Shown here in pieces: positions 1 through 64,000 of a DNA stretch of 64,000 nucleotides. The position numbers and the translations under genes were made by a program. The DNA is taken from NCBI GenBank assembly GCA_903844155.1, contig CAIMSU010000113.1, positions 1 through 64,000 of the forward strand, given 5' to 3'. Positions within the stretch are counted from its first letter, which is position 1, and each line of letters starts with the position of its first letter. The notes under the pieces were generated by a model. That model did not search any database. It had not been told where the DNA came from and saw only the letters and a program-made list of their open reading frames with translations. This stretch comes from an uncultured Pseudomonadota bacterium (GTDB taxonomy: Bacteria > Myxococcota_A > UBA796 > SXON01).

Positions 1-4
1 AGAT

Positions 5-35
5 GTACCAGAAATGCTCTCCGCAATTGTGGTCA
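5..35. repeat. REP element, family A (isolated copy)
   Basis: A 31-bp imperfect palindrome whose centre, TGCTCTCCGCA, and arm, TTGTGGT, match the element at 47183-47213 with few mismatches; a third, inverted copy lies at 46312-46342. The last bases supply the TGA stop of the GMC oxidoreductase gene, so the element sits directly at the 3' end of that operon. The window edge hides what lies beyond it. It is probably a dispersed REP mobilised by the RAYT at 46393-47178; that link is inferred from shared sequence. Confidence 0.75.
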
Positions 36-1559
36 GCCCAGGGCGCGCGTTGCGATGTCCATGGCCAGGGACATGATCGTGTGCTGGGGGTTGACGCCGA
101 TGTTGTCGGGGAAGATCGAGGCGTCCGCGACGTAGAGGCTGCGGCGACCGTGGACCCGGCCGGCGTCGTCGCAGACCGAGCGGCTGGGGTCCGCGCCCAT
201 GGTGCAGCCGCCGAAGAGGTGGGAGAGGATGGCGACGTAATTCTGGGGATTGAGCGGGCCGTTTGCGATGCAGTCGACGTCCTTGCGCTCGAGCGAGTAG
301 GGGAGGCCGGTGATGCCGGGGACGACGGCGCGGGCGCCGGCTGCGAAGTGGAGCTGGGCGACGCGCCACATGCCCTCGCGGAAGCCGCGCATGTCCGCTT
401 CGTCGAGGCCGTAGCGGACGACGGGGCGGCCGGTCCAGCCGACGTCCACGCGACCGGCCGTGCGCGCGCGGAGGGCGTGGACCCACATCGCGATGTGGCG
501 GTAGCCCGCGATCCGCTCCATCAACGCTTTTCCGCCGCCTGCGAGGCGGGAGATCGCCATCTCCATCGGGATGGACAGCGTCTCCAACTTCAGGCCGGGT
601 TCCTTGCGAAAGCGCGTGGAGGCCCAGCCCTGCGTGACGCCGCGGTTCATGTCGACGGGGTCATCGTAGATGCCAAAAACGCCGGTCCCGGGGTGCGCGC
701 GAAAACCAGCCCCGACGGCCTTGTGCTTGACGCCGCTCTTTTGCAGGATGACCGGGCTCCACGTCGCAGAAGCCGCGATGAACACCGCTTTTTTCGCGCG
801 CGCGTGGAAGGTTGCGCCCTTCTCCCGGCTCTGCGGATGGAGGAACCGGCCGGTCACGCCAACCGCGCGGTCACCGTCCCACACGATTCGGTCCACGGGC
901 GCGCAGGAAAGGATCGCGCCTCCAAGCGACAGGGTCTCCGGGATGTAGTTCAGGTTGGTACTCTGCTTCTTCATCGAGCTGCAGCCCTGCAGGCACTGCC
1001 CGGAGCCGATGCAGCCCTTCGCGTAGCGACGGATGATGTGCCCCTCGTAGCCGGCGGCGGCGTCGCCCTTCAGCGCCAGCTCGTTGGAGCGGCCGAGGGC
1101 GTCGGGCCCCGTTTCGGCGACACACAGCTCGCGCTCCAACTGATCCTGGTAGCTGCCGAGTCGCTCGGCGAACGTCCGGCCACCAACGGCCGTGATCCCG
1201 ACGCCGTGGTCGCGCGCCCACTCCTCGAACACGTCCGCGGGCGTGCGTACACAGATGGCCGAGTTGATGACTGTCGTGCCGCCGACCAATCGAGCCTGCA
1301 CGACGGGCCACAACGCGCGTCCCATCGTGATCGTCGACCCCCAGTCGTCCATCATGTCGCGGAGGGCGCCGTAGGTGCTGTGCGCGTAGTCGTGCGGGTC
1401 CCGCCACGGGCCGGCTTCGACGAGGAGCACGCTGGCGCCTGCGCGAGCGAGGGTCACCGCGGCCGCTGCACCGCCCGCGCCCGTCCCGACGACGACGTAG
1501 TCCGCCTCGGCCGTTACCTCGGAGCCCTTCGGTTGGTAGGCAGTGTGGTTGCGGGTCAC
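33..1559 (-). CDS. GMC-family FAD-dependent oxidoreductase
   Basis: A flavoprotein of the glucose-methanol-choline family (508 residues, normal length), which oxidises an alcohol or sterol-like substrate using FAD. The dinucleotide fold is at residues 22-33 (VVVGTGAGGAAA), followed by LLVEAG about 15 residues later. A GMC signature region with GGTTVINSAI lies near residues 90-100. The C-terminus carries HLFGGCTMG and FPDNIGVNPQHT, the region that holds the catalytic His and FAD contacts. No signal peptide is present, so it is probably cytoplasmic or peripheral at the inner membrane. The start is GTG, overlapping the stop of the 139-residue gene (GTGA), so the two are translationally coupled. 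The substrate is unknown; a lipid is plausible from the neighbours (inference). Confidence 0.9.
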   Translation of the reverse strand: MTRNHTAYQPKGSEVTAEADYVVVGTGAGGAAAAVTLARAGASVLLVEAGPWRDPHDYAHSTYGALRDMMDDWGSTITMGRALWPVVQARLVGGTTVINSAICVRTPADVFEEWARDHGVGITAVGGRTFAERLGSYQDQLERELCVAETGPDALGRSNELALKGDAAAGYEGHIIRRYAKGCIGSGQCLQGCSSMKKQSTNLNYIPETLSLGGAILSCAPVDRIVWDGDRAVGVTGRFLHPQSREKGATFHARAKKAVFIAASATWSPVILQKSGVKHKAVGAGFRAHPGTGVFGIYDDPVDMNRGVTQGWASTRFRKEPGLKLETLSIPMEMAISRLAGGGKALMERIAGYRHIAMWVHALRARTAGRVDVGWTGRPVVRYGLDEADMRGFREGMWRVAQLHFAAGARAVVPGITGLPYSLERKDVDCIANGPLNPQNYVAILSHLFGGCTMGADPSRSVCDDAGRVHGRRSLYVADASIFPDNIGVNPQHTIMSLAMDIATRALG

Positions 1560-1975
1560 GGGGCGATCGCCGGGATGTCGGCGGAAGACGCGCGGAATGT
1601 GCCCGGATCAACGGGGTAGGGGGCGACGTTCAGCAGGCGACGGACGGCGTCGTCCTGCCCCCAACACATGCACGCGTACATCTTGAGCAGGAAGACGGCC
1701 TGGCGGACGAGGTAGATGCGCGTTGCCATGATGCGCTCGGCGTGCTGATCGCGGAGGCGCTGCGGCAGCGCGAAGTGGGGCAGCGGGATGTAGACAGTCA
1801 GGACGGGCGTGAGTGTGTAGACCAGCGCGCCGAGGCAGAGGCCGAGCCAGGTCAGTCCGGTCGTCTCGCGGTGGAGACGGGCGAGGAAGGCGTCGATTCC
1901 GGTTTCCGCGAGGCCGGGCAGACCCGCGGCGGCCGGTAGCAGGTCGCACATGGTGGAGCGGATCAGCGGGGTCAT
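1556..1975 (-). CDS. Small membrane-associated protein coupled to GMC oxidoreductase
   Basis: A 139-residue protein of no family I can name. One hydrophobic segment lies at about residues 41-65 (LTWLGLCLGALVYTLTPVLT). A C-terminal helix has an unusual Met/Cys cluster (LLKMYACMCWGQDD). The ATG overlaps the stop of the metalloprotease gene (ATGA), and its own stop overlaps the GTG start of the oxidoreductase, so it is stitched between them. Small partner subunits or leader domains are known for some GMC dehydrogenases. An accessory or membrane-anchoring role for the downstream enzyme is therefore the simplest guess, from position only. The longer reading upstream of 1975 is only the shadow of the neighbouring gene. 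Confidence 0.75.
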   Translation of the reverse strand: MTPLIRSTMCDLLPAAAGLPGLAETGIDAFLARLHRETTGLTWLGLCLGALVYTLTPVLTVYIPLPHFALPQRLRDQHAERIMATRIYLVRQAVFLLKMYACMCWGQDDAVRRLLNVAPYPVDPGTFRASSADIPAIAP

Positions 1976-2664
1976 GAGGCGGCGGAGCGTAGCGCACCGT
2001 AGAGCGCGGCGACGGGGCCAAGGGTGACGCCGCTGGCGACGGCGAGCGTGAGGGCGCGGGCGGTGAACCCGACCAGACGAGGATCGACGGCCGTCGCGAG
2101 CGTGAGCAGGTACCCGGGATCCGTCCGCTGCATCGCCCAGCCGAGGCCGACGAGGAGGAGGCCGACCACCAGGGCGGGGCGCCACCACACGGATAGATCC
2201 ACGTCGGACGGGGCCATCTCTGCAGTGACCGAGAAGCCGAGCGCGAGCGCGGTCCAGAGCTGCCAGGATGCCCACGGCACCGCTCGCAACACGGGCGCGA
2301 CCCCGTCGACCGAGGTCGGCAGCGCCGGCAGGCCGCTCCACGCGTGTAGCCCCGTCAGCGCCGCGAGCCCGACAAATGCTGGTGCAACGGGTGAAAACAG
2401 GTTCGTCAGCCAGGGGCGCGCGAGTGAGGTCCACGCCGGCCCGGGCTGGACGTGCCCGCGGCCGCTCGGGTCGAACAGCGAGACGGACAAGCCCGCCACG
2501 GTGTAGCCGGTGATCAGCATGACCACGGCGTGCGCGAGCTCGTGCAGCAGGTTCCCGGGCAGCCGGACGAGGTGCTGGACCGTGCCGGCGCCGAACCGGC
2601 CGAGGAGCGGGCGGTGGACGAGGCGGCTGATGAGGAGCGCGAGGGCCGCCCACAGGACGCTCAT
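1972..2664 (-). CDS. M50B-like membrane zinc metalloprotease
   Basis: A 230-residue polytopic membrane protein with about five to six hydrophobic segments. The zinc motif HELAH (in NLLHELAHAVVMLITGY) sits inside an early membrane helix, as in M50B-like proteins. It is followed by a beta-rich stretch (VAGLSVSLFDPSGRG) also typical of that group. Family members cleave or remodel membrane proteins within the bilayer; no substrate can be named here. The start at 2664 (ATG, MSVLWAALALL) is preferred over the upstream ATG, whose extra 23 residues fall inside the preceding gene. It begins 4 bases after the acyltransferase-like gene and overlaps the next gene by ATGA, so all four genes form one operon. 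Confidence 0.75.
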   Translation of the reverse strand: MSVLWAALALLISRLVHRPLLGRFGAGTVQHLVRLPGNLLHELAHAVVMLITGYTVAGLSVSLFDPSGRGHVQPGPAWTSLARPWLTNLFSPVAPAFVGLAALTGLHAWSGLPALPTSVDGVAPVLRAVPWASWQLWTALALGFSVTAEMAPSDVDLSVWWRPALVVGLLLVGLGWAMQRTDPGYLLTLATAVDPRLVGFTARALTLAVASGVTLGPVAALYGALRSAAS

Positions 2665-2668
2665 CCGC

Positions 2669-3577
2669 TCACGCGCGGGGCCACATCGGGCCCGAGTCGA
2701 GGAACTTCGCTGGGTCTTCGAGGACTTCCACACAGCGGTCGATGCCGTACTTGGCGTTCAGGCCATCCTCGATGCGCTCGTCGTAGGTGAACCGGAGGTG
2801 CAGGATCGGTCGGACGGCGGGCACGCCCTGGTGCGGCACGACCTTGTCCTCGACCTTGCCGACCATGATGAAGAGCGGGCAGGTGCCGTACTCGAACAGG
2901 TGGTGGTAGCCCGGCGCCATTCCGAGCGAACCGAGATTGGCGACGAAGATGCTGGTATACATCGGGTCGGTCTCGATGAACCAGCCGGGAAGGAGATTGA
3001 AGTAGTCGATGGTGCCCATCGCCCAGGCGGCGACGCGCAGGACCGGTCGAGGGAACAGGTTGAAGCTGTCCATCTCCTTGTCGCCGCGCGTCTTCTTGCC
3101 GCTGCGCTCCTCGCCGATGCCGCCGTTCACGCGGGTCACGAGGTCCGCGAACGTCTCGCCGTCGGGAAACTTCAGCTTGACCGTGGAGATCTGCGCCTCG
3201 CGATCCATGCGCGCCCGCTTGAGTGAGAACGTGAGCCAGCGGGCGTTGCGCATGTACAGCCGCCGCCCGACGATGAACCGGTTCATCTTGGGCGTCTGCG
3301 CGAGGGCGATGTTGGCAGCGGCGAGCGTGAGATGGGTCATGTCCGCGCCGGTCGGCTTCACGGTCGTCAGCCAGGCGAGGAGCCGCTCGGCGTCGACGTA
3401 GGCGTCGTAGTAGACGACCGACTCCGTGCGCGTTGGCATGATGTACTGCATGATGCGGCGGAACGGGTGGATGCGCTCCAGCGTGCCGTCCGGTCGGGAC
3501 GTCTTGAGGTGGGCGAGGGCCCAAAGGGCGACGAGGACGGCGGGGACGAGCCAGACAGCGGTTGACATCTGCGCCAT
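2669..3577 (-). CDS. E2-fold (2-oxoacid dehydrogenase acyltransferase-like) protein
   Basis: A 302-residue protein with an N-terminal hydrophobic segment (residues about 5-23) followed by a domain resembling the catalytic domain of E2 acyltransferases and CAT. Landmarks are SIFVANLGSLGM and a C-terminal LRFTYDERIEDG. In true E2 enzymes the last motif is DHRxxDG with a catalytic His. Here the codon at 2777-2779 is GAG, so that position (residue 267) is Glu. There is no lipoyl or E1-binding domain. It is therefore probably not a classical acyltransferase, but a membrane-anchored relative of unknown function. It is the first gene of the four-gene cluster ending with the GMC oxidoreductase. Confidence 0.7.
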   Translation of the reverse strand: MAQMSTAVWLVPAVLVALWALAHLKTSRPDGTLERIHPFRRIMQYIMPTRTESVVYYDAYVDAERLLAWLTTVKPTGADMTHLTLAAANIALAQTPKMNRFIVGRRLYMRNARWLTFSLKRARMDREAQISTVKLKFPDGETFADLVTRVNGGIGEERSGKKTRGDKEMDSFNLFPRPVLRVAAWAMGTIDYFNLLPGWFIETDPMYTSIFVANLGSLGMAPGYHHLFEYGTCPLFIMVGKVEDKVVPHQGVPAVRPILHLRFTYDERIEDGLNAKYGIDRCVEVLEDPAKFLDSGPMWPRA

Positions 3578-3608
3578 CTAAGCCGCTGCTTGCGGGCTGG
3601 AGGGCTGG

Positions 3609-5117
3609 CTACTTCTTCGGCTTGTCCTTGGTGTCCTTCGGGTCCGCGGGCAGCAGCTTTTTCGCCGCGTCGGTGAGGGTATCCGTCGTCTTCTTCGCGT
3701 CTCCGGCCGTCTTCGCGCCCCTGGTCACGGCGTCCTTCGCGGCCTTCGCGGCATCCGTCACTTTGGATGGGTCCTGCAACGCCTTGGTCGGATCCGCGAC
3801 GATGGCCTGCACGTCGCCCACGACCTTCTTCGCGTCCTTGCCCATGACCTGGGCCTGCTTCGCCGCAGCCTTCGCGCTGTCCAGCGCAGCCTGGGCCTGC
3901 GCGACCACCTTTTGCGCGTCCTCCACCGTCATCGCCTTGACGTTCGTCAGCAGCGGGGCCCCATCGGCGAGCAGCGCGGTCACCGCGGCGCCGGGTGGCG
4001 GCCGATAGGCGGCGGATGGCTTGGGTTTCGTCGTGTGCGTCACCCCAACCTTCGCGACCTCCTCCACCGACACCGCGGCCTGCACCTTCTGCTTCTCAGG
4101 AACCTCGCCTGCGGACGCCGATTCCACCTGCACTTCGCGGGCGCGCATGTTCTGCTCGTCCATGCTCCGCTGGACGGCGGCCTCGTCGTCCGTCCCGTCA
4201 AACGTGCTTCCAAGCCGCGCGAGGGCGGGGGCGAGGCGGTGCTGCTCGGCCAGGAATTGCAGCGTGGTGACGGCTTCATCGCGCGTGCCGAGCGACCACG
4301 CCGTCTGCACGTTGTCGATGCGGTTGCAGATCCAGGCGAGGTGGAGGAAGCGGCCGGGCATCTCCGGCACGTCCAACACCCGTCGGATGCGATCGACGTT
4401 CTCGTCGCGGGCGGCGTTCGCGTTGTTGCTACCAGCCGCGGAGAGGGCCTGGAGCGGGCGGGTGAAGCCAGGGAGCAGGCCGGACGCTGAATCGGCGGGC
4501 CGGGCGCCAGCGTCGATCTCGACGAGCAGCACACCGCGCGTGCGCAGGACGTCGAGGAGCTGTTGGGCGAGGGCGGCCTGGGGTTCGGCATCGGGGCTGC
4601 CCGACGAGCCTTCGCCGGCGGTCAGGGAGAGGCGGCCGAACAGCTCGGCCAGCGTGTCGATGCCGGTGTTGTCGACGATGCCGCCGTCGAGGAGGTCGAC
4701 GGCGTCGGCCGGGCTACCTCCGGGGACGTGCACGACATCAAAGCCCCAGGGGAAGTTTGCGGAGAGCCGCGCAGCCTGTCCCCCCGTGACCCACTCCTTG
4801 CCTTGCTCGTCGTCCATCGCGCCGACGGCGTCGCCAAACAGGCCGTGTGGCAGCCGGGGCAGGCCGATGACGTAGCGACTGCCGCTGTCCACCTCCGTCG
4901 AGTTGTAGAGCACCAGCGGGCCGCCGGGCGCGGAGCCCGGTGCGTTGTCGAGGTCCGCGAGGCCAAAACGCGTGGTCCAGAGGCGGGTGAGCGCCTCTCC
5001 GCGGCTGATGTCGGGCTCAACCACCGCGCGCAGGACGGCCGCCATGAAGTCGGTGCCCATGTCGTCGACAAAACCGCTGTGCTCCAGCCAGGGCGCCTCG
5101 GCCAGCGGCGTGGCTGG
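3609..5117 (-). pseudogene. C-terminal half of amber-split patatin-like phospholipase
   Basis: In the same frame as the upstream coding sequence, separated from it only by a TAG at 5118-5120. It supplies the second half of a patatin/cPLA2-like domain. SRGEALTRLW lies about 20 residues after the ATG at 5058-5060, and LLDGGIVDNTG carries the catalytic Asp (about residue 125 from that ATG). The last 110 residues form an Ala/Lys-rich, probably helical tail (repeated AK, DAAKAAKD, ending PKK), like linker-histone tails. The ATG at 5060 has no recognisable ribosome binding site, and homologous sequence continues upstream of it to the TAG. Independent translation is therefore doubtful. The catalytic Ser lies on the other fragment. 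Confidence 0.7.
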
Positions 5118-6419
5118 CTACCCGGCGAGCTGCCCATCTACCGCCACGAAGTTGTAAAACAGCGCCTTTTGGATGGGGTTCTGCCCGAAGCGGCGCGTGG
5201 CCTCCTTCACGAGCCGGGTGGACTCGATCTGCAGCGCCTGCCCCATCGCCTTGGTCGGCACGTTCCGCCACTGATCGCGCACCGGCAGGGCGCCGTCCTT
5301 GGCGATCGCCCGCTGGAAGTAGGCGCTGGCCAGGCTGCCGCCCGAGACAGAGCTGATCAGCAGGATGTGGGAGCCGACGGTCGGCGACTTCGGGTCTTCC
5401 GTGAGGTGCGTGGCTTCCAACGCCTCATACGTGAGCGCCGCGAACAGCGCCGCGCGCGAGCCCCCGCCGCTCGCCGCGACGAGGACCACGGGGCCGTCTC
5501 CAGGCATCGCGGCGACCCGAGCGAGCATTTGCTTGTACCAGCCCTCGCTCTCGTTGGTGCTCGCCTGTCCGCCGGGGCCTGCCTGCGCGATCGTGTCGGA
5601 TGCGTCGCCGCCCATGATCGCGAGCGCGCCCGCGGCCGCAATCATGCGGATCGGCCAGGCGGTGCGGAGCGCAGCAGCGTCCACGAGCCGACCCACCACC
5701 GCAGCCAGGAACACGAGGAAGCCCACGCCCCAAACGGTGTAGGACTGCGTTCCCCAGGAGCCGTGGGACCAGATTGGCAGCGCCCAGAGGGCCTCGCCAA
5801 GGAGCGCCAGGCTGGCGACGACGATGAGGAGCCGCCCGGGCACGCGCCACCCCCAGCTCAACTGCGCCGGATCGCGGACGGCGGCCACGGGGAGGAGCGC
5901 GACCCAGGCCCCAAAGCACGCGGTCATGATGCCCGGCCACGAGCTGGCAAAGTCGGCGGTGTCGTGACGGGCGGCGATGGCCTCGGGGCCGCCGAACCAC
6001 GCAATCATCAGCCCGAGAACCATGATGAGTACGCCCACGACCCGGCGCCCGCCATCGGAGAAGCGTGCGAGGACGCCCAGGACGGCGTTGGAGAAGAACT
6101 GCGAGCGTTGCAGGGCCCAGAGTTGGACCCGGGCCAGAGGGCCGGTCGGCGGTGCGTCCGGCTGCAGCTTCGGGTCGGGCGGAATCACCACCAGGTAGAG
6201 CAGCACGTAGGCGAGCGCCATGCCGACGAACGCGGCGGTGCGCAGCAGCGTCCCGGAGGGGTCGTAGGGGTACTCGTCGAGCCCGGCCTTGGCGAGGATT
6301 GCGCCGGTCTGCGGGACAAGGAAGAGCGTGGCCAGCACGGAGCCGGTGGCGACGACAGTGGCGGCGTACGCGTTGAAGAAACGGAGGGCAGCGTTCTCGG
6401 CTGAGATGGGGGTGGGCAT
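5118..6419 (-). CDS. Membrane patatin-like phospholipase, N-terminal part (ends at in-frame TAG)
   Basis: 433 residues from the ATG at 6419 (MPTPISAENAALRFF). About seven hydrophobic segments fill residues 13-280. The first half of a patatin-like lipid acyl hydrolase follows: an oxyanion glycine loop ASGGGSRAAL (about 317-326) and the nucleophile elbow SSVSGGS with Ser about 359. The reading ends in a TAG at 5118-5120, yet the same frame continues with the rest of the domain, including the catalytic Asp. The full open frame would be 936 codons before the stop at 3609. Either the gene is inactivated by a recent nonsense change, there is a base error, or the stop is read through. Several nearby genes end in TAG, so TAG is a normal stop here. 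Confidence 0.75.
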   Translation of the reverse strand: MPTPISAENAALRFFNAYAATVVATGSVLATLFLVPQTGAILAKAGLDEYPYDPSGTLLRTAAFVGMALAYVLLYLVVIPPDPKLQPDAPPTGPLARVQLWALQRSQFFSNAVLGVLARFSDGGRRVVGVLIMVLGLMIAWFGGPEAIAARHDTADFASSWPGIMTACFGAWVALLPVAAVRDPAQLSWGWRVPGRLLIVVASLALLGEALWALPIWSHGSWGTQSYTVWGVGFLVFLAAVVGRLVDAAALRTAWPIRMIAAAGALAIMGGDASDTIAQAGPGGQASTNESEGWYKQMLARVAAMPGDGPVVLVAASGGGSRAALFAALTYEALEATHLTEDPKSPTVGSHILLISSVSGGSLASAYFQRAIAKDGALPVRDQWRNVPTKAMGQALQIESTRLVKEATRRFGQNPIQKALFYNFVAVDGQLAG

Positions 6420-6540
6420 GGCCGGGGATTGTACACATTTCGCGGCGGATTGCAGCCCCGCGGCCCCGGATTGGCGTTCGGGCGCCTGCGTCACGTGCCC
6501 CCGCGTTTCATGATAGCGCGCGCTCCCATCTGGAGTCCCC

Positions 6541-7188
6541 ATGTTCCGCCCCGCTCTCTCCGCCCTGGCCCTCGCCGTGCTGAGCTCCGGGTGCGCCGCC
6601 GGCACCGTGAAGGGAAAGGTCCAGGATGAAACGGTCCCCGGCATGTCCCAGGGCCTTTGGGCGTCGGTAGACATCGCCGGCACGCTCGGCATCGAGATCG
6701 CCACCACGAACGTGCCCAAGGCCTGCGACACGTTCACCGCAGTCTACCAGGCCCAGGCGGACGCGCTGAAACAGTACCTCCAGGACTTCAACTCCACCAA
6801 GGCTCAGGCCGCTTATGAGGCGTCTGAGCAGGACAATCTTCCCGAGGAATACTGGACGATGCAGTTCTCGGTGACGGCCGACAGCGTCGGCTCCGCCCCC
6901 GGCGACTACAAATTCAATGACCCGGGCAACTCCTTCGTTGTCAGTCACGTCACCGGCTACACGGACTGGAGCCACTACTTCAGCGACGGCACCGCGAACG
7001 CGCAGTCAACGACGAGCGCCGCCAACGCCGGCACCGGCACCATCGAGTCCATCGAGACGGACAAGGCCGCCAGCGCCGATGGCGACGCCGACATGATCGA
7101 CGAGGCCGGCGAGTCGGCCGGGTCCATCACCTTCAAGATGGACGGCGACTTCTGCCAGGGCATCAGCGACCTGCTCTCGGGGAACTAG
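6541..7188 (+). CDS. Predicted lipoprotein, unknown function
   Basis: A 215-residue protein with a lipoprotein signal (MFRPALSALALAVLSSGCA; Cys18), so an envelope lipoprotein. The mature part is acidic and rich in Asp, Ala, Thr and Ser, without a family I recognise. It contains a Cys pair (ACDTF and DFCQG) that could form a disulfide. GGAG lies 5-8 bases before the ATG. Its TAG stop shares the palindrome CTAG (7185-7188) with the TAG stop of the convergent permease gene, so the two genes meet without any spacer. Confidence 0.75.
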   Translation: MFRPALSALALAVLSSGCAAGTVKGKVQDETVPGMSQGLWASVDIAGTLGIEIATTNVPKACDTFTAVYQAQADALKQYLQDFNSTKAQAAYEASEQDNLPEEYWTMQFSVTADSVGSAPGDYKFNDPGNSFVVSHVTGYTDWSHYFSDGTANAQSTTSAANAGTGTIESIETDKAASADGDADMIDEAGESAGSITFKMDGDFCQGISDLLSGN

Positions 7189-8612
7189 CCCGCGCCAAGC
7201 TCGTCATACTCGATGGGAACTGCGCCCGTCGGATGGTCCTTCTTCACGAACTTGACGAGGAACGGGTAGAGGATCGGCCCCGTGGCGATGGCCGCGGCGG
7301 ACATCAGCATGGCGGTGGCGCCCCCATCGTCAGTCGCGGTGCTGTAGACCGCCAGGGCGAGGACGGCCGCGGGCAATGCAGTGACGACCGCGATTCCGAA
7401 CCAGCCGCCCGGAACCCGCACTGGCCGCTTCATCGTCGGCTCCTTGTACCGGAGCGCGATGAGCGCCGCGAATTCCAGCATCAACGAGGCCGAGTACACG
7501 ATGACGTCGACGACGACGAGGCTTGAGAACGCGGAGAGCGTGAAGAAGCTGTAGACGGTCGCGCAGAGGATGATCGCGACGTAGGGCGTGTCGTACTTGG
7601 GGTGGCGTTTGGTGATGAATGATGGGAGAAAGCGGTCTTCTGCCATCACGTAGGGAAGGCGGGAGATGGAGAGCATGAGCGCGTTGAAGAGCGCCGCGGC
7701 CGAGACCAGCCCGCCGATCGCCAGCCAGGTCCCAAGCCATTGGCCGCCCACCTTCGCCGCGACGGTCGGAAAATATCCCGCGGTCCAACCAGCCCAATCG
7801 GGCGAAGCCTGCAGGCCTGCGCCGACAGGCAGGAGATACGCGAGGGTGACGAGCGGGATCGTGAGCGCCAGCCCGCGCGGGAAGTTGCGGCGCGGCTCGT
7901 GGATCTCGTCCGAGACCGTCGAAAGGCCGTCCCAACCGAGGTAGTTCCACATCACGACGCACAAGCCCGTCCCGAAGCTGCCAAGGATCGTGCTGTCCTC
8001 CGGGACGAACGGCGCCCAGAACTCCGACGGGCTGGTGATCGCCGAAGACAGGCCGATGACGCCCATGACGCCAAACGGAATGAGGACGAACGCGCCGAAG
8101 TAATTGGACCACTTTCCCACGCCCTTCGCGCCCCGAATGTTCACGAAGACGAAGGTCCAGATCACGACCAGCGTCACGAGCCAGTGGGCCAGCCAGTTCT
8201 CCTCCAGGAGGTGGTTGTCGAACTGCTGCACGAGCAACGTGTTGAGATAGTCGGCGAACAACACCGGGTAGATCGCCATGTCGACGAAGCTGGTGATCCA
8301 GCTCCACCACCCCTCCTGGAACCCCCAGAAGGGGCCCAGCGCCTTCTTCACCCACGCGTAGTACCCGCCCGCCACTGGCATCGCCGTCGAGAGCTCCGCC
8401 ACCATCAACGCGGTCGGCAGGCTCCAGATGATCGGCGTCACGATGATGAGCAGCAGCGCCATGCCCGGCCCGCTCTGGCCGACGAGGTCTTCGAGTCCGT
8501 ACGCGCCGCCGGACACGGTGAAGAACATCACCATGACGAGCGGGAGCAACGTCAGTTTACGACCGGGGGAGGCTGGGAGTTGGCCCTCCTCGGGGTGCTT
8601 GGGATCGCTCAT
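7185..8612 (-). CDS. APC-superfamily amino acid/polyamine permease
   Basis: A 475-residue secondary transporter with about 12 membrane segments. TM1 carries the family unwound-helix glycine region (FFTVSGGAYGLEDLVG). The next helices contain PTALMVAELSTAMPVAGGYYAWV, the typical APC signature before TM3. Such proteins take up amino acids or polyamines by proton coupling or exchange. Its ATG overlaps the stop of the PotD-like binding-protein gene (ATGA, 8609-8612), so translation is coupled. That gives a periplasmic binding protein paired with a secondary carrier rather than an ABC permease. No ABC ATPase or ABC membrane gene is adjacent. The substrate is probably a polyamine or amino acid, inferred from both families. 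Confidence 0.9.
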   Translation of the reverse strand: MSDPKHPEEGQLPASPGRKLTLLPLVMVMFFTVSGGAYGLEDLVGQSGPGMALLLIIVTPIIWSLPTALMVAELSTAMPVAGGYYAWVKKALGPFWGFQEGWWSWITSFVDMAIYPVLFADYLNTLLVQQFDNHLLEENWLAHWLVTLVVIWTFVFVNIRGAKGVGKWSNYFGAFVLIPFGVMGVIGLSSAITSPSEFWAPFVPEDSTILGSFGTGLCVVMWNYLGWDGLSTVSDEIHEPRRNFPRGLALTIPLVTLAYLLPVGAGLQASPDWAGWTAGYFPTVAAKVGGQWLGTWLAIGGLVSAAALFNALMLSISRLPYVMAEDRFLPSFITKRHPKYDTPYVAIILCATVYSFFTLSAFSSLVVVDVIVYSASLMLEFAALIALRYKEPTMKRPVRVPGGWFGIAVVTALPAAVLALAVYSTATDDGGATAMLMSAAAIATGPILYPFLVKFVKKDHPTGAVPIEYDELGAG

Positions 8613-9859
8613 TTGGGGCTCCCGGTGGGCGAGGGGCCGGGCGCGACGGCCGGCGCGTCAGGGGTGGGGACGGGAGCGTCGGTCGGCGGCGTGGGTGCGG
8701 GCGGCGCAGGGGGCGGAGGCGACGGATTCGGGGCGTGCGCGGCGGCGATCGCGGCCCAGACCGCCTCGTAGTGCGCCTGGGCGACGGGGCCGATGTTCTT
8801 GACGGGCACCGCGCCGGAGAGGGCGTCCATCTGCGGGTTGGAGACCGGGTCGTTGACGTACGCCTTCCAGCGTTCGGCGTCGTGCGCCTTCAACGCCGGC
8901 GCGGCCGCCTCGTTCGGCGTCGAGAACGGGAGATCGTCGATGACGGCGGCGCCAGCATCGGCGCTGAGCAGGTAGTTGATGAGCGCCTCGGCAGCTTCGG
9001 GGTGGGGCGCACCCGCGGGGATCGCGAGGTTGTCGAACCAGATCCCGGCGCCGTCGGACGGGAGCACGTAGATGAGCGCGGGATTGTCGCGCCGTGCGAG
9101 GACCGCGTTTCCGTTGAAGACCGCAGCGATCGTCGCCCGCTGCTCTGGCGGGAACGCGGCGAGGAAGTAGTGTTCGGGCGTGTTCGCGTCCAGCGCCACG
9201 GCATTCTTCGCCAGCGCAGCCAGTTTTTGGCCCGCAGCGTCGATGTGGGCGGGGTCCGTGTCGTTCTTGGAGTGGCCGTCGGCGAGGAGCGCGATGCCGA
9301 GTGCCTCGCGGGGGTCGTCGGGGAGCACGACGTGGCCTGCGTAGGCAGGGTTCCAGAGGTCCGCCCATTTGGTGGGGGCGGGGTTGATCACGGTGGGGTC
9401 GTAGAGGATGCCGGTCGTTCCCCAGAGCCACGGCAGGCTGAACTTCTCGTTCTTCTCGTGGCCGCGGCCGGCCTGGGCGATGCCTCCCGGGTCAAAGTAC
9501 GGGGAAAGGAAGCTTGGCGCTATGTTGTCGTAGTTGGGGATCTTCGGCAGATCGAGGGGGTGGAGGGCGTCCGCGGCGATGAGGACATCGACCGCGTAGT
9601 CGCTGGGCATGACGAGATCGTAGGCGTTCGGGCTGGATTTCAGCTTGGCGAGGAGCTCCTCGTTGGTGTCGTAGGTCTGCACGTCGACCTTGGCCCCGCT
9701 GGTCTTCTGGAAGTCCTCCCAGAGCCCGGGCGGTACGGAGTCTGCGAAGACGTACGCGTGGAGGGTGGTCCCGGCGAGGGGCGGCGCCGTGGTGCCACAA
9801 GCCGGCGCGAGGAGTACGCCGGAGAGCAGTGGGAGCGCGACGGCGGAGGCGGCGAGCAC
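8609..9859 (-). CDS. PotD-like (spermidine/putrescine-type) solute-binding protein
   Basis: A 416-residue extracytoplasmic binding protein. The N-terminus is a lipoprotein-type signal (GTG start, LLSGVLLAPACG; Cys about 21). The fold is recognisable from NEELLAKLKSSPNAYDLVMPSDYAVDVLI and NIAPSFLSPYFDPGG, as in PotD. Family members bind polyamines and normally deliver them to PotABC. The last 40 residues are a Pro/Ala/Thr-rich tail, unusual for PotD, which may act as a spacer across the envelope. It overlaps the APC permease gene by 4 bases. In frame, upstream of the GTG, there is no better start before the STN-domain gene. Confidence 0.85.
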   Translation of the reverse strand: MLAASAVALPLLSGVLLAPACGTTAPPLAGTTLHAYVFADSVPPGLWEDFQKTSGAKVDVQTYDTNEELLAKLKSSPNAYDLVMPSDYAVDVLIAADALHPLDLPKIPNYDNIAPSFLSPYFDPGGIAQAGRGHEKNEKFSLPWLWGTTGILYDPTVINPAPTKWADLWNPAYAGHVVLPDDPREALGIALLADGHSKNDTDPAHIDAAGQKLAALAKNAVALDANTPEHYFLAAFPPEQRATIAAVFNGNAVLARRDNPALIYVLPSDGAGIWFDNLAIPAGAPHPEAAEALINYLLSADAGAAVIDDLPFSTPNEAAAPALKAHDAERWKAYVNDPVSNPQMDALSGAVPVKNIGPVAQAHYEAVWAAIAAAHAPNPSPPPPAPPAPTPPTDAPVPTPDAPAVAPGPSPTGSPK

Positions 9860-9995
9860 CCAGGGGTCGGTAGGTGCGGGGGCGCGCGTTGCGCGCGAGG
9901 GAACTGGGCAGCGTGGAATGCCGGCCTCCGGAGGGAAGCGCGAGCGTACGGGAGGGCGCCCGCGTAGTCAAGCCGCCACGACAACAAACGACCGG

Positions 9996-10397
9996 TCAGT
10001 CCCTGTGAATCTCGATCGTCGACCCGACCGGCACGGCGGCGAGGTGATCCTGCGAGAGCACCGCCCAGAAGGCCTCGTCCCAGGTGACGTGCTTGAGCCG
10101 GATGGTCACGGTGCCCTTGACATCGTCGCCGACCACGAGGTTCACGTTGCCGGCCGTGGCGAGAAAATCAAGGGCGGTGTGGATGTCCGCGGCTTCGAGG
10201 TCGAGGCTGACGAGCTTCGTTGGCGCGGGCGGCGCGGGCGTTGCAGCCCGGGCGAGGGAGGTGAGGGCGAGAAGCGGGAGGAACACCACGAGAGAATAGC
10301 AGAAGGTGCGTGCTCGCTCATCAGCCCCCGCCAGCCGGCAAGCCCGTGAACCCCCCAATCGCCCGAAAATCCGCCGCGATGCGGAGCAGTCGCCCAA
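9996..10397 (-). CDS. Orphan STN (secretin/TonB N-terminal) domain protein
   Basis: Up to 133 residues. The C-terminal 80 residues match the short STN/secretin N-domain seen in PilQ and TonB-dependent transducers: LVSLDLEAADIHTALDFLAT, a VVGDDVKGTVTIRL strand, and HVTWDEAFWAVLSQDHL. A signal-like hydrophobic segment (VVFLPLLALTSLARAATP) precedes it, so the domain is periplasmic. The start is uncertain: ATG at 10397 gives a long charged leader, while GTG codons at 10289 or 10286 would start directly at the hydrophobic stretch. No secretin channel or receptor domain follows. The gene lies 17 bases after gluQ on the same strand. Its partner is unknown. Confidence 0.65.
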   Translation of the reverse strand: MGDCSASRRIFGRLGGSRACRLAGADERARTFCYSLVVFLPLLALTSLARAATPAPPAPTKLVSLDLEAADIHTALDFLATAGNVNLVVGDDVKGTVTIRLKHVTWDEAFWAVLSQDHLAAVPVGSTIEIHRD

Positions 10398-10414
10398 AGC
10401 AGCCTGCCGAGGGC

Positions 10415-11311
10415 CTACCCGGTCACGGTCAGCGGGCCGGCAGGCATCTGCGCCAGGTCCATCCGGGCGTCCCGAAATGGAGGTTCAGCGCCGAGAAAGG
10501 GGAGGAGCAGGTCCCAGACCCGCTCGGGGGTCCAGCCGGTGGCGCGGAGGGCGACAAGCTCGGTGGAACCGTGGGACTTGGAGAGCTTGCGGCCGTCGGG
10601 GCCGAGCAGGACGGGGACGTGCAGGTAGGTCGGGAGCGGGAGGCCGAGGGCTTCGTGCAGACGGACCTGCACGGGCGTGGCGTCGAGGAGATCGGCGCCG
10701 CGAACCACCTCAGTCACCCCATCGCGTGCGTCGTCGACGATCACGGCGAGGGGGTAGGCCGCGGTGCCGTCGGCGCGCTGGAGGATGGGATCGTCGCCGG
10801 GCGGGAGGGTGAGGGGGCCTCGGGCGCGGTCGGTGAAGGAGACGGGGCCTTCCGGGGTGCGAAATCGCCACGCGCCGGTGTCGCCCGCGAGAAATCGGCA
10901 GCGACAACCCCACGAAAGCCGCGTGGCGCGCGAGCAGGCGCAGCGGTAGGTGGGGATGCCGTCCAGCGGGTAGGTGCGCCGGCTCTGGGGGCTGACCTCC
11001 TCGTCCCAGTCGATGCCGAGCCAACGGAGATCATCCCGTTGGGACTGCGCAATCTCGTCGCGCGCGCGGCCTTGATCGAGGTCTTCGATGCGCAGCAGGA
11101 GCCGCCCCGATGTATCAAAAGTGACGTCGTCAGTTTTGCTATGTCGGAGGGTATCAAAAGTGACGTCGTCGGTTTTGATAGATGGGGGCGGGCGGGCGCC
11201 GTTGCGGGCGGAGAGCCAGGCGGCGCCGAAAGCGAGGGCGTTGCCGAGGTGGAGGCGGCCGGAGGGGGTTGGGGCGAGACGCCCGGTGGGCGGCATGGCG
11301 GTGGGCGGCAT
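10415..11311 (-). CDS. gluQ: Glutamyl-Q tRNA(Asp) synthetase with in-frame REP insertion
   Basis: Attaches glutamate to queuosine in tRNA(Asp). Motifs are all present: APTPSGRLHLGN (HIGH-type, residues 13-24), RIEDLD (about 74), zinc ligands CAC...CRC, DDARDGVTEVVRGADLL, and KLSKS. Between WLSARNGA and GRLLLRIED there are about 29 additional residues (40-68), absent from ordinary GluQ where this loop is a few residues. They are encoded by two tandem copies of a dispersed palindrome (11113-11180) and read IKTDDVTFDT twice, 13 residues apart. The frame is kept, so the enzyme may still be functional, with a surface loop near the active site. The 5' end has a duplicated 15-bp unit giving two ATGs (11311 and 11296), and either could start the protein. 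Confidence 0.85.
   Translation of the reverse strand: MPPTAMPPTGRLAPTPSGRLHLGNALAFGAAWLSARNGARPPPSIKTDDVTFDTLRHSKTDDVTFDTSGRLLLRIEDLDQGRARDEIAQSQRDDLRWLGIDWDEEVSPQSRRTYPLDGIPTYRCACSRATRLSWGCRCRFLAGDTGAWRFRTPEGPVSFTDRARGPLTLPPGDDPILQRADGTAAYPLAVIVDDARDGVTEVVRGADLLDATPVQVRLHEALGLPLPTYLHVPVLLGPDGRKLSKSHGSTELVALRATGWTPERVWDLLLPFLGAEPPFRDARMDLAQMPAGPLTVTG
11113..11180. repeat. REP element family C, tandem pair inside gluQ
   Basis: Two 29-bp copies, 11113-11141 and 11152-11180, in the same orientation and 39 bp apart. Each begins TATCAAAAGTGACGTCGTC; the second ends GGTTTTGATA exactly, the first ends AGTTTTGCTA. Each copy is itself a hairpin (arms TATCAAAA and TTTTGATA). The same unit occurs at 34456-34515 between genes. 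Here the pair is inside a coding sequence, and its minus-strand translation has no stop. The 39-bp period keeps both copies in the same codon phase. Confidence 0.9.
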
Positions 11312-11336
11312 GGCGGGACGGGATTAGCCGGGCGAC

Positions 11337-12071
11337 GTGCCTACCTACAAGACCGCCATCGTCATCGGTGCTTCGTCCGGAATCGGCGAAGCGCTCGTTC
11401 GTCAACTCGCGAAGGACGGTGTCACCGTTGCGGCGCTCGCACGGCGCGCGGACGAGCTGGAGCGCGTGCAGCGGGAGGCGGGCGACAAGGTGCGGATCTA
11501 CGCGCACGACGTCACCGACTACGCGAGCGTCCCCGCGATGTTTGATAGGGTCAAGGCGGATCTTGGCGAGGTGGACCTGGTGATCTACAACGCGGGTGTC
11601 ATGCCGCCCGTGGCGGAGAGCGAGTACAACTTCGAGAAGGACCACGCGATGATCGCCGTGAACCTGCTTGGCGCGATGGCGTGGCTCAACCCCGTCGCGG
11701 CGTACATGGAGGCGCGGCGATCGGGCACGATCGTGGGCGTTTCCAGCGTGGCGGGCGACCGGGGGCGGCGCGGAAACCCGGCGTACCACACGTCCAAAGC
11801 GGCGCTGACGACGTACCTGGAGGCGCTCCGCAACCGGCTCTCGCGCTACGGCGTGACGGTGGTGACGGTCAAGCCCGGGCCGGTCGCCACCCCGATGACC
11901 AAGGATCTTGGCAAGTTGCCGCTGATCATCCCCGCGGAACAAGCGGCGGCGGGCATCCTCGCCCACGCGCGGGCGGGGACGGTGGAGGGCTATGTCCCTG
12001 TGGCGTGGTGGCCGATCATGTCGGTGATCCAGCAGGTTCCGAGCTGGATTTTTCGGAAGACGAACATCTGA
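11337..12071 (+). CDS. Short-chain dehydrogenase/reductase
   Basis: A 244-residue classical SDR. The cofactor motif is GASSGIGEA (residues about 10-18), NAGVMPP comes after the fourth strand, the catalytic Ser is in VGVSSVAG, and the Tyr/Lys pair is in AYHTSKAAL. After the active site PGPVATPMTKDLG is seen, as usual. The C-terminal segment (VPVAWWPIMSVIQQVPSWIF) is hydrophobic and suggests membrane contact, as in SDRs acting on lipid substrates. The start is GTG, 25 bases from the divergent gluQ start. It ends 3 bases from the convergent gamma-glutamyltransferase gene. The substrate cannot be told from sequence. Confidence 0.88.
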   Translation: MPTYKTAIVIGASSGIGEALVRQLAKDGVTVAALARRADELERVQREAGDKVRIYAHDVTDYASVPAMFDRVKADLGEVDLVIYNAGVMPPVAESEYNFEKDHAMIAVNLLGAMAWLNPVAAYMEARRSGTIVGVSSVAGDRGRRGNPAYHTSKAALTTYLEALRNRLSRYGVTVVTVKPGPVATPMTKDLGKLPLIIPAEQAAAGILAHARAGTVEGYVPVAWWPIMSVIQQVPSWIFRKTNI

Positions 12072-12074
12072 TCC

Positions 12075-13724
12075 CTACGGCACGACCACGGCCTGCCCGC
12101 CCTTTCGTGGGTCACTCGCAGCCTCGAAGCTGCCATCTGCGAGGCGGTGCACGACCTGGACGGCGCAGGAGGGCTTGTCCAGGGTCTTGAGCTGGTGCCC
12201 GGCGGCGGTGAGCTCCGCGGCGCGGGGATCGTTGGGTTCGAGGGTGACGAGGTCGGGCAGCCACTGGTGGTGCCAGCGGGGGGCGTCGAGGGCTGCGGTC
12301 GCGGAGAGCCCGTTCAGCAGCACGTTTTCGATGGTCTGGTAGGTGGCGGTGATGATGAACGGGCCGCCGCTGGCGCCGACGGCCATCACCGGGCGCTTGT
12401 CCGGCCCGAGCAGCACGGTGGGCGACATGCTGGAAAGGGGACGTCGGCCGGGCCCGACGGCGTTGTTCTCGCCCTGGATCAGCCCGTAGGCGTTGGGTTT
12501 TCCCGGGCGCGTCGTGAAGTCGTCCATCTCGTCGTTGAGCACGATGCCGGACTTTGGGGCGATGAGCTGACTGCCGAAGGTGGTGTTGATGGTCGTGGTG
12601 AGGGCGACGGCCATCCCGTCGCTGTCCATGACGCTGATGTGGAGCGTGCCGTGGTCGGTCGGCGCGGAGACGCTGCCGTAGTGGTCAGCGTTGTAGGTCT
12701 TCGGGCCACAATCCTGCTTGATCGCAGCGATCGCTGCGGGCGAGACGAGCGACGCCGCGGTGGCGGAGAGGTTGGCGATGAAGTCCGGGTCGCCGCCAAA
12801 GACGGCGCGGTTTGCCATCGCGTGCTTGGCAGCTTCAATGCGGCATTGCAGGCCGTCGACGCCATCCGTCGCCTCGAGCATCTGCAGCACGGCGATGCCG
12901 CCGGACGACGGCGGGGGAGCGGTGACGACGGTGTACCCGTGCCAGCTCCCGACGAGTGGCACGCGATCCTTGACGGTGTACGCCGCGAGATCGGCCATCG
13001 TGAGGATGCCGCCGGCCGCCTTGTCCGCGTCGACGAAGTCCTGCGCCACCCAGCCATCGCGGAAGGCACGGCCGCCGGTGTCGGCCCACGCGGACAGCGC
13101 TTTCGCGAGGAGAGGCCTACGTAGGGTCTGCCCATCGGACGTCTCGAAGAGTGCGTTCATCTTCGGCTTGGAATGGAGCGATTCGGAGAGGTGCGTGCCG
13201 CGGAGGTAGCCGTCGCGGGCCTGCGCGATGGCGGGCGCGGCGACCTGCGCGGGGGTGAGCCTGCCGTAGCGCTTCTCCAGCTCGGCGAGCCCGAGGGCCT
13301 CCGATGGCGTGGCGACGGCGAGGCCACCTTCTTGCGAAGAAGTCCCGTCCGACACGAACATATCGTGCGTGGCTGCAGCGGGCGCGGTCTCGCGGAAGTC
13401 GAGGAAGACGGCAGTTCCATCCTTCTGCACCACGAGGGCGAAGCCCCCGCCGCCAAGGCCCGAGCCGGACGGTTGGACGACGCCGGATGAGAGAGCCGCC
13501 GCGACGGCAGCGTCCACGGCGTTCCCGCCCAGCCTCAGCATGGCCGCGCCGGCCTCGCTGGCGAGCGGGTGGTCTGCGGCGACCGCACCGTGACCAAGGG
13601 CCGGCCTGGGGGCGGCGACAGGGGCCGTCGCGCCGGCCGGAGTTGCGGACGGGCCGGCCTCCGTCGACGAGCACGCCACCAGCAGCGTCGCAAGCGCGAA
13701 CACCGGGCTCAGTTGACGAACCAT
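12075..13724 (-). CDS. ggt: Gamma-glutamyltransferase (glutathione hydrolase), lipoprotein
   Basis: A 549-residue Ntn-hydrolase that cleaves gamma-glutamyl bonds of glutathione and related peptides in the periplasm. The N-terminus is a lipoprotein signal (FALATLLVACSS). The N-terminal subunit has GHGAVAADHPLAS and GSGLGGGGF. The autoprocessing/nucleophile region is DHGTLHISVMDSDG, followed by the canonical NTTFGSQL, LNDEMDDF, NAVGPGRRPLSSMSPT and GASGGPFI. The chosen start at 13724 (MVRQLSPVFAL) gives a proper signal peptide; the longer frame has no such feature. It overlaps the upstream membrane-protein gene by 16 bases and is last in the five-gene string. Confidence 0.9.
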   Translation of the reverse strand: MVRQLSPVFALATLLVACSSTEAGPSATPAGATAPVAAPRPALGHGAVAADHPLASEAGAAMLRLGGNAVDAAVAAALSSGVVQPSGSGLGGGGFALVVQKDGTAVFLDFRETAPAAATHDMFVSDGTSSQEGGLAVATPSEALGLAELEKRYGRLTPAQVAAPAIAQARDGYLRGTHLSESLHSKPKMNALFETSDGQTLRRPLLAKALSAWADTGGRAFRDGWVAQDFVDADKAAGGILTMADLAAYTVKDRVPLVGSWHGYTVVTAPPPSSGGIAVLQMLEATDGVDGLQCRIEAAKHAMANRAVFGGDPDFIANLSATAASLVSPAAIAAIKQDCGPKTYNADHYGSVSAPTDHGTLHISVMDSDGMAVALTTTINTTFGSQLIAPKSGIVLNDEMDDFTTRPGKPNAYGLIQGENNAVGPGRRPLSSMSPTVLLGPDKRPVMAVGASGGPFIITATYQTIENVLLNGLSATAALDAPRWHHQWLPDLVTLEPNDPRAAELTAAGHQLKTLDKPSCAVQVVHRLADGSFEAASDPRKGGQAVVVP

Positions 13725-14626
13725 TGTGCCCAGACGACGAGGATGATGACCTGCCCGATCCACAGCGGCAGGCCTACCCGGAGCCGGCTCTTCGTCAGGA
13801 TCAACAGCGGTAAACCGCCCCCTACCGCGAGCCCCGCGCGCGCCACGTCCAGCGGTACCCGTGACATGACGTCCAACCCGCGGTCGAACACCGCTCGCAG
13901 CACCATCGCCCCAACGCCCTCGTCAACGACCGCCCCGATGAGCGCGCCGCCCACCCCGACCACCGCCCGCCACGTCCGCGGCAGGAAGAGTGGAGCTTGT
14001 TCCACCGTTGTCGCCAGCGCCTCCGCCGTCCCGCCGACCATCAGCGTCCACGCCGTCAGGATCGCGAAAACACCCGCTACACCCGCGAGGATCGCCGTCG
14101 CCGGCTTCCCGGGCTGACGCACCGCCTGCGCGATCGGCGCCCCAACCCAGCCGACCATGGCGAGCACGACGCCAAGCCCCATCGTCCGCCACCCACCCCA
14201 GCCAAGCACCAACGTTGCCGGACTGCCTGTGAGCCCGAGCAGCGACGCCCCGCTCGCCGCCAGCACCAGCCTCGCCCGTCGCGCCGGGTCGGCCTCTCCC
14301 GCAACGAGCCCGAGCGCCACGAAGCGATCGCCGAGCACCGCGCTGATCGCGACCGTCGCCGGCCAGCCCGTCAGCCGGATGAGCCCGAGCCCCGAGACCA
14401 CCATCCACCCGACGAGCGGGACTCCCGCGCGCCAGTCAGCGTCCATCTGCAGGCTGTCCAGCGCCCAGGAGCGGTCGAGCATCTTGAGCGAGGTCAGCAC
14501 GCCGCAACCGGCGAGAAACAGGAACGGAAGGAAAACCTGAAGGCGACGAAAATGGGCTGCGAAGCCAAGTACCAGCGCGATGGCGCCGGCGACGAGGACG
14601 TTGCGCAAGCCCTCGTCGATGGTCAC
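13709..14626 (-). CDS. Polytopic membrane protein, unknown
   Basis: 305 residues, with about nine hydrophobic segments spread over the whole length and almost no soluble part. One segment has a small-residue motif LLGLTGSPATLVLGWGGW that recalls ion-transporter re-entrant regions, but no family can be assigned. ATGA overlap with the FAH-family gene upstream (14623-14626) and a 16-base overlap with ggt downstream show tight co-translation. A transport role linked to the substrate or product of the adjacent hydrolases is possible (position only). Confidence 0.75.
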   Translation of the reverse strand: MTIDEGLRNVLVAGAIALVLGFAAHFRRLQVFLPFLFLAGCGVLTSLKMLDRSWALDSLQMDADWRAGVPLVGWMVVSGLGLIRLTGWPATVAISAVLGDRFVALGLVAGEADPARRARLVLAASGASLLGLTGSPATLVLGWGGWRTMGLGVVLAMVGWVGAPIAQAVRQPGKPATAILAGVAGVFAILTAWTLMVGGTAEALATTVEQAPLFLPRTWRAVVGVGGALIGAVVDEGVGAMVLRAVFDRGLDVMSRVPLDVARAGLAVGGGLPLLILTKSRLRVGLPLWIGQVIILVVWAQWFVN

Positions 14627-15306
14627 GCCCCGCTCTCCGGCGCGCTCGGTTCCACGCCGCGGTCGTCGCGAGCGATGACGGGGTTGGAGAGCGAGCCGAT
14701 GCCCTCGATCCGCACGGTGACGGTGTCGCCGGGGCGCAGCGGGCCGACGCCGGCGGGGGTGCCGGTCGAGATGACGTCGCCGGGCATCAACGTCATGATG
14801 TCGGTCACAAACGCGATGAGCGTCGCGATGTCGAAGACGAGCTGGCTCGTGCGGGAATTCTGGCGTAGGACGCCGTTGACCGAGCAGGTGATGGCGAGGT
14901 CGGAGGGGTCGATGCCGGTGACGAGGACGGGTCCGAGCGGGCAGAAGCTGTCAAAGCCCTTGGCGCGCGCGAAAACGCCATCCTCAAGCTGAAAATCCCG
15001 CGCGGTGACATCGTTGCAGATCGTGTAGCCGGCGACGATGTCCATCGCGGAGTCACGCGGCACGCGCGTCGCCCGTTCGCCGATCACGACCGCCAGCTCG
15101 GCCTCGTGGTCAACGCGCGTGGTCCGGGGCGGGATGACGATGGGCTCGCCGTCGTAGATGACCGCGCTCGGCGCCTTCAGGAAGATCTTCGGGATCCGCG
15201 GGACCGGCTTGCCCATCTCGGCGGCGTGGTCCCGGTAGTTGGACCCGATCGCCACGATCTTCGTCCCGGTGAACCGGTACTCTCCCGAACCGCCATGCTT
15301 TGCCAT
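14623..15306 (-). CDS. Fumarylacetoacetate hydrolase-family protein
   Basis: A 227-residue single FAH domain. The conserved order is visible: KIVAIGSNYRDHAAEMGKP, FLKAPSAVIYDGEPIVIP, DHEAELAVVIG with metal-binding Glu residues, GYTICNDVTARDFQ, and a C-terminal MPGDVISTGTPAGVGPL. Members hydrolyse or decarboxylate acylpyruvates and 2-hydroxy-dienoates, or act as oxaloacetate tautomerases; the substrate here is not determined. The ATG at 15306 (MAKHGG) sits on the stop of the SIR2-like gene (TGATG), which argues against the longer upstream reading. It is the third gene of the PfkB-to-ggt string. Confidence 0.87.
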   Translation of the reverse strand: MAKHGGSGEYRFTGTKIVAIGSNYRDHAAEMGKPVPRIPKIFLKAPSAVIYDGEPIVIPPRTTRVDHEAELAVVIGERATRVPRDSAMDIVAGYTICNDVTARDFQLEDGVFARAKGFDSFCPLGPVLVTGIDPSDLAITCSVNGVLRQNSRTSQLVFDIATLIAFVTDIMTLMPGDVISTGTPAGVGPLRPGDTVTVRIEGIGSLSNPVIARDDRGVEPSAPESGA

Positions 15307-16091
15307 CAGAGCCGCGCCCCCAGCTCGTTCATGGCCTCGCCGGGGTCCGAGAGGAAGAGCAGCAAGCCCCGCCACACCCACTTCTGCCAGAGGAAGTCAT
15401 CGATGGGCCCCTGCGAACACGCCAGGTGGCAGCGGGGTAGTTCGCCGCCGTACGCGTCCGAGAGCTCCGTGAACAGGCGCTCGAACTCCTCCTCGTCCAC
15501 CCGGTAGCCGACGAAGAAGACCACGTTGTTGCGGATCAAGGTGCGGAGCTGCTTGCGCGCGTCCGGCCCGAGCTGGTGGGACTGGAAGTCGGCGGGCGTG
15601 AGCAACAACGACTCCGGCTGGGAAAACCGACCGCGGAGCCGAACAAGCGTGCGACGGGCGGGGTCGGGGTCGGGGATCTTGTCGCCCCGATCGAGGACGT
15701 CCAGTGGGATGCCGTTCTCGCGGGCGGCCGCTTCCAGCAGCTCGTCGGCGCAGGTCGTGAAGACCAGCGGAAAGCGCTCGGCGGCGGTCTTCAGCGCGAC
15801 GGAGGGCTTGCAGGCCGGGTTGGTCAGCTCCTTGAGCTTCGCGATGAGCGCCTGGCGACCATTCGCCGCCTCATACGCCGCGCATCCCTCTTCGACCGAC
15901 GGGATGACGTGCTTGGCCTTCGCGCCGATGGCGACCTTCGGCTTCTTCCAGCCGAGCTCCTTGGCGAGGTCCTTCGCCTCGGGGTACGCCAGGTTTGCCT
16001 CGTCCGCCGCTTCCATCGCAAAGCGCGAGCCCACGAACAGGATGACCTTGCCGGTCTTGACGCCCTCGACGACCTCGACAGGCAGGCTCAT
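15306..16091 (-). CDS. SIR2-like domain protein with degenerate NAD motifs
   Basis: 261 residues resembling the SIR2-like family: GKVILFVGSRFAMEA at the N-terminus (usually FvGAGvS), RFPLVFTTCADELLEAA (usually TTNYD), LLLTPADFQ, and a closing VVFFVGYRVDEEEFERLF. The catalytic-type Asn of TTNYD is Cys here, and the glycine loop is altered, so NAD cleavage is doubtful. SIR2-like proteins are often phage-defence effectors. This one is embedded by ATGA overlap after a PfkB kinase and by TGATG before an FAH protein, which looks metabolic rather than defensive. Start 16091 (MSLPVEVVEG) is set by the overlap. Confidence 0.7.
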   Translation of the reverse strand: MSLPVEVVEGVKTGKVILFVGSRFAMEAADEANLAYPEAKDLAKELGWKKPKVAIGAKAKHVIPSVEEGCAAYEAANGRQALIAKLKELTNPACKPSVALKTAAERFPLVFTTCADELLEAAARENGIPLDVLDRGDKIPDPDPARRTLVRLRGRFSQPESLLLTPADFQSHQLGPDARKQLRTLIRNNVVFFVGYRVDEEEFERLFTELSDAYGGELPRCHLACSQGPIDDFLWQKWVWRGLLLFLSDPGEAMNELGARL

Positions 16092-17086
16092 GCGGCACCG
16101 CCGACCAGCGAACGTGCAGCGATCAACCCGGCTTGATCGCGCACGACCGCGCCAACCTGGCCGACGGTCAGCGCCGCGACGCGCGACCCGAGGTTGCCGC
16201 ACTGCTCCGGCGACCAGCCCTGCAGCCAGCCGTAGAGGAACGCGCCTGCGTAGCTGTCGCCCGCGCCCGTCGTGTCCGCGACGGCCGTCGGGTAGACGGG
16301 GATCCGCGCGGTGACGCCGTTTCGGCGCACCATCGACCCCTTCGCCCCGAGCTTCACGACTACGGTGTCAACGACCTCGGACAGCGAATTCAACCCGTCC
16401 TCCGGCGACTGTCCGGTCACGAGCTCAGCCTCCTCCCGGTTGAGGAAGGCAATGTCGACATGATCGTGGAACAGCGCAAGAAGATCCTCGCGGATCGTCC
16501 GGGCGACGAAGGGGTCGGCGACGTCCAGGGAGATCGGGACGCCAGCGCGGACGGCGACGGCGACGGCCTCAAACGCCGCTTCCCGCACGGGTCCGCCCAG
16601 GAACAGATACCCCGTGAGGTGCAACAGCCGCGACTCCCGAATACGGTCGGCGAAGCTGCCGATCCCCGGGAGGTGAACGGCTGCGCCGAGGTCGGTGAGC
16701 ATCGTGCGCTCGCCATCCCGGGCGCTGATGAGCGAGAGGCACTTGCCGGTCTTCAGCGACGGGTGGACGACGAGGTGGTGCTTGCCGACGTTCGCCGTCA
16801 TCGCCTCCGCGTAGGCGAGGCCCTGCGCGTCGTCGCCGATCTGCCCGCAGTACAGGACGTCCGCCCCCAGAAGGCCCATCGTCTGCATGGTGTTGGCGCA
16901 CGACCCACCGGAATGGACCTCCACGCCAAGCTCGGCGACGCGCTGGTGGACGGCCTCCCAGCGGTCGTGGTCGACGGGGTGCATCTGCCCGCGGGTGAGC
17001 CCAAGCTCGGTGAGGATGCTGTCGTCGTCGATGCGCACGAGCGCGTCCATGATGGCGTTGCCGAGGCCGGCGGCGTGGATGGGCAT
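16088..17086 (-). CDS. PfkB-family (adenosine kinase-like) carbohydrate kinase
   Basis: A 332-residue ribokinase-fold kinase. N-terminal GLGNAIMDAL, SGGSCANTMQTMGLLG (substrate lid region), a central LDVADP, LNREEAELVTG, and the C-terminal PfkB signature DTTGAGDSYAGAFLYG with the catalytic Asp are all present. The overall pattern is closest to the adenosine/inosine or sugar kinase subgroup that begins with GNA(I/L)xD. It phosphorylates a nucleoside or sugar; the exact substrate is open. It starts the minus-strand string of five overlapping genes and is divergent from the flippase-like gene. Confidence 0.88.
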   Translation of the reverse strand: MPIHAAGLGNAIMDALVRIDDDSILTELGLTRGQMHPVDHDRWEAVHQRVAELGVEVHSGGSCANTMQTMGLLGADVLYCGQIGDDAQGLAYAEAMTANVGKHHLVVHPSLKTGKCLSLISARDGERTMLTDLGAAVHLPGIGSFADRIRESRLLHLTGYLFLGGPVREAAFEAVAVAVRAGVPISLDVADPFVARTIREDLLALFHDHVDIAFLNREEAELVTGQSPEDGLNSLSEVVDTVVVKLGAKGSMVRRNGVTARIPVYPTAVADTTGAGDSYAGAFLYGWLQGWSPEQCGNLGSRVAALTVGQVGAVVRDQAGLIAARSLVGGAA

Positions 17087-17196
17087 GGCAAGGTGCTCGC
17101 TGGCGGGAGTGGATACGCGGGTACGAAGGGGCGATGGAGGGGCCCGGCGGCGTAACCGGAAACCGACCCCATCGGCACGCGTGGTAGGCTGCGGCG

Positions 17197-18207
17197 ATGC
17201 GCGACCGACTCCTGCGGCTCCTGCCCGGCCTCGTGGTCAGCGTGGGGTTCACGATCTGGTTCGTCGTGCGCGCAGACTGGCGAGCAGTGGGTGCGGCGTT
17301 GCAGGGGGTAGACCCGGCGTGGGTGGTGCTCTCGGCGATGGTGTTGTTCACGGAGTTCTTCATCCGGGCGCTGCGCTGGAAGGTCCTGTTGACGCCGCTG
17401 GCGCCGAATGCGAGCTTCGGCCGCCTGTTTGTCGCCACCGTCATCGGCATGAGCCTGAACGTGGTGCTGCCCTTTCGCGCGGGCGACGTCGCCCGTCCCT
17501 GGCTTGGCAGCCGGGAGACCGGCCTCAGCTTCGCGCCGCTCGTCACGGTTGCGGTGCTGGAGCGGATCTTCGACATCTTCGGCCTCGTTTGCGTGATGGT
17601 GCTGATGTCGTTCCTCCTCGCGGGGACGACCGATGACCTGATCGGGCAATTACAGTGGTACGCATCGGCGTTTGGGGCGGTCACGGGCCTGGGGTTCGCG
17701 GTGTTCGTGTGGATGGCGTTCCACGAGGCGCAGACGCGCGGGATCTACACGGCCATCACGTCGCGGATGGGCCCCGTCGGCTCGCGCTTCCAGGGGCTTT
17801 TCGACGGGCTGACGGTCGGCCTGGCGGGCATCCGGGACCGCGGGCTCCTGCTGAAGGCCGCGTTGCTGTCGGCGTTGCACTGGTTCAATGGGTCCGTCAG
17901 CATCGTGTTGCTCTCTCACGCCTTCCACCTGCCGCTCCCGCTGTCGGCCGGCTGTTTCACGAGCGTGGAGCTGGCGATGTCCGTCGCGTTGCCCCAGGCG
18001 CCCGGCTTCTTCGGCGTCTTCCACGTGGCCATCGAAAACGCGCTTCGCATCTGGGGAATGGACCCCGCGCCCGCTCAGGCGTTCGCGGTGCTGTTCTGGG
18101 CCGTCAGCTTCGTCCCGGTCAGCACGCTTGGCGCGCTGTTCTGGACGCGCGAGGGGATGCGCCTCGCCGACATCCACGGGGGCGTCACAGGCGGGCCATC
18201 CCGGTGA
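17197..18207 (+). CDS. LPG synthase TM-region/YbhN-type flippase-like protein
   Basis: A 336-residue protein with about eight membrane segments, matching the lysylphosphatidylglycerol synthase transmembrane family. Typical features are RALRWKVLLTPL in the second loop, NVVLPFRAGDVARPWL, and LERIFDIFGLV. A C-terminal segment has VALPQAPGFFGVFHVAIENAL. Relatives lacking the synthetase domain act as lipid or glycolipid flippases or accessory factors. The gene overlaps the convergent cobT by 23 bases, so transcription termination must occur inside cobT. Confidence 0.85.
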   Translation: MRDRLLRLLPGLVVSVGFTIWFVVRADWRAVGAALQGVDPAWVVLSAMVLFTEFFIRALRWKVLLTPLAPNASFGRLFVATVIGMSLNVVLPFRAGDVARPWLGSRETGLSFAPLVTVAVLERIFDIFGLVCVMVLMSFLLAGTTDDLIGQLQWYASAFGAVTGLGFAVFVWMAFHEAQTRGIYTAITSRMGPVGSRFQGLFDGLTVGLAGIRDRGLLLKAALLSALHWFNGSVSIVLLSHAFHLPLPLSAGCFTSVELAMSVALPQAPGFFGVFHVAIENALRIWGMDPAPAQAFAVLFWAVSFVPVSTLGALFWTREGMRLADIHGGVTGGPSR

Positions 18208-19243
18208 GCAACCTCACTGCAAGCCGGATCGTGTCGACGGCGATGACCGCGCCGACGCCCTCGCCAACGCACAGATCGAGGTCGTGGACGGGTTCGCGGC
18301 GCAGGTAGCGGCTCATCGCCCAGTGGCCGTTTTCGGCAGACCGATGGGCGACGAGGAGGTGGGGGACACACGCGGGGACGAGCACGCCGGCGACGAGCGC
18401 GCCGGCGGTCGACGCGAACCCGTCGAGGAGGACGGGCACGCCAAAGGCCGCGCCACCGATGCAGAGGCCGGCGATGGCGGCGATCTCAAGGCCGCCGACG
18501 GCGGAGAGGACGCCGATGCCATCGTCGCGCGCGGGTTGGTGGAGCGCGATGGCGGCGTCGACCGCGGCGATCTTGCGACGGATGCCCGCGTCGTCGACGC
18601 CCGAGCCCCTCCCCACCGACAACTTGCCAGGCACCGCGGCGATCGCGGCGAGGATCGCAGCCGCCGACGTCGTGTTTCCGATGCCCATCTCGCCCGCACA
18701 GAGCACCTCGACCCCGTCGGCGCGCGCGGTCTCGGCGCACGCGATGCCGATGCGCACGGCGTTTTCGGCATCGTGCCCCGTCATCGCCGGGCCCGTTCGA
18801 AAATCGGCGGTGCCGGGGCGGACGCGCTGCGCCAGGAAGCTGGAGGCCTGCGCTGAGGCCGATGGCGACGGTGTTCGAACGCCGACGTCGACGACCGTCA
18901 ACCCCACGCCGTAGTGCTCGCAGGTGGCGTTGACCGCCCCGCCGCCCGCCCGGAACAGCGCCACCATCTGCGCGGTCGTCGACTGGGGGTATCGGCTGAT
19001 GCCAGCGGCGGCTTCGTCACTCGCAACGCCGTGATCCGCCGCGAAGATGTACGCCCGCGCGCGCGCCGGGCTCATCGGCGGGAATCGGCCCGTCGCCCCG
19101 CACCACCACGCCGCGACGTGCTCCAGCTTCCCAAGGCTGCCCGGCGGTTTTGCGAGGCCGTCGAGGTGGGCGCGCGCCGCCTGTTCCGCGTCGTGGTCGT
19201 AGGGGCGCGGCTCGGGCCAGGCGGGGGACGTTGGTTCGGGCAT
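18185..19243 (-). CDS. cobT: Nicotinate-nucleotide--dimethylbenzimidazole phosphoribosyltransferase
   Basis: CobT makes alpha-ribazole phosphate for the lower ligand of cobalamin. The 352-residue length is normal. Diagnostic motifs: LAKPPGSLGKLE near the N-terminus, FAADHGVASDEA, YPQSTTAQMV, GGGAVN, CAGEMGIGNTTSAAA, GGLEIAAIAG and a C-terminal RRE region. No other cobalamin gene is adjacent, so this is an isolated nucleotide-loop step. The longest frame start (19243) is kept. The gene is divergent from the membrane-protein gene, with 23 bases between start codons. Confidence 0.93.
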   Translation of the reverse strand: MPEPTSPAWPEPRPYDHDAEQAARAHLDGLAKPPGSLGKLEHVAAWWCGATGRFPPMSPARARAYIFAADHGVASDEAAAGISRYPQSTTAQMVALFRAGGGAVNATCEHYGVGLTVVDVGVRTPSPSASAQASSFLAQRVRPGTADFRTGPAMTGHDAENAVRIGIACAETARADGVEVLCAGEMGIGNTTSAAAILAAIAAVPGKLSVGRGSGVDDAGIRRKIAAVDAAIALHQPARDDGIGVLSAVGGLEIAAIAGLCIGGAAFGVPVLLDGFASTAGALVAGVLVPACVPHLLVAHRSAENGHWAMSRYLRREPVHDLDLCVGEGVGAVIAVDTIRLAVRLLTGMARL

Positions 19244-19266
19244 CGCCCGGCTTATGGACCGCCGCG

Positions 19267-20793
19267 ATGAGCCGCCAGCCAGAGCCTCCGGACCTGCCGT
19301 CGTCTTCCGCGCGCCGCTGGCCGGGGATGGTCGTGATCATCGCGCTCCTCTGGGCGATCCTGCCGCTCGTCCCGGCGCTTTGGCGCGGCCAGATCCCCGG
19401 CAGCCCGTTTACGGACCTCTACCCCTCGGTCTGGGGGCTGGGCTGGTTTGCGGACCACCAACCTGGGTTCCCGACGTGGTGCACGGACATCGCCGCACCA
19501 AAGGGCATGCCGTTCTACTACAGCTCGCCGATCCACGGCTGGCTGGGCTGGCCGTTCGTGGCGGTCGGCGACGCGCTTGGAAAGAACGGCGTTGTGATTG
19601 GCTATGTCGTGACGCTCGTGCTCGCGCGGGCGGCCACGGTGGCGGTGGCCTGGGCGGCGCTGCGGGCGCTGGGCGCGGAGGCCCTCCCGGCGCTCGGTGG
19701 GGCGATGCTGTACGGTGCATCGCCGTTTTTCCATGGCTACGCGGTCGAGGGCATCGTCGAGGGGACGGACGGGTGGGCGCTGCCGCTGTGGGTGTGGTGC
19801 GTGGCGCGGGCGCGTCCGGCGTGGTCGGCGGTGGCGCTGTGGGTTTGCATCCTTTCAAGCTGGTATCTGGGGATGGTCGCGGTCGCCGGTGCGGTCGTGT
19901 GGGGCGCGTGGCGACGGACGGCGTGGTGGTCGCTGGCGGGGTTGGTCGGCGCGGTGCCGCTGCTGATGGCGTTTGGGGCGATGGCCACGGGGGCGAGGCC
20001 CCTGCCGGACGCCGTGCGCATCGCGATGGGCCTGCAGCCGCTGTTCCAGACGCCGGGGTGGGCGCAAGTCAACCCGTTTGCCATCACCACCTGGATCGGC
20101 ATTTCCGCGCCGTCGATCGCGCTCTTTGCTGGACGCAAGAACCCCTGGTTGGTCGCAGGTGTCCTGCTTGTGGTGCTGCTCAGCTCTGGATGGGGGCCAT
20201 GGTACGCCCTGCCGGTGCTTCGGAGCGTCCGGTTCCCGTACCGCTGGCACGCAGGAACCTTGTTTTTACTTGCCATTCTCGTCTCGCGCGTGAACTTCGG
20301 ACGCTGGGGCTGGCTGACGCTGCTGCCGTGGCTGGAGGGGTACGCCTTCTCGCCCGTCGAACCGGTCCTCCCGGGCGCACCAGCGGGGGTCAGCGCGATC
20401 TACGAAAAGGTGCGCGGGCCCTTGCTCCTCGACCTCCCCGGGCCGATCGCGATGCCGCCCGGCGTCGTCAACCCATCCCGCCCCCGCGCCCGCTACCTCC
20501 TTTACGCCCAGCGCTTCCATCACGCCGATTCGCCCTGGGTTCCCGACTTCAACGGCGTCGGCGGGACCGCAAGGCCCGCCTGGCTCGACGGGTTCGCGGC
20601 GTGGGAGCCGATGCTCGACAACGAGGGCGCGCCGATGGACATGGCCGCCGCCAAAGCGGCTGGCGTCACGCAGATCCTCGTGCACACCCACGAGTTGAAC
20701 GGCGAGCAGAGCCTGCTGCTCGACGCGCTGAAGGAGTCCGGCTGCACGGTCGAGGATCAGCGCGACGGGCTCGTGTTGTTGGACCTGCCGTGA
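19267..20793 (+). CDS. Large polytopic membrane protein with soluble C-terminal domain
   Basis: 508 residues from the ATG at 19267 (MSRQPEPPDL). About ten or eleven hydrophobic segments fill residues 17-370. A soluble C-terminal part of about 130 residues follows (MPPGVVNPSRPRARYL onward). An acidic pair early in the first extracytoplasmic loop (PFTDLYPSVWGLGWF) and the overall shape resemble GT-C-type membrane glycosyltransferases, but I cannot name a family. The longer upstream reading overlaps cobT on the other strand and is rejected. It is divergent from cobT and is followed by a weak terminator-like hairpin. Confidence 0.7.
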   Translation: MSRQPEPPDLPSSSARRWPGMVVIIALLWAILPLVPALWRGQIPGSPFTDLYPSVWGLGWFADHQPGFPTWCTDIAAPKGMPFYYSSPIHGWLGWPFVAVGDALGKNGVVIGYVVTLVLARAATVAVAWAALRALGAEALPALGGAMLYGASPFFHGYAVEGIVEGTDGWALPLWVWCVARARPAWSAVALWVCILSSWYLGMVAVAGAVVWGAWRRTAWWSLAGLVGAVPLLMAFGAMATGARPLPDAVRIAMGLQPLFQTPGWAQVNPFAITTWIGISAPSIALFAGRKNPWLVAGVLLVVLLSSGWGPWYALPVLRSVRFPYRWHAGTLFLLAILVSRVNFGRWGWLTLLPWLEGYAFSPVEPVLPGAPAGVSAIYEKVRGPLLLDLPGPIAMPPGVVNPSRPRARYLLYAQRFHHADSPWVPDFNGVGGTARPAWLDGFAAWEPMLDNEGAPMDMAAAKAAGVTQILVHTHELNGEQSLLLDALKESGCTVEDQRDGLVLLDLP

Positions 20794-20843
20794 CCCCCCG
20801 AGCGCAGAAAACCGACTCTACCGAATTCCTGCGCTGAACACAT

Positions 20844-20870
20844 CGGGACATCGGGATTTCCCGTTTTGTT
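20844..20870 (+). terminator. Possible weak rho-independent terminator
   Basis: CGGGA (20844-20848) can pair with TCCCG (20859-20863) and is followed by TTTTGTT. The stem is only 5 bp, and an 8-bp direct duplication (CATCGGGA twice) precedes it. It sits 50 bases after the membrane-protein stop. The evidence is weak. Confidence 0.3.
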
Positions 20871-20875
20871 CCGTA

Positions 20876-20902
20876 GCCCGATCCGCATCTGGCGGATCGG
20901 GC
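20876..20902. repeat. Perfect 11-bp hairpin upstream of glutamine amidotransferase gene
   Basis: GCCCGATCCGC (20876-20886) and GCGGATCGGGC (20892-20902) are perfect inverted arms around a 5-base loop. There is no T-run after it. It ends 25 bases before the start codon at 20928. It could be an operator, an mRNA hairpin or a REP-type element. I did not see a second copy in the window. Confidence 0.6.
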
Positions 20903-20927
20903 GCATGTCGGAGATATGATGGTGGGC

Positions 20928-21752
20928 ATGTGTCGGTTGTTCGGCTTCAAAAGCGCGGTCCTCTCCCGCGCGCATCGCTCGCTGGTCGAGGCCGAGAACG
21001 CGCTTTCGGCGCAGGCAAAAGTGCACCCGGATGGGTGGGGGATCGCGTGGTTTCAGGGCGGCCAGGCGTGGGTCGTGAAGAGCGAGCAGGGCGCGAGCGA
21101 CTCCGAGAGTTTTCGTCGGGCGAGCGCCCACCTCGCCTCGAACACGATGATCGCGCATGTTCGTCGCGCAACGGTTGGGAGCAACGCGCCCAACAACACG
21201 CACCCGTTTCGTTGCGGCCGCTGGGTGTTCGCGCACAACGGGACGCTCTTCGGCTTTGATCGGCTCCGGGACTCGCTCCACGCCGATCTGCCAGCGCCCC
21301 TGCGGCTCAACATCCTCGGCAGCACCGACACCGAGACGCTTTTCCACTGGCTTCTCGCCCAGCTCGTCGCCGCCGGCCTCGACCTCACGCAGACACCGGA
21401 CGCTGCGGCCGTGCTGCCCGTGCTCCGCGGCGCGCGCGACCGCCTCCTCGCCCGGGCCGCTGCCGAAGGATGCCCATCGCCCGTCATCAATTACCTGCTG
21501 ACGGACGGCCACCTGTTCATCGCCCAGCGCTACGGGCGGGAGCTGTGGATGGCGACGCAGAAGCGCCTGTGCCGCGACGCCGAGACCTGCACCTGGGCGG
21601 ACAAGATCTGCCTGCTGCCCGTGCGCCCGGGCAACCGGTTGAACCATCTGCTCGTCGCCAGCGAGCAGATCGGGGACGAGGACCGCTGGGAGGAGGTCGC
21701 CGAGGGCGCGATCCTCGCGGTCGGGGACGATCTGCGGTTGCTGGCCGGCTGA
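20928..21752 (+). CDS. Class II glutamine amidotransferase (YafJ-like)
   Basis: 274 residues with an N-terminal nucleophile amidotransferase domain. The start is placed at 20928 because it yields MCRLFGF, leaving Cys2 as the catalytic N-terminal residue after Met removal. Two ATG codons further upstream would bury it. Other landmarks are HPDGWGIAWF, IAHVRRATVG, HPFRCGRWVFAHNGTL and GSTDTETLFHWLL. It hydrolyses glutamine to ammonia. No synthase domain is fused, and the acceptor is unknown, as for most YafJ-type proteins. Confidence 0.88.
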   Translation: MCRLFGFKSAVLSRAHRSLVEAENALSAQAKVHPDGWGIAWFQGGQAWVVKSEQGASDSESFRRASAHLASNTMIAHVRRATVGSNAPNNTHPFRCGRWVFAHNGTLFGFDRLRDSLHADLPAPLRLNILGSTDTETLFHWLLAQLVAAGLDLTQTPDAAAVLPVLRGARDRLLARAAAEGCPSPVINYLLTDGHLFIAQRYGRELWMATQKRLCRDAETCTWADKICLLPVRPGNRLNHLLVASEQIGDEDRWEEVAEGAILAVGDDLRLLAG

Positions 21753-21801
21753 GCGGCGTCGCGGATTGCGCGCCACTCAGCGGCTCGGTTAGTCGCCGAC
21801 C

Positions 21802-22260
21802 GTGTTCGACCTCTCGCTGAGTCACATGGTGGTGATCGCCCTCCTGGTGCTGATCTGCTTTGACGTGGATCAGCTCCCCGGACTCATGCGGCAGGCCGGC
21901 CGCCTCTACGCGAAATTCCGCAGCGCGTCGGACGACCTGCGACGTGTGTTCAACGCCGAGGTGGCGCGTGCCGAGGCGGATCAGCGCCGCGTCGAGCTGG
22001 AGAAGCGCAGGGACGAGGTCGTCAAGCTTCGGTCCGCGCGTCGCCCGTCCCCGGCTGACGTGCCCGGCCGGCCGGCCCCCGACGAGGCCGTGATGCGCCC
22101 CGGCCCGGCCGTGCCCCGCGCCTCCGTCGAAAAAGCCACGCCGCCCGCCGACGAAGCAGCCCCGGCCGTTGCCGACGAGGTCGCCGCTGCCGACGAGGTC
22201 GCCGCCGCTCCGGCCCCAGGCGATGCCGATGGCGGCGATTCGACTGGCGGTGACGCGTGA
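21802..22260 (+). CDS. tatB: Sec-independent translocase subunit TatB/TatA-like
   Basis: A 152-residue twin-arginine translocase subunit. A short N-terminal membrane helix (LSHMVVIALLVLICFDVDQLPGL) is followed by an amphipathic helix (MRQAGRLYAKFRSASDDLRRVF), a charged coiled stretch and an Ala/Pro-rich tail. The length and long amphipathic helix favour TatB over TatA, although FDVDQLP replaces the more usual FGPKKLP. The start is GTG. It overlaps tatC (GTGA at 22257-22260), so the two are made together. A separate TatA must be elsewhere if this is TatB. Confidence 0.85.
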   Translation: MFDLSLSHMVVIALLVLICFDVDQLPGLMRQAGRLYAKFRSASDDLRRVFNAEVARAEADQRRVELEKRRDEVVKLRSARRPSPADVPGRPAPDEAVMRPGPAVPRASVEKATPPADEAAPAVADEVAAADEVAAAPAPGDADGGDSTGGDA

Positions 22261-23057
22261 GCCTGGTGCGCGACGAAGCTGGGAAAACCCGGCCCGAGAC
22301 CGCCGACACCTTTGAGATGCCGCTCCTGGAGCACCTCCGGGAGCTGCGGCGGCGCGTGATCGTCGTCGGCTGGGCGTTCATCGTGTGTTTTGCTGTGAGC
22401 TTCGGCTTCGCACGCCAGTTGTTCGACTGGCTGTCGGCACCGATGGTCGAGGCGCTCAAGGCGACGGGGCGAGGCTCGCTGGCCGTGACCGAGGCGACCG
22501 AGGGGTTCATGGTTCAGATCAAGGTCGCGGGCATCGCGGGGGTGTTCCTGGCTTCTCCCATCGTCGCCTACCAGATCTGGAAGTTCGTTGCGCCGGGCCT
22601 TTACGAGAAGGAGCGTCGCGGGGTCATCCCGCTGGCGCTCTCGAGCACGGTGCTGTTCATCTCGGGGGGGGCGTTCGCCTACTACGGGGTGTTCCGCGTG
22701 GGTTTTCCGTTCTTCTTGAGCATGAACGGCGACAACGTGACGGCGATGCTCTCCATCGACAGCTACCTCACGTTCGCGATCACGCTCCTCGCGGCGTTTG
22801 GGGCGAGCTTTCAGCTCCCCGTCGTCGTCTATTTCCTCGCCCGGCTCGGGCTCGTCAACCACCGTGATCTGATCGGCGGATTCCGCTACGGCATCGTCGC
22901 CATCTTCGTCGTCGCCGGCCTGCTCACGCCGCCGGACATGATGTCGCAGTTCATGATGGCGGGCCCCTTGCTCGCGCTCTACGGCGTTGGCATCGTCGTC
23001 GCCTATTTCTTTTCGACGAAGCCGGTCGTCGCCATCACGGCCGATACGGGCGACTGA
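22257..23057 (+). CDS. tatC: Sec-independent protein translocase TatC
   Basis: A 266-residue, six-helix core of the Tat system, which exports folded proteins and binds the twin-Arg signal. Diagnostic motifs: MPLLEHLRELRRRVI (N-terminal signal-peptide site), APGLYEKERRG in the first periplasmic/cytoplasmic loop, FPFFLSM, SFQLPVVVYFLARLGLV, RYGIVAIFVVAGLLTPPDMMSQ. The GTG start overlaps the tatB stop. Confidence 0.95.
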   Translation: MSLVRDEAGKTRPETADTFEMPLLEHLRELRRRVIVVGWAFIVCFAVSFGFARQLFDWLSAPMVEALKATGRGSLAVTEATEGFMVQIKVAGIAGVFLASPIVAYQIWKFVAPGLYEKERRGVIPLALSSTVLFISGGAFAYYGVFRVGFPFFLSMNGDNVTAMLSIDSYLTFAITLLAAFGASFQLPVVVYFLARLGLVNHRDLIGGFRYGIVAIFVVAGLLTPPDMMSQFMMAGPLLALYGVGIVVAYFFSTKPVVAITADTGD

Positions 23058-23090
23058 CGCCGGCCGCGGCGATGATACGTTGCGCACCTG

Positions 23091-24932
23091 ATGGCTTCTC
23101 TCGCCGACCAATTCTGCCCGAACGTCCACGACGCGGCCATCACCGCGGCGGCCTACGACCCTTGGAGCGGGGTGATGGCAACGGCCGATGCGGCGGGGGT
23201 GGTGGCCGTCCAGCGCGTCGGCGAGAGCACGCCCGGCCTCATCTTCCAGCCCGGGGTCGGCGTCACGGGCGCGCTCCACATCATCCGCGGCGGGTCGCTG
23301 ATCGCGGTAGGCGATAATGACGGGACAATCGGGGTTTACAGCACGGCGGACGGCTCCCCGGAGTTCCAGGAGGTCCGCGAGGGCGCCCGCGGCCGCGTAC
23401 GGGCGATGCGCGGGGTGGCGATCTCGCCCGAGGGCGCGCGCGTCGCGACCATCGCGATCGACGGCCTGCTGCGGATCTGGGAGATCGAGAAGGGCACGCG
23501 GGCGGTGGCCTGGCAGGGTTTTGCCGGGTTGACCGTGGAGTTCGACGAGCGGGGTCAGCGCGTACTCTGCCTCGACGACGCCGGCCAGCCGCGCCTCGTG
23601 GATCTGCTCTCCCACCAGGGCCTGCCGATGGACCGACTGCAGATGCCGGCGGAGCGGGCGATGTTTTCGCTTGACGGCACGCTCGTCGTGACGGTCGGGC
23701 AGGCCGGCATCTCGCTCCTGCGCGTGGTCGACGGGCACATGGTCGCCAGCTTTGCGACGCGCGGTGGCTCCGGGATCCTCAACGTCGTCCAGCGGCCGGA
23801 CGGCGCGCAGATCGGCGCGGTGAGCGCCCGGTCGATCCACATCTTTTCGATGCCCGACCTCCAGCCCGTCGAGAGCCTGCGGCATGGGGCGCCGGACGCG
23901 ACGGGCGCGGCGTGGTGGGGTCAGAACGGCATTCGGGTCGGCGGTTCGGACGGGCTCGCGCACGGCTCGGGCACGGGGAGCGCCGGGCCGGTGACGGCCG
24001 TGGGCGGCTTTGGCGACACCCGGCTCTGCGTGCACGGGGATCGCGTCGCCGTGTGGTCGAAGAACCGGCGTATGCGCGAGCTTGTTGCCGGCCAGGGCGC
24101 GGGGGCGATCCGGGAGGTCAAGGTGGACCGGGACGGGCGCTACGTCCTGTGCGTCCCCCAGAGAGCGGCGATCACCGTGCATGATGCGCACACCGGCAAG
24201 GTCGTGCTCGACGGCGGCCCGGAGACCATCGGGGCGACGACGGCGGAGATCGGCGGGACCGTCGTTGCGGCGCAGCTCGTCGCGGGCGGTGTGCGCTGGT
24301 GGGATCTCGCGCGGGGCAAGGCGCTGGAGCTCCGCTGGCCCGGCGGGATGACGCTTTCGCATGGTGGAACCTGGCTGGGTGTCATCACGCCTCGGGGAGC
24401 GCTCAAGATCCTCGACCCCGCGAATGGCCGCGAGGCCATCCCGGATCCCGTGCCCACCGCGGACGTCCCGGCGCGCCTCCTCTCGTTCGTCAACCGTCGC
24501 CCGGACCTGCTGGTCGTGGACGCCGAGAACATCCTCGCGCACTACGATCTCGGCGCTTCCGCCCGGGAGAAACGCCCGGCCGAGGGCCGCGACGTCATCC
24601 AGCTCCACGCCCCTCCCGACCGCGTCTGGGGCATCACGGGCGGCCAGTACGCCGCGCTGCGCGTGCCCGAGGGCAACGAGTGCACGCTCCTGTTTGTCGA
24701 CATCCAGAAGCAGACAGTCGTCGCCGAGGTCAACAAGCTCCATCGCGACGCGCAGGTCGACGCGGAGAACGGCTACATCCTCGAGCCCGCGCGGTCAGGC
24801 GCGCTGCTGGAGCGCGAGATGAATGGCACCGAGCGCCGTGTGTTGCGCGCGTTGCCCGATGGACAGTGGATGTGCTTCAGCAAACGCGGGATTCTCGACG
24901 CCAGCGAGGGCGCCGGCACGGGTCTACGATAG
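23091..24932 (+). CDS. WD40/quinoprotein-like beta-propeller protein
   Basis: A 613-residue protein made largely of repeating blade units with SPEGARVATIAIDGLLRIWEIEKGT-type strands (residues about 115-140), DGTLVVTVGQAGISLLRVVDG, and DGRYVLCVPQRAAITVHDAHTGKVV. This fits a WD40-like propeller. There is no signal peptide, so it is probably cytoplasmic. No catalytic motif is present; a scaffold role is likely for the family. It follows tatC by 33 bases on the same strand but shows no coupling. It ends 2 bases from the convergent hypothetical gene. Confidence 0.75.
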   Translation: MASLADQFCPNVHDAAITAAAYDPWSGVMATADAAGVVAVQRVGESTPGLIFQPGVGVTGALHIIRGGSLIAVGDNDGTIGVYSTADGSPEFQEVREGARGRVRAMRGVAISPEGARVATIAIDGLLRIWEIEKGTRAVAWQGFAGLTVEFDERGQRVLCLDDAGQPRLVDLLSHQGLPMDRLQMPAERAMFSLDGTLVVTVGQAGISLLRVVDGHMVASFATRGGSGILNVVQRPDGAQIGAVSARSIHIFSMPDLQPVESLRHGAPDATGAAWWGQNGIRVGGSDGLAHGSGTGSAGPVTAVGGFGDTRLCVHGDRVAVWSKNRRMRELVAGQGAGAIREVKVDRDGRYVLCVPQRAAITVHDAHTGKVVLDGGPETIGATTAEIGGTVVAAQLVAGGVRWWDLARGKALELRWPGGMTLSHGGTWLGVITPRGALKILDPANGREAIPDPVPTADVPARLLSFVNRRPDLLVVDAENILAHYDLGASAREKRPAEGRDVIQLHAPPDRVWGITGGQYAALRVPEGNECTLLFVDIQKQTVVAEVNKLHRDAQVDAENGYILEPARSGALLEREMNGTERRVLRALPDGQWMCFSKRGILDASEGAGTGLR

Positions 24933-24934
24933 GG

Positions 24935-25342
24935 TCAGAGGTCGATGGATGCCCAACGGGAGCAGCGGTCGACGACGAGGGCGAGCGTCTGGTTGAGCGG
25001 CGTGACCACGGCTTGGTCCAGGCCGCTCTGGTCACGATGGAGGACCCGATAGGTGTAGCGCGTCGCCAACTCAGCCCGCTCGGGGTCGGCGGGAGTGGTG
25101 GCGACGAGGCCCTCCCACCGGCTGTTGAGCGACCCAAACGCCGATATACCGACGAGGGAGGCCCGCAGATTCTCGTCGGTCAGGGGGAGCGAAGTCGAAC
25201 CGGCGATCAACTCGAACCGGGGCGGGGAGCGGTGTTCCATCCGGCCGTTGAGCCCTGCGTAGGCGTTGATCGCCCGGATGAACTCCACATGCACCAAGAT
25301 CGCCACATTCTCGACCGCCTCGCTGCACGCATCCGTCGTCAT
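24935..25342 (-). CDS. Hypothetical protein
   Basis: About 135 residues from the ATG at 25342 (MTTDACSEAVENVAIL). It is one soluble domain with a strand-rich C-terminus (TRYTYRVLHRD, TPLNQTLALVVDRCSRW). No family was recognised. The open frame continues upstream to 25606, but that extra part is Gly-rich and repeat-derived (two near-identical AKEE units), so the longer start is doubtful. It abuts the propeller gene tail to tail. Confidence 0.55.
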   Translation of the reverse strand: MTTDACSEAVENVAILVHVEFIRAINAYAGLNGRMEHRSPPRFELIAGSTSLPLTDENLRASLVGISAFGSLNSRWEGLVATTPADPERAELATRYTYRVLHRDQSGLDQAVVTPLNQTLALVVDRCSRWASIDL

Positions 25343-25645
25343 CGCAACTCCAACGATGCCCCACTCTACCACGACAATCCCTCCACCACCCCCGGATCCC
25401 GACGCCGTTCGTGTGACGATCCTCGGCGTGCATCTCGCCTCCCGGCAGGAAGAGCAGTTTGAACCGCCAGGGCCGACAAACTTGCCAAGGAAATGCAGCT
25501 TGTTCTTCTCTTCCTTGGCGAACTTGGGGCCTTGATGTTCTTCCTTGGCGGTAAGTTCTACTCCCCCTCCCCGCCCGGTCTTCCTCCGCTTCCTCTGCGC
25601 AGTCACGGGAGTGAGCGTCCGCGGGGAAAAATGAAGCTGCCGAGT
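25343..25645. other. Repeat-bearing intergenic stretch, no convincing gene
   Basis: About 300 bases between the hypothetical gene and the PBP gene. An open frame on the minus strand runs through it, but codon content is irregular. The notable content is the short repeat cluster at 25479-25557. No RNA gene or clear promoter was seen. Confidence 0.5.
25479..25557. repeat. Short inverted/tandem repeat cluster (family D)
   Basis: TTGCCAAGGAA (25482-25492) is inverted relative to TTCCTTGGCGAACTT (25511-25525). TTCCTTGGCGGTAAGTT (25541-25557) is a further copy 30 bp downstream. Translated on the minus strand, the unit gives two 10-residue repeats, AKEEHQGPKF and AKEEKNKLHF. It may be a REP-like or mini-satellite remnant; no other copy was found by eye. 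Confidence 0.5.
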
Positions 25646-28135
25646 CTATTTCCCGAGGCCGAGCGCGTTTCCGATGGATTGGAGGACGGTCTTTTTGTCG
25701 GCGGGCGGCGCGCTCGCGGCAGTCGGCGACCCCGGCGGCGCAGCTGAACTACCAGCATTGCAAGCGGCATCGGGCACGGCGCCCTCTGAGAACCACTCGG
25801 GGTGCGTCGAGGCGCAGTCGGCACAGGGGGGGAGGTCTGTCGCGTCACACACGTCGACAGACACGAGGCCGGCGGGCGGTCCTGACACACTGGCGGAGTT
25901 GCCGAGGCCAGAGACCAGTCGCGCCCAGATCGGCAGGGCAGCAGCAGAACCCGTCAATCCAAGCGGCTTTTCATCGTCGAAGCCGACCCAGACGACGACG
26001 CTGTACTCGCCGCTGACGCCCGCGAACCAGGCGTCCTTCATCGCGTCCGTCGTGCCGGATTTCCCAGCCGCGCCGGGACCGACGCCGTATTTTGCAGCAG
26101 CAACACCGGTTCCCTCGTGCATGACCGAGCGCATGACGTCGCTTGCCAGCCACCGCGCGCGCGAGGTGTAGAACGGACCCTTGTTCGCGTCCGCGTGGAA
26201 CACGGCGTCCGCCCCCTGCCAGGCGCTCGCGGTGACAAAAGGCGCATGGTACCGGCCGTCGCCCGCGAACATGCCGTACGCGGCCGCGAGCTGGACCGGT
26301 GTGGCACCAAAACCTCCGAGGGCCACGCTTGGGTAGGCCGTCGCGTGTGTCAGCCCCAGCGCCTGTAGTCTGTCGCGCTCGGTGTCGAGGCCAACCTTCT
26401 CCGCGAGCAGCACCGCCGGGATGTTCCGCGAGTGGGCGATCGCCTCGCGGATGCTGATGAGGCCGACGTAGTTGCGGTCGAAGTTCTCGGGCGACCAGTC
26501 CTTGCCGTCGCTCGTGCGCGTGAGCGGCGCGTCGTTGAGTTGGAAGCCCGGCGACAGCGTAGGGTCGGCCTCCAACGCGAACAGCAGTGTGAGCGGCTTG
26601 ACGGTGGAGCCGATCTCCCGGACCGCGTCACTCGCCCGGTCAAACTGGCTCTTCTCCCAATCCCGCCCGCCGACCTGCGCCACAATCGCGCCGTCCGACG
26701 CCCTCATCACGACGGCCGCCACCTGCGCCCCCGCAGCGTTCGGGTGTGCCTTGACCACCTCTGCGTAGCCGTCCTCGACCGCCCCCTCGGCGAGCGCCTG
26801 GATCAGCGGTTGGATCGTCGTCCGCACGTCCAGCGCCTCGCGCGCGATGACCCCCTCGCCAAGCTGGCCTTCAACCTGCTCGATCGCCCGGTCGACCGCG
26901 TACGGGGCTTCTCGTCCCGCCGGCGCCGGCGAGGTCACGACCGGCTGCGCCTTCGCCGCCCTCGCCTCCTCCTCCGTCAGGAACCCGGCATCGACCATTC
27001 GCCCCAGAACCGTGTTTCGCCGGTCCTTCGCTGCGTCCGGGTGCTTGATCGGCGACCACTCGTTCGGCGACGCGATTGCTCCCGCGAGTGTCGCCGCCTC
27101 CACGAGATCGACGCGTTCTACCGGCTTTCCAAACCACGCCTTCGCCGCCGCGTCCATCCCGCACAGCGACGCCCCGGCGCCCTGTCCGAGGTAGATCTCG
27201 TTCATGTAGAGCTCGAGGATCTGGTCTTTGGAGAGCTTGTGCTCCAGCGCAAAAGCCAGCATCACCTCCGAGAACTTGCGGGACGCGGTGCGCTCCTGCG
27301 TCAGGAAGATGTTCTTGACCACCTGCTGGGTCAGCGTGGAGCCGCCCTGCACCATCTGTTGGTGCCACACATCCACCAACAGAGCGCGGAGGAGCCCGAG
27401 CGGGTCGATGCCCGGGTGATCGTAAAAGCGGGCGTCCTCCGTGGCGAGTACCGCGTGCTGGAGGACGAGGGGGATGCGAGAGAGCGGGACGGGGTTGCGG
27501 TTCTCGTTGTCCGCACCGCGCATCGTGGCGAGCAGCGCCGGCGCGAACGTGGCGTGATTCCCGGGGGAGATCGAGCGGATCCGTTCGTCGCGGAAGGTGA
27601 GCAGGACGGCGTGGCGGTCCTTGCTGGTGCTCGGCGTGAAGCCCTGGGCCGCGCGGTTCTCGATGAGCATGGTGCCGTCGCCGAGCTGCACGTCGCCGGG
27701 GCGGCTGGCTGTGTCGACGCGGGTGTAGCCGGCGGCGACGAGGGCGGTCGCCAGCTGCTCCGGCGTCGTCCTCAGCCCCTGCCAGACCTCGACCGGCGCG
27801 CTCCAGACATGCCCCGGGACGCTCCATACCTGTCCTGCGAGGCCGGTTTCCACGCGGGCGACGGCGCCGCGGTAGGAGATGGCGAGGACCGCGGCGGTGC
27901 CGAGGGTGCCGCCGAGGACGGTGGAGAGCAGGGTGGTACGCGTCCAGGCCTTGACGATGGCGAGCGCGCCGGCGTTCTTTGCGGGCTGCGGTGCCTTTTT
28001 GCGGGGCTTGACAGCGGGGGATTTCCCCGGGGCGGACTTCGCCTTTCTCGGCGCCATCCCGAGCGCGCGCGCACCCGCCTCGTCGCGGGCGGACGCGCGG
28101 GAGGCTGCTGCGGCTGCGGGGAGCTTGGGTGGCAT
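25646..28135 (-). CDS. Bifunctional penicillin-binding protein (class A, PBP1b-like)
   Basis: 829 residues that polymerise and cross-link peptidoglycan. After a basic Ala/Lys-rich cytoplasmic tail and one membrane helix (TTLLSTVLGGTLGTAAVLAI), a UB2H-like region leads to the glycosyltransferase: ATEDARFYDHPGIDPLGLLR, QGGSTLTQQVVKN, ELYMNEIYLGQG. The transpeptidase has STVK in REIGSTVKP, HSRN (SxN) and KSGTT (KTG box). The C-terminal 90 residues add a Cys-rich patch (DVCDATDLPPCADC) and a Pro/Ala linker, not usual for PBP1b. Start 28135 (MPPKLPAA) is preferred over the ATG 33 bases upstream. A REP pair begins 45 bases upstream. Confidence 0.92.
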   Translation of the reverse strand: MPPKLPAAAAASRASARDEAGARALGMAPRKAKSAPGKSPAVKPRKKAPQPAKNAGALAIVKAWTRTTLLSTVLGGTLGTAAVLAISYRGAVARVETGLAGQVWSVPGHVWSAPVEVWQGLRTTPEQLATALVAAGYTRVDTASRPGDVQLGDGTMLIENRAAQGFTPSTSKDRHAVLLTFRDERIRSISPGNHATFAPALLATMRGADNENRNPVPLSRIPLVLQHAVLATEDARFYDHPGIDPLGLLRALLVDVWHQQMVQGGSTLTQQVVKNIFLTQERTASRKFSEVMLAFALEHKLSKDQILELYMNEIYLGQGAGASLCGMDAAAKAWFGKPVERVDLVEAATLAGAIASPNEWSPIKHPDAAKDRRNTVLGRMVDAGFLTEEEARAAKAQPVVTSPAPAGREAPYAVDRAIEQVEGQLGEGVIAREALDVRTTIQPLIQALAEGAVEDGYAEVVKAHPNAAGAQVAAVVMRASDGAIVAQVGGRDWEKSQFDRASDAVREIGSTVKPLTLLFALEADPTLSPGFQLNDAPLTRTSDGKDWSPENFDRNYVGLISIREAIAHSRNIPAVLLAEKVGLDTERDRLQALGLTHATAYPSVALGGFGATPVQLAAAYGMFAGDGRYHAPFVTASAWQGADAVFHADANKGPFYTSRARWLASDVMRSVMHEGTGVAAAKYGVGPGAAGKSGTTDAMKDAWFAGVSGEYSVVVWVGFDDEKPLGLTGSAAALPIWARLVSGLGNSASVSGPPAGLVSVDVCDATDLPPCADCASTHPEWFSEGAVPDAACNAGSSAAPPGSPTAASAPPADKKTVLQSIGNALGLGK

Positions 28136-28179
28136 CGAGGGTCGTGGTTGACGGGTCAAGGATAACACGAAGACCCTGA

Positions 28180-28248
28180 CCGGATCCGAGCTGCTCAGAT
28201 CGCGCTATTGGTATGTCAAGAGCCGGATCTGAGCAGCTCAGATCCCGG
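28180..28248. repeat. REP pair (BIME), family B, left of RAYT 1
   Basis: Two inverted palindromes: GGATCCGAGCTGCTCAGATC (about 28182-28201) and GGATCTGAGCAGCTCAGATC (about 28225-28244). They are separated by a spacer that contains GCTATTG. The same two-palindrome arrangement, with the GCTATTG spacer, occurs in the same orientation at 29161-29227, so the RAYT gene is bracketed by direct copies of the composite unit. It lies in the promoter region of the PBP gene. Confidence 0.85.
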
Positions 28249-28370
28249 TCTTGACGGGTCCGGCGCCGCATGACTTCCGTCAGTGACAACGGCACCCGCC
28301 CGTCGATGGCAAAATTGGCGAGGAACAACCGTAGCCCCCATTCTTGCATGGAGCGTGGTCAGGAGCCCCC

Positions 28371-29156
28371 ATGGACTACGTTCACGCCATCGCCACCGCC
28401 GCGCACGACAAGCCAGTTTTCACCGATCCGGCCGTGGTCGCGGACGTGTTCCGTGGGTTCGAGGCGGCCTCTGAGCACGGCGCCGAGGTAGCCGCCTACG
28501 CCTTCATGTCCGCCCATCTCCACATGCTCCTCGGCGTGTCGGCCCCGCGAGGGCCCGGCGCTGCGGTCCAGCGCATTCTCGGCCCCGCAGCATGGTGTCT
28601 CAATCGGCGACAGCAGCAAAGAGGCGCGATTTTTCTGCACCGATTCTGGCGCGCCGAGGCGCTCGACCAGGGCCACCGTTGGATCCTGCCCTTGTACATC
28701 CACGCGAACCCGGCGCCGCGAGCTCCGGACGTGCGGAGGCTCAGCGTCGGCTGCCGGTCGAGTCACGATGCGTGGTCCACTGGCTCGGGTCCGCCGTGGC
28801 TGCGACCGGGCGCCGCCTTAGAGCAGTTCGACGGCCACTACAGAGAGGCCTTGGAGGAGTATCTGGCCCGCCGCGCGAGTGCCCCGGCCCCTCGGGTGCC
28901 GCTCACGGCGCGGGAAGAGTGCGTGCTCTCGGCGGTTGCCCATGTGACCGGGTCGCGGTGGGACACGTTGCTGCAAGCCGATCGGGGCGGGAAGCGCGAC
29001 CGTATGTTGCTCGTATGGGCGCTCGCGCGGGACGTCGGAGTGGCCGCCGCTGCGCGTGTGGTCAGGATCAACCCGCACACGGCGGCCCGTTGGGTAGCTG
29101 CGGCGAACGAGCCCGAGATGCGCCCATGGCGAGCCAAACTCGGCGCGACGGGCTGA
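28371..29156 (+). CDS. REP-associated tyrosine transposase (RAYT) 1
   Basis: A 261-residue Y1/HUH single-strand transposase of the RAYT group, expected to nick and join REP hairpins. The HUH motif is MSAHLHMLL (His49, His51), and the helix with the likely catalytic Tyr reads PLYIHANP (Tyr109). The C-terminal half is an added domain ending in a helix-turn-helix (VAAAARVVRINPHTAARW). AGGAG precedes the ATG at 28371. It aligns without gaps over the first 110 residues with the RAYT at 46393-47178. No second transposon gene is present, as usual for RAYTs. The flanking family B repeats are its likely substrates (inference from position). Confidence 0.85.
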   Translation: MDYVHAIATAAHDKPVFTDPAVVADVFRGFEAASEHGAEVAAYAFMSAHLHMLLGVSAPRGPGAAVQRILGPAAWCLNRRQQQRGAIFLHRFWRAEALDQGHRWILPLYIHANPAPRAPDVRRLSVGCRSSHDAWSTGSGPPWLRPGAALEQFDGHYREALEEYLARRASAPAPRVPLTAREECVLSAVAHVTGSRWDTLLQADRGGKRDRMLLVWALARDVGVAAAARVVRINPHTAARWVAAANEPEMRPWRAKLGATG

Positions 29157-29160
29157 CGGA

Positions 29161-29228
29161 CCGGATCTGAGCTGCTCAGATCATGCTATTGACGCGTCGA
29201 GAGCGTGATCTCAGCAGCTCAGATCCGG
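29161..29228. repeat. REP pair (BIME), family B, right of RAYT 1
   Basis: GGATCTGAGCTGCTCAGATC (29163-29182) and, inverted, GATCTCAGCAGCTCAGATCC (29208-29227), with the GCTATTG-containing spacer between. It begins 5 bases after the RAYT stop and ends about 24 bases before the protease start codon. It therefore occupies the place where the protease promoter would be expected. Confidence 0.85.
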
Positions 29229-29251
29229 CTATCCCGGGTTACCCCGCCCCC

Positions 29252-32200
29252 ATGTTGCTCCCGCTCCTCGTCTCGGCGAACCTCGTCGCCGGCGTCGCCC
29301 ACGCCGTCCTCCCGCTGCCCCTCTACCCGCTATGCGGGACCCCCGATCGGTGGGACTTGTGCCCGAACGACCTCGGGGATTACTGGGCCATGCACTCCTA
29401 CATCCCGGCCGGCTCGATTTCGAGCGTCCGCGCGGAGGAGGTCGCTATCGGCTCAGGCGACGGCGAGGACAAGGCTTTTCGGACGACGACCGGGCGGTTT
29501 GACGTTGCCATCGCCGTCATCGACTCGGGTGTTGATTGGGCGGACGACGAATACCAGAACAAGATCCTGATCAACACCGGGGAGCTGCCGCTGCCGGAGT
29601 ACGCAGACGGCACCGAGGCCGCGAGCTACGACGCCAACAGCGACGGCCTCGTGAACATCCAGGACTACGCCGAGGATCCGCGCGTGCTGATCACCGCGGG
29701 ACGCGACGAGGCCGACTACCAGCTCGACGCCTCCGACCTCATCTACACGTTCTCCGACGGCGTGGACGACGATGGCGACGGCTACATCGACGACATCGCC
29801 GGCTGGGACTTCTTCGCGGACGACAACGACCCGTTCACCGAGTGGGACAATGACTCGGGTACACACGGCTCGGGTGTCATCTCGGAGATGGCGGCCGAGG
29901 GCGGCGACGGCATCGGTGACATCGGCGCGTGCCCGAATTGCGCTGTGCTGCCGATCCGGGACGGCGACTCGTTTGTGACAGACGGGGCGAGGGCCTCGCT
30001 GGCGATGGTCTACGCCGTCGACCACGGCGTGAGTGTCATCAACATGTCGCTCGGAGCCCTGTCCGGACCTGGCTTTACTGCCGACGCCATCGCGTACGCA
30101 CGCGGCCACAACGTCAACCTCGTTGGGGTGACGGGCGACGAGAACAGCTACCACTCCAACCAACCGAGCGAGCGCGACGGCATCCTCTACATCCACTCCG
30201 TCCGTCCCGCCGAGGACGACGAGCAGAACGGCGTCTATAGCTACCTGAACTTCCTGAATTGCAACAACTTCGGCCCGCGCGTCCAGCTCGTCGCCGGGTC
30301 GCCCGCGTGCGCGACGGGATCGGCCGCGATCACCAGCGGCATCCTGGGATTGATGAAGTCGGCGGCCAAGGACGTGGGGACGGAGCTCACGGCGGACGAA
30401 GCGGATCAGATCCTGTTCCAGACCGCGGACGACGTGAACCTCACCCAGGATGAGTTGGCCAAGGCCAAGACCTATCCAAGCACCCCCGGTTGGGACCCGT
30501 ACTTCGGTTATGGCCGGGTGAACGCATGGAAGGCGGTCGAGATGGTGACGAGCGGGAACATCCCGCCGGTCGCCAACATCACCTCGCCGAAATGGCTGGA
30601 CTACGTGGACCCGGCGCGGGGGACGGTCGACATTCAAGGCACGTTGGCGGCTGATCGTTCGGCGTCCTTCACCTGGTCGTTGGAGGTAGGCGAGGGCGAG
30701 AACCCCCAACACTGGACCCAGATTGGGAGCGGCTCTTCGACGTCGGCCATCGAAGGAAAGCTCGGTACATTGGACCTCTCGACGATCCCGACCGCCGACG
30801 TGCCCGAGGCGCCGATGCAGGAGGGTGTCGAGGCGCGTGTGACACGGGTCATGGCGCCGATGGTGACTGTCCGCGCGCACGTGCTGGACGCGGAGGGCCG
30901 CAAGGCCGAATTCCGCAAGACCTTCGTGGTGCATTCCGACACCTCGCTGCTCGACGGGTTCCCGGTGCAGTCTGCTTCGTCGATCGAGTCGTCGCCGGTG
31001 CTGTCGGACCTCGATGGTGACGGCATCGACGAGATCATCGTGGCGGACACCGGCGGCTTTGTGCATGCGGTCGATGGGACGGGGCAGGAGCTACCGGGGT
31101 GGCCAGTGCAGACGGATGTGGATCCGCGCTGGCACGCCGATCAGCCTGCCGCGGCCTCGGTTGATCCGCTCCACGAGGGTGCGATCGGGTCGGTGGCGAT
31201 CGGGGACATCGACGGCGACGGCACGCCGGAGATCGTCGCCGGGACTGGTACCGGCTCTGTCTACGTCTGGGAGCCCGACGGCAGCTTGCGCGCTGGTTTT
31301 CCCATCCACATCCTCGGCCGGACGGCCGCCGAGACCACCCGACAGACGACCTGGGACAACGGCATCGCCTCCGCGATCACCCTGCAGGACCTCGATGGTG
31401 ACGGCAAGATGGAGATCATCGCCGCGGCGATGGACCAGCGCCTCTACGTTTGGGACGACACGGGCGCCGACTGGGGACCCTACCCAGTCGACGTGTGTTC
31501 GCCGGACCTCTGTGGCACCTCCGGCGTCCGCATCATCGCCTCGCCCGCCGTCGCGGACGTCGACGGCGACGGCCACTACGAGATCGGCATCGCGACAAAC
31601 GAGGCGGCGAACAACGGCAACGACTCCGTAAGCTACCTGTTCGACGCCGACACCGGCACGCTCGTGGACGGCTGGCCGCTCTACGAGTCCGGCCTCGTCA
31701 ACCGCGCCGCGCTGCTGCCGCTCGTGGGCGAAGGGCACCCCGGCTCGCTGGCGTTCGCGGACCTGAACGGCGACGGTCAGGACGAGGTCGCCAGCCCGAT
31801 CATGCTCGGCCAGAGCCCGATCTACGATTGGCACGCGACCGAATACATGCACCTCTCCTATGTACGCACGGGCTGGGGCGCGGGGACCAACACAAACGAA
31901 CCAAGCTTCGCGACCATGTCGGACGACCCCGCCTTCGGCGACATGGACGGGGATGGCGTACCGGACTACCTCGTTGGGGGTGACGGGGCGCTCTACTTCA
32001 TCGCGCTCGCGGGGCGCACGGAGGCTGACTATCAGCATGTGTTGGCTGCATGGAGTGGGGCGACGGGGGAGATGCTGCCCGGGTTCCCACGCCAGATCGA
32101 GGACGTGCAGTTCCTCTCGGCCCCTGCGGTGGCGGACATCTCGGGCGACGGGATGCCAGAAGCCATCTTTGGAAGCGGCGGATACCTGCTCCACGCCTGG

Positions 32201-32560
32201 GACAAGGACGGCGCGGAGCCGGACGGCTGGCCAAAGTACACCGGCCACTGGATCCTCGGCAGCCCCGCCGTCGGCGACATCGATGGGGACGGCTACCTCG
32301 ACGTCGTCGTGCCGAGCCGCGAGGGCTACTTGTACGCCTGGCACTCGACGGGCCGCGCCGACCAGAAGGTACAATGGGCGTCCATGCGGCATGATCCCCG
32401 CAACACCGGGGATTACAACACGCCGATCGACGTCCAGGCCGGTCCGCCTGCGGGCCCTCCCTCCGGTGGCGGCTGTTGCGGCGACAAGACCAACTCGTCC
32501 GCCGCGTTGTTGCTCCTCGCGCCCTTCGCGCTCCTGACCCGTCGCCGTCGCAAGGCCTGA
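29252..32560 (+). CDS. Secreted subtilisin-like protease with FG-GAP repeats and MYXO-CTERM-like tail
   Basis: 1102 residues from ATG 29252 (signal peptide MLLPLLVSANLVAGVAHA). The S8 protease triad is Asp91 in AVIDSGVDW, His205 in SGTHGSG and Ser357 in ATGSAAITSG. A long acidic insert with EF-like DDDGDG lies between Asp and His. The C-terminal half has at least five FG-GAP/VCBS-type units (DLDGDGIDEI, DIDGDGTPEI, DLDGDGKMEI, DVDGDGHYEI, DMDGDGVPDY). The end has GGGCC, a Leu/Ala-rich segment and RRRRK, a sorting signal of MYXO-CTERM type. It is a surface-anchored or released calcium-binding protease. The tyrS start follows 5 bases after the stop. Confidence 0.9.
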   Translation: MLLPLLVSANLVAGVAHAVLPLPLYPLCGTPDRWDLCPNDLGDYWAMHSYIPAGSISSVRAEEVAIGSGDGEDKAFRTTTGRFDVAIAVIDSGVDWADDEYQNKILINTGELPLPEYADGTEAASYDANSDGLVNIQDYAEDPRVLITAGRDEADYQLDASDLIYTFSDGVDDDGDGYIDDIAGWDFFADDNDPFTEWDNDSGTHGSGVISEMAAEGGDGIGDIGACPNCAVLPIRDGDSFVTDGARASLAMVYAVDHGVSVINMSLGALSGPGFTADAIAYARGHNVNLVGVTGDENSYHSNQPSERDGILYIHSVRPAEDDEQNGVYSYLNFLNCNNFGPRVQLVAGSPACATGSAAITSGILGLMKSAAKDVGTELTADEADQILFQTADDVNLTQDELAKAKTYPSTPGWDPYFGYGRVNAWKAVEMVTSGNIPPVANITSPKWLDYVDPARGTVDIQGTLAADRSASFTWSLEVGEGENPQHWTQIGSGSSTSAIEGKLGTLDLSTIPTADVPEAPMQEGVEARVTRVMAPMVTVRAHVLDAEGRKAEFRKTFVVHSDTSLLDGFPVQSASSIESSPVLSDLDGDGIDEIIVADTGGFVHAVDGTGQELPGWPVQTDVDPRWHADQPAAASVDPLHEGAIGSVAIGDIDGDGTPEIVAGTGTGSVYVWEPDGSLRAGFPIHILGRTAAETTRQTTWDNGIASAITLQDLDGDGKMEIIAAAMDQRLYVWDDTGADWGPYPVDVCSPDLCGTSGVRIIASPAVADVDGDGHYEIGIATNEAANNGNDSVSYLFDADTGTLVDGWPLYESGLVNRAALLPLVGEGHPGSLAFADLNGDGQDEVASPIMLGQSPIYDWHATEYMHLSYVRTGWGAGTNTNEPSFATMSDDPAFGDMDGDGVPDYLVGGDGALYFIALAGRTEADYQHVLAAWSGATGEMLPGFPRQIEDVQFLSAPAVADISGDGMPEAIFGSGGYLLHAWDKDGAEPDGWPKYTGHWILGSPAVGDIDGDGYLDVVVPSREGYLYAWHSTGRADQKVQWASMRHDPRNTGDYNTPIDVQAGPPAGPPSGGGCCGDKTNSSAALLLLAPFALLTRRRRKA

Positions 32561-32565
32561 CACTC

Positions 32566-33741
32566 ATGCACGTCCTCGACCACCTCCACGCCCGCGGCTT
32601 CATCCACCAGGTCACCGACGAGCCGGCCCTCCGCGTCGCCATCGACACCGGCACGCTCCCCGTCTACGTCGGCCTCGATCCCACCGCGAAGAGCTTGCAC
32701 GCCGGCCATCTCCTCCCGCTGCTGTGCTTGCGTTGGCTGGCCGAGGCGGGCCTTGACCCCATCGTGATCATCGGCGGCGGCACGGCGTTGATCGGCGACC
32801 CGACCGGCAAGGACAAGACCCGCGACATGCTGACGGCAGAAGACATCGCCGCGAACAAGCTTGGCTTGATCGCCCAGGCGCGCCTGTTCGCGCCCAACGC
32901 GCGGATCGTCGACAATGCGGACTGGCTGTGTGGGCTCGGCTATGTCAGCTTTCTGCGGGACATCGGCGTGCACTTCAGCGTGAACCGGATGCTGTCGGCA
33001 GAGACGTTCAAGCAGCGGCTGGAGCGCGAGCAGGGGCTGTCGTTCATCGAGTTCAACTATACGTTGCTGCAAAGCTACGATTTCCTGGAGCTGTACCGTA
33101 GGCAGGGCTGCCGGCTGCAGATCGGTGGTCAGGACCAGTGGTTCAACATCATCTCCGGCTGCGACTTGATTCGCCGCCTCGAAGGCGCCGAGACGTGGGG
33201 GCTCACCATCCCGTTGCTGCTGATGAGCGATGGCCGGAAGATGGGCAAGACCGCCGGCGGTGCGTGGTGGCTGGATCCCGAGCTTTGCAGCCCGTATCAC
33301 TACTTCCAGCACTGGCTGAACGTCGCGGACGAGGACGTCGAGAAGCTGCTGAAGCTCTACAGCTACCTTGAGTTGGACGCCATCACCGTACTCATGGCAG
33401 ACATCCGGGTGGCGAAGCGCCGGCTGGCGATCGAGGCGACGGCGGTGGTGCACGGGCGGGCGGCGGCGGAGGCTGCGGACGAGGCGGCGCGGGCGGCGTT
33501 CTCGGGCGGTCAGGCTGCGGACATGCCGACGATCACGGTGGCGACGGGGTCATCGGTGGTCGCTGCGCTGGTCGCGGCGGCGTTCGCGAAGTCCAACGGG
33601 GAGGCGCGGCGGCTCATCGAGGGCGGCGGCGTGAGGCTTGGCGACGAGGTCGTCGCGGACGTAAAAGCCGTGCTTGAAGGCGACACGTTGCTGTGGGCTG
33701 GGAAGAAGCGCGCGGTGAAGGTCGTTGTCGCCCCCGGGTAG
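32566..33741 (+). CDS. tyrS: Tyrosyl-tRNA synthetase
   Basis: 391 residues that charge tRNA(Tyr). The class I motifs are SLHAGHLLPL (HIGH type) and MSDGRKMGKTAGG (the KFGKT-type equivalent of KMSKS, normal for TyrRS). Tyrosine-binding elements YTLLQSYDF and GGQDQW are present. The C-terminal S4-like RNA-binding domain is recognisable (SNGEARRLIEGGGVRLGDEVV). ATG 32566 follows the protease stop by 5 bases. A longer start inside the protease gene is rejected. Confidence 0.95.
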   Translation: MHVLDHLHARGFIHQVTDEPALRVAIDTGTLPVYVGLDPTAKSLHAGHLLPLLCLRWLAEAGLDPIVIIGGGTALIGDPTGKDKTRDMLTAEDIAANKLGLIAQARLFAPNARIVDNADWLCGLGYVSFLRDIGVHFSVNRMLSAETFKQRLEREQGLSFIEFNYTLLQSYDFLELYRRQGCRLQIGGQDQWFNIISGCDLIRRLEGAETWGLTIPLLLMSDGRKMGKTAGGAWWLDPELCSPYHYFQHWLNVADEDVEKLLKLYSYLELDAITVLMADIRVAKRRLAIEATAVVHGRAAAEAADEAARAAFSGGQAADMPTITVATGSSVVAALVAAAFAKSNGEARRLIEGGGVRLGDEVVADVKAVLEGDTLLWAGKKRAVKVVVAPG

Positions 33742-34453
33742 GCGCGAGGACGCGCTTTTTGAGTGGATCGGCAAGGTGAACGGCCCGATCTGGGGCGACG
33801 TGCTGGACGCCGGAACGGGCGCGCACTCGCTCGGTTGGCTGGCGACGCTGCCGACCCGTTCGCTGACGGCCGTCACGGTCGAGGACTGGCGGCTGGGCGA
33901 GCTACCGACCATCGCCCCTCGCGCGCGTATTGTCCGCGGGCGGTGGACGGACCCGACCCTGCTCCACGACGAGACCTTCGATCAGGTGCTCGTGGACTAC
34001 GTGATCGGCGCCATCGACGGTCACGAGCCCTACTTCCAGTACGACTACCTCGCACGCCTGCGGCCGCATTGCCGCGGGGCCGTCTACCTGGTTGGCCTCG
34101 AACCCCCGCCGCGCGACGGCTCCCTGCTCGACCAGGTCTGCCGCGTGCGGGACGCCTGCATCCTGCTCGGCGGGCATCGGATGTACCGGGAATATCCGTG
34201 TGAATTGGTGCGGCGATGGCTGGAGGCGGCGGGCATGCACGTCACCGACGTGCGGGTGTTCCCGAACCGCATCGGCGCTCGGTTCGTGAACGGCCAGCTT
34301 GACGTCGCCAAGCGAAAACTACCGTTGTTCACGGATCAGGCGCTCGCACGAGCGATGGAGGGGCAGATCGAGTCGCTCCGCGCCTCAGCCCTCGCGCAGG
34401 GCGAACGGACCTGGGGCGCGGACTACGTGATCGCGGCCACCGTCACGCCCTGA
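33725..34453 (+). CDS. SAM-dependent methyltransferase/spermidine synthase-like protein
   Basis: A 242-residue Rossmann-fold protein. GDVLDAGTGAHSLGWLATL resembles the SAM-binding motif I (DxGxG). FDQVLVDYVIGAID takes the place of motif II/post-II. A C-terminal segment contains VTDVRVFPNRIGARFVN. No N-terminal membrane part is seen. The start is TTG at 33725, overlapping tyrS by 17 bases; no internal ATG would leave motif I intact. The substrate is unknown. A family C palindrome follows the stop at once. Confidence 0.65.
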   Translation: MSPPGRREDALFEWIGKVNGPIWGDVLDAGTGAHSLGWLATLPTRSLTAVTVEDWRLGELPTIAPRARIVRGRWTDPTLLHDETFDQVLVDYVIGAIDGHEPYFQYDYLARLRPHCRGAVYLVGLEPPPRDGSLLDQVCRVRDACILLGGHRMYREYPCELVRRWLEAAGMHVTDVRVFPNRIGARFVNGQLDVAKRKLPLFTDQALARAMEGQIESLRASALAQGERTWGADYVIAATVTP

Positions 34454-34455
34454 TC

Positions 34456-34515
34456 TATCAAAACCGACGACGTCAGTTTTCGTACGTATCAAAAGTGACG
34501 TCGTCGGTTTTGATA
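34456..34515. repeat. REP element family C, inverted pair forming a 60-bp palindrome
   Basis: Two 29-bp units in opposite orientation, 34456-34484 and 34487-34515. The outer arms TATCAAAACCGACGACGTCA and TGACGTCGTCGGTTTTGATA are perfect 20-bp complements. The same unit occurs twice inside gluQ (11113-11180). It starts 2 bases after the methyltransferase-like stop and ends 9 bases before the coaC stop, between two convergent genes. It could act as a two-way transcription terminator, but the copies in gluQ show it is a dispersed element. Confidence 0.88.
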
Positions 34516-34524
34516 CATTGGGGC

Positions 34525-35085
34525 TCAACGCGGGGAGAGGGCCAGGTTTGCGGTGACGGCGGCGAGGATGTCGACGGGGTCAGCGAGACCGCCAACGCCA
34601 ACGTCACCGCACGCGAGACGCTTCTCGGTTGGCGCGATGAGCGTGTAACGGCCGAGGTCTTCGAGCCAGCGCAGGTTCCGGATCACGACCGGGTTCAGCC
34701 ACATCTCCGTGTTCATCGCCGGCGCGAGCACGCAGGCCTTGCCGCGCGGGAGCGCCATGAGCGTGGTCGTCAGCAGGTCGTCCGCAAGGCCGCACGCGAG
34801 TTTTCCAAGGACGTTCGCCGACATCGGCGCCACGACCGCAACGCCCGCCCACTTCGCGAGCAGGATGTGCGCCATCGCGTCCGCGAACGTGTCGAGGTGG
34901 ACATTCCGGCCGGTCAACCCCGCGAATGTTAGGGGACCTACAAACTTCGTCGCGTTCGCGGTCATCACCACCTCGACCTCCCAGCCCGCCTTCACCGCGA
35001 GGGACGTCAATTCACAGGCCTTGTACGCCGCGATCCCGCCCGTCACCCCAAGGAGCAGGCGCGGCGGTGCTGCGTCACTGCTCAT
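34525..35085 (-). CDS. coaC: Phosphopantothenoylcysteine decarboxylase (flavoprotein)
   Basis: A 186-residue HFCD-family flavoprotein that makes 4'-phosphopantetheine in coenzyme A synthesis. N-terminal LLLGVTGGIAAYKACEL (FMN site), MAHILLAKWA with the active-site His, VAPMSANVLGKLACGLADDLL, PAMNTEMW, and the substrate-flap Cys in RLACGDVGVGGLADP are all present. The synthetase half (CoaB), usually fused as CoaBC, is absent and must be encoded elsewhere. The gene overlaps the lipase-like gene upstream by 11 bases, so they are co-transcribed. Confidence 0.88.
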   Translation of the reverse strand: MSSDAAPPRLLLGVTGGIAAYKACELTSLAVKAGWEVEVVMTANATKFVGPLTFAGLTGRNVHLDTFADAMAHILLAKWAGVAVVAPMSANVLGKLACGLADDLLTTTLMALPRGKACVLAPAMNTEMWLNPVVIRNLRWLEDLGRYTLIAPTEKRLACGDVGVGGLADPVDILAAVTANLALSPR

Positions 35086-36931
35086 CGAGCACCGGCTGCC
35101 CGCTGAGCAGGGTCGTGAGGTAGTCCCGGTAGAAATGCTGGGCCGTCGTGTTCTCGTACACAGCGAAGTGGCCGTCGTCGGGGAATTGGGCGACCCCGGA
35201 GGTCACGGTCGTACCGTCCCACGCCGTCGCGTCGTTCTCGACGGGGAAGCCCAGCGGTGAGAGGCCGCGGAGATCCATCGCGACCGGATCGGTCGCCGCA
35301 ACGCCGACGATCGGCATGCGCCCGGCGGCAGCCATCGCCTCCGTCGTCACGGACGGCGTTTCGGTGTCGAGCAGCCCCTCCGTCAGCTCCATCTGCATCG
35401 GCGTTGCGTTGGTTCGCGCGAGCCAATCGCCCTGCTCGGCGTACCAGTAGGGCGAGTAGTTCACCGGGTCCGTCACATCCGCCAGCGTTTGGATGAGCGC
35501 GAGCACGGGGTGGAAGGCGGTGAGCGTTTCACCAGGTTGGAACGCCAGTAGCTCGGTAAGCGTCGCAGCGATGTCGACCGGGTCCTTGCGGAGCAGGAGT
35601 GTCAGGGTCAAGCCGCCGCCCGCGCCCGAAAGCCCGCTGCCGACCAGATCGCCGGAGAAGAACGGCGAGGCGAGCGCGCCGACCAGCCCGCCCTGCGAGT
35701 GCCCGAAGAACGCGACCCGCGACGGATCGAGGTTGAACGTGGCGCCCTGGTAGGTGAAGTGGGGTGCGGCCTGCGTGAGCGCGCGCGCGAGGTAGATCTG
35801 GTCGAGCGCCCCCTGCCGGAACGTCGAGCGGCCCGCCGCCGGATTGTAGAAGTTGAAGCTGTCGAGATCCACGTTGGTGTCGGGCGTTCCGCGGTCGCCC
35901 TGCAGCGGCTGACTCACCCCGAACATCGCGACGCCTTCGTGCGACATCACCAGGCCCTCGTCCGTCGAATTACCAGAGCAGAAGCTGAAATTGTCGCCGC
36001 CAGTCCCGTGGCTGTAGAGCACCAGCGGCCAGCCGCCAGCGGGCTCGGAGCCGCGCGGAATGGTGAGCGAGAACTCCACGCGTTCCCACTGGTAGATCTC
36101 GGGATTGTCGGTGGCGTCAAAGGCAAAACCGCCGGTCCCGACCTCGTGGTACGGCCTGGCGCCCTGCTGCCAGACGGGCAGGAGCACGTGGCCGACATAC
36201 ACCTTGTAGTAGCCATAATCGGCCCAGAACGTCAGCTCCTGGTCGAGTGTGGGGATGTTGAGGGTGTCGTGGATCTCCCGCGCGATGCGCGCGGTCTCGT
36301 GCAGGGGATCCTGGGTCGTGAAGGTGACGGCAAACGATACGATCGAGGGGTCGATGTGCCTGGAAACCAGCGTACTCTCAAGGTTCTGCATCCCCGCGGT
36401 GCTCCAGTCCAGCGGCTGCGGGGCGACGAGCGGGGATTTGAACACGAGCGCGTAGGTGGTCGCCGGCTGCAGCGGGAACCCGAACACGGGGGCAGTGGCG
36501 AGCAGGCGGTCGGGCTGCCAATTCGTCTGGTCCTGCGTCCATTCAAAGTCGATGGGAATCTTCTCGCCCCGATGCGGGCTGCCGATGCTGACGTCCATCA
36601 GGTAGGCGGGGCTGGACGCGAGCAGGGAGTCGGCAGGGGAGGGCAGCAACGACTGGTCGATGTCGTCGTTGAAACGGACGTAGATCGGGCTGTTGCTGCC
36701 AAAACCGTCGACGTCCGAGATGGCGTTGAGGTAGTTGTCGACGATGGGGTAGAGCCCCTGGTGCGGAAACCCGGTCACGTCCGGGTGGCCGTCGACAACG
36801 CGGCTGTCCGAGGGCCAGGGGCTGTCGAAGAAGTCCGGCCCGCTGGTCATCGGCGAGGCGCCCGCAAGCTTCGGCGCGGTGCACGCCAGGACGCCGAGGG
36901 CAGCGAGCGTCGACATCGGCGGGAGAAGCAT
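35075..36931 (-). CDS. Alpha/beta-hydrolase lipoprotein (lipase-like)
   Basis: 618 residues from ATG 36931, preceded by GGGGA. The signal is lipoprotein-type (STLAALGVLACTAP). The N-terminal half (DFFDSPWPSDSRV, YVRFNDDIDQS, ATTYALVFKSPL) resembles the non-catalytic beta domain of large bacterial virulence-type lipases. The hydrolase half has PLVLYSHGTGGDN (oxyanion) and the nucleophile elbow VAFFGHSQGGLVGAL, with a candidate His in FPDDGHFAVYEN near the end. It is likely an outer-membrane esterase or lipase. The upstream extension to 37099 lacks a signal and is rejected. Confidence 0.78.
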   Translation of the reverse strand: MLLPPMSTLAALGVLACTAPKLAGASPMTSGPDFFDSPWPSDSRVVDGHPDVTGFPHQGLYPIVDNYLNAISDVDGFGSNSPIYVRFNDDIDQSLLPSPADSLLASSPAYLMDVSIGSPHRGEKIPIDFEWTQDQTNWQPDRLLATAPVFGFPLQPATTYALVFKSPLVAPQPLDWSTAGMQNLESTLVSRHIDPSIVSFAVTFTTQDPLHETARIAREIHDTLNIPTLDQELTFWADYGYYKVYVGHVLLPVWQQGARPYHEVGTGGFAFDATDNPEIYQWERVEFSLTIPRGSEPAGGWPLVLYSHGTGGDNFSFCSGNSTDEGLVMSHEGVAMFGVSQPLQGDRGTPDTNVDLDSFNFYNPAAGRSTFRQGALDQIYLARALTQAAPHFTYQGATFNLDPSRVAFFGHSQGGLVGALASPFFSGDLVGSGLSGAGGGLTLTLLLRKDPVDIAATLTELLAFQPGETLTAFHPVLALIQTLADVTDPVNYSPYWYAEQGDWLARTNATPMQMELTEGLLDTETPSVTTEAMAAAGRMPIVGVAATDPVAMDLRGLSPLGFPVENDATAWDGTTVTSGVAQFPDDGHFAVYENTTAQHFYRDYLTTLLSGQPVLDEQ

Positions 36932-37163
36932 GCCATCCCCATATCGCGGCCGCCGATCCCAGCGCTCGGCACACCTCGCGCCAGCCTCGGCGTTGAGTTT
37001 TCGGCGTTCCAAGGCCACGTTCGCCGCCAGCCGCCGAGTACGGCAGCCGGCACCGAACGTGCGGGGAACGCCGCGCGGGGGGCCAATCCGACCAGCCATC
37101 GCCGCAATTTCAGGTGGATGCGAACGCTATGTTTGCCGAGCGCACGGATTGGCCCCCGGCAGG

Positions 37164-37193
37164 TTCCCGACAGCACGGGGGATCTGGTATAGA
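37164..37193 (+). promoter_or_regulatory. Possible promoter of aminotransferase-like gene
   Basis: TATAGA (37188-37193) is a fair -10 box. TTCCCG (37164-37169) lies 18 bases upstream as a weak -35. The start codon at 37205 would leave a very short leader. Confidence 0.3.
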
Positions 37194-37204
37194 CTCAACC
37201 GCAC

Positions 37205-38431
37205 ATGGCTCCTGTTCCCCGGCTCTCGCCCCGCTACTACCGGGTTCGACCGTCCACGGCGTCGGAGCTGGCGCGAGAGGGGCGGGCCTACGCGCAGCTC
37301 GGGCGGCAGGTGATCAACCTTCAGGGCGGGCATCTCCCCGGCGAGATGGACCACGGGCTGCGTCAGGTTGGCGCCGACGCGTGGCGCGAGGGCGCGATCG
37401 GGTACACGGAGGGCAACGGGCTGCCGGACCTGCGCGACGCCGTGATCGACTGGCTGGAGCTCCGCGACGTGCGCTCCGCCGAAAATGTGCTGATCGCTGC
37501 GGGCTCCCGGTCGGCGCTCTCCGCCGTCCTCGCAGTCATCACCAGCCCAGGTGACGTCGTGCTGGTCGACGGCGCGGCCTGGGTCGTGTTCCACCCGCTC
37601 GTCAGCGTGGCTGGGGCGACGCCCGTGCCGATCCTGCCAGCGCAGGGCTCCAACGCGGACCCCGGCAGCCGCCACTTCAAGCTCACCGCCGTCGACGTCC
37701 GCACACAGCTCCAGCTCATGCCCAGCGCCCGGGCTGTGCTCATGGCGAACCCCGTCAACCCGACCGCCCAGCTCTACACGGCCGAGGAGATCGTCGCGAT
37801 CATCGAGGTCTGCGCTCAGGCAGGCGCCGTCTGCATCATCGACCGCCTGTACGGCAAGCTCATCTACGACGGCGTGCGCTATCCCTACCTGCCGGCGACG
37901 CCCGCTGTGCGCGACCACTGTGTGTTGATTGACGGCGTCTCCCGAGCATTTCGGGGGTCGGGTGGGCTGCGGGTGGGCTGGGCGTGCGGCCCGTTTGACA
38001 TCATCGAGGCGGCCGGTCGCGTGCAGATGTTTGGGATGGGCCCCGCACACCGCGTTGACCAGCTCGTGGCGCTCGCCGCCATCACCCGCCCCTACGACAT
38101 CGGTCTCATCGAAGAATTACAGGGCTTGCGCGACCTTTTGTTCGATTCCGCGCGCGCCGTTCCCGACCTCGTCGCCTGGCCCGTCGCCGGCACGATGTAC
38201 TGCATGCTCGATGTCCGGAAGTTCCGCGGGCGGACGGACGCGAGCTCATGGGTGGTCGATACTTCGGCGGAGTTCGCCGACTATCTCCTGACCGATGGGG
38301 GCGTGTTGGTTGCGCCGGGAGACATCGTCGGCCAGGAGGGCTTCATCCGGGTGGCGTTCAGCCGGGCGTCGCAAGACGTGACCGCGGGGATGGCGCGGAT
38401 CGCGTTGTCCCTGGGTAGACTGAAGGCCTGA
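37205..38431 (+). CDS. Class I aminotransferase-fold protein lacking the PLP lysine
   Basis: A 408-residue fold-type I aminotransferase relative. EGAIGYTEGNGLPDLRDAV, LIAAGSRSALSAVL, ANPVNPTAQLYT (Asn185), IIDRLYGKLIYDG (Asp213, Tyr216) and the carboxylate Arg in GFIRVAFS match aspartate-aminotransferase-like enzymes. The segment that normally reads SKAF..tGwRvG reads SRAFRGSGGLRVGW. The codon at 37943-37945 is CGA, so the Schiff-base lysine is Arg247. Ordinary transamination would not be expected. It may bind a PLP-like ligand, act as a regulator, or use another chemistry. The next gene starts on its stop (TGATG). Confidence 0.8.
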   Translation: MAPVPRLSPRYYRVRPSTASELAREGRAYAQLGRQVINLQGGHLPGEMDHGLRQVGADAWREGAIGYTEGNGLPDLRDAVIDWLELRDVRSAENVLIAAGSRSALSAVLAVITSPGDVVLVDGAAWVVFHPLVSVAGATPVPILPAQGSNADPGSRHFKLTAVDVRTQLQLMPSARAVLMANPVNPTAQLYTAEEIVAIIEVCAQAGAVCIIDRLYGKLIYDGVRYPYLPATPAVRDHCVLIDGVSRAFRGSGGLRVGWACGPFDIIEAAGRVQMFGMGPAHRVDQLVALAAITRPYDIGLIEELQGLRDLLFDSARAVPDLVAWPVAGTMYCMLDVRKFRGRTDASSWVVDTSAEFADYLLTDGGVLVAPGDIVGQEGFIRVAFSRASQDVTAGMARIALSLGRLKA

Positions 38432-38655
38432 TGCTGATCCTCCTCCTCGCCGGCTGCCCCAGCTTCTCGGAGTTCGGTCGCGTCGACACCGTCGGCTCGT
38501 TCGTCGATACCTCCAGCACCTCCGACAACGACCAGGACGGCTACTCGCCCCGACAGGGCGACTGCGACGACGGGGACGCCAGCATCAACCCCGGCGCCAC
38601 CGAGACCGTCAACGACGGCGTCGACTCGAACTGCGACGGAGAGGACGACACCTGA
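38431..38655 (+). CDS. Small lipoprotein with one MopE-type metal-binding unit
   Basis: A 74-residue protein. MLILLLAGCPSF is a very short lipoprotein signal (Cys9). The rest is a single MopE/thrombospondin-3-like unit: DNDQDGYSPRQGDCDDGDASINPGA, then NDGVDSNCDGEDD, with Asp ligands and a Cys pair. Such units bind calcium or copper in secreted myxobacterial proteins, where they are usually repeated. It overlaps the aminotransferase-like gene (TGATG) and ends next to the convergent purC; the junction is the palindrome CACCTGATCAGGTG. Confidence 0.75.
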   Translation: MLILLLAGCPSFSEFGRVDTVGSFVDTSSTSDNDQDGYSPRQGDCDDGDASINPGATETVNDGVDSNCDGEDDT

Positions 38656-39411
38656 TCAGGTGAGCCTGGCGCCGAAAACCCGCGCGTAGAGCTCCTTGTA
38701 GGTCTCCGACAGGTCCCCGAGGTCACGCCGGAACACGTCCTTGTCGAGCTTCCGGCCCGTGCCGCGCTCCCAGAGGCGCGAGCCGTCGGGGGTGATCTCG
38801 TCGGCGAGCACGACGGAAGTGGCGCCAGAAACGTCCCCGGGGAGACGGCCGAACTCCAGCTTGAAATCGACGAGATCGATGTTCAGCCCACCCCAGAATT
38901 CAAGCAGCACGTCGTTCACACGCAACGCGTACTCGCGCATGGCCTGCATCTCCCAGGCGCGCGCCCAGCCGAGCAGCACTGCTGTCTCCTCGTTGATCTG
39001 CGGGTCGTTCAGGCTGTCCGACTTGTAGAAATGCTCGATCAACGGCGCCTTGAGCCGTGCGCCCTCCGCCAGGCCGAGCTTCTTCGCCAGGCCCCCGGCG
39101 ATGACGTTGCGCACCACCACCTCGACCGGGATGATCGCCACGCGCTTGCAGAGCTGGTCGCGGTCCCCGACCATTCGCTCAAACGCCGTCGGCACGCCGG
39201 CGGACGCCATCTTCTCCATGAAAAAGGCGCTGATTCGCGCGTTGATGACACCCTTCTGGTCGATCTGCGCCTTCTTCACGCCGTTGAACGCGGTCGCGCC
39301 GTCGGTGTAGTGCATCAGGATCCGGCTCGGGTCCTCCGTCGCGTAGACGTCCTTGGCCTTGCCGCTGTAGAGGAGGACGCCGCGCGTCGGGGTGGCTGGG
39401 CTGGTCGACAT
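38656..39411 (-). CDS. purC: Phosphoribosylaminoimidazole-succinocarboxamide synthase
   Basis: SAICAR synthetase of purine biosynthesis, 251 residues. LLYSGKAKDVYATEDP, DGATAFNGVKKAQIDQKGVIN, IPVEVVVRNVIAGGLAKK, DPQINEETA, NIDLVDFKLEFG and VLADEITPDGSRLWE are all diagnostic. ATG 39411 (MSTSPATPTRG) is chosen over an ATG 30 bases upstream. It lies 33 bases after a lipoprotein gene on the same strand; no other purine gene is adjacent. Confidence 0.95.
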   Translation of the reverse strand: MSTSPATPTRGVLLYSGKAKDVYATEDPSRILMHYTDGATAFNGVKKAQIDQKGVINARISAFFMEKMASAGVPTAFERMVGDRDQLCKRVAIIPVEVVVRNVIAGGLAKKLGLAEGARLKAPLIEHFYKSDSLNDPQINEETAVLLGWARAWEMQAMREYALRVNDVLLEFWGGLNIDLVDFKLEFGRLPGDVSGATSVVLADEITPDGSRLWERGTGRKLDKDVFRRDLGDLSETYKELYARVFGARLT

Positions 39412-39444
39412 GGGCTCTCCGGGGGAGGCGGCGGATATCAAGGA

Positions 39445-40524
39445 TCAGGGGGACGGGAGGGTGATGGTCGCGGCGCCGACGTCGTGCGTGCCCTCCGCGG
39501 TTGCCGTCGCCGTGGTTGCGCCCCGCACGCCGATGCGCGTGTAGTCGGCGGCAAAGCTCGCGGCTTCGTCGCCGTACTCGATGAGCGAGCTGTTCGTGAT
39601 CTGCGCGGTCGTCGATCCGGACCATGTGCCTTTCCCGTCGTCTGAGCCCGTCAATTCGACGCCGTAGCTGCGGAGGTAGTCGCCGGTGCTGCTCCCATCC
39701 ACATCCGTGAACATGGCTTGCAAGTCAAACCCGGTGCCGCCGACCACGCCGTTCTTGTTGCCGTGTGCCTGTGCATCGCCGACGATGGAAAAGGGCGTCG
39801 TCATCGGGTCCTGCTGCGTGAATGGCGGGTTCCAGGGATAGTCGACGTTGCCGCTCACGACAGCACCCTGCGCATCGCCCTGGAAGCACACGAAGAGCAC
39901 GTCGGCCGAAACCCCAGTTTGCGCGAACGGAATGGCCGCGTTCATGTCCGCACGATCCTGCGGCGCCCAACGAACCGTCGCCTTCACGTCCACCGAGAGC
40001 ATGCCGCCGGAGAGCCTCGGCCCGCCCAGCGCCCACGCGAAACCGTTGGACGTATACCCGAGCGAAGGGTCGTAATCCGCCGGATAGTCGGCGCTCTGCG
40101 GCACGCCGGTGTCGATGCCGAACCCGTTCAGGTACACGGCCATCTGATCCCCGCACCCATCCGGAGCGGCGGTGGTGAGCGTTGACGTTCCGGAGGCGTC
40201 TGGCCCGATGGTCCAGGTGCCCTGTGCCTCCGCGAAAGCAGCGCCGGGAATGCCGATGTCAGCGTACTCAAGGCGGTAGTGCGGGACGTCGGTCCCCTCG
40301 CTCCCCGTGGTGAAGCTTCCACCGATGAGACCCAATGAGGCCGTGCTGTCCTGGTTCACCTGCACCTGCAGGAGCGAGATGCGGTGCGAGAGGGACTCCC
40401 ACTCGTACTCCCAGCCCTGGAGGACGAGGGCGTGGACGGTCTCGGGCTGGGCGCAACCGGTGAGGATGAGGAGCAGCATCGTGGCCGATACTAACCCGAC
40501 AGGTGCCGTGCCCCGAATTGTCAC
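39445..40524 (-). CDS. Predicted lipoprotein, unknown function
   Basis: A 359-residue protein with a lipoprotein signal (LVSATMLLLILTGCAQ; Cys24 from the GTG at 40524; an ATG at 40479 would make the signal very short). The mature part is a beta-rich, Gly/Thr/Asp-rich secreted domain containing DGCGDQMAVYLNGFGIDTG and two further internal Cys/Gly patches. It has no recognised motif. It is one of several large unrelated lipoproteins in this window. The divergent eight-cysteine gene starts 43 bases away. Confidence 0.7.
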   Translation of the reverse strand: MTIRGTAPVGLVSATMLLLILTGCAQPETVHALVLQGWEYEWESLSHRISLLQVQVNQDSTASLGLIGGSFTTGSEGTDVPHYRLEYADIGIPGAAFAEAQGTWTIGPDASGTSTLTTAAPDGCGDQMAVYLNGFGIDTGVPQSADYPADYDPSLGYTSNGFAWALGGPRLSGGMLSVDVKATVRWAPQDRADMNAAIPFAQTGVSADVLFVCFQGDAQGAVVSGNVDYPWNPPFTQQDPMTTPFSIVGDAQAHGNKNGVVGGTGFDLQAMFTDVDGSSTGDYLRSYGVELTGSDDGKGTWSGSTTAQITNSSLIEYGDEAASFAADYTRIGVRGATTATATAEGTHDVGAATITLPSP

Positions 40525-40567
40525 CCGGCCGGACGTCCGCCGGTCGGCGGGCTAAGAGGCGGCAAGA

Positions 40568-41104
40568 GTGTCCCTCGTGAGTCGTCGTCCCGCCTTCTTC
40601 GCCGCCGTCATCAGCCTCCTTCCGATGTTTATTTTGGCGACGGGGGACCTCGCCTGCAGCAAGAGCGCCGTGCCGTCGGATGCGGTGGCCGCGCCCGCGG
40701 TCGGAAAGCCAGCCGGCGGCGGGGTGCTCTCCACTGCGGACCTGTACGGCGCGTGCAAGGAGCGCGTTGAGGGTGGCCAGACGCCGGGCGAGTGCACCGT
40801 GGACTCTGGTTGTGCGAAGGCGGGTTGTTCGCATGAAGTCTGCGTGCCCGTACATGCCGTCCCCGAGATCCAGACGACGTGCGAGAAGCTCCCCTGCTTC
40901 GCGACCCTCGACACCTGCGGCTGCCATGAAGGCGAATGCACGTGGACGTTGAAGGACGCCGCGATCCCGCTCGCGCCGCTGCCCGCGCCCGCTGGCGCTA
41001 CGACCATTGGCACCCCCACGCCCGCCGCCGCCTCGGCTCCCGCTGCTGCACCTGTCGCCCCGCCGTCGGCGCCTCCGGCCGGAACCGGCGCCGCGCCGAA
41101 GTGA
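40568..41104 (+). CDS. Eight-cysteine-cluster lipoprotein-like secreted protein
   Basis: 178 residues (GTG start) with a signal segment ending LPMFILATGDLACSKS. The central domain has the spaced cysteines of the eight-cysteine-cluster family known from Deltaproteobacteria: ECTVDSGCAKAGCSHEVC, TTCEKLPCF, DTCGCHEGECTW. The tail is Ala/Pro-rich. The function is unknown; the domain probably forms disulfides outside the cytoplasm. Its stop overlaps the GTG start of rsmD, so it is coupled to an rRNA methyltransferase gene, which is an odd pairing. Confidence 0.75.
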   Translation: MSLVSRRPAFFAAVISLLPMFILATGDLACSKSAVPSDAVAAPAVGKPAGGGVLSTADLYGACKERVEGGQTPGECTVDSGCAKAGCSHEVCVPVHAVPEIQTTCEKLPCFATLDTCGCHEGECTWTLKDAAIPLAPLPAPAGATTIGTPTPAAASAPAAAPVAPPSAPPAGTGAAPK

Positions 41105-41649
41105 TCCGGGTCTCCGGCGGAATTCTCGGAGGCCGGGTCCTGCGGTCGCCCGTCCCTCCGGGAGTGCGCCCCACCGCGATCCGCACGCGGGCTGCGCTGT
41201 TTTCGATGCTCGGGCAGGACCTGTCGGGCTGGTCGTTCCTCGACGCATGCGGGGGGACGGGGCTGATGGCGATCGAGGCCGCCTCGCGCGGCGCCGCGCC
41301 CGTCTACGTCGCTGAGCGGGACGCCCTCGCGACGAAAGGCATCGACGCGAACCTCGCGCAGCTCGGGTTGGGAAACGTTCGGGTGCTCCGCGGCGATGTG
41401 CGGCGTTGCGCGCCGGAATCCCTCGGCGTTGACGTTGTCTATCTTGACCCACCCTACGCCGATCCGATCGGACCGTGGATCACGTGGGCGGCAGGCGTCG
41501 CGCGCGCCTACGTCGTGGCGGAGGCGCGGACAGGAACGGCCTGGCCGGAAGCGCCGGAGGGATTTGCGACGGACGGGGTGCGGCGGCACGGTGAGGCGGA
41601 GGTCGCGCTCTACCGCCGGGAGAAGTCGGCGGAGGAGGCGGGGTGTTGA
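41101..41649 (+). CDS. rsmD: 16S rRNA (guanine966-N2)-methyltransferase-like protein
   Basis: A 182-residue RsmD-type methyltransferase. The N-terminus VIRVSGGILGGRVLRSP with GVRPTAIRTRAALFSML is the usual RsmD lead-in (I.GG..rGr.l..p....RPT...vreaLF). SAM motif I is FLDACGGTGLMAIEAASRGA, and the catalytic motif is YLDPPYADP. The start is GTG 41101, overlapping the previous stop. It overlaps coaE by 7 bases, a common rsmD-to-CoA-synthesis neighbourhood. Confidence 0.9.
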   Translation: MIRVSGGILGGRVLRSPVPPGVRPTAIRTRAALFSMLGQDLSGWSFLDACGGTGLMAIEAASRGAAPVYVAERDALATKGIDANLAQLGLGNVRVLRGDVRRCAPESLGVDVVYLDPPYADPIGPWITWAAGVARAYVVAEARTGTAWPEAPEGFATDGVRRHGEAEVALYRREKSAEEAGC

Positions 41650-42242
41650 CGGTCGGCCTGACGGGCGGGATCGCGTGCGGGAAGAGCACGGTCGCCCGGA
41701 TGCTCGGCGCGATGGGGGTGCCCGTGCTTGACCTTGATGTCGTTTCGCGCGAGGTGGTCGCCCCCGGCCAGCCCGCCCTGGACGCGATCGCGGCGCGCTG
41801 GCCGGCGACAGTCGTCGGCTGGGTCCTTGACCGAAAGGCGCTTGGGGCTGTCATCGTCGCTGACCCGGATGCGCGGGCGGCGCTCGAGGCGATCACGCAC
41901 CCGCGCATCTGGGAACGCATGGAGGCCTGGTTTGCGGATCAGGCGGCGGCAGGGGCGACGGCGGTGGTGGTCGAGGCGGCGTTGATGGTCGAGACAGGCA
42001 GCTACCATCGCTACGATCGTCTGCTCGTTGTCGCCTGCGACGGTGCGGTGCAGCGTGCCCGCCTGGCCGCGCGAGAGGGGTACGACGCAGCGACCGTCGA
42101 CCGCTGGCTCGCGGCCCAGATGCCGCTTGAGAGAAAGACTGCCGTCGCCGATGCCGTCATCTGGAACGACGGCGACGAGGTCGCGCTTAGGGCGGCTGTC
42201 GCCGACGCATGGGTCCGCATCACCCTCGGTCCCCAAGCCTGA
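41643..42242 (+). CDS. coaE: Dephospho-CoA kinase
   Basis: The last step of coenzyme A synthesis, 199 residues. The P-loop is GLTGGIACGKSTVARML (residues 5-21), followed by VPVLDLDVVSREVV, ITHPRIWERM, VEAALMVETG and the lid RLAAREGYDAATVDRWLAAQMPLE. The GTG start lies inside the end of rsmD. The standalone coaC at 34525 is the other CoA-pathway gene in the window. Confidence 0.93.
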   Translation: MLTVGLTGGIACGKSTVARMLGAMGVPVLDLDVVSREVVAPGQPALDAIAARWPATVVGWVLDRKALGAVIVADPDARAALEAITHPRIWERMEAWFADQAAAGATAVVVEAALMVETGSYHRYDRLLVVACDGAVQRARLAAREGYDAATVDRWLAAQMPLERKTAVADAVIWNDGDEVALRAAVADAWVRITLGPQA

Positions 42243-42270
42243 AGCCTCCGGCCTGAAGCCTCCAGCCTCA
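42238..42270. repeat. Two-copy 14-bp tandem repeat after coaE
   Basis: CCTGAAGCCTCCGG and CCTGAAGCCTCCAG in direct tandem, followed by a partial CCTCAG. The first copy includes the coaE stop. Probably a simple slippage repeat. Confidence 0.5.
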
Positions 42271-42325
42271 GAATTGTTGCGCCTCCCCGTGGTTTCATGC
42301 TACCACCCGCGCCTTCGGAGGCCCC

Positions 42326-43234
42326 ATGCGTCACGTTCTGTCCCTCACCCCTGTCTTCCCGCTCGTCACCCTGCTCGCTTGCGGTGGTTCCTACACCCAG
42401 ACGGACAAGACGACCGACGGCACGAACCTGGACTCCCACGGGGACACCGCGGCGAATTCCGACACCGCCGCCGATACCGATACCGACACCGACACGGACA
42501 CCGATACCGATACGGACACCGATACGGACACGGACACCGACACGGACACGGATTCCGACACGGACACCGATACCGCTCCCGCGCTGTGCACGAGCGTGTG
42601 GGAGCCGCTGGACATCGCCGGTTGGACGCGGAATTACACCGTGACCGTCCAGGGCACCACCGGCACCGCCTACCAGGAGCCCTGGGGCACCACGTACACC
42701 ACCGATGGCACCGAGGCCTACAACTTCTACGACGAGGTCGACACCACTGGCGCCGGTTGGTCGGGCAACGAGTACATCGGCTGTGACGCGGAAGGCGGCA
42801 CCGGCTTCTACATGCTCGAGTGGAACATGGCCGGCACGTACGGCGGCACGAGCATCGGCTCCGCCGACGCGATCCCCGATCATCCCCGCCGCATCCTCCC
42901 GCCAGACGCGGACATCCCGGGCGCCGGGACGTGGACCTACGATTACACCGCCAACGCCACCATGAGCGGCATGCCCCTCGCGATCACCGCGACGGGTGCC
43001 TACACCGAGGTGGGCATCGAGTCCTGGACCGCGCCCGACGGCACCGTTTATGACGCATACCACCTGTCCAACGCGTACAGCGAGGACTTCGGCGGCATGG
43101 GCCAGCTCACCGGCGTGCTCGACCAGTACTACGTGAAGGGCCTCGGCCTCGTGAAGGAGTTGAACACGTCCACCGACGGCACGGTGTTCATGACCCGCGA
43201 CATCGACACCTGGACCGGCCTCACGCCGTACTAG
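42326..43234 (+). CDS. Lipoprotein with long Asp-Thr repeat linker
   Basis: 302 residues. The signal PVFPLVTLLACGG (Cys19) marks a lipoprotein. Residues about 46-86 are almost only alternating Asp and Thr with a few Ser and Ala, encoded by a hexanucleotide-like GACACC/GATACC tract. The C-terminal domain of about 210 residues is beta-rich (TVTVQGTTGTAYQEPWGT, EYIGCDAEGGTGFYMLEW) with no named family. The linker probably holds the domain away from the outer membrane and could bind cations. GGAG lies before the ATG. Tract length is likely variable between strains. Confidence 0.75.
   Translation: MRHVLSLTPVFPLVTLLACGGSYTQTDKTTDGTNLDSHGDTAANSDTAADTDTDTDTDTDTDTDTDTDTDTDTDTDSDTDTDTAPALCTSVWEPLDIAGWTRNYTVTVQGTTGTAYQEPWGTTYTTDGTEAYNFYDEVDTTGAGWSGNEYIGCDAEGGTGFYMLEWNMAGTYGGTSIGSADAIPDHPRRILPPDADIPGAGTWTYDYTANATMSGMPLAITATGAYTEVGIESWTAPDGTVYDAYHLSNAYSEDFGGMGQLTGVLDQYYVKGLGLVKELNTSTDGTVFMTRDIDTWTGLTPY
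42464..42570. repeat. GACACN/GATACN microsatellite tract encoding (Asp-Thr)n
   Basis: A simple-sequence stretch of alternating Asp and Thr codons, in frame, interrupted by single Ser and Ala codons. The codons alternate between synonymous forms (GAC/GAT, ACC/ACG), which should limit slippage. Confidence 0.8.
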
Positions 43235-43289
43235 TCGGGCTGGGCGGCCGAGCCAATTTCGTGGCACACTTCCGCGCATCTCCGGAGGC

Positions 43290-44165
43290 GTGATGGTTCT
43301 CGTTGCGTTCGCGCTCTACACCTCGGCAGACGCCGCCACGATCGCGACGTTTCCCGTCGACCCGATGTACACGGCGGCGCCGTTCTCGGGGATGGAGTCG
43401 CTCGTCGTCGACCCGGTCGCCACCAGCGCAGCGCTTGTGCCGGACACGTCCGCTTTGACGCCGGACGTCGAGCGGCTTCGCAGCGAGGCAAAAGCGCCCG
43501 ATGCCGGCCTGGTCTTCACGAATCCGACGAACACGTGGACGTGGCTGGCCATCAACGGCGAGCGCATCGGCACCATCGGCCCTTTTGCGAGCGCGCGGTT
43601 TGACGGGCTCAAGCCGGGCCGGTACCGCATCGATCTCACGCTCCCGAACGGCTTCGTCCGCCGCTTCGCGGTCCAGACGCACGTCCCGATCGTCGACCAG
43701 CCGGGCACCCTCGCCCCCGTCGGGGCAACGCTGCAGGCCGACCGGATCCAGCTGTCTGAGCGCCTGTTCTTCGACGCCGACTCGGCCGCGTTGCAGCCCG
43801 TCAGCCTCCCCTGGCTCGACGCTGCCGCAGCGCTCCTGCTCGCGCACCCGGAGGTGCTCAAGGTCGATTGCGAGGGGAACACCGACGATCGCGGCGATGC
43901 GGTCTACAACCAGGCCCTCTCCGCGTCGCGGGCAAAGAGCGTGTACGACGGGCTGATCACGCGGGGCGTGTCGGCCGATCGGCTGACGTTTGTGGGGTTC
44001 GGCGAGTCCAGGCCGGTCGACCCAGCCGACAACGAGGACGCGTGGCGGCGGAATCGGCGCGTTGAATTGGTGATCACGTCGCGTGCGCCCGAACCCGCGC
44101 CGACGGTCGCGCCCGTAAAGCCTGCCGGTTCAAAGGCGGCTCCCGCGGCGAAGCCCAGGAAGTAG
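43290..44165 (+). CDS. OmpA-family peptidoglycan-binding protein
   Basis: 291 residues. A signal peptide (MVLVAFALYTSADA) is followed by a beta-domain of about 130 residues (NTWTWLAINGERIGTIGPF, PGRYRIDLTLPNG). The OmpA C-terminal domain then reads LSERLFFDADSAALQPVSLPWLD, VDCEGNTDDRGDAVYNQALSASRAKSVYDGLITRGV, and FGESRPVDPADNEDAWRRNRRVELVI, including the Asp and Arg that bind diaminopimelate. A Lys/Pro/Ala-rich tail ends it. It links the envelope to peptidoglycan. The start is GTG 43290 or ATG 43293; GGAGG at 43284-43288 suits either. Confidence 0.85.
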   Translation: MMVLVAFALYTSADAATIATFPVDPMYTAAPFSGMESLVVDPVATSAALVPDTSALTPDVERLRSEAKAPDAGLVFTNPTNTWTWLAINGERIGTIGPFASARFDGLKPGRYRIDLTLPNGFVRRFAVQTHVPIVDQPGTLAPVGATLQADRIQLSERLFFDADSAALQPVSLPWLDAAAALLLAHPEVLKVDCEGNTDDRGDAVYNQALSASRAKSVYDGLITRGVSADRLTFVGFGESRPVDPADNEDAWRRNRRVELVITSRAPEPAPTVAPVKPAGSKAAPAAKPRK

Positions 44166-44242
44166 TCACACCGCGCCTGATTCGCCACGGCCCCGCCGGG
44201 TTAGCGCGGGACCGCGTTCCACCCCGTGCCTCCGAGTTTGCG

Positions 44243-45049
44243 ATGCCTGATCTCACCCCCGACACCGGCATGATGACCGCTCTCCTGGCTGACGCCGTCG
44301 CCGCAGCGCACGAAGCCGGCGCCGCAATCCGGGCGTACTACAAGGATAGTTACACCGTGAAGGAGAAGGGCGAGGACAACCCGCTCACGGACGCGGACCT
44401 CGCCAGCGACCGCATCATCGCGGCCCGGCTGAAGCGCGACGACTGGGGCTGGCTGTCCGAAGAGACGACGGACGACCCGATCCGCCTCACCCGCGAGTAC
44501 GCCTGGATCATCGATCCGCTCGATGGGACGAAGGAATTCACGCTTGGGATTCCTGAATTCGTCGTCAGCATCGGGCTTGTGCATCGGGGTGCGGCCGTGC
44601 TCGGCGTGCTCTACAACCCCATCACGGAGGAGCTCTTCGCGGGTGCGGTCGGCCTGGGGGCGACGTTCAACGGCGTGCCGTGCCGGGTCAGCGCGCATGC
44701 CGGGCTCACGGGCGCGCGCATCGTCTGCTCGCGGACGGAGATGAAGAAAGGCATGTTCGACGCCTGGACAGGCCCGAGCGCCACCCATCCGGTCAAGCTG
44801 GTCCCAGTCGGGTCGGTCGCGTACAAATTCGGCAGGGTCGCGGCTGGACAAGCGGAGGCGACGTTTACGCCGCAGCCCCGAAATGAGTGGGACATCTGCG
44901 CCGGCGTTGCGCTCGTGCTCGCTGCTGGCGGAAGCGCCACGAACCGCCTGGGTGAGCCCTACGTCTTCAACCGTCGAAACCCGCTCGTGGACGGCGTCTG
45001 CGCGACGAACGGCGTCGTACACGGCGAGATTCTTGGGTTGATGGCATGA
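44243..45049 (+). CDS. cysQ: 3'(2'),5'-bisphosphate nucleotidase / inositol monophosphatase family
   Basis: A 268-residue lithium-sensitive phosphatase. DNPLTDADLASDRII, LSEETTDD (metal Glu), WIIDPLDGTKEFTLGIPEFVVSIGLV, GVLYNPITEELF and EWDICAGVALVLAAGG are in order. The LDGTKEF form points to the CysQ/PAP phosphatase subgroup rather than SuhB. It recycles 3'-phosphoadenosine 5'-phosphate. It overlaps the MFS gene by ATGA. Confidence 0.88.
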   Translation: MPDLTPDTGMMTALLADAVAAAHEAGAAIRAYYKDSYTVKEKGEDNPLTDADLASDRIIAARLKRDDWGWLSEETTDDPIRLTREYAWIIDPLDGTKEFTLGIPEFVVSIGLVHRGAAVLGVLYNPITEELFAGAVGLGATFNGVPCRVSAHAGLTGARIVCSRTEMKKGMFDAWTGPSATHPVKLVPVGSVAYKFGRVAAGQAEATFTPQPRNEWDICAGVALVLAAGGSATNRLGEPYVFNRRNPLVDGVCATNGVVHGEILGLMA

Positions 45050-46269
45050 GCGAGGTCATCGCCTACCCTGAGCAAGGGAAGCCGAAAGGCAACGGGAAGG
45101 CGCTCGGCGTCGTGTTCCTCACCGTGGTCCTCGACCTGATCGGCTTTGGCATCGTCATTCCGCTGCAGACCTTTGTCGCATTGAAATTCAACGCGACGCC
45201 CCTGCAGATCACGCTGCTGATGAGCTGCTACTCGCTCGCCCAGTTCGTCGCCGCGCCCATCTGGGGCCAGCTCTCGGACCGGTTCGGCCGTCGCCCCATG
45301 CTCCTCGCCAGCATCGCGATGACTTCCTTGATGCTCGCGGGTTTCGCCAGTTCAACCTCGCTTGCGATGCTTTTCGTGTTCCGCACGCTGCACGGCATCA
45401 TGACCGCCAACATCGCCATCGCCCAGGCCTGCGTGGCCGACCTGACGACGAAGGAGAACCGCGCGAAGGGAATGGGCCTCATCGGCGCGGCGTTCGGCAT
45501 CGGCTTTACGCTGGGGCCGTTCATCGGCGGCGAGTTCGCTGGGTCCGCCACGGCGCCGTCGCTTTTCACCCCGATTTGGATCGCGTCGGGACTATCGGCC
45601 GTGAACCTGCTGTCTGCGATGTTCCTCCTCCCGGAGACCCGCCGCCCGGACTCGGAGAGCGGGCATCGCCCCATCTCGTTGACGGCCATCGTGGGCGCGC
45701 TGAGCCACCCGCTCGTGGGCCTGTGCGTATTGCTGACGTTCGTCCAGGTTTTTGCCTTCTCGATGATGGAATCGGTGTTCACCCTGTTCGCGCACGATGT
45801 CCACGGGCTGGAACCCAAGGATGTCGGCCGGATGTTCGGCGTCGTCGGCATCATCAGCATCGTCGTGCAGGGGGGATTGATCGGCCGGTTGGTCAAGCGT
45901 TTTGGCGAACAGCCGCTGGTCCCCTTCGGTCTCGTCCTGGTCGGGTGCGGGACAGCCCTGCTCCCGTCTGCGGCTGTGGGCGCGCCCCTGCTCATCGCGT
46001 TCGGCGTGATGGGCCTCGGCCAGTCCCTGGTAAACCCGTCGTTGTCCGGCCTTATTTCGAAGTCGGTCGGGGCGGACGAGCAGGGCCGGACGCTTGGCGC
46101 GGCGCAATCCATGAGCGCGCTCGCGCGGGCGTTCGGGCCGGCCTTTGGCGGGTTGTTGTACGGCTCGGCGGGGTCGGGCGTGCCGTTCTACACGGGTGGC
46201 GCCATCCTTTTGGCCGGGGCAGCGCTGGCTTTGCCCGCAACGGCGAGGGCGGGCCGGAAGGCGGCGTGA
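45046..46269 (+). CDS. MFS transporter (TetA/multidrug-type)
   Basis: 407 residues, with about 12 membrane segments. The MFS motif A is in loop 2-3 (GQLSDRFGRRPMLL). TM5 carries a motif C-like GAAFGIGFTLGPFIGG, typical of drug/H+ antiporters. The order resembles TetA(class G)-like exporters (TLHGIMTANIAIAQACVADLT). The substrate is unknown. It is translationally coupled to cysQ (ATGA). A family A REP follows its stop by about 40 bases. Confidence 0.88.
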   Translation: MSEVIAYPEQGKPKGNGKALGVVFLTVVLDLIGFGIVIPLQTFVALKFNATPLQITLLMSCYSLAQFVAAPIWGQLSDRFGRRPMLLASIAMTSLMLAGFASSTSLAMLFVFRTLHGIMTANIAIAQACVADLTTKENRAKGMGLIGAAFGIGFTLGPFIGGEFAGSATAPSLFTPIWIASGLSAVNLLSAMFLLPETRRPDSESGHRPISLTAIVGALSHPLVGLCVLLTFVQVFAFSMMESVFTLFAHDVHGLEPKDVGRMFGVVGIISIVVQGGLIGRLVKRFGEQPLVPFGLVLVGCGTALLPSAAVGAPLLIAFGVMGLGQSLVNPSLSGLISKSVGADEQGRTLGAAQSMSALARAFGPAFGGLLYGSAGSGVPFYTGGAILLAGAALALPATARAGRKAA

Positions 46270-46311
46270 TCGCCATCGTCGAGGCTGTCCCAGTCCCCGC
46301 CAGCCCCCGAT

Positions 46312-46342
46312 GCCCCACAACTGCAGAGACCATTTGTGGTAC
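46312..46342. repeat. REP element family A, left of RAYT 2 (inverted)
   Basis: CCACAACTGCAGAGACCATT then TGTGGTAC. It is the reverse complement, with a few changes, of the element right of the same RAYT (47183-47213). It lies 51 bases before the RAYT start codon. Confidence 0.75.
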
Positions 46343-46392
46343 ATTCGGGCGCGTCGCCGCCCTCCGCCCTCCCCGCCGCGCCTCGGAGCCCC

Positions 46393-47178
46393 ATGCCCCA
46401 CGTCCATGTCATCATCAGCGCCAACCAGGATCGCCCTGTCTTTTCCGAGCCGGAGATCATCCGCGACACGTTCATCGCGTTCGAAAGGGTCGCCAGCGAA
46501 GGCGCGACGATCTCGGCCTACGCGCTGATGTCCGCCCACGCCCACCTGCTGCTTGGCGCCGAGGATCCCGCCGAGGTCGGCTCGGTGATGGCCCGGATCC
46601 TGGCCCCGCTCGCCCGGAACATCAACGGGCGGCTCAAGCAGCACGGCGGGGTTTTCCGCCACCCCTACTGGCGCGGCGTGGTCCGATCGGCGTCGCACTT
46701 GTACATCCTACCCCTGTACATCCACGCGAATCCGTCGCCGCACGCCACGACCCTCGCGCGCCTGGACGTTGGTCTGCGGTCCAGCCACGCGGCCTGGATG
46801 TCGGGCGACGCTCCCGATTTCTTGCGCCCCCGCGCTGCCCTTGACCAGTACGCCGGCGATTATCCCGCAGCAATGCAGGCGTTTTTGGATGACCGTGCCG
46901 CCGCACCTGTCGCCGGGGCGCTCGCCGAGGGGCCGGAGCAGTACACCATCCTGGCGGTGGCCCGCGCGACGGGAACGCGCCCGGCGACGTTGCTGGACAG
47001 CGCTCGCGGTGGCAAGCGCGACCGGATGCTGCTGGCGTGGGCGCTCGGCGAGGAGTTCGGGAACGCGGCGGCTGCGCGAATCCTCGGCGTCGAACGCCAT
47101 ACGATCGGGCGATGGGCGCGCGCGGTAGCGGTGGACGACACGTTTGGGCCCTCACGCGCTCGGCTCGGTCCCGCGTGA
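46393..47178 (+). CDS. REP-associated tyrosine transposase (RAYT) 2
   Basis: 261 residues, the same length as RAYT 1, with His49 and His51 of the HUH motif (MSAHAHLLL) and the putative catalytic Tyr109 (PLYIHANP) at identical positions. The N-terminus PHVHVIISANQDRPVFSEP matches DYVHAIATAAHDKPVFTDP of RAYT 1. The C-terminal domain contains GGKRDRMLLAWALGEEFGNAAAARILGVERHTIGRW, a helix-turn-helix that may read the REP. Start 46393 is supported by GGAG upstream (46384-46387). It is flanked by inverted family A REPs, a different repeat family from RAYT 1, so the two systems appear separate. Confidence 0.85.
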   Translation: MPHVHVIISANQDRPVFSEPEIIRDTFIAFERVASEGATISAYALMSAHAHLLLGAEDPAEVGSVMARILAPLARNINGRLKQHGGVFRHPYWRGVVRSASHLYILPLYIHANPSPHATTLARLDVGLRSSHAAWMSGDAPDFLRPRAALDQYAGDYPAAMQAFLDDRAAAPVAGALAEGPEQYTILAVARATGTRPATLLDSARGGKRDRMLLAWALGEEFGNAAAARILGVERHTIGRWARAVAVDDTFGPSRARLGPA

Positions 47179-47182
47179 TGAT

Positions 47183-47213
47183 CTACCACAAGTGCTCTCC
47201 GCAGTTGTGGTAG
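47183..47213. repeat. REP element family A, right of RAYT 2
   Basis: A 31-bp palindrome, CTACCACAAGTGCTCTCCGC followed by AGTTGTGGTAG. The arms CTACCACAA and TTGTGGTAG are perfectly complementary. It starts 4 bases after the RAYT stop and sits between convergent genes (glgC ends at 47235). Same orientation as the copy at 5-35. Confidence 0.85.
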
Positions 47214-47234
47214 GTTTTGGGGGCCCGGGAGGGG

Positions 47235-48509
47235 TCAGACGACGGTGCCGGGTTTGACGGTCGCGTCCTTGGGGACGATGACGATGCCGTCGCGGACGTA
47301 CCAGCCGTCGCCGTCCTCGTCGGGTCGGCCGACGGCACCGCGGATGATGGCGCCGGCGCCGATGCGCGCGTTCTTGTCGAGGATCGCGCGCTGGACGATC
47401 GCGCCTGGCCCGACACCCGCCGGCTCGATCCCGCGCTCCGAGTTTGCGGCGCGCACCGCGTCATTCTCATAGTAGTCGGCGCCCATCATGATCACGTCCT
47501 TGAGATCGGCGCCGAGCTGGATGCGCGAGCGGATGCCGATGACGCTGCCATCGACGCTCGCGCCCTGGATCAGGCACCCGTCCGAGACGATGCTCTGGCG
47601 CACGCGTGCGTCGAGGAACTTGGACGCCGGCAGGAACCGCTGACGCGCGTAGATCGGGCCGGTCTCGTGGAAGATCCGGAACTCGGGGTCCTCCTTGGTA
47701 AGCGCGAGGTTCGCCTCGAAAAAGCTCGCGATCGTCCCGATGTCGCGCCAGTAGCCTCGGAAAAGGTGCGCGCCGAGCTTGTAGTGCCCGAGCATCTTCG
47801 GGAGGATGTCGCTGCCAAAATCCAGGAGCGAGGGATCCGCCAGGAGCGTGCGGAGGACGTCGAAGCGGAACACGTACACGCCCATGCTGGCGAGGTACTC
47901 GTCCTCCGGCAGGTCCCACAGCGCCCTAAGCTCCGGCGGGGGGGCGAGGTGCGAGATATCCTCTTGAGCCTTCGGTTTTTCCTTGAATGCGGTGATGAAC
48001 CCCTTCGTGTCGGCGCTGAGCACGCCGAAGCCTGTGCACTCCTTGCGGGCGACGGGAATGACGCTCACCGTCGCGTCCGCGCCGCTCTCGACGTGCCGCT
48101 GCACGATCTCGCGGTAATCCATGCGGTACAAGTGGTCGCCCGACAGGATCAGCAGGTGCTCGCACCCCCAGGCCGCCAGCCTGCGGAGCTGCTTTCGGAC
48201 GGCGTCCGCCGTGCCCTGGTACCAGTCCATCGAGGCGTCGGTCTGTTCGGCAGCCAGCACCTCGATCAACCCCTGGCTGAACATGTCAAAGTGGTAGGTG
48301 TTCGACACGTGCGCGTTGAGCGACGCCGAGTTGAACTGCGTGAGCACGGCGATGTGCCGGAACCCTGAGTTGATGGCGTTTGACAATGGGATGTCGATGA
48401 GCCGGTACTTCCCGGCGACCGGGACGGCCGGCTTTGCGCGGTGGGCGGTGAGGGGGAAGAGGCGCGTGCCTCGCCCGCCGCCGAGGATCACGGTGTAGAC
48501 GCGCGGCAT
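47235..48509 (-). CDS. glgC: Glucose-1-phosphate adenylyltransferase
   Basis: Makes ADP-glucose for glycogen or trehalose-type storage, 424 residues. VILGGGRGTRLFPLTAHRAKPAVPVAGKYRLIDIPLSNAINSG is the nucleotide and activator region, followed by YQGTADAVR, LILSGDHLYRMDY, FGVLSADTKGFITAFKEKP, YWRDIGTIASFFEANL, and a C-terminal left-handed helix domain with SVIGIRSRI. ATG 48509 (MPRVYTVILGG) is the true start. The frame stays open for another 590 codons upstream, but that is antisense to the FG-GAP gene. No other glycogen gene is nearby. Confidence 0.95.
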   Translation of the reverse strand: MPRVYTVILGGGRGTRLFPLTAHRAKPAVPVAGKYRLIDIPLSNAINSGFRHIAVLTQFNSASLNAHVSNTYHFDMFSQGLIEVLAAEQTDASMDWYQGTADAVRKQLRRLAAWGCEHLLILSGDHLYRMDYREIVQRHVESGADATVSVIPVARKECTGFGVLSADTKGFITAFKEKPKAQEDISHLAPPPELRALWDLPEDEYLASMGVYVFRFDVLRTLLADPSLLDFGSDILPKMLGHYKLGAHLFRGYWRDIGTIASFFEANLALTKEDPEFRIFHETGPIYARQRFLPASKFLDARVRQSIVSDGCLIQGASVDGSVIGIRSRIQLGADLKDVIMMGADYYENDAVRAANSERGIEPAGVGPGAIVQRAILDKNARIGAGAIIRGAVGRPDEDGDGWYVRDGIVIVPKDATVKPGTVV

Positions 48510-48593
48510 GGGTTCTCGCTCCACTTTCTCTTTTATCCCATACGCGGCCGACGCGGGGATCGGGGGAGCTGGCCTCGTGGATAAGGGTGTGGG

Positions 48594-50009
48594 GTGAAGG
48601 TAGCCGTCTGGAAGATCCTGCCCGTTGCGTCGATCCTGACCGCGATCGCGTCGCCGGCCTGCACACAGACGTGTACTGGCGCCACGTGCGCCGATCGCTA
48701 CAGCCTCGCCGACCTGCGTGCCGTGACGGGTGGGCCCGGCAGCTACGTCCCCGCGGACGCGACCGGCCACATCGCCGGCCAGTCCGACCAGGGCCGCCTT
48801 CGGGCGTTGGCACCCGCAGGTACGGACGGCCTTCTCGTGGGCATCCCGGACGCATCCAAGCTCATCCTCTACGGTGCGGCGTTGTACCTTGGGACTTCGG
48901 ACGGTGAGATCGATGGCGAGCCGGGCGACGGGTTCGGGGCGGCGGTCTCCTCGCAAACACAGCTCGTCGTGGGGGCGCCGACGGTCGGCAACGGGCCGAC
49001 GCTCCCTTCGGTTGGTCGCGTCTATGTTTTTCCATATGACCGGCCAACCCTGGGAAGTGGCACCGGCGATGCGGCCCAGACCGTCACCGGAACCGTCGCG
49101 GCGGACGCGCTTGGGGAGACGGTCGCGGCCTGCGGCGACGTCGACGGTGACGGGTTGCCCGATGTGCTGGCCGCTGCTCCAGGCGCGGGCAGCCTCGCTG
49201 GTCGCGTGGTGTTGCTGCCCGGCGGGTCGACCGCGACCAGTGCGGCGGACCTGAGGGGCTGGGACGGCGACGTCGCGGGCGACTTGCTCGGACACGCGCT
49301 CGCGTGCGCCGATTTTGACGGAGATGGGCTGGACGACGCGGTGATCGGCGCGCCCTACGCCGACTCGCGCTCCGGCGTCGGGACCGGGGCAGCACGGAAG
49401 GCCGCCGGGGCTGGCTCGGTTCGGATCGAGGGAAAAGACGGCGAGATCCTTCGGATCGACGGATCGCAGGACGACGCCTACCTTGGCGCCGGCGTCGCGG
49501 TGGGGGATCTCGATGGGGACGGCCTCCCGGACCTCCTGGTTGGCGCGAGTGGGCGTGTCACGGTCAACGCCGCCTCCGACGATCTCACCGGCTCCGTGCA
49601 CCTGTTCAGCGGCGCCAGCCTCCGGGATCAGCGCGCGACTGGCCTGACCGGCGACAGGATCAAGGACACGGCGACGTTCACCGGGGACAACACCCGCGGG
49701 CGTTTCGGCGACACGGTCGCGGTCGGGGACGTTGACGGCGACGGCATTCTCGACGTCATCATCGGCGCGCCGGGGAGCAACACCGGATCCACCGGTAACG
49801 TTGGCGCGCAGACGGGCGCCATCTACGTCTACAAGGGTCCGTTCGGCGGGCTGCAGGGTGGGCTTCACGACGATCGCGTTGTCGGCGACGCGATCCTGAC
49901 CATCGAAGGCGCGCGCGTCTACCAGCGGGTGGGCGAGTCGCTCGCGCTCGCGGACCTCGACGGGTCCGGTGCTTCCGAGGTCCTGTTCACGACGCGGGAG
50001 CAGCCATGA
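48594..50009 (+). CDS. FG-GAP (integrin alpha-type) repeat secreted protein
   Basis: 471 residues (GTG start). A signal-like N-terminus ends TAIASPACTQTC. The rest is a seven-bladed type propeller of FG-GAP units: GDGFGAAVSS..VGAP, ACGDVDGDGLPDVLAAAPGA, CADFDGDGLDDAVIGAPYAD, VGDLDGDGLPDLLVGASG, VGDVDGDGILDVIIGAPGS, LADLDGSGASEVLFTT. DxDGDG loops bind calcium. It is probably a secreted or surface adhesin-like protein. Its stop overlaps the next lipoprotein gene (ATGA), so they form a pair. Divergent from glgC. Confidence 0.85.
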   Translation: MKVAVWKILPVASILTAIASPACTQTCTGATCADRYSLADLRAVTGGPGSYVPADATGHIAGQSDQGRLRALAPAGTDGLLVGIPDASKLILYGAALYLGTSDGEIDGEPGDGFGAAVSSQTQLVVGAPTVGNGPTLPSVGRVYVFPYDRPTLGSGTGDAAQTVTGTVAADALGETVAACGDVDGDGLPDVLAAAPGAGSLAGRVVLLPGGSTATSAADLRGWDGDVAGDLLGHALACADFDGDGLDDAVIGAPYADSRSGVGTGAARKAAGAGSVRIEGKDGEILRIDGSQDDAYLGAGVAVGDLDGDGLPDLLVGASGRVTVNAASDDLTGSVHLFSGASLRDQRATGLTGDRIKDTATFTGDNTRGRFGDTVAVGDVDGDGILDVIIGAPGSNTGSTGNVGAQTGAIYVYKGPFGGLQGGLHDDRVVGDAILTIEGARVYQRVGESLALADLDGSGASEVLFTTREQP

Positions 50010-50512
50010 TCCTGGCGCTTTCGGTCGTGGTCGCGTGCCACCGACCGTCGCAGGCTGACGGCGTCCCGGGTGGCGGTCAGGAGAGCGTTTCCGCAGGTGA
50101 CAGCGCGGTCGCCGACGCCTGCCCCGGCGCTCCAACCGCGCAGATCTACTGGTACCCGCGCGCTGGCGATGCAATTCTTGAGGTGCAAGTCGACGAACCC
50201 GCGCCCGATGGCAACGGCTACGCCCTCGGGATGACCAGCGCCGACTGGACCGGCGAGGCGTGCGGCGACCGCCTCGACGCGCAGGCGACGTGCGCATTGT
50301 TCGACCAGACCATCGCCCTGCAGACCGTGGACAGCAGCGCAGACGTCGTCATCGGCAGCACAACGTGGTTCACGCAGGCGCGATTCGGGGCGTGGGCACT
50401 GTATTATGGCCAGGTCAGCCACGGGATGGACACGGGCACGGGTCGATGGGCGGACTGCGTGGGGTCCGGCTACCCGGACTGCTGCACGCGCGATAGCCCT
50501 GCGGCTCCTTGA
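50006..50512 (+). CDS. Small predicted lipoprotein coupled to FG-GAP protein
   Basis: 168 residues. [14 protein letters not shown] is a short lipoprotein signal (Cys11). The mature part has one acidic domain with three or four Cys pairs ([34 protein letters not shown]), probably disulfide-bonded. The family is not recognised. ATGA overlap with the propeller gene suggests the two products act together at the cell surface (inference). Confidence 0.7.
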
Positions 50513-50519
50513 GGTGAGC

Positions 50520-50999
50520 GTGCGTTCGATCGAAGGCGATCTCGTGGATCATGGCGGTCGCTACGCGATCGTTGTCTCGCGGTTCAACGAATTCATCACG
50601 AAGCCGTTGCTCGACGGCGCCATCCACGCGTTGCATCGGCACGGCGTCAACGACGATGCCATCACCATTGCCTGGGTTCCCGGGGCGTTTGAGCTGCCGC
50701 TCGTGTGCCGCACGCTCGTGAAGGCCGGCAAGCACGACGCCGTCATCGCGCTGGGTGCGGTCATCCGGGGGTCCACCGCCCATTTTGACTACGTCGCGGG
50801 TGAGGCGGCGAAGGGCGTCGCGGCAGCGGGGAGCGGCGACGTGCCGGTCATCTTCGGCGTGCTGACGACGGACACGATCGAGCAGTCCATCGAGCGCGCT
50901 GGCTCGAAGATGGGCAACAAAGGCGGCGAAGCGGCTGTCACGGCCATCGAGATGGTCAACCTGCTTCGTTTGCTTCGCGCCCCGTCCGGAACGACGTGA
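50520..50999 (+). CDS. ribH: 6,7-dimethyl-8-ribityllumazine synthase
   Basis: The penultimate step of riboflavin synthesis, 159 residues, forming icosahedral or pentameric assemblies. [59 protein letters not shown] (catalytic His) and [31 protein letters not shown] are canonical. The start is taken at GTG 50520, which has GAGGTGA at 50511-50517; GTG 50514 is possible. It overlaps nusB by GTGA. RibH-NusB is a common bacterial pair. Confidence 0.95.
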
Positions 51000-51454
51000 T
51001 GGCCAGCCGCCGTCGCGCGCGGGAGTTCGCCATGCAGGCGCTCTACGCGGCGGACATCGGCCAGGTGGCGGGTCCGAACGCCATTTCTGCGCTCTGGGGC
51101 GCGATGGTGGACGGGCTGCCGGACACGAGCGGCCTGGACGAGGAGCCCGCGACGCCCGAGGAGATCGAGTTCGCGCAATCGCTCGTGCGCGGCGTGATGG
51201 AAGACCTCGCGGCGTTGGACGCGAAGATCGAGGCGGCGAGCACCAATTGGCGTCTCACGCGGATGCCGGGCGTCGACCGCAACATCCTGCGTGTCGGCGC
51301 GTTTGAACTGCTCAATCGTGATGTCCCCACGCCCGTGGTCATCAACGAGGCGCTGGAGATCGCCAAGCGCTACGGCGGGGCCGAGTCGCGCGCGTTCGTG
51401 AACGGCATCCTCGACCGCATCGCCAAAGAGGCGGGGCGTGGCCGAAAGCGTTGA
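50996..51454 (+). CDS. nusB: Transcription antitermination factor NusB
   Basis: A 152-residue all-helical RNA-binding factor of rRNA antitermination. [17 protein letters not shown] at the N-terminus, [23 protein letters not shown] in the centre, and [32 protein letters not shown] at the end are diagnostic. The start overlaps the ribH stop, and the 3' end overlaps the MazG-like gene by 17 bases, giving a three-gene unit. Confidence 0.95.
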
Positions 51455-51803
51455 TCCGAGTGCGGCGAGGTCGCTACGGGAGATCCAGGCGCACATCGAT
51501 GCGTGGATCGCCGAGAACGGTGGCTACTGGCCTCCGCTCTCGATGCTCGCGCGGCTGACGGAGGAGACGGGCGAGGTCGCGCGCGAGTACAACCACCGCT
51601 TCGGCGCCAAGAAAAAGAAGGCGAGCGAGGGCGGGGCGACGCCGGGGACGCCCGAGGCGAAAGCGGAGCTGGCGGCGGAATTCGCAGACGTGCTGTTCAT
51701 CCTGCTCTCGATGGCGAATGAGCAGGGGATCGACATGGACGAGGCGTTCTCGGCGGTGATGCAGAAGCTCGTGGTGCGGGATGCGGGGCGGTTTCGGGTG
51801 TAG
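51438..51803 (+). CDS. MazG-like nucleotide pyrophosphohydrolase
   Basis: A 121-residue single MazG domain. LTEETGEVAREYN contributes the first Glu pair and EFADVLFILLSMANEQGIDMDEAF the second metal motif (ExxD). It hydrolyses NTPs or dNTPs to monophosphates, probably house-cleaning. The sequence is close to the YpjD-type small MazG proteins. GTG start inside nusB. Confidence 0.88.
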   Translation: MAESVDPSAARSLREIQAHIDAWIAENGGYWPPLSMLARLTEETGEVAREYNHRFGAKKKKASEGGATPGTPEAKAELAAEFADVLFILLSMANEQGIDMDEAFSAVMQKLVVRDAGRFRV

Positions 51804-51812
51804 GATCGGGGC

Positions 51813-52829
51813 GTGCGCGCACGAGTTGCCACCAACCCCGTCCTCCTCGTCGGCCTGCTGGCCTGCCACGCGACGTCAGCCAGCTACTCCAAGCCCGTCC
51901 TCGACGTCGACCCGTACTCCGTGCTCTTCGGCACGCTGGCGCCTGGGGAGAGCGGCACGCAGACGGTCACGCTCCGGAACGACACGGGAACGTCGGCCGC
52001 AGCGGGATTGTCGCTCGGCATCGGGTCCATCGAGCTGGTCGACACGACGGGGGCTTTTCAGGTCTCCTGGGACGCGCAGGCCGTGTCCGAGCCAAAGCCA
52101 CCTCCGCACGGCAGCGGCCGCTACGACACCGGCAACGTCTTCATCCCCGACAGCGCGCCGACGTGGTGCGGCGACACGGCTGGCGACACCGCGCCGCCCT
52201 GCGTGGTTGACACTGGAGGACCGGCGAAGGAGGCCGGCTTTGACGTCGCCGCTGCCGTCATCCCCCCGGGCGGCAGCCTGCCGCTTTCGGTGACCGTGAC
52301 CATGCCCGTCGCCGGCAGCCTCGACCCCGCAGGTGACGTCGACGCCGCCTTGCTCATCCACACTGTCTCGCAGTCGGAGCCGGCTGCGAAGGCTTCCTGG
52401 CCCGGACTCTGGTACGCCGACCCGGTTCACCTCGACCGGATCATCTACCTTCTCGCGTCCAGCAGCCGCCCCGACGTGACCGGGGTCGGGGTGACCGTCG
52501 TCGGGGGGATGACAGGGTTGGACGCCGGCCAGCACGCATGCGAACAGGGCGATGTCATCACGTTCTCCGTGCTCGCCCGAGACGCTGGGGGCGAATCGGT
52601 CACCTACGCGTGGCAGGACGACCTCTCCGGCTCGGCGGGGTTCGATTCGAGGAACGCACAGGTCGTCCACTTCACGTGCCCGGCCGACCCGAACGGCGAG
52701 GGGACGGCGGACCTGATCGTGGTCAGCGTCGGCGATCAGGACGGCTTCTCGGTCACGGGATCGGCCAAGATCGGCGTCTACCCGAGTGGCAGCGGTCTCT
52801 ACTCCCCCCTCGCCATCACCTCCCGCTGA
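51813..52829 (+). CDS. Lipoprotein, paralogue of the downstream MopE-type anchor protein
   Basis: 338 residues (GTG start); lipoprotein signal VLLVGLLACHA. Near the N-terminus YSKPVLDVDPYSVLFGTLAPGESGTQTVTLRND is an Ig-like choice-of-anchor-D type domain. The last 100 residues (QHACEQGDVITFSVLARD...AWQDD...VHFTCPAD...VSVGDQDG) match the C-terminal domain of the 745-residue product at 52959-55196, which begins YYKPVLQVSS in the same way. The two are therefore duplicates, this one lacking the MopE repeats and sorting tail. Surface lipoprotein of unknown role. Confidence 0.75.
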   Translation: MRARVATNPVLLVGLLACHATSASYSKPVLDVDPYSVLFGTLAPGESGTQTVTLRNDTGTSAAAGLSLGIGSIELVDTTGAFQVSWDAQAVSEPKPPPHGSGRYDTGNVFIPDSAPTWCGDTAGDTAPPCVVDTGGPAKEAGFDVAAAVIPPGGSLPLSVTVTMPVAGSLDPAGDVDAALLIHTVSQSEPAAKASWPGLWYADPVHLDRIIYLLASSSRPDVTGVGVTVVGGMTGLDAGQHACEQGDVITFSVLARDAGGESVTYAWQDDLSGSAGFDSRNAQVVHFTCPADPNGEGTADLIVVSVGDQDGFSVTGSAKIGVYPSGSGLYSPLAITSR

Positions 52830-52881
52830 GCGCACTCCAACCCTACGAATACGTCGCAGATCGGTTTCGTGTGACAGGCCA

Positions 52882-52911
52882 TTGACATGTGAACCGCGTT
52901 ACAGGTACGAT
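52882..52911 (+). promoter_or_regulatory. Sigma70-type promoter for the MopE-type protein
   Basis: TTGACA (52882-52887), 18 bases, then TACGAT (52906-52911). The -35 is a perfect consensus and the -10 matches five of six positions of TATAAT-like boxes in GC-rich genomes loosely. Transcription would begin near 52918, about 40 bases before the ATG at 52959. This is the best promoter match I saw in the window. Confidence 0.6.
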
Positions 52912-52958
52912 CCCGTCGTCGTCCCGCTTTCCGCCTGCTCGCCCGCCTCGGAGCCTGA

Positions 52959-55196
52959 ATGTCGCGAACCCTCATCGCCCTCTCCGTCCCGCTCGCCCTC
53001 CCCCTCATGCTCTCGGCCTGCCGCAATCAGGCGCCGACTGTGACCGAGTACTACAAGCCCGTGCTGCAGGTGAGCAGCACGATGGTGGAATTCGGCTCGC
53101 TCGGGTGGGGCGAAACGACGGACCGCACGTTCACGATCACGAACAACGGCGGCACCTCGCTCGCCAACGGCATGCCGATGTGCGTGAGCGCGATGACGCT
53201 TTTGGACACGGCGGGGGTGAATTACACGACCAGCTACGACCCCAGCACCATCACCTGCGCCTCCGGGTCGGCCGGGGACACGGCAGGGGACACCTCCGTT
53301 GCGGCGAGCGCCAAGGGCATCGACACGGCGACGGGCCATGATTCGGGCGGGACGGATTCGGGCAGCGGCTCCGACACCGGAGGGGACACTGGCACTCCCA
53401 CCAGCAGCGACTGCCTGGTCATCCTGAACCCCTCCTGCGAGATCCCCGTCAACGTCCACTTCGCGCCTGATACGCCGACAATCGGCGAGGTGTACGGGGC
53501 GATGAGCGTGGAGACCAAGGACCAGACCCTCGACAGCTCCGCGACGGACGACGAATACCTGGCCGCCTACCACAAGGATCCGGTCCGGCTCAAGAAGCTC
53601 GTCTACCTGCATGGCACGGCGGCGCACGCCGAGGGCAAGATCGAGGTCACGCCGCAGACGGTGGACTTCGGGTACGTCAACCCCTCGGACACCACCGATC
53701 ACGTCGAGTTCATCTCGATCAAGAACATCGGCGACGGGGATCTGAACGTCAGCGGCGTCACGATGGCGTCCACGTGCGATGCCGCCTACTCGCTCGTCAC
53801 CAACCCGCCCGCAGGCGTGCTGCCGCCGGGAGGCGAAACGCTCGCCGAGGTCCGGTTCGCGCCGACGGACGAGGGCGCGGCCTACTGCCAGATGTCGGTC
53901 GCTTCCGACTCGCGCGAGGCCCCGGACGTTCCGGTCACCTTCACCGGAAACGCAGGCTCTGCCCCGGACAATTCGCCGCCGACAGCGGCCATCCGCTCGC
54001 CGTCCAACGGCTACAAGTATGACGCGATCCGCGATCTTGAGCTTGAGGTCAACATCTTCGATGTCGACCAGCCGGCGACCACGCTGACCTGCCGCGTCTA
54101 CAGCGCGGTATTGCAGACCGCCAACGTCGCGACCTGCACCGCGCCGGACGACTCGGGTCACTTCTTCATCGACATCCCACCGGGCGACCTGAGCACCGGC
54201 ACCGACACGCTGCAGCTCATCGTGACCGACGGCAGCGGCGTGAGCGCCACGGCCGCCGTCTCCGTCGTCATCGGCACGGACTACCCCGCGGATGACGACG
54301 ATGGCGACGGTTATGGCCTCTCCGACCCCACCAACCCGGACTGCGACGAGCACAACCGCAACACGTACCCTGGCGCCGCCGAGCTCTACGACAACAAGGA
54401 CAACGACTGCGACGGCGTTGTCGACGAGGGCACCGACGGCTTTGACGACGACGGCGACGGGTTCAGCGAGGCCGCTGGCGACTGCGACGACTACAACGAC
54501 TCCGCCTACCCGGGCGCGCCCGAGCGTGGCGACGGGGTTGACAACGACTGCGACGGCGTGGTGGACGAGGGCACCGCCCTCTACGACGACGATGGCGACG
54601 GCTACGCCGAGGTCAACAACGACTGCAACGACGCCGACCCGACCGTCAACCCGGCGGCCGTCGAGGTGTGTGGCGATCACATCGACAACAACTGCAACGG
54701 CCTGATTGACTCGGGCGATGCATGTGTGAGCACCGACTCCTCGCCCGTCATCGCGGGTGGGCTGGCCGGGGTCGCTGCAGACCAGTACGCCTGCGAAGAG
54801 GGCGACGTCATCACGCTCTCCGTGCTCTCCTACGACGCCGATGGGCAGGTCTCCACCTTCGCCTGGCAGAGTGACGCTGGGCCGACCGTGTTCGACACGA
54901 CGTCTGCTTCTTCCGTCCACTTCACCTGCCCTGCGCTCGGCACCAACGAGAGCGGCGGCAAGGCGTTCCTCGCGGTCGTGACCGTCGCGGACCCGGACGG
55001 TCACAACGCCTCCGCGTCCACGAAGATCGCCGATTACCCGACGGACAGCGGCATGTACCAGACCTACGAGAAGGTCACGGTCCCGGACAGTGGCAAGGGC
55101 AGCGGCGGAGGGTGTGCGACTGTCTCACCGGTGCCCGGGCTCTCGCTGTTCGGTCTGGCGCTCGCGGCAGCGGGCATCCGGCGCCGTCGGAGCTGA
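52959..55196 (+). CDS. Surface protein with Ig-like domains, MopE metal-binding repeats and sorting tail
   Basis: 745 residues. The signal LALPLMLSACRN marks a lipoprotein. Two choice-of-anchor-D-like Ig domains follow (VEFGSLGWGETTDRTFTITNNGG and VDFGYVNPSDTTDHVEFISIKN), with an Asp/Ser/Gly/Thr linker between. Residues about 440-590 hold four MopE-type units (DDDGDGYGLSDPTNPDCDEHN, DDDGDGFSEAAGDCDDYN, DDDGDGYAEVNNDCNDAD, each with NDCDGVVDEG-type closers). The C-terminal domain is shared with 51813-52829. The end has GGGC, a hydrophobic run and RRRR, a MYXO-CTERM-like signal. It combines a lipobox with a C-terminal sorting tail, which is unusual. A strong promoter lies upstream. Confidence 0.85.
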   Translation: MSRTLIALSVPLALPLMLSACRNQAPTVTEYYKPVLQVSSTMVEFGSLGWGETTDRTFTITNNGGTSLANGMPMCVSAMTLLDTAGVNYTTSYDPSTITCASGSAGDTAGDTSVAASAKGIDTATGHDSGGTDSGSGSDTGGDTGTPTSSDCLVILNPSCEIPVNVHFAPDTPTIGEVYGAMSVETKDQTLDSSATDDEYLAAYHKDPVRLKKLVYLHGTAAHAEGKIEVTPQTVDFGYVNPSDTTDHVEFISIKNIGDGDLNVSGVTMASTCDAAYSLVTNPPAGVLPPGGETLAEVRFAPTDEGAAYCQMSVASDSREAPDVPVTFTGNAGSAPDNSPPTAAIRSPSNGYKYDAIRDLELEVNIFDVDQPATTLTCRVYSAVLQTANVATCTAPDDSGHFFIDIPPGDLSTGTDTLQLIVTDGSGVSATAAVSVVIGTDYPADDDDGDGYGLSDPTNPDCDEHNRNTYPGAAELYDNKDNDCDGVVDEGTDGFDDDGDGFSEAAGDCDDYNDSAYPGAPERGDGVDNDCDGVVDEGTALYDDDGDGYAEVNNDCNDADPTVNPAAVEVCGDHIDNNCNGLIDSGDACVSTDSSPVIAGGLAGVAADQYACEEGDVITLSVLSYDADGQVSTFAWQSDAGPTVFDTTSASSVHFTCPALGTNESGGKAFLAVVTVADPDGHNASASTKIADYPTDSGMYQTYEKVTVPDSGKGSGGGCATVSPVPGLSLFGLALAAAGIRRRRS

Positions 55197-55212
55197 CCCG
55201 AACGGGAGCGCT

Positions 55213-56163
55213 CTATGTCGCGGTCAGGCGACGGAAGACCTCGTCGAGGCTGCCCTTTTCGGCGGCCAGCTCGATGAGGAGCAACCCTTCGCGGGCGGCG
55301 AGCTCGAACAATGCGGCGCGCACGTCGCGGTCGGCGAGCACCTCAAAGCTCATGGCGTCCTGGGCGTCTGCCTGGTCTCCGGCGCGCCTGCTCACCCGCT
55401 GAACCCCGGGGATGGCCACGATGAGGTCGTTGACCGCCTCGAACGCCAGCTTGACGCGCCCAGGCAGGTAGGTGGCGCGCTGGAGCGTGCCCCCGATCGC
55501 CTGCGCGCCAAGGCGTGACGTGGGCGCGTCGGCCACGAGCTGGCCCTGGTTGAGGATCAGCACCCGGTCGCACACCGCCTGCACCTCCTGCATGATGTGC
55601 GTCGAGAGGATGACGGTGCGCTTGGCGCCGATGCGCCGGATGAGGTCCCGGATGACGGCGATCTGGTTCGGGTCGAGACCGCTGGTCGGCTCGTCAAGGA
55701 TCAGGACGGGCGGCTCGTGGAGGATGGCGGCGGCGAGGCCAACGCGCTGCTTGTACCCCTTCGAAAGCGTGCCGATCACCTGGTTCAGGCGGTCGGACAG
55801 ATCGCATTCGGTCGCCGCGCGGTCGATGGCCGTCTCGCGTTCAGCTGGCGGCAGTCCGCGCACCCGCCCCACGAAGTCGAGGTAGTCCCGGACGCGCATT
55901 TCAGCGTACGAAGGCGCTGATTCGGGCAGGTAGCCGAGCTGGCGGCGGGCGGCCAGCGAGTCGCTCACCACGTCGTGACCAGCGATTGTTGCGCTCCCGG
56001 ACGTCGGTGGAATGAAGCCCGTCAGGATCTTCATGGTCGTCGACTTGCCAGCGCCGTTCGGGCCGAGGAAGCCGACGATCTCACCCTTGCCGATCTTGAA
56101 GCTGATGCCCTTGAGCGCCTGGAACGGGCCGAACGAGCGGTGCAGGTCGGTGACGTCGATCAT
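55213..56163 (-). CDS. ABC-2 type transporter ATP-binding protein (GldA-like)
   Basis: 316 residues. Walker A GPNGAGKSTT, Q-loop region LGYLPESAPSY, signature LSKGYKQRVGLAAA, Walker B VLILDEPTSGLD and H-loop STHIMQEV are intact. The C-terminal 100 residues are the regulatory extension seen in GldA/NatA-type ATPases. Family members export lipids, peptides or polysaccharide components; GldA is linked to gliding in Bacteroidota, and homologues are widespread. No membrane-subunit gene is adjacent on either side, so its permease partner is elsewhere. Confidence 0.88.
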   Translation of the reverse strand: MIDVTDLHRSFGPFQALKGISFKIGKGEIVGFLGPNGAGKSTTMKILTGFIPPTSGSATIAGHDVVSDSLAARRQLGYLPESAPSYAEMRVRDYLDFVGRVRGLPPAERETAIDRAATECDLSDRLNQVIGTLSKGYKQRVGLAAAILHEPPVLILDEPTSGLDPNQIAVIRDLIRRIGAKRTVILSTHIMQEVQAVCDRVLILNQGQLVADAPTSRLGAQAIGGTLQRATYLPGRVKLAFEAVNDLIVAIPGVQRVSRRAGDQADAQDAMSFEVLADRDVRAALFELAAREGLLLIELAAEKGSLDEVFRRLTAT

Positions 56164-56258
56164 GGTGTGATCTATCCGAGCCTCCCGCGACCCGTGCGCC
56201 TTGGCGTTTTCTCGACGACTCGTGACCCAAAACTCGTGCTACCGTTCCGCCAACTCCG

Positions 56259-57098
56259 GTGATCCCGATGCGCGCTCCATTTGTATCGTTGCTCCTCTCC
56301 ACGGCGCTGCTCGGCGCTGGCTGCACGGACAGCATCAAGATCATCAACACGGACACGGCAAATCCAGCCAACAACCTGGACAGCTCCGGGGACACTGCGG
56401 ACAGCTCCGGTGACACCGGCCCGGCCGACACCGGCTGGCCCCAGTACGACGGCGCCATGCTCAAGATCATCTCGCCCGCGAGCGGCGACTTTCTGCCCTG
56501 GTCCGAGGACGCGACCTTCTCGGCCGAGATCGTCGATACCAGCGGCAACGTCATGGACTTCAGCGACATCGTCTGGTCGTCCGACATCGACCCCACGTGG
56601 ACGATCACCGGCACCAACGTCGTCGACAACACCCTCGGCGTCGGCACCCACGCGCTCACCGCCACGGCCGAGCTGCCGAACGGCGACCGCCTCGCCTACA
56701 CCATCGGCGGCGTGCTGGTGCAGAGCCCGTACTCCGGCATCTACAGCGGCACCCTGCAGATCAACGCGGCCTACGGCACCTACGCGGTGGGCTGCGCGGG
56801 CGCCACCACCATCACCGTGGACGCCTACGGCCAGGCCGTCAGCGGCGACGCGGGCTGCATCCTTTCGCTCAACGGCTACGACATCAACAGCTCCTACATC
56901 ATCGCGTACGACAACACCGACGGCGCGCTGACCGGGACCACGTCCATCGACCTCTCGTTCTACCAGTACGACATCGACACGACCGGCACCCTCGACACCG
57001 ACGGCAACCTCGCCGCCGATTTCACCACCGACATCGCGGGCATGACGCTCACCGGCGCCCTGACGGCCACCCGCATCACGCGCGACCTGGGGTCCTGA
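56259..57098 (+). CDS. Lipoprotein with Asp/Ser/Gly/Thr linker
   Basis: 279 residues from GTG 56259 (ATG 56268, MRAPFVSLLL, is an equally good start). Lipoprotein signal LLLSTALLGAGC. A low-complexity linker (DSSGDTADSSGDTGPADTG) leads to an Ig-like domain (KIISPASGDFLPWSEDATFSAEIVD) and a beta-rich C-terminal domain. No known catalytic motif. It resembles the lipoprotein at 42326 in layout. The element TGCTACC occurs at 56237-56243, as upstream of that gene. Confidence 0.72.
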   Translation: MIPMRAPFVSLLLSTALLGAGCTDSIKIINTDTANPANNLDSSGDTADSSGDTGPADTGWPQYDGAMLKIISPASGDFLPWSEDATFSAEIVDTSGNVMDFSDIVWSSDIDPTWTITGTNVVDNTLGVGTHALTATAELPNGDRLAYTIGGVLVQSPYSGIYSGTLQINAAYGTYAVGCAGATTITVDAYGQAVSGDAGCILSLNGYDINSSYIIAYDNTDGALTGTTSIDLSFYQYDIDTTGTLDTDGNLAADFTTDIAGMTLTGALTATRITRDLGS

Positions 57099-57111
57099 CC
57101 GCTGCGACCGG

Positions 57112-57681
57112 CTACGACCGCGGCCTGCCGACGCCGAGCAGGATGCCGATGTTCCCGACCACGTAGACGGATGGGCTGACGCCGTCCGGGAGCACGACCG
57201 CGTTCACGCGCACGGTCGGCCGGATGCGGGCGCCGAAGCTGCTCTTCGGAAACGGGGTGGCCATGTCCCAGCCTGCCCCGAGCTCAAAGCCGGTGCGGTG
57301 CGTGATGCCACTGTAGGTCGCCGCGATGGCGCCGACGGGGTGGGTGAGGGCCTCATCGAGCGAGAGCTCGTGGTGGTGCGCAAAGCCGAGGTAGACGAAG
57401 GGGCCGCTGTCGCCGGGGTAGCGGACGTCGAAGTCGATGTTGCCGACCGTGCGGACGTCCGACGCGTAGAGGCCTTCGCCGACGCGCCCTTCGAGCGCGA
57501 GGTTGTGGTTGTCGCCCTTACCGATCATCACGCCTGCGAGGGCACCAAACCCGCCGCCGACGCCGGGACTCGTGGACGCACCCACGTCCGCGAAGCCGCC
57601 GAGCCAGACGGGGTATTCGGGTGGAGCCGCGTGGGCGGACGGGAGCGATGCCAGAGCGACGAGCGTGCAGAGCAGGAACAT
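57112..57681 (-). CDS. Small outer-membrane/periplasmic beta-rich protein
   Basis: 189 residues with a cleavable signal (MFLLCTLVALASLPSAHA). The mature part alternates strands of an outer-membrane barrel type (GGGFGALAGVMIG, NLALEGRVGEG, NIDFDVRYPG, FELGAGWDMAT, RIRPTVRVNAVVLPDG, SVYVVGNIGILLG). A small eight-stranded barrel is plausible. The frame continues far upstream (to 59079), but that is antisense to the exchanger gene and is rejected. No family assigned. Confidence 0.65.
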   Translation of the reverse strand: MFLLCTLVALASLPSAHAAPPEYPVWLGGFADVGASTSPGVGGGFGALAGVMIGKGDNHNLALEGRVGEGLYASDVRTVGNIDFDVRYPGDSGPFVYLGFAHHHELSLDEALTHPVGAIAATYSGITHRTGFELGAGWDMATPFPKSSFGARIRPTVRVNAVVLPDGVSPSVYVVGNIGILLGVGRPRS

Positions 57682-57759
57682 CCGGCAGTCTACCCCGCCA
57701 AAGCAACTTCTTGTGCCGGCGCGGGAACCGGACCGGCCGTCGTGGGGATAGGGCGGGAG

Positions 57760-58983
57760 ATGCGCTGGATGCCGTACATCGTTGCCGGGGCCGTGGCGGT
57801 GCCCTGGATCGTCGTCCATCTTCTCGCCTTGGACGTCGGGAGTTCGCTCGTAGCGGTGATGAGCGGGATCGCGATCCTCGGGGCCTCGTTCCTCTTGTCC
57901 TGGGCGTGCGAGGTGGCCGAGGAGGACGTCCCGCAGGCGCTCGCCGTGAGCGTGCTCGCGCTTGTGGCGGTGCTGCCGGAGTACGCCGTGGACGCGAGCT
58001 TTGCCTGGAAGGCGGCTGGGGATCCCGCGTCTGCTGGCTACGCCATCGCCAACATGACCGGCGGGAACCGGTTGATGCTGGGCTTCGGCTGGGTGCTGGT
58101 GTGCGTGCTGAACTGGGCGAAGTTCCGGCGTGATCGCGTGGTTTTGGAGAAGGACCTCGGCGGCGAGATCACCATCCTCATGGCGTCCACGCTTTACGCG
58201 CTGGTGCCGGTCTGGCGGGGATCGCTCACGCTCGTTGACACAGCCGTGTACGTGACCTTGTACGTGCTCTATCTTGTGGCGGCGTCGCGGGGCGAGGAGC
58301 ACGAGAGCGAGCCGGTCGGGCCAGCGGCGGTGCTCGCCGGTCAGTCGACGATGGTGCGTCGGGGAGGGGTGATCGGGCTCGTCGTGTTCGGCGCCGCCGT
58401 GATCGTCATGAGCGCGGGGCCGTTCGCGGGGGCGCTCGTCGAGACCGGGGCGCGGCTCGGCGTCGACCAGTTCGTCCTGGTGCAGTGGGTCGCGCCAGTC
58501 GCGAGCGAGGCGCCGGAGGTGGTCGTCGCGACGTTGATGGTCCTGCGCGGGGCGAGCCAGACGGGGCTGCGGGCGCTGATCAGCTCCAGCGTGAACCAGT
58601 GGACCTTGCTGGTCGGCACGTTGGCGTTGGTGATCTCGCTCGCGAGCGGGCACGGCGCGGCGCTCCCGCTGGACCCGCGGCAGCAGGAGGAGATGCTGCT
58701 GACGGCGGCGCAGTGCCTGTTCGCCATCGCCGTCATCGCGGACCTGAGGCTGCAACTCTGGCAAGCCAGCCTGCTCGGCGGGCTTTTCCTGCTCCAGCCG
58801 CTGTTCCCGAACGCCCACCGCCTCATCGCGATGGGGTACCTCGCCCTGTTCGCCATCGTCGTCGTCCTCGACAAGCGGACCCGCCACGGCCTGTGGCAGT
58901 CGCTCGACACGTTCTGGGGCCTGCTGACGAACCGTCCGCGGGAGGTTGAGCCGGACCATCGGGGAGACGGGATCGAGGGGTGA
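57760..58983 (+). CDS. Sodium/calcium exchanger-family cation antiporter
   Basis: 407 residues, with about ten to eleven membrane segments in two inverted halves. The alpha repeats are seen as ALAVSVLALVAVLPEYAVDASFAWKAAG...NMTGGNRLMLG and APVASEAPEVVVATLMVLRG...ALISSSVNQWTLLVG. Each has the Pro-Glu pair and the Asn-rich partner that bind the cation. It exchanges Ca2+ or another divalent cation for Na+ or H+. ATG 57760 is the first start outside the divergent gene. hrpB follows 4 bases later. Confidence 0.85.
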   Translation: MRWMPYIVAGAVAVPWIVVHLLALDVGSSLVAVMSGIAILGASFLLSWACEVAEEDVPQALAVSVLALVAVLPEYAVDASFAWKAAGDPASAGYAIANMTGGNRLMLGFGWVLVCVLNWAKFRRDRVVLEKDLGGEITILMASTLYALVPVWRGSLTLVDTAVYVTLYVLYLVAASRGEEHESEPVGPAAVLAGQSTMVRRGGVIGLVVFGAAVIVMSAGPFAGALVETGARLGVDQFVLVQWVAPVASEAPEVVVATLMVLRGASQTGLRALISSSVNQWTLLVGTLALVISLASGHGAALPLDPRQQEEMLLTAAQCLFAIAVIADLRLQLWQASLLGGLFLLQPLFPNAHRLIAMGYLALFAIVVVLDKRTRHGLWQSLDTFWGLLTNRPREVEPDHRGDGIEG

Positions 58984-58987
58984 GCCG

Positions 58988-61459
58988 ATGATGCCGATTG
59001 ATACGGCACTTCCAGCCATTGCCGCGGCGCTGGCTGCCGACGGCGTGGTCGTGGTCGAAGCGCCGCCGGGGACGGGCAAGACAACGCGGGTGCCGGTGTT
59101 CCTGGCGAAGGACGGGCGACGGGTGTGGGTGTTGGAGCCTCGCCGGATCGCTGCGCGCGCTTCCGCCGCGTTCGTCGCGCGGACGCTGGGCGAGCCGGTC
59201 GGCGAAACCGTGGGGTACGCCGTGCGTTTTGAGCGCCGAGAGAGCGCCCGGACGCGCGTGCTCTACGTCACCGAGGCGCTGCTTCTGAGGCGGCTCGTCG
59301 CCGATCCCACGCTTCGGGGCGAGGGCGGCTGTGACGTCGTCGTCCTTGACGAGTTTCACGAGCGCAGCCTTGAGAGCGATCTCGCGCTGGCCCGCCTGCG
59401 CGCGCTCCGGGCACGCCCAGTGACCGAGGGAGGACGCCCCGATCTGCAGATCGTGGTGATGTCCGCGACCCTCGATGCTGCCGGTCTGGGTCGGTCGCTT
59501 TCGGCGGCCGTCGTCCGGGTCGAGGCGCGCGCGTTTCCCGTCGCGATCCGCCCCTACGCCCGGCGGGACGAGCGCCCGTTGGTTGAGCAGGTTCGGACGG
59601 GTGTATCCGCTGCCTTGGCGACCGTGGAGCGGCTGGAGGCGGAGCGGCTCCCGGGTGACGGCCGCGCCGATGGACGCGCCCTCGCGAGCGTCCTCGTCTT
59701 CCTGCCCGGCGTCGGCGAGATCGAGCGCTGCGCCGAGGCGCTGAGGCCGGATCTCGCCCGGTTGGCGGCCCAGACTGGGCGCGTCGTCGACCTCGTCCCG
59801 CTCCATGGCGATCTGGACGGCGCTGCCCAGGACCGCGCCTTGCGTGGCCGCGGGGATGGTCAGGATGATCGCCGCGCCGCGCCGCAGAGCCGCGTGATCC
59901 TCGCCACGAACGTCGCAGAGACCAGCGTGACCGTCGACGACGTGGCCGTGGTCGTCGACAGCGGCCTCGCCCGGATCGCCGGGCACGATCCCTGGTCGGG
60001 CCTGCCGACGTTGACGGTGGAGCCCATCTCGCGCGCCTCCGCGGATCAGCGTGCCGGTCGGGCCGGGCGGCTCGGTCCGGGCGTGTGTTACCGGCTCTAC
60101 GCCGACTACGATCAGCGCCCCGCCGCGCTCGCCCCTGCGTTGCAGCGCGCCGATCTCGCCGCCGTCGCGCTTGACGTTGGCGACGAGGCTCTTCCGTGGC
60201 TGCAGCCCCCGCCCGTCGCCGCCTGGCGCGCCGCGAGGGCCATGCTCACGCGACTCGGGGCGTTGGAAGCGGGTCATCGGACCGCGATCGGGGAGGCCAT
60301 GCAGACGTTGCCGCTCTCCCCGCGCCTCGCCCGGGTCGTGATCGAGGGGGTGGCGCTCGGCGTTCCGGAGGAGGCGTGCGCGCTCGTTGCCGTGCTTGGC
60401 CGTTCGCGAGGCGGACGCGCGGAGGATCCGGCCGCGCACGTGCTCTCCGGGGCGCGGCTGTCGGGCGAGGCCGAGCAGGAACGGGCGCAGCTTGCGCGGC
60501 TGGTCCGGGCGTGGGGTTCGCGGCCGACGCTGCAGGGTTCAGCCGGCGATGCGCTTGTCCTGGCGTTGTTGGCGGGGTTTCCGGACCGGGTGGGCGAGCG
60601 ACGGGGCGGGCGGGTCGTGTTCGCCGGGGGCGGCAGCGCGACCGTCGACGCCGCGACCCCGGGTGGCGACGGGTACGTCGTGGTCCCGGAGGCGATGTCG
60701 GGCGACGGGGGCGTGCGGGTCCGGTGGATGACGCGGGCGCCGCAGGGGTGGCTCGCGGACCGGGCGGAGGTGCGGACGCGCACGCGTTGGACGGGCTCGC
60801 GGGTCGAGGTCGTCGAGCAGCTCTGCTTTGGGGAGCTTGTCCTTGACGAAGGGGCTGCCGTCCTCGCGCCGGGCAGCGAGGCCGAGGCCGAGGTCGGGAA
60901 GCTGCTCGCCGACGAGGTCGCCGCGACCGCGCACCGGGTCTTTCCGGACCACGAGGCCGCCGCTGCGCTCGTCGCCCGGATCGACTGGCTCCGGCGCATC
61001 GGCCAGCCCTTTCCGACGGTCGCGCTCGGCGACGTGGTCCGTGCCGCCTGCGTCGGCTCCCGATCCCTCGCTGAGCTCGGCAGCGTCTCGCTCGTCGACG
61101 TCATCGCGCGGACCGTCGACGTCGCGCGGGTGGAAGCGCTTGCCCCCGCCACCTTGCCGCTCGGCAACCGCAAACGCACGCCGGTCACCTACCCGGCCGA
61201 CCAGGAGCCCTACATCGCCTCCCGGATGCAGGACTTTTTCGGCCTCGCGCGGAGTCCGGTCGTCGCCGGCGACCGCCCCCTCGTCCTCCACCTCCTCGCC
61301 CCAAACCAGCGCCCCGTGCAGATCACCGGCGACCTCGCCGGCTTCTGGAAGAACCACTGGCCCGCGATCCGACGCGAGCTCATGCGCCGCTACCCCCGCC
61401 AGATGTGGCCCGAAAACCCCCTTGAGGCCGCGCCGCCCGAATTCCGCCCGCGCCGTTGA
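58988..61459 (+). CDS. hrpB: ATP-dependent helicase HrpB
   Basis: An 823-residue DEAH/RHA-type RNA helicase. Motif I is EAPPGTGKTTRVPV, II is VVLDEFHERSLESD, III is VMSATLDAAGL, and later ILATNVAETSVTVDDV and ADQRAGRAGRLGPGVCYRLY (motif VI). The HrpB-specific C-terminal domain ends with RPVQITGDLAGFWKNHWPAIRRELMRRYPRQMWPENP. The biological target is unclear in the family. ATG 58988 is used; the longer start overlaps the exchanger gene. It ends next to the convergent gene at 61460. Confidence 0.93.
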   Translation: MMPIDTALPAIAAALAADGVVVVEAPPGTGKTTRVPVFLAKDGRRVWVLEPRRIAARASAAFVARTLGEPVGETVGYAVRFERRESARTRVLYVTEALLLRRLVADPTLRGEGGCDVVVLDEFHERSLESDLALARLRALRARPVTEGGRPDLQIVVMSATLDAAGLGRSLSAAVVRVEARAFPVAIRPYARRDERPLVEQVRTGVSAALATVERLEAERLPGDGRADGRALASVLVFLPGVGEIERCAEALRPDLARLAAQTGRVVDLVPLHGDLDGAAQDRALRGRGDGQDDRRAAPQSRVILATNVAETSVTVDDVAVVVDSGLARIAGHDPWSGLPTLTVEPISRASADQRAGRAGRLGPGVCYRLYADYDQRPAALAPALQRADLAAVALDVGDEALPWLQPPPVAAWRAARAMLTRLGALEAGHRTAIGEAMQTLPLSPRLARVVIEGVALGVPEEACALVAVLGRSRGGRAEDPAAHVLSGARLSGEAEQERAQLARLVRAWGSRPTLQGSAGDALVLALLAGFPDRVGERRGGRVVFAGGGSATVDAATPGGDGYVVVPEAMSGDGGVRVRWMTRAPQGWLADRAEVRTRTRWTGSRVEVVEQLCFGELVLDEGAAVLAPGSEAEAEVGKLLADEVAATAHRVFPDHEAAAALVARIDWLRRIGQPFPTVALGDVVRAACVGSRSLAELGSVSLVDVIARTVDVARVEALAPATLPLGNRKRTPVTYPADQEPYIASRMQDFFGLARSPVVAGDRPLVLHLLAPNQRPVQITGDLAGFWKNHWPAIRRELMRRYPRQMWPENPLEAAPPEFRPRR

Positions 61460-62527
61460 CTAGCGGGCGAGCTTCCCGCGTTTTCGGCCAAGGCGCTCAT
61501 ACACGCGCGCAGCCTGACGTTCCTTGTAGAGGTCGTGTCGGCCCTCGCCGCTCTCGTTCAGCGCGTCTGTCTCCGCGTCGACGAGCTGGAATTCCACGCT
61601 GATCATCACCGCTTCGCCGAGGAGCGCGCGGTTTTTTGGCGGTGCGACGCCCGGAACGTCGTACACGCAGACGGGCAGCTCGGCGATGAAGTTGATGACT
61701 CGGTAGATGCCGCCTGAGTGCGGGTTGGCGGCCGGTTGGGGCGGCATGGAGAAGCCGGGTGCAAGGCGCGCGAGGTCGGCCATCTCGTCGGGAAAAAGCA
61801 GGTTGTTGTGGCTCTCCCCCGGGGTGATGGCGGGGAAGGGGACGAGGTGGCGACAGAGCCAGGCGATGGCGGGGACGAGGTCCTCGCGCCGCTCGGTCAC
61901 GACGCGGAACCGCAGCTTGTCGAAGATCGTGGCGGCCGTCGCCTCGCGCTTGGCGAGGAGCTTGGTGATGACGCTCGGGCGGCTCTTGCGGTTGCCGTAG
62001 AAGGCGCGAAGCGGAAATCCCCCGCGGCGCATCTGGTCGGCGCGCGCGAGGACGACGTCGTACGCGAGCTGGGTGAGGTCGACGTCGCGGACCGCCACTT
62101 GCGCGCGCAGCTCCTGCATTTCGAGGTGGTTGATGACGTGCATCAGCTTGAGGACGGCGCAGTACTGGATGCGGTCGCGGGAGAAGCGGTCGCGCTCAGA
62201 GGCGGCGAGGAACGCGTCGCGCACGTCATCCGGCCGGCGGACCTCGGGCCGGATCGTGAGGCGCAGGTGCTCTTCGAGGTAGTTGACGGCCTGGTTGTAG
62301 AGGTAGCGCAGCCGCTCGCGCGCCCAGCCGTGCCGGGTCACGTCGCACTTCCAGAGCGCGAGGAAGCTGTTGACCTCGTCGTGCGAGGTGAACCGCAGCG
62401 CCGTCCAGTCGACGACGGAGCCGCCCGTGAGCGCCAGCAGCGCCGCCTCGATGTCGAGGGGCGAGAGGGTCGGCGTGACCGGCGGGATCGGCGGGAGCTC
62501 GTCGAGCTCCATCAGGTCGGGGCGCAT
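61460..62527 (-). CDS. RelA/SpoT-like nucleotidyltransferase-fold protein (deltaproteobacterial hypothetical)
   Basis: 355 residues. The central region NRKSRPSVITKLLAKREATAATIFDKLRFRVVTERREDLVPAIAWL resembles the (p)ppGpp synthetase core pattern K..S...K........i.D..g.Riiv. A later EFQLVDAETDALNESGEGRHDLYKERQ supplies a possible strand and Glu. No HD hydrolase domain or TGS/ACT tail is present. It matches in my memory a conserved uncharacterised family of myxobacterial proteins of this length, but I cannot confirm this. It lies 43 bases after mfd on the same strand. Confidence 0.5.
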   Translation of the reverse strand: MRPDLMELDELPPIPPVTPTLSPLDIEAALLALTGGSVVDWTALRFTSHDEVNSFLALWKCDVTRHGWARERLRYLYNQAVNYLEEHLRLTIRPEVRRPDDVRDAFLAASERDRFSRDRIQYCAVLKLMHVINHLEMQELRAQVAVRDVDLTQLAYDVVLARADQMRRGGFPLRAFYGNRKSRPSVITKLLAKREATAATIFDKLRFRVVTERREDLVPAIAWLCRHLVPFPAITPGESHNNLLFPDEMADLARLAPGFSMPPQPAANPHSGGIYRVINFIAELPVCVYDVPGVAPPKNRALLGEAVMISVEFQLVDAETDALNESGEGRHDLYKERQAARVYERLGRKRGKLAR

Positions 62528-62569
62528 CCGTCAGAGTAGCCCGCCGGGGTGCCGCGGGGCCCGGCCGGC

Positions 62570-64000
62570 CTACGCCTCCAGCTTCCCGAACACCCACGCG
62601 ACGAACCGCCACGGGTCCAGCGCCTCCTCCGGCGCAAAGCGCACCTCGAGCGATCTCGTCGCGCCATCCCACGTCCAACGCCGGGAGTTCTCCTTCGCCA
62701 GGCGGGCTGGGCCTGCAGGGATCGTCTCGGCCGGCGCGTACCGGACCACGGCCCGCACCTTCAGGATCGCCAGCCGCTCGATCCCCAGGGTCCGGCAGCG
62801 GATCTTGAGCAACGTGAGCTTCCGCAAGTTCTCCGCCTCGACCGGTGCCTTTCCGTTCCGCTCGACGAGCACGGCGAACGCGCGCTCGGCCTCCTTCTCG
62901 CTCCTCGCCAGCGCAAGCTGCTGGTACGCGTCCAGCCGGTCCGGCAGCTCGGGGATCCACGCGTCTGGCAGCAGCGCCGGGACGCCGATCTCGACCTCGG
63001 GGTCGATGCGATGCACGCTGGCCTGCCCACGAGCGCGCGCGACCGCCTCCTCCAGGAGCTCCAGGTAGGCGTCAAAGCCGATGGCGGCGATCTGGCCGTG
63101 CTGCTTGTCGCCGAGGATCTCGCCGGCGCCACGTTGGTCGAGATCCTCGCTGGCGAGCGCGAAATTGGCCCCAAGCTCGCTGTGCTTCTGGAAGGCGTGG
63201 AGGCGCTCGTAGACCGCGCTCTTCGGGTCGTGGTCGCCGCTGGTGAGCACGGTGCAATGGGCGCGGACGTTGCCTCGCCCGACGCGCCCGCGGAGCTGAT
63301 AGAGCTGGGCCAACCCGAACATCTCGCCACGGTTGATGATCATCGTGTTGACCATCGGTAGATCCACGCCCGACTCGATGATCGCGGTGCTCACGAGTAC
63401 GTCCTCCTCGCCGCGGATGAATCGTCCAAGCGCCCGCTCCAGCGTCGCCGGCGGCATCTGTCCATGGGCAACGCCGATCTTCGCCTCGGGCACCAGCGCG
63501 CGCAGCCACTTGGCGACGCCCTCGATGCTCTGCACGCGGTTGTGGACGAAGAAGACCTGCCCGCCCCGGCGCAATTCGTGGAGCACGTCCTCGCGCACGC
63601 GCTCGGGTGCAAAGCGGACGACCTCGGTCCGGATCCGCTGTCGGCCGGAGGGCGGTGTCGAGAGGATCGAGAGCTCGCGCAGGCCCGTCAGCGCCATCTG
63701 CAGCGTGCGCGGGATCGGCGTGGCGGTGAGCGTGAGGGTGTGGACAGTGCTGGCCTGTCGGCGCACCTCCTCCTTCTGCCGCGTGCCGAACCGGTGCTCC
63801 TCGTCGACGATGAGCAGGCCGAGCCGCCGATAGCGGACGTCGCTGGTGAGGAGGCGCGTGGTGCCGATCAGCACGTCGACCTGGCCGGCGGCGAGATCGG
63901 CGAGGATGCGGCGTTCGTCCGCGGGAGATGTCAAGCGGGAGAGCGTCTCGACGCGCAGGGAGCCCCCGCTGGCGGCGTCGAAGCGGGCGCGGAATGTCTG
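62570..64000 (-). CDS. mfd: Transcription-repair coupling factor Mfd, C-terminal part (cut by window edge)
   Basis: At least 476 residues of the 3' part, continuing beyond base 64000. The helicase motifs are IGTTRLL, LIVDEEHRFGTRQKEEVRR (DEEH), LTLTATPIPRTLQMAL, VSTAIIESGVDLPMVNTMIINRGEMFGLAQLYQLRGRVGRG. They are followed by the Mfd-specific relay and D7 domain (GAGEILGDKQHGQIAAIGFDAYLELLEEAV). Upstream of the ATG at 63934 the frame stays open to the edge and encodes FRARFDAASGGSLRVETLSR, typical Mfd sequence, so that ATG is internal. Mfd removes stalled RNA polymerase and recruits UvrA. Confidence 0.93.
   Translation of the reverse strand, partial: QTFRARFDAASGGSLRVETLSRLTSPADERRILADLAAGQVDVLIGTTRLLTSDVRYRRLGLLIVDEEHRFGTRQKEEVRRQASTVHTLTLTATPIPRTLQMALTGLRELSILSTPPSGRQRIRTEVVRFAPERVREDVLHELRRGGQVFFVHNRVQSIEGVAKWLRALVPEAKIGVAHGQMPPATLERALGRFIRGEEDVLVSTAIIESGVDLPMVNTMIINRGEMFGLAQLYQLRGRVGRGNVRAHCTVLTSGDHDPKSAVYERLHAFQKHSELGANFALASEDLDQRGAGEILGDKQHGQIAAIGFDAYLELLEEAVARARGQASVHRIDPEVEIGVPALLPDAWIPELPDRLDAYQQLALARSEKEAERAFAVLVERNGKAPVEAENLRKLTLLKIRCRTLGIERLAILKVRAVVRYAPAETIPAGPARLAKENSRRWTWDGATRSLEVRFAPEEALDPWRFVAWVFGKLEA

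Follow-up and report, generated by a model that had tools for sequence, protein, structure and literature searches.

A PotD-like lipoprotein gene overlapping an APC-family permease gene: a candidate binding-protein-assisted polyamine importer

In the window analysed here, by which we mean the whole stretch of 64,000 nucleotides, a gene for a PotD-like substrate-binding lipoprotein (SBP) overlaps the gene of an APC-family permease, and this pair of the co-transcribed type is real. Our best reading of the pair, held with moderate confidence and built on sequence comparison, is that it would encode an SBP-assisted, APC-type polyamine importer of the LeuT fold. The features on which this reading draws are as follows.

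7185–8612, minus strand: APC-family permease gene, 475 aa (AA_permease_2, 172 bits, cut-off 27)
8609–8612, minus strand: ATGA overlap of SBP stop and permease start, shared by all five relatives that have an SBP orthologue
8609–9919, minus strand: PotD-like substrate-binding lipoprotein gene, 436 aa read from ATT (from GTG, 8609–9859, 416 aa)
8612–8731, minus strand: Pro/Ala-rich tail of the SBP, not conserved
9443–9487, minus strand: basic insert region of the SBP, within residues 125–139 (GTG numbering), specific to directly APC-paired SBPs
9797–9799, minus strand: codon of the putatively lipidated Cys, residue 21 from GTG, aligned with Cys in 15 of 16 rows of the SBP alignment
9917–9919, minus strand: proposed ATT start of the SBP, five of the six orthologues having ATT at the equivalent site and one (L051) having GTG
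9925–9929, minus strand: Shine-Dalgarno-like GGAGG, 5 nt before the ATT, read from the sequence

Both open reading frames and their overlap were found as the earlier note had described them. Across 38 genomes, comprising the window's own and its relatives, an SBP orthologue is present in six and the permease in seven (own genome counted in both), at identities of 56–65% and 77–85%, respectively, and all six SBP orthologues directly precede the permease with the ATGA overlap. Since the overlap is kept in 6/6 orthologue loci and other phyla show the linkage again, we consider the pairing to exceed chance; being found in five relatives and three Chloroflexota, it is also not confined to this genome, and the first refuting condition of the earlier note therefore fails. 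One genome (G006) retains the permease (77%) with no adjoining SBP, and a same-strand potABCD operon begins 1.4 kb downstream of it; the permease is therefore probably able to work alone. The claim that no ABC transporter genes lie nearby holds for the families tested, as the contig of the window (C113) contains no match to the ABC permease family PF00528 and no further match to PF13416 (SBP_bac_8). No polyamine genes were seen adjoining the pair within the window itself. One locus with the pair (L075, CALQBK020000001.1) is titled as a Bifidobacterium breve MAG, yet the pair falls among those of the window's family, so that the title looks wrong.

The SBP matches SBP_bac_8 (Pfam) at 95.7 bits, above the cut-off of 27, and scores 189.5 bits against the PotD equivalog NF007048, below its cut-off of 582. 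Sequence comparison with the PDB ranks E. coli PotD and relatives first (E about 1e-53), and the predicted model of the SBP (mean pLDDT 85.4) superimposes on 1pot with a TM-score of 0.90 on target length. The extent of the gene given earlier, 7185–9859 for the pair, stood in so far as the GTG-started frame is present, but the likelier start is the ATT at 9917–9919, from which a protein of 436 aa is probably translated. An ATT start with a Shine-Dalgarno-like motif is seen in the window and in L050, L052, L053 and L054, the motif lying about 6 bases upstream of the proposed start in most orthologues and being weak in L052. For L053 and L054, a start at any ATG, GTG or TTG would leave the signal peptide with an unusable length; L050 offers a single alternative, a TTG that precedes the Cys by nine codons. 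Isoleucine codons in both genes of all six loci comprise 225 ATC and 16 ATT, the five proposed starts counted in. An ATT start might keep translation of the coupled genes low or place it under the control of IF3; a non-canonical start codon under such control has precedent (PMC5472188). A TTGAC box upstream of the ATT, seen by eye in 4/6 loci, is kept as tentative because a consensus promoter scan gave no match. The lipobox of the window SBP, APAC, is weaker than that of most orthologues. The unusual Pro/Ala-rich tail is indeed present, but it is private to the window sequence, and a functional role for it was rejected, since all five close orthologues lack it.

Spermidine is contacted in PotD by E36, D168, E171, D257, W34, Y37, W229 and W255, and the scoop loop of PotC contacts PotD at W34, Y37, N213, W229, W255 and Y293, according to PMC11414716. 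We compared these positions (PotD numbering) between 16 ABC-type PotDs, E. coli included, and ten SBPs of the paired clade, namely nine directly paired ones and L198, a contig-end fragment in G379 that is nearly identical to a paired SBP and whose downstream neighbour lies beyond the contig end. Asp168, Glu171, Tyr85, Trp255 and Asp257 are kept in all ten, and position 36 is acidic in eight. Trp34, present in 16/16 ABC-type PotDs, is replaced by Phe in 10/10 paired-clade SBPs, Trp229 by Phe or Tyr in 10/10, and Tyr37, again kept in 16/16 ABC-type PotDs, by Ser in 6/10. We infer that the ligand would be an amine, bound with altered affinity or specificity. All ten paired-clade SBPs additionally carry 10–12 extra residues, mostly Gly, Arg and Lys, at PotD positions 119–125, an insert absent from all 16 ABC-type PotDs; in the model of the window SBP this region has low pLDDT (residues 124–133). 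The insert may dock onto the permease. The PotD interface residues 56, 58 and 212–222 did not separate paired from ABC-type SBPs.

For the permease, an AF2 model (mean pLDDT 84.7) has BasC, AdiC and y+LAT1 as best PDB matches and a LeuT-type APC fold, so that the AA_permease domain and, as far as the model goes, the fold place it in the APC superfamily. Against xCT it scores 103 bits (xCT chain). Against an AtPUT3 sequence confirmed at one residue only, Ile377, it has 35% identity over 442 aa (234 bits), and on this provisional comparison the PUT/PHS branch of polyamine uptake carriers may be its closest relative in sequence. Glu41 and Asp111 of the permease are invariant in 21/21 relatives and are shared by that AtPUT3 sequence, while the equivalent positions of xCT are not acidic. 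The plant PUT/RMV1 polyamine uptake transporters (PHS family, TCDB 2.A.3.12) would, going by that sequence, resemble the window permease in identity and in both acidic residues; they are not known to use a binding protein, unlike the window pair.

A scan with the permease alignment over the genomes of 84,980 species gave 143 relatives, with loci listed for 80 of them. Flanks of up to 4 kb, often ended by contig ends, contain a PotD-like SBP in 16 of these 80 loci and none in 64, among the matches listed. Within the 16, again among the matches listed, the SBP lies directly before the permease in eight (five close relatives and three Chloroflexota), four have the order permease–Usp–SBP, and four Chloroflexota loci have the SBP some 2 kb upstream of the permease, after potC in two. 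The directly paired Chloroflexota genes are separated by 8–9 bp in 3/3 loci. L138 and L150 were rejected as SBP–APC pairs since potC precedes the SBP, and L127 and L142 have the order SBP, regulator, carboxynorspermidine-synthase-like gene, APC. Both SBP arrangements have a Usp gene after the permease (L215, L216, L087, L089, L090), and a Pfam Usp match was confirmed for L216 and L222. Close permeases are rare, occurring in 23/377 genomes of the window's phylum (E 1e-60), in 5/400 of a Chloroflexota sample and in 2/396 of a sample around an Acidimicrobiia record (both E 1e-110). A control set of 30 PotD-like loci was read from 298 genomes sampled in a Chloroflexota class, 31 of which have a PotD-like match; potB or potC stood no more than 1.5 kb away in 22 of these loci, an APC gene in one (the known pair) and neither in seven.

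That the substrate is a polyamine is suggested chiefly by the putrescine-catabolism neighbours of the Chloroflexota pairs. In G377 and G379 the order, completed from separate readings of the loci with genes that a crude gene caller had overlooked, is aldehyde dehydrogenase, SBP, APC, Usp-like, putrescine aminotransferase-like, potA, potB, potC, potD, carboxynorspermidine-synthase-like and further aldehyde dehydrogenases; G378 has the same genes spread over two contigs. The aminotransferase-like gene scores 567.7 bits, below the NCBIfam cut-off of 612, and one dehydrogenase 683 bits, above the aminobutyraldehyde dehydrogenase cut-off of 615 (NCBIfam). A spermidine synthase gene stands at 2.5 kb from a related permease (L082) that has no SBP.

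A tree of 44 SBPs unites the directly paired ones in a single clade of ten rows (support 100/99), whose sister comprises Chloroflexota SBPs largely of the ABC type, and the SBPs of the permease–Usp–SBP loci form a separate clade (100/99). Forcing both sets into one clade was 52 log-likelihood units worse (p-AU 0.0013, 39 rows, five long-branch rows of the 44 having been dropped beforehand), a p-value that is less strict because the tested groups were named after the first tree had been seen. The permeases of both arrangements fall within one 17-row group of 104 (SH-aLRT 94), and a single clade for them is compatible with the data (p-AU 0.466, 36 of the 104 rows). These trees are most simply explained by two acquisitions of a PotD-family partner within one permease lineage; it is also possible that the linkage is ancestral to both sets and that the SBP was exchanged later. 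A second, independent recruitment by the same permease lineage would favour a functional pair. The SBPs of the permease–Usp–SBP set have neither the insert nor Trp34Phe, so the idea of docking through the insert would not extend to them.

We propose a model of two-gene, ATP-independent uptake of a polyamine, putatively putrescine- or spermidine-like. The periplasm-facing PotD-family lipoprotein would capture the polyamine, dock onto the PUT/PHS-like LeuT-fold carrier and hand the ligand over, and import by the carrier would be driven by a cation gradient. Both partners would be kept in step by translational coupling, and the SBP would presumably raise affinity and not be obligatory.

The chief weakness of this model is that the SBP might serve PotABC, because potABC coexists with the pair in all pair-carrying genomes whose context was examined (the window's own, G004, G017 and G377–G383). 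The SBP-less permease of G006, the 64 listed loci whose flanks lack an SBP and the absence of an SBP–permease fusion count against the model as well. Some ABC systems use several SBPs, and the SBP could accordingly be an accessory receptor for the PotABC of the same genome, with the permease a separate carrier co-expressed in a polyamine regulon. The Chloroflexota pairs, lying in the same cluster as potABCD, fit such an arrangement, and the segment 212–222, through which E. coli PotD contacts PotBC, cannot speak against docking of the SBP there because it varies even among ABC-type PotDs. We nevertheless regard an accessory receptor as unlikely, since the SBP overlaps or is closely packed with the permease in 9/9 directly paired loci, the scoop-loop contacts are changed (W34F and W229F/Y in every paired-clade SBP, Y37S in six of ten), and complete potABCD operons carry their own PotD. 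The last point holds for the window's own genome, where the search for a potABC locus proposed by the earlier note found potA, potB, potC and potD in a row on contig C268. As this is the only complete pot operon found, an ABC operon lacking PotD and awaiting this SBP was rejected, and the second refuting condition of the earlier note fails too. A second PotD-like match is present in G002, G010 and G012.

The other SBP_bac_8 matches of the own genome are a von Willebrand-like SBP protein, read by eye, and a maltose-type MalE–MalF fusion (L003, 178–2478, contig C232), a single 766-aa ORF that combines the SBP with an ABC permease. Another fusion, a 795-aa ORF at L195 (202–2589), combines a PotA-like ABC ATPase with a TOBE domain and an SBP_bac_8 domain, and so joins an ATPase to a normally extracytoplasmic binding protein.

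It is also conceivable, if rather improbable, that a PotD copy arose by duplication, came to lie next to the permease in a polyamine cluster and was then transferred together with it, without joint function. The ABC-type PotDs closest to the paired SBPs are indeed Chloroflexota ones from the same clusters, and the SBP has been lost in G006, but the overlap is kept and both genes are constrained in six genomes (permease 76–86% and SBP 55–63% identical to the window), and a second, separately derived SBP is linked to the same permease lineage. That SBP and permease-like protein act as a polyamine sensor, in parallel to PotD-like NspS, which acts with MbaA as such a sensor, is very improbable, as the two-gene unit contains neither a regulator nor a signalling domain, the analysis found no sensing output, and the permease has a full APC domain with invariant substrate-site-like residues. 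NspS–MbaA is named in PMC9993111.

The importer reading would add to a small group of systems. That APC carriers are not known to use binding proteins, as TRAP and TTT systems do, agrees with our literature search, which lay mostly outside subscription journals and yielded TRAP, TTT and, as an addition, TAXI–GltS, but no published SBP-using APC carrier. The pair resembles TRAP and TTT in combining an SBP with a membrane carrier, presumably ion-driven here, and differs in that the membrane partner is a single APC protein unrelated to their components. APC/LeuT transporters are rocking-bundle and not elevator-type. Before TAXI–GltS, no secondary families apart from TRAP and TTT were known to employ a soluble SBP, and an elevator mechanism was considered possibly necessary for SBP use, an idea that further classes would test (PMC12344293, 2025). 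If SBP-dependent, a non-elevator APC carrier would provide such a test. TAXI–GltS of Bordetella pertussis, described in the same source, is like the window pair in that an SBP is translationally coupled to a normally solitary secondary carrier at a locus without ABC or TRAP membrane genes; unlike it, TAXI–GltS combines a TAXI protein with a presumed elevator, GltS, for glutamate, where we find a PotD-family SBP, an APC-fold carrier and a presumed polyamine. TAXI–GltS also has known fusions, whereas no SBP–permease gene fusion was seen among the loci examined. With the spermidine ABC importer PotABCD, as described in PMC11414716, the pair shares the SBP fold and acidic ligand residues, and it differs in having neither ATPase nor ABC permeases and in the Trp34Phe and Trp229Phe/Tyr exchanges and basic insert of its SBP. 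If our reading is true, the plant-type polyamine carrier branch would be tied to bacterial polyamine scavenging.

Elsewhere in the window, two adjacent minus-strand ORFs (3609–5060 and 5118–6737) gave no Pfam match at 0.001 and appear by eye to be halves of one patatin-like protein, possibly separated by a frameshift or an assembly error.

Follow-up and report, generated by a model that had tools for sequence, protein, structure and literature searches.

An inserted loop in the tRNA glutamyl-Q(34) synthetase (GluQRS) of an uncultured bacterium is encoded by two units of a dispersed 29-bp palindrome, TATSAAAANNGACGNCGTCNNTTTTSATA, whose family is restricted to one species and whose copies also bracket a transposase gene of the RAYT type on another contig (C268). 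Judging from sequence comparisons, we put at roughly 80% the probability that the insert consists of two units from a non-autonomous, REP/REPIN-like palindrome family peculiar to this species, which the C268 RAYT mobilised in trans and which is tolerated in frame. The DNA stretch analysed (the window, 64,000 nucleotides) belongs to an 8.1-Mb metagenome-assembled genome (MAG) of 375 contigs with 4.98% contamination, in which the gluQ copy sits on a 173-kb contig. It was compared with 57 relatives, including four of the same genus (G001-G004); those closely related are themselves MAGs, most of which bear the label "uncultured proteobacterium". The features discussed are located in Table 1.

Table 1. 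Location of the principal features (window coordinates unless a contig or locus is named)
Feature	Position	Strand	Remarks
gluQ, tRNA glutamyl-Q(34) synthetase GluQRS, 298 aa	10415..11311	-	ORF, NCBIfam, alignment to relatives, dN/dS
Palindrome unit 1 in gluQ	11113..11141	.	minus strand encodes SKTDDVTFD
Palindrome unit 2 in gluQ	11152..11180	.	39 bp from unit 1; minus strand encodes IKTDDVTFDT
Intergenic doublet, unit 1	34456..34484	.	flanked by two converging genes whose 3' ends are 2 and 9 bp away
Intergenic doublet, unit 2	34487..34515	.	31-bp spacing
RAYT-type Y1 tyrosine transposase gene, 265 aa	C268:23797-24595		bracketed by TATSAAAANNGACGNCGTCNNTTTTSATA doublets
Doublets around C268 RAYT	C268:23694-23753 and 24591-24650
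Second RAYT gene	28371-29156	+	51% identical to C268 RAYT; locus 28182-29226
Third RAYT gene	about 46393-47178	+	locus 46315-47210
Longer subtype, ~165 bp	L089, L101, L112, L123, L081, L088

The gluQ product matches the NCBIfam GluQRS model TIGR03838 with E=4.5e-60, at a score under the model's curated cut-off. A preliminary description of this DNA had claimed a palindrome pair with 39-bp spacing inside gluQ, a frame without stops through it and retention of the catalytic and zinc motifs, and all of this is borne out: both units are present, the frame is open, and the HIGH-like, KLSKS and cysteine columns are all conserved. Alignment with relatives shows WLSARN joined near-directly to GGRLLLR in the wider GluQRS family and places the inserted loop at about residues 41-67. 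The ~29 extra residues of the earlier account hold against the wider family, whereas against the four genus-mates the excess is only 23-25. The loops of all four, unrelated in sequence, are already 4-6 residues longer than those of the family, so that the palindromes account for 23-25 of the ~29 residues; a close relative with a loop of the same length, which would have spoken against an insertion, was not encountered. Because the relatives are only about 75-80% identical in protein, the exact ends of the insertion cannot be read. The dN/dS of gluQ against genus-mates is 0.12-0.20, a range also obtained when insert-free relatives are compared with one another. An AlphaFold2 model gives pLDDT values mostly above 90 for the core and about 50 for the insert (residues 41-60), which appears as a low-confidence loop. 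The gene with its insert thus appears, from these comparisons, to be intact and functional. As single-stranded DNA, the palindrome pair folds as one hairpin (z=-8.4).

A genome-wide search allowing up to 3 mismatches found 101 copies of the unit, against none for a reversed-pattern control, and the 19-bp core gave 115 matches in the source genome. The window holds four copies, where dinucleotide shuffling of the window gives an expectation of 0; the copies that had been reported between genes at 34456-34515 are indeed two units, and the finding that would have undercut a dispersed family, namely no copies beyond these, did not materialise. The unit has no copy in the 57 relatives, the four same-genus genomes included, and exact-pattern scans of 84,980 GTDB r220 reference genomes and of IMG/VR, which may omit the source genome itself, gave no match. 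The family is restricted to one species.

Pattern searches together with 72 genome stretches yielded 78 mapped elements, a set that possibly misses further units, mostly on late contigs. They comprise 44 singlets, 33 doublets and one triplet, the doublets being spaced at 31 bp in 24 cases and at 39-47 bp in nine. Each unit consists of AT-rich arms around a GACG-N-CGTC core. The units being near-palindromic, doublet orientation was judged by the centre base, which is inverted (A/T) in 17 of 33. Single strands of the elements form strong hairpins (z -6 to -9), and the intergenic doublet in the window folds at -26 kcal/mol (z=-9.1). The flanks carry an A at position -3 in 84%, and target-site duplications or flanking direct repeats at the mapped elements do not rise above chance. 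At about six places a longer subtype occurs, in which two palindrome units with common flanks form a long hairpin; this is possibly a larger MITE-like form.

Relative to genes called with a codon-usage gene caller built for this analysis, 28 of the 78 elements separate tandem genes, 19 separate convergent ones and 12 divergent ones; six lie at contig edges and 13 in genes (11 internal and two within the last few codons). Adjacent 3' gene ends are at a median distance of 11 bp, 5' ends at about 50 bp; 56 of the 66 adjacent 3' ends are within 60 bp of an element, and doublets prefer convergent gene pairs. Genic insertions are far fewer than random placement would give at 80-90% coding density, a shortage consistent with purging. 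Elements were also found at 10 pairs of tandem ORFs lying close together, none of which proved to be two halves of one domain; two ketosynthase genes on C234, considered as a split gene, resemble a tandem pair.

The count of copies within coding frames proposed earlier returned 11 genes with internal in-frame elements, gluQ included (about 14% of the 78), most of them members of recognised families. Besides GluQRS, the hosts are RlmD, a CaiB-type CoA-transferase, a CusA/CzcA transporter, a CobW GTPase, a lipase maturation factor, a carbamoyltransferase, a glycosyltransferase, two membrane proteins and a multi-FabA-domain protein. Orthologues in G001-G004 (for CusA, the genome's own paralogue) are without an insert at the corresponding point; RlmD and the lipase maturation factor are 12 residues longer than their orthologues, and the sites in the FabA-domain protein, CobW and the membrane protein on C77 fall in poorly alignable linkers, where the empty site is less clean. 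On each strand, one of the three phases of the palindrome holds TGA stops and the other two stay open, and it is these two that the genic insertions use, reading as (I/M)KTDxVxFD and (V/L)SKxTxSxxI. The cell probably makes these host proteins with the extra loops.

The C268 RAYT gene is enclosed by TATSAAAANNGACGNCGTCNNTTTTSATA doublets on both sides, the upstream one ending 44 bp before the start codon and the downstream palindrome containing the stop codon. The chance of such bracketing, reckoned for five RAYT genes, is ~5e-6. The product matches Y1_Tnp (PF01797) above cut-off, and its H49-x-H51 and Y109, corresponding to the HUH motif and the catalytic tyrosine, are invariant. Its model fold matches 4er8, 2vjv and 2xm3, with the IS608 and ISDra2 TnpA among them; 4er8 is the REP transposase in complex with its REP hairpin. 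The protein therefore combines HUH motif, catalytic tyrosine and Y1 fold. NF047646 (REP_Tyr_transpos) of NCBIfam is its best family, although it is a divergent member (39.8 bits against an 80-bit cut-off, E=3.8e-10).

The C268 RAYT has paralogues in the source genome, two of which lie in the window. The second RAYT gene is flanked on each side by two copies of a different palindrome, GGATCTGAGCNGCTCAGATC, for which the matches listed across the genome number about 25. The third has 30-nt inverted ends, CCACAACTGCRGAGASCAYTTGTGGTANAT, for which about 57 were counted genome-wide among the matches listed, many at contig ends; one, at window 3-32, lies at the first bases of the contig. The source genome thus holds at least three RAYT-palindrome pairs, and since each paralogue is bracketed by a different palindrome, the association is specific. 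RAYT systems have been described as pairing each enzyme gene with a palindrome of its own (PMC2817692), as is seen here.

In the mechanism that we favour, the palindrome unit would form a hairpin in single-stranded DNA, and the C268 RAYT would recognise it, cut beside the unit and attach it to other stretches of single-stranded DNA, leaving no target-site duplication. Surviving insertions would lie mostly right after gene ends. Some genic insertions could also survive at variable surface loops when length and phase preserve the frame, because only one of three phases per strand carries TGA stops; in gluQ, the insert would add a flexible and presumably harmless loop to an otherwise intact-looking protein. 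Against this explanation stand the missing GTAG, the RAYT score under the NCBIfam cut-off and the fragmented MAG.

The best-known coding palindromes are those of Rickettsia, which insert in frame in functional genes, and the eleven genes described here show the same. The preliminary description had accordingly proposed a Rickettsia-element-like insertion; as regards behaviour (dispersed, in frame, gene left open) the comparison stands, but as a classification RAYT-associated palindromes fit better, since doublets of this palindrome lie on both sides of a RAYT gene. We know of no RAYT bracketing for Rickettsia palindromic elements, and of no transposase there. It is nevertheless conceivable, if unlikely, that the palindromes are selfish DNA of that kind, spread by another enzyme or by recombination, with the C268 RAYT merely another insertion locus. 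The equivalent genic behaviour of the Rickettsia elements would agree with this, as would a 2013 survey in which CGTC-type repeats, Rickettsia RPE-4 and RPE-6 among them, flank no RAYT (PMC3733652), but doublets within 50 bp on both sides of the C268 RAYT, and two further paralogues each bracketed by a separate palindrome family, argue for a specific association.

Less probable still is that the palindromes are selected cis elements, either bidirectional terminators or stabilisers of mRNA 3' ends, whose genic copies are accidental. Such a role would suit their closeness to 3' ends and the preference of doublets for convergent pairs, but 3'-end proximity is also typical of REPs in other genomes (PMC3733652), and neither restriction to one species nor eleven in-frame insertions would be expected of a terminator. 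We regard as very improbable that the gluQ loop reflects chimeric assembly or the decay of gluQ into a pseudogene: the MAG is fragmented and contaminated and other palindrome copies lie at contig ends, but gluQ lies on a long contig, evolves under the same dN/dS as in insert-free relatives, keeps its conserved columns and is joined by ten further genes with an equivalent in-frame pattern.

We therefore file the palindromes as a RAYT-associated, REPIN-like family without GTAG, the best fit being TIRtrons (PMC3733652) arranged like REPINs (PMC3116915). As in REPINs, inverted doublets fold into one hairpin and the ratio of singlets to doublets is below 2 (44 versus 33). With REPtrons and REPINs (PMC2817692, PMC3116915, PMC8266576) the family shares more than 100 short palindromes in hairpin-forming singlets and doublets, mostly near gene 3' ends, and a bracketed RAYT gene encoding an HUH/tyrosine enzyme. 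It differs in that the GTAG/GTGG tag of classical REPs at the hairpin foot is absent from both the unit consensus and the flank profile, in its AT-rich arms and GACG-N-CGTC core, in a RAYT far from the NCBIfam model and in the share of elements within genes. TIRtrons (TIRYT) likewise have non-GTAG inverted repeats around a RAYT, some self-complementary and in moderately abundant families (PMC3733652); unlike them, many in-frame genic copies are documented here gene by gene. Intragenic REPs, in which palindromes in open frames add tens of residues to unrelated proteins, have been published for Opitutus terrae, Thauera and others (PMC3733652), but these are GTAG or CGTC-1 to CGTC-4 units, whereas another family, with orthologue-empty sites, is involved here.

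CGTC REP families 1-4 were considered as a home for the palindrome and rejected for mismatches in stem, loop and tail: in CGTC REPs, the CGTC tag precedes an 8-9 bp stem starting with AT, the loop measures 4-5 and the tail is CCA (PMC3733652), whereas our unit has CGTC at its centre only, followed by two variable bases and TTTTSATA, with no CCA tail. RPE-4 and RPE-6 (PMC3733652) share in-frame insertion in functional genes and a CGTC motif, which, going by its description, is arranged differently; the bracketed RAYT is a further difference. It is a doubtful idea that the palindrome represents a CGTC-tagged family with a dedicated RAYT, the missing transposase partner of a superfamily including the coding palindromes of Rickettsia. 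Were the common CGTC core significant, the palindrome and its RAYT would make up the first pair of CGTC repeat and RAYT, but a four-base motif is weak evidence.

Each component of the system is already known, and they are rarely found together so clearly in one genome; the distinctive combination is a CGTC-cored palindrome lacking GTAG, which flanks its own RAYT and has many in-frame genic insertions. With palindrome, bracketed RAYT and eleven in-frame insertions in one genome, protein lengthening by a RAYT and its hairpin becomes directly testable, and the at least three RAYT-palindrome pairs are useful for studying enzyme-hairpin co-evolution. In the genus-mate G001, RAYT genes at L203 and L191 are bracketed by the unrelated palindromes CTCACCCCGAAGATCGTATCG and CGGGTAGGATCCGCCCTCCG, which suggests that RAYT-palindrome pairs turn over rapidly within the genus.
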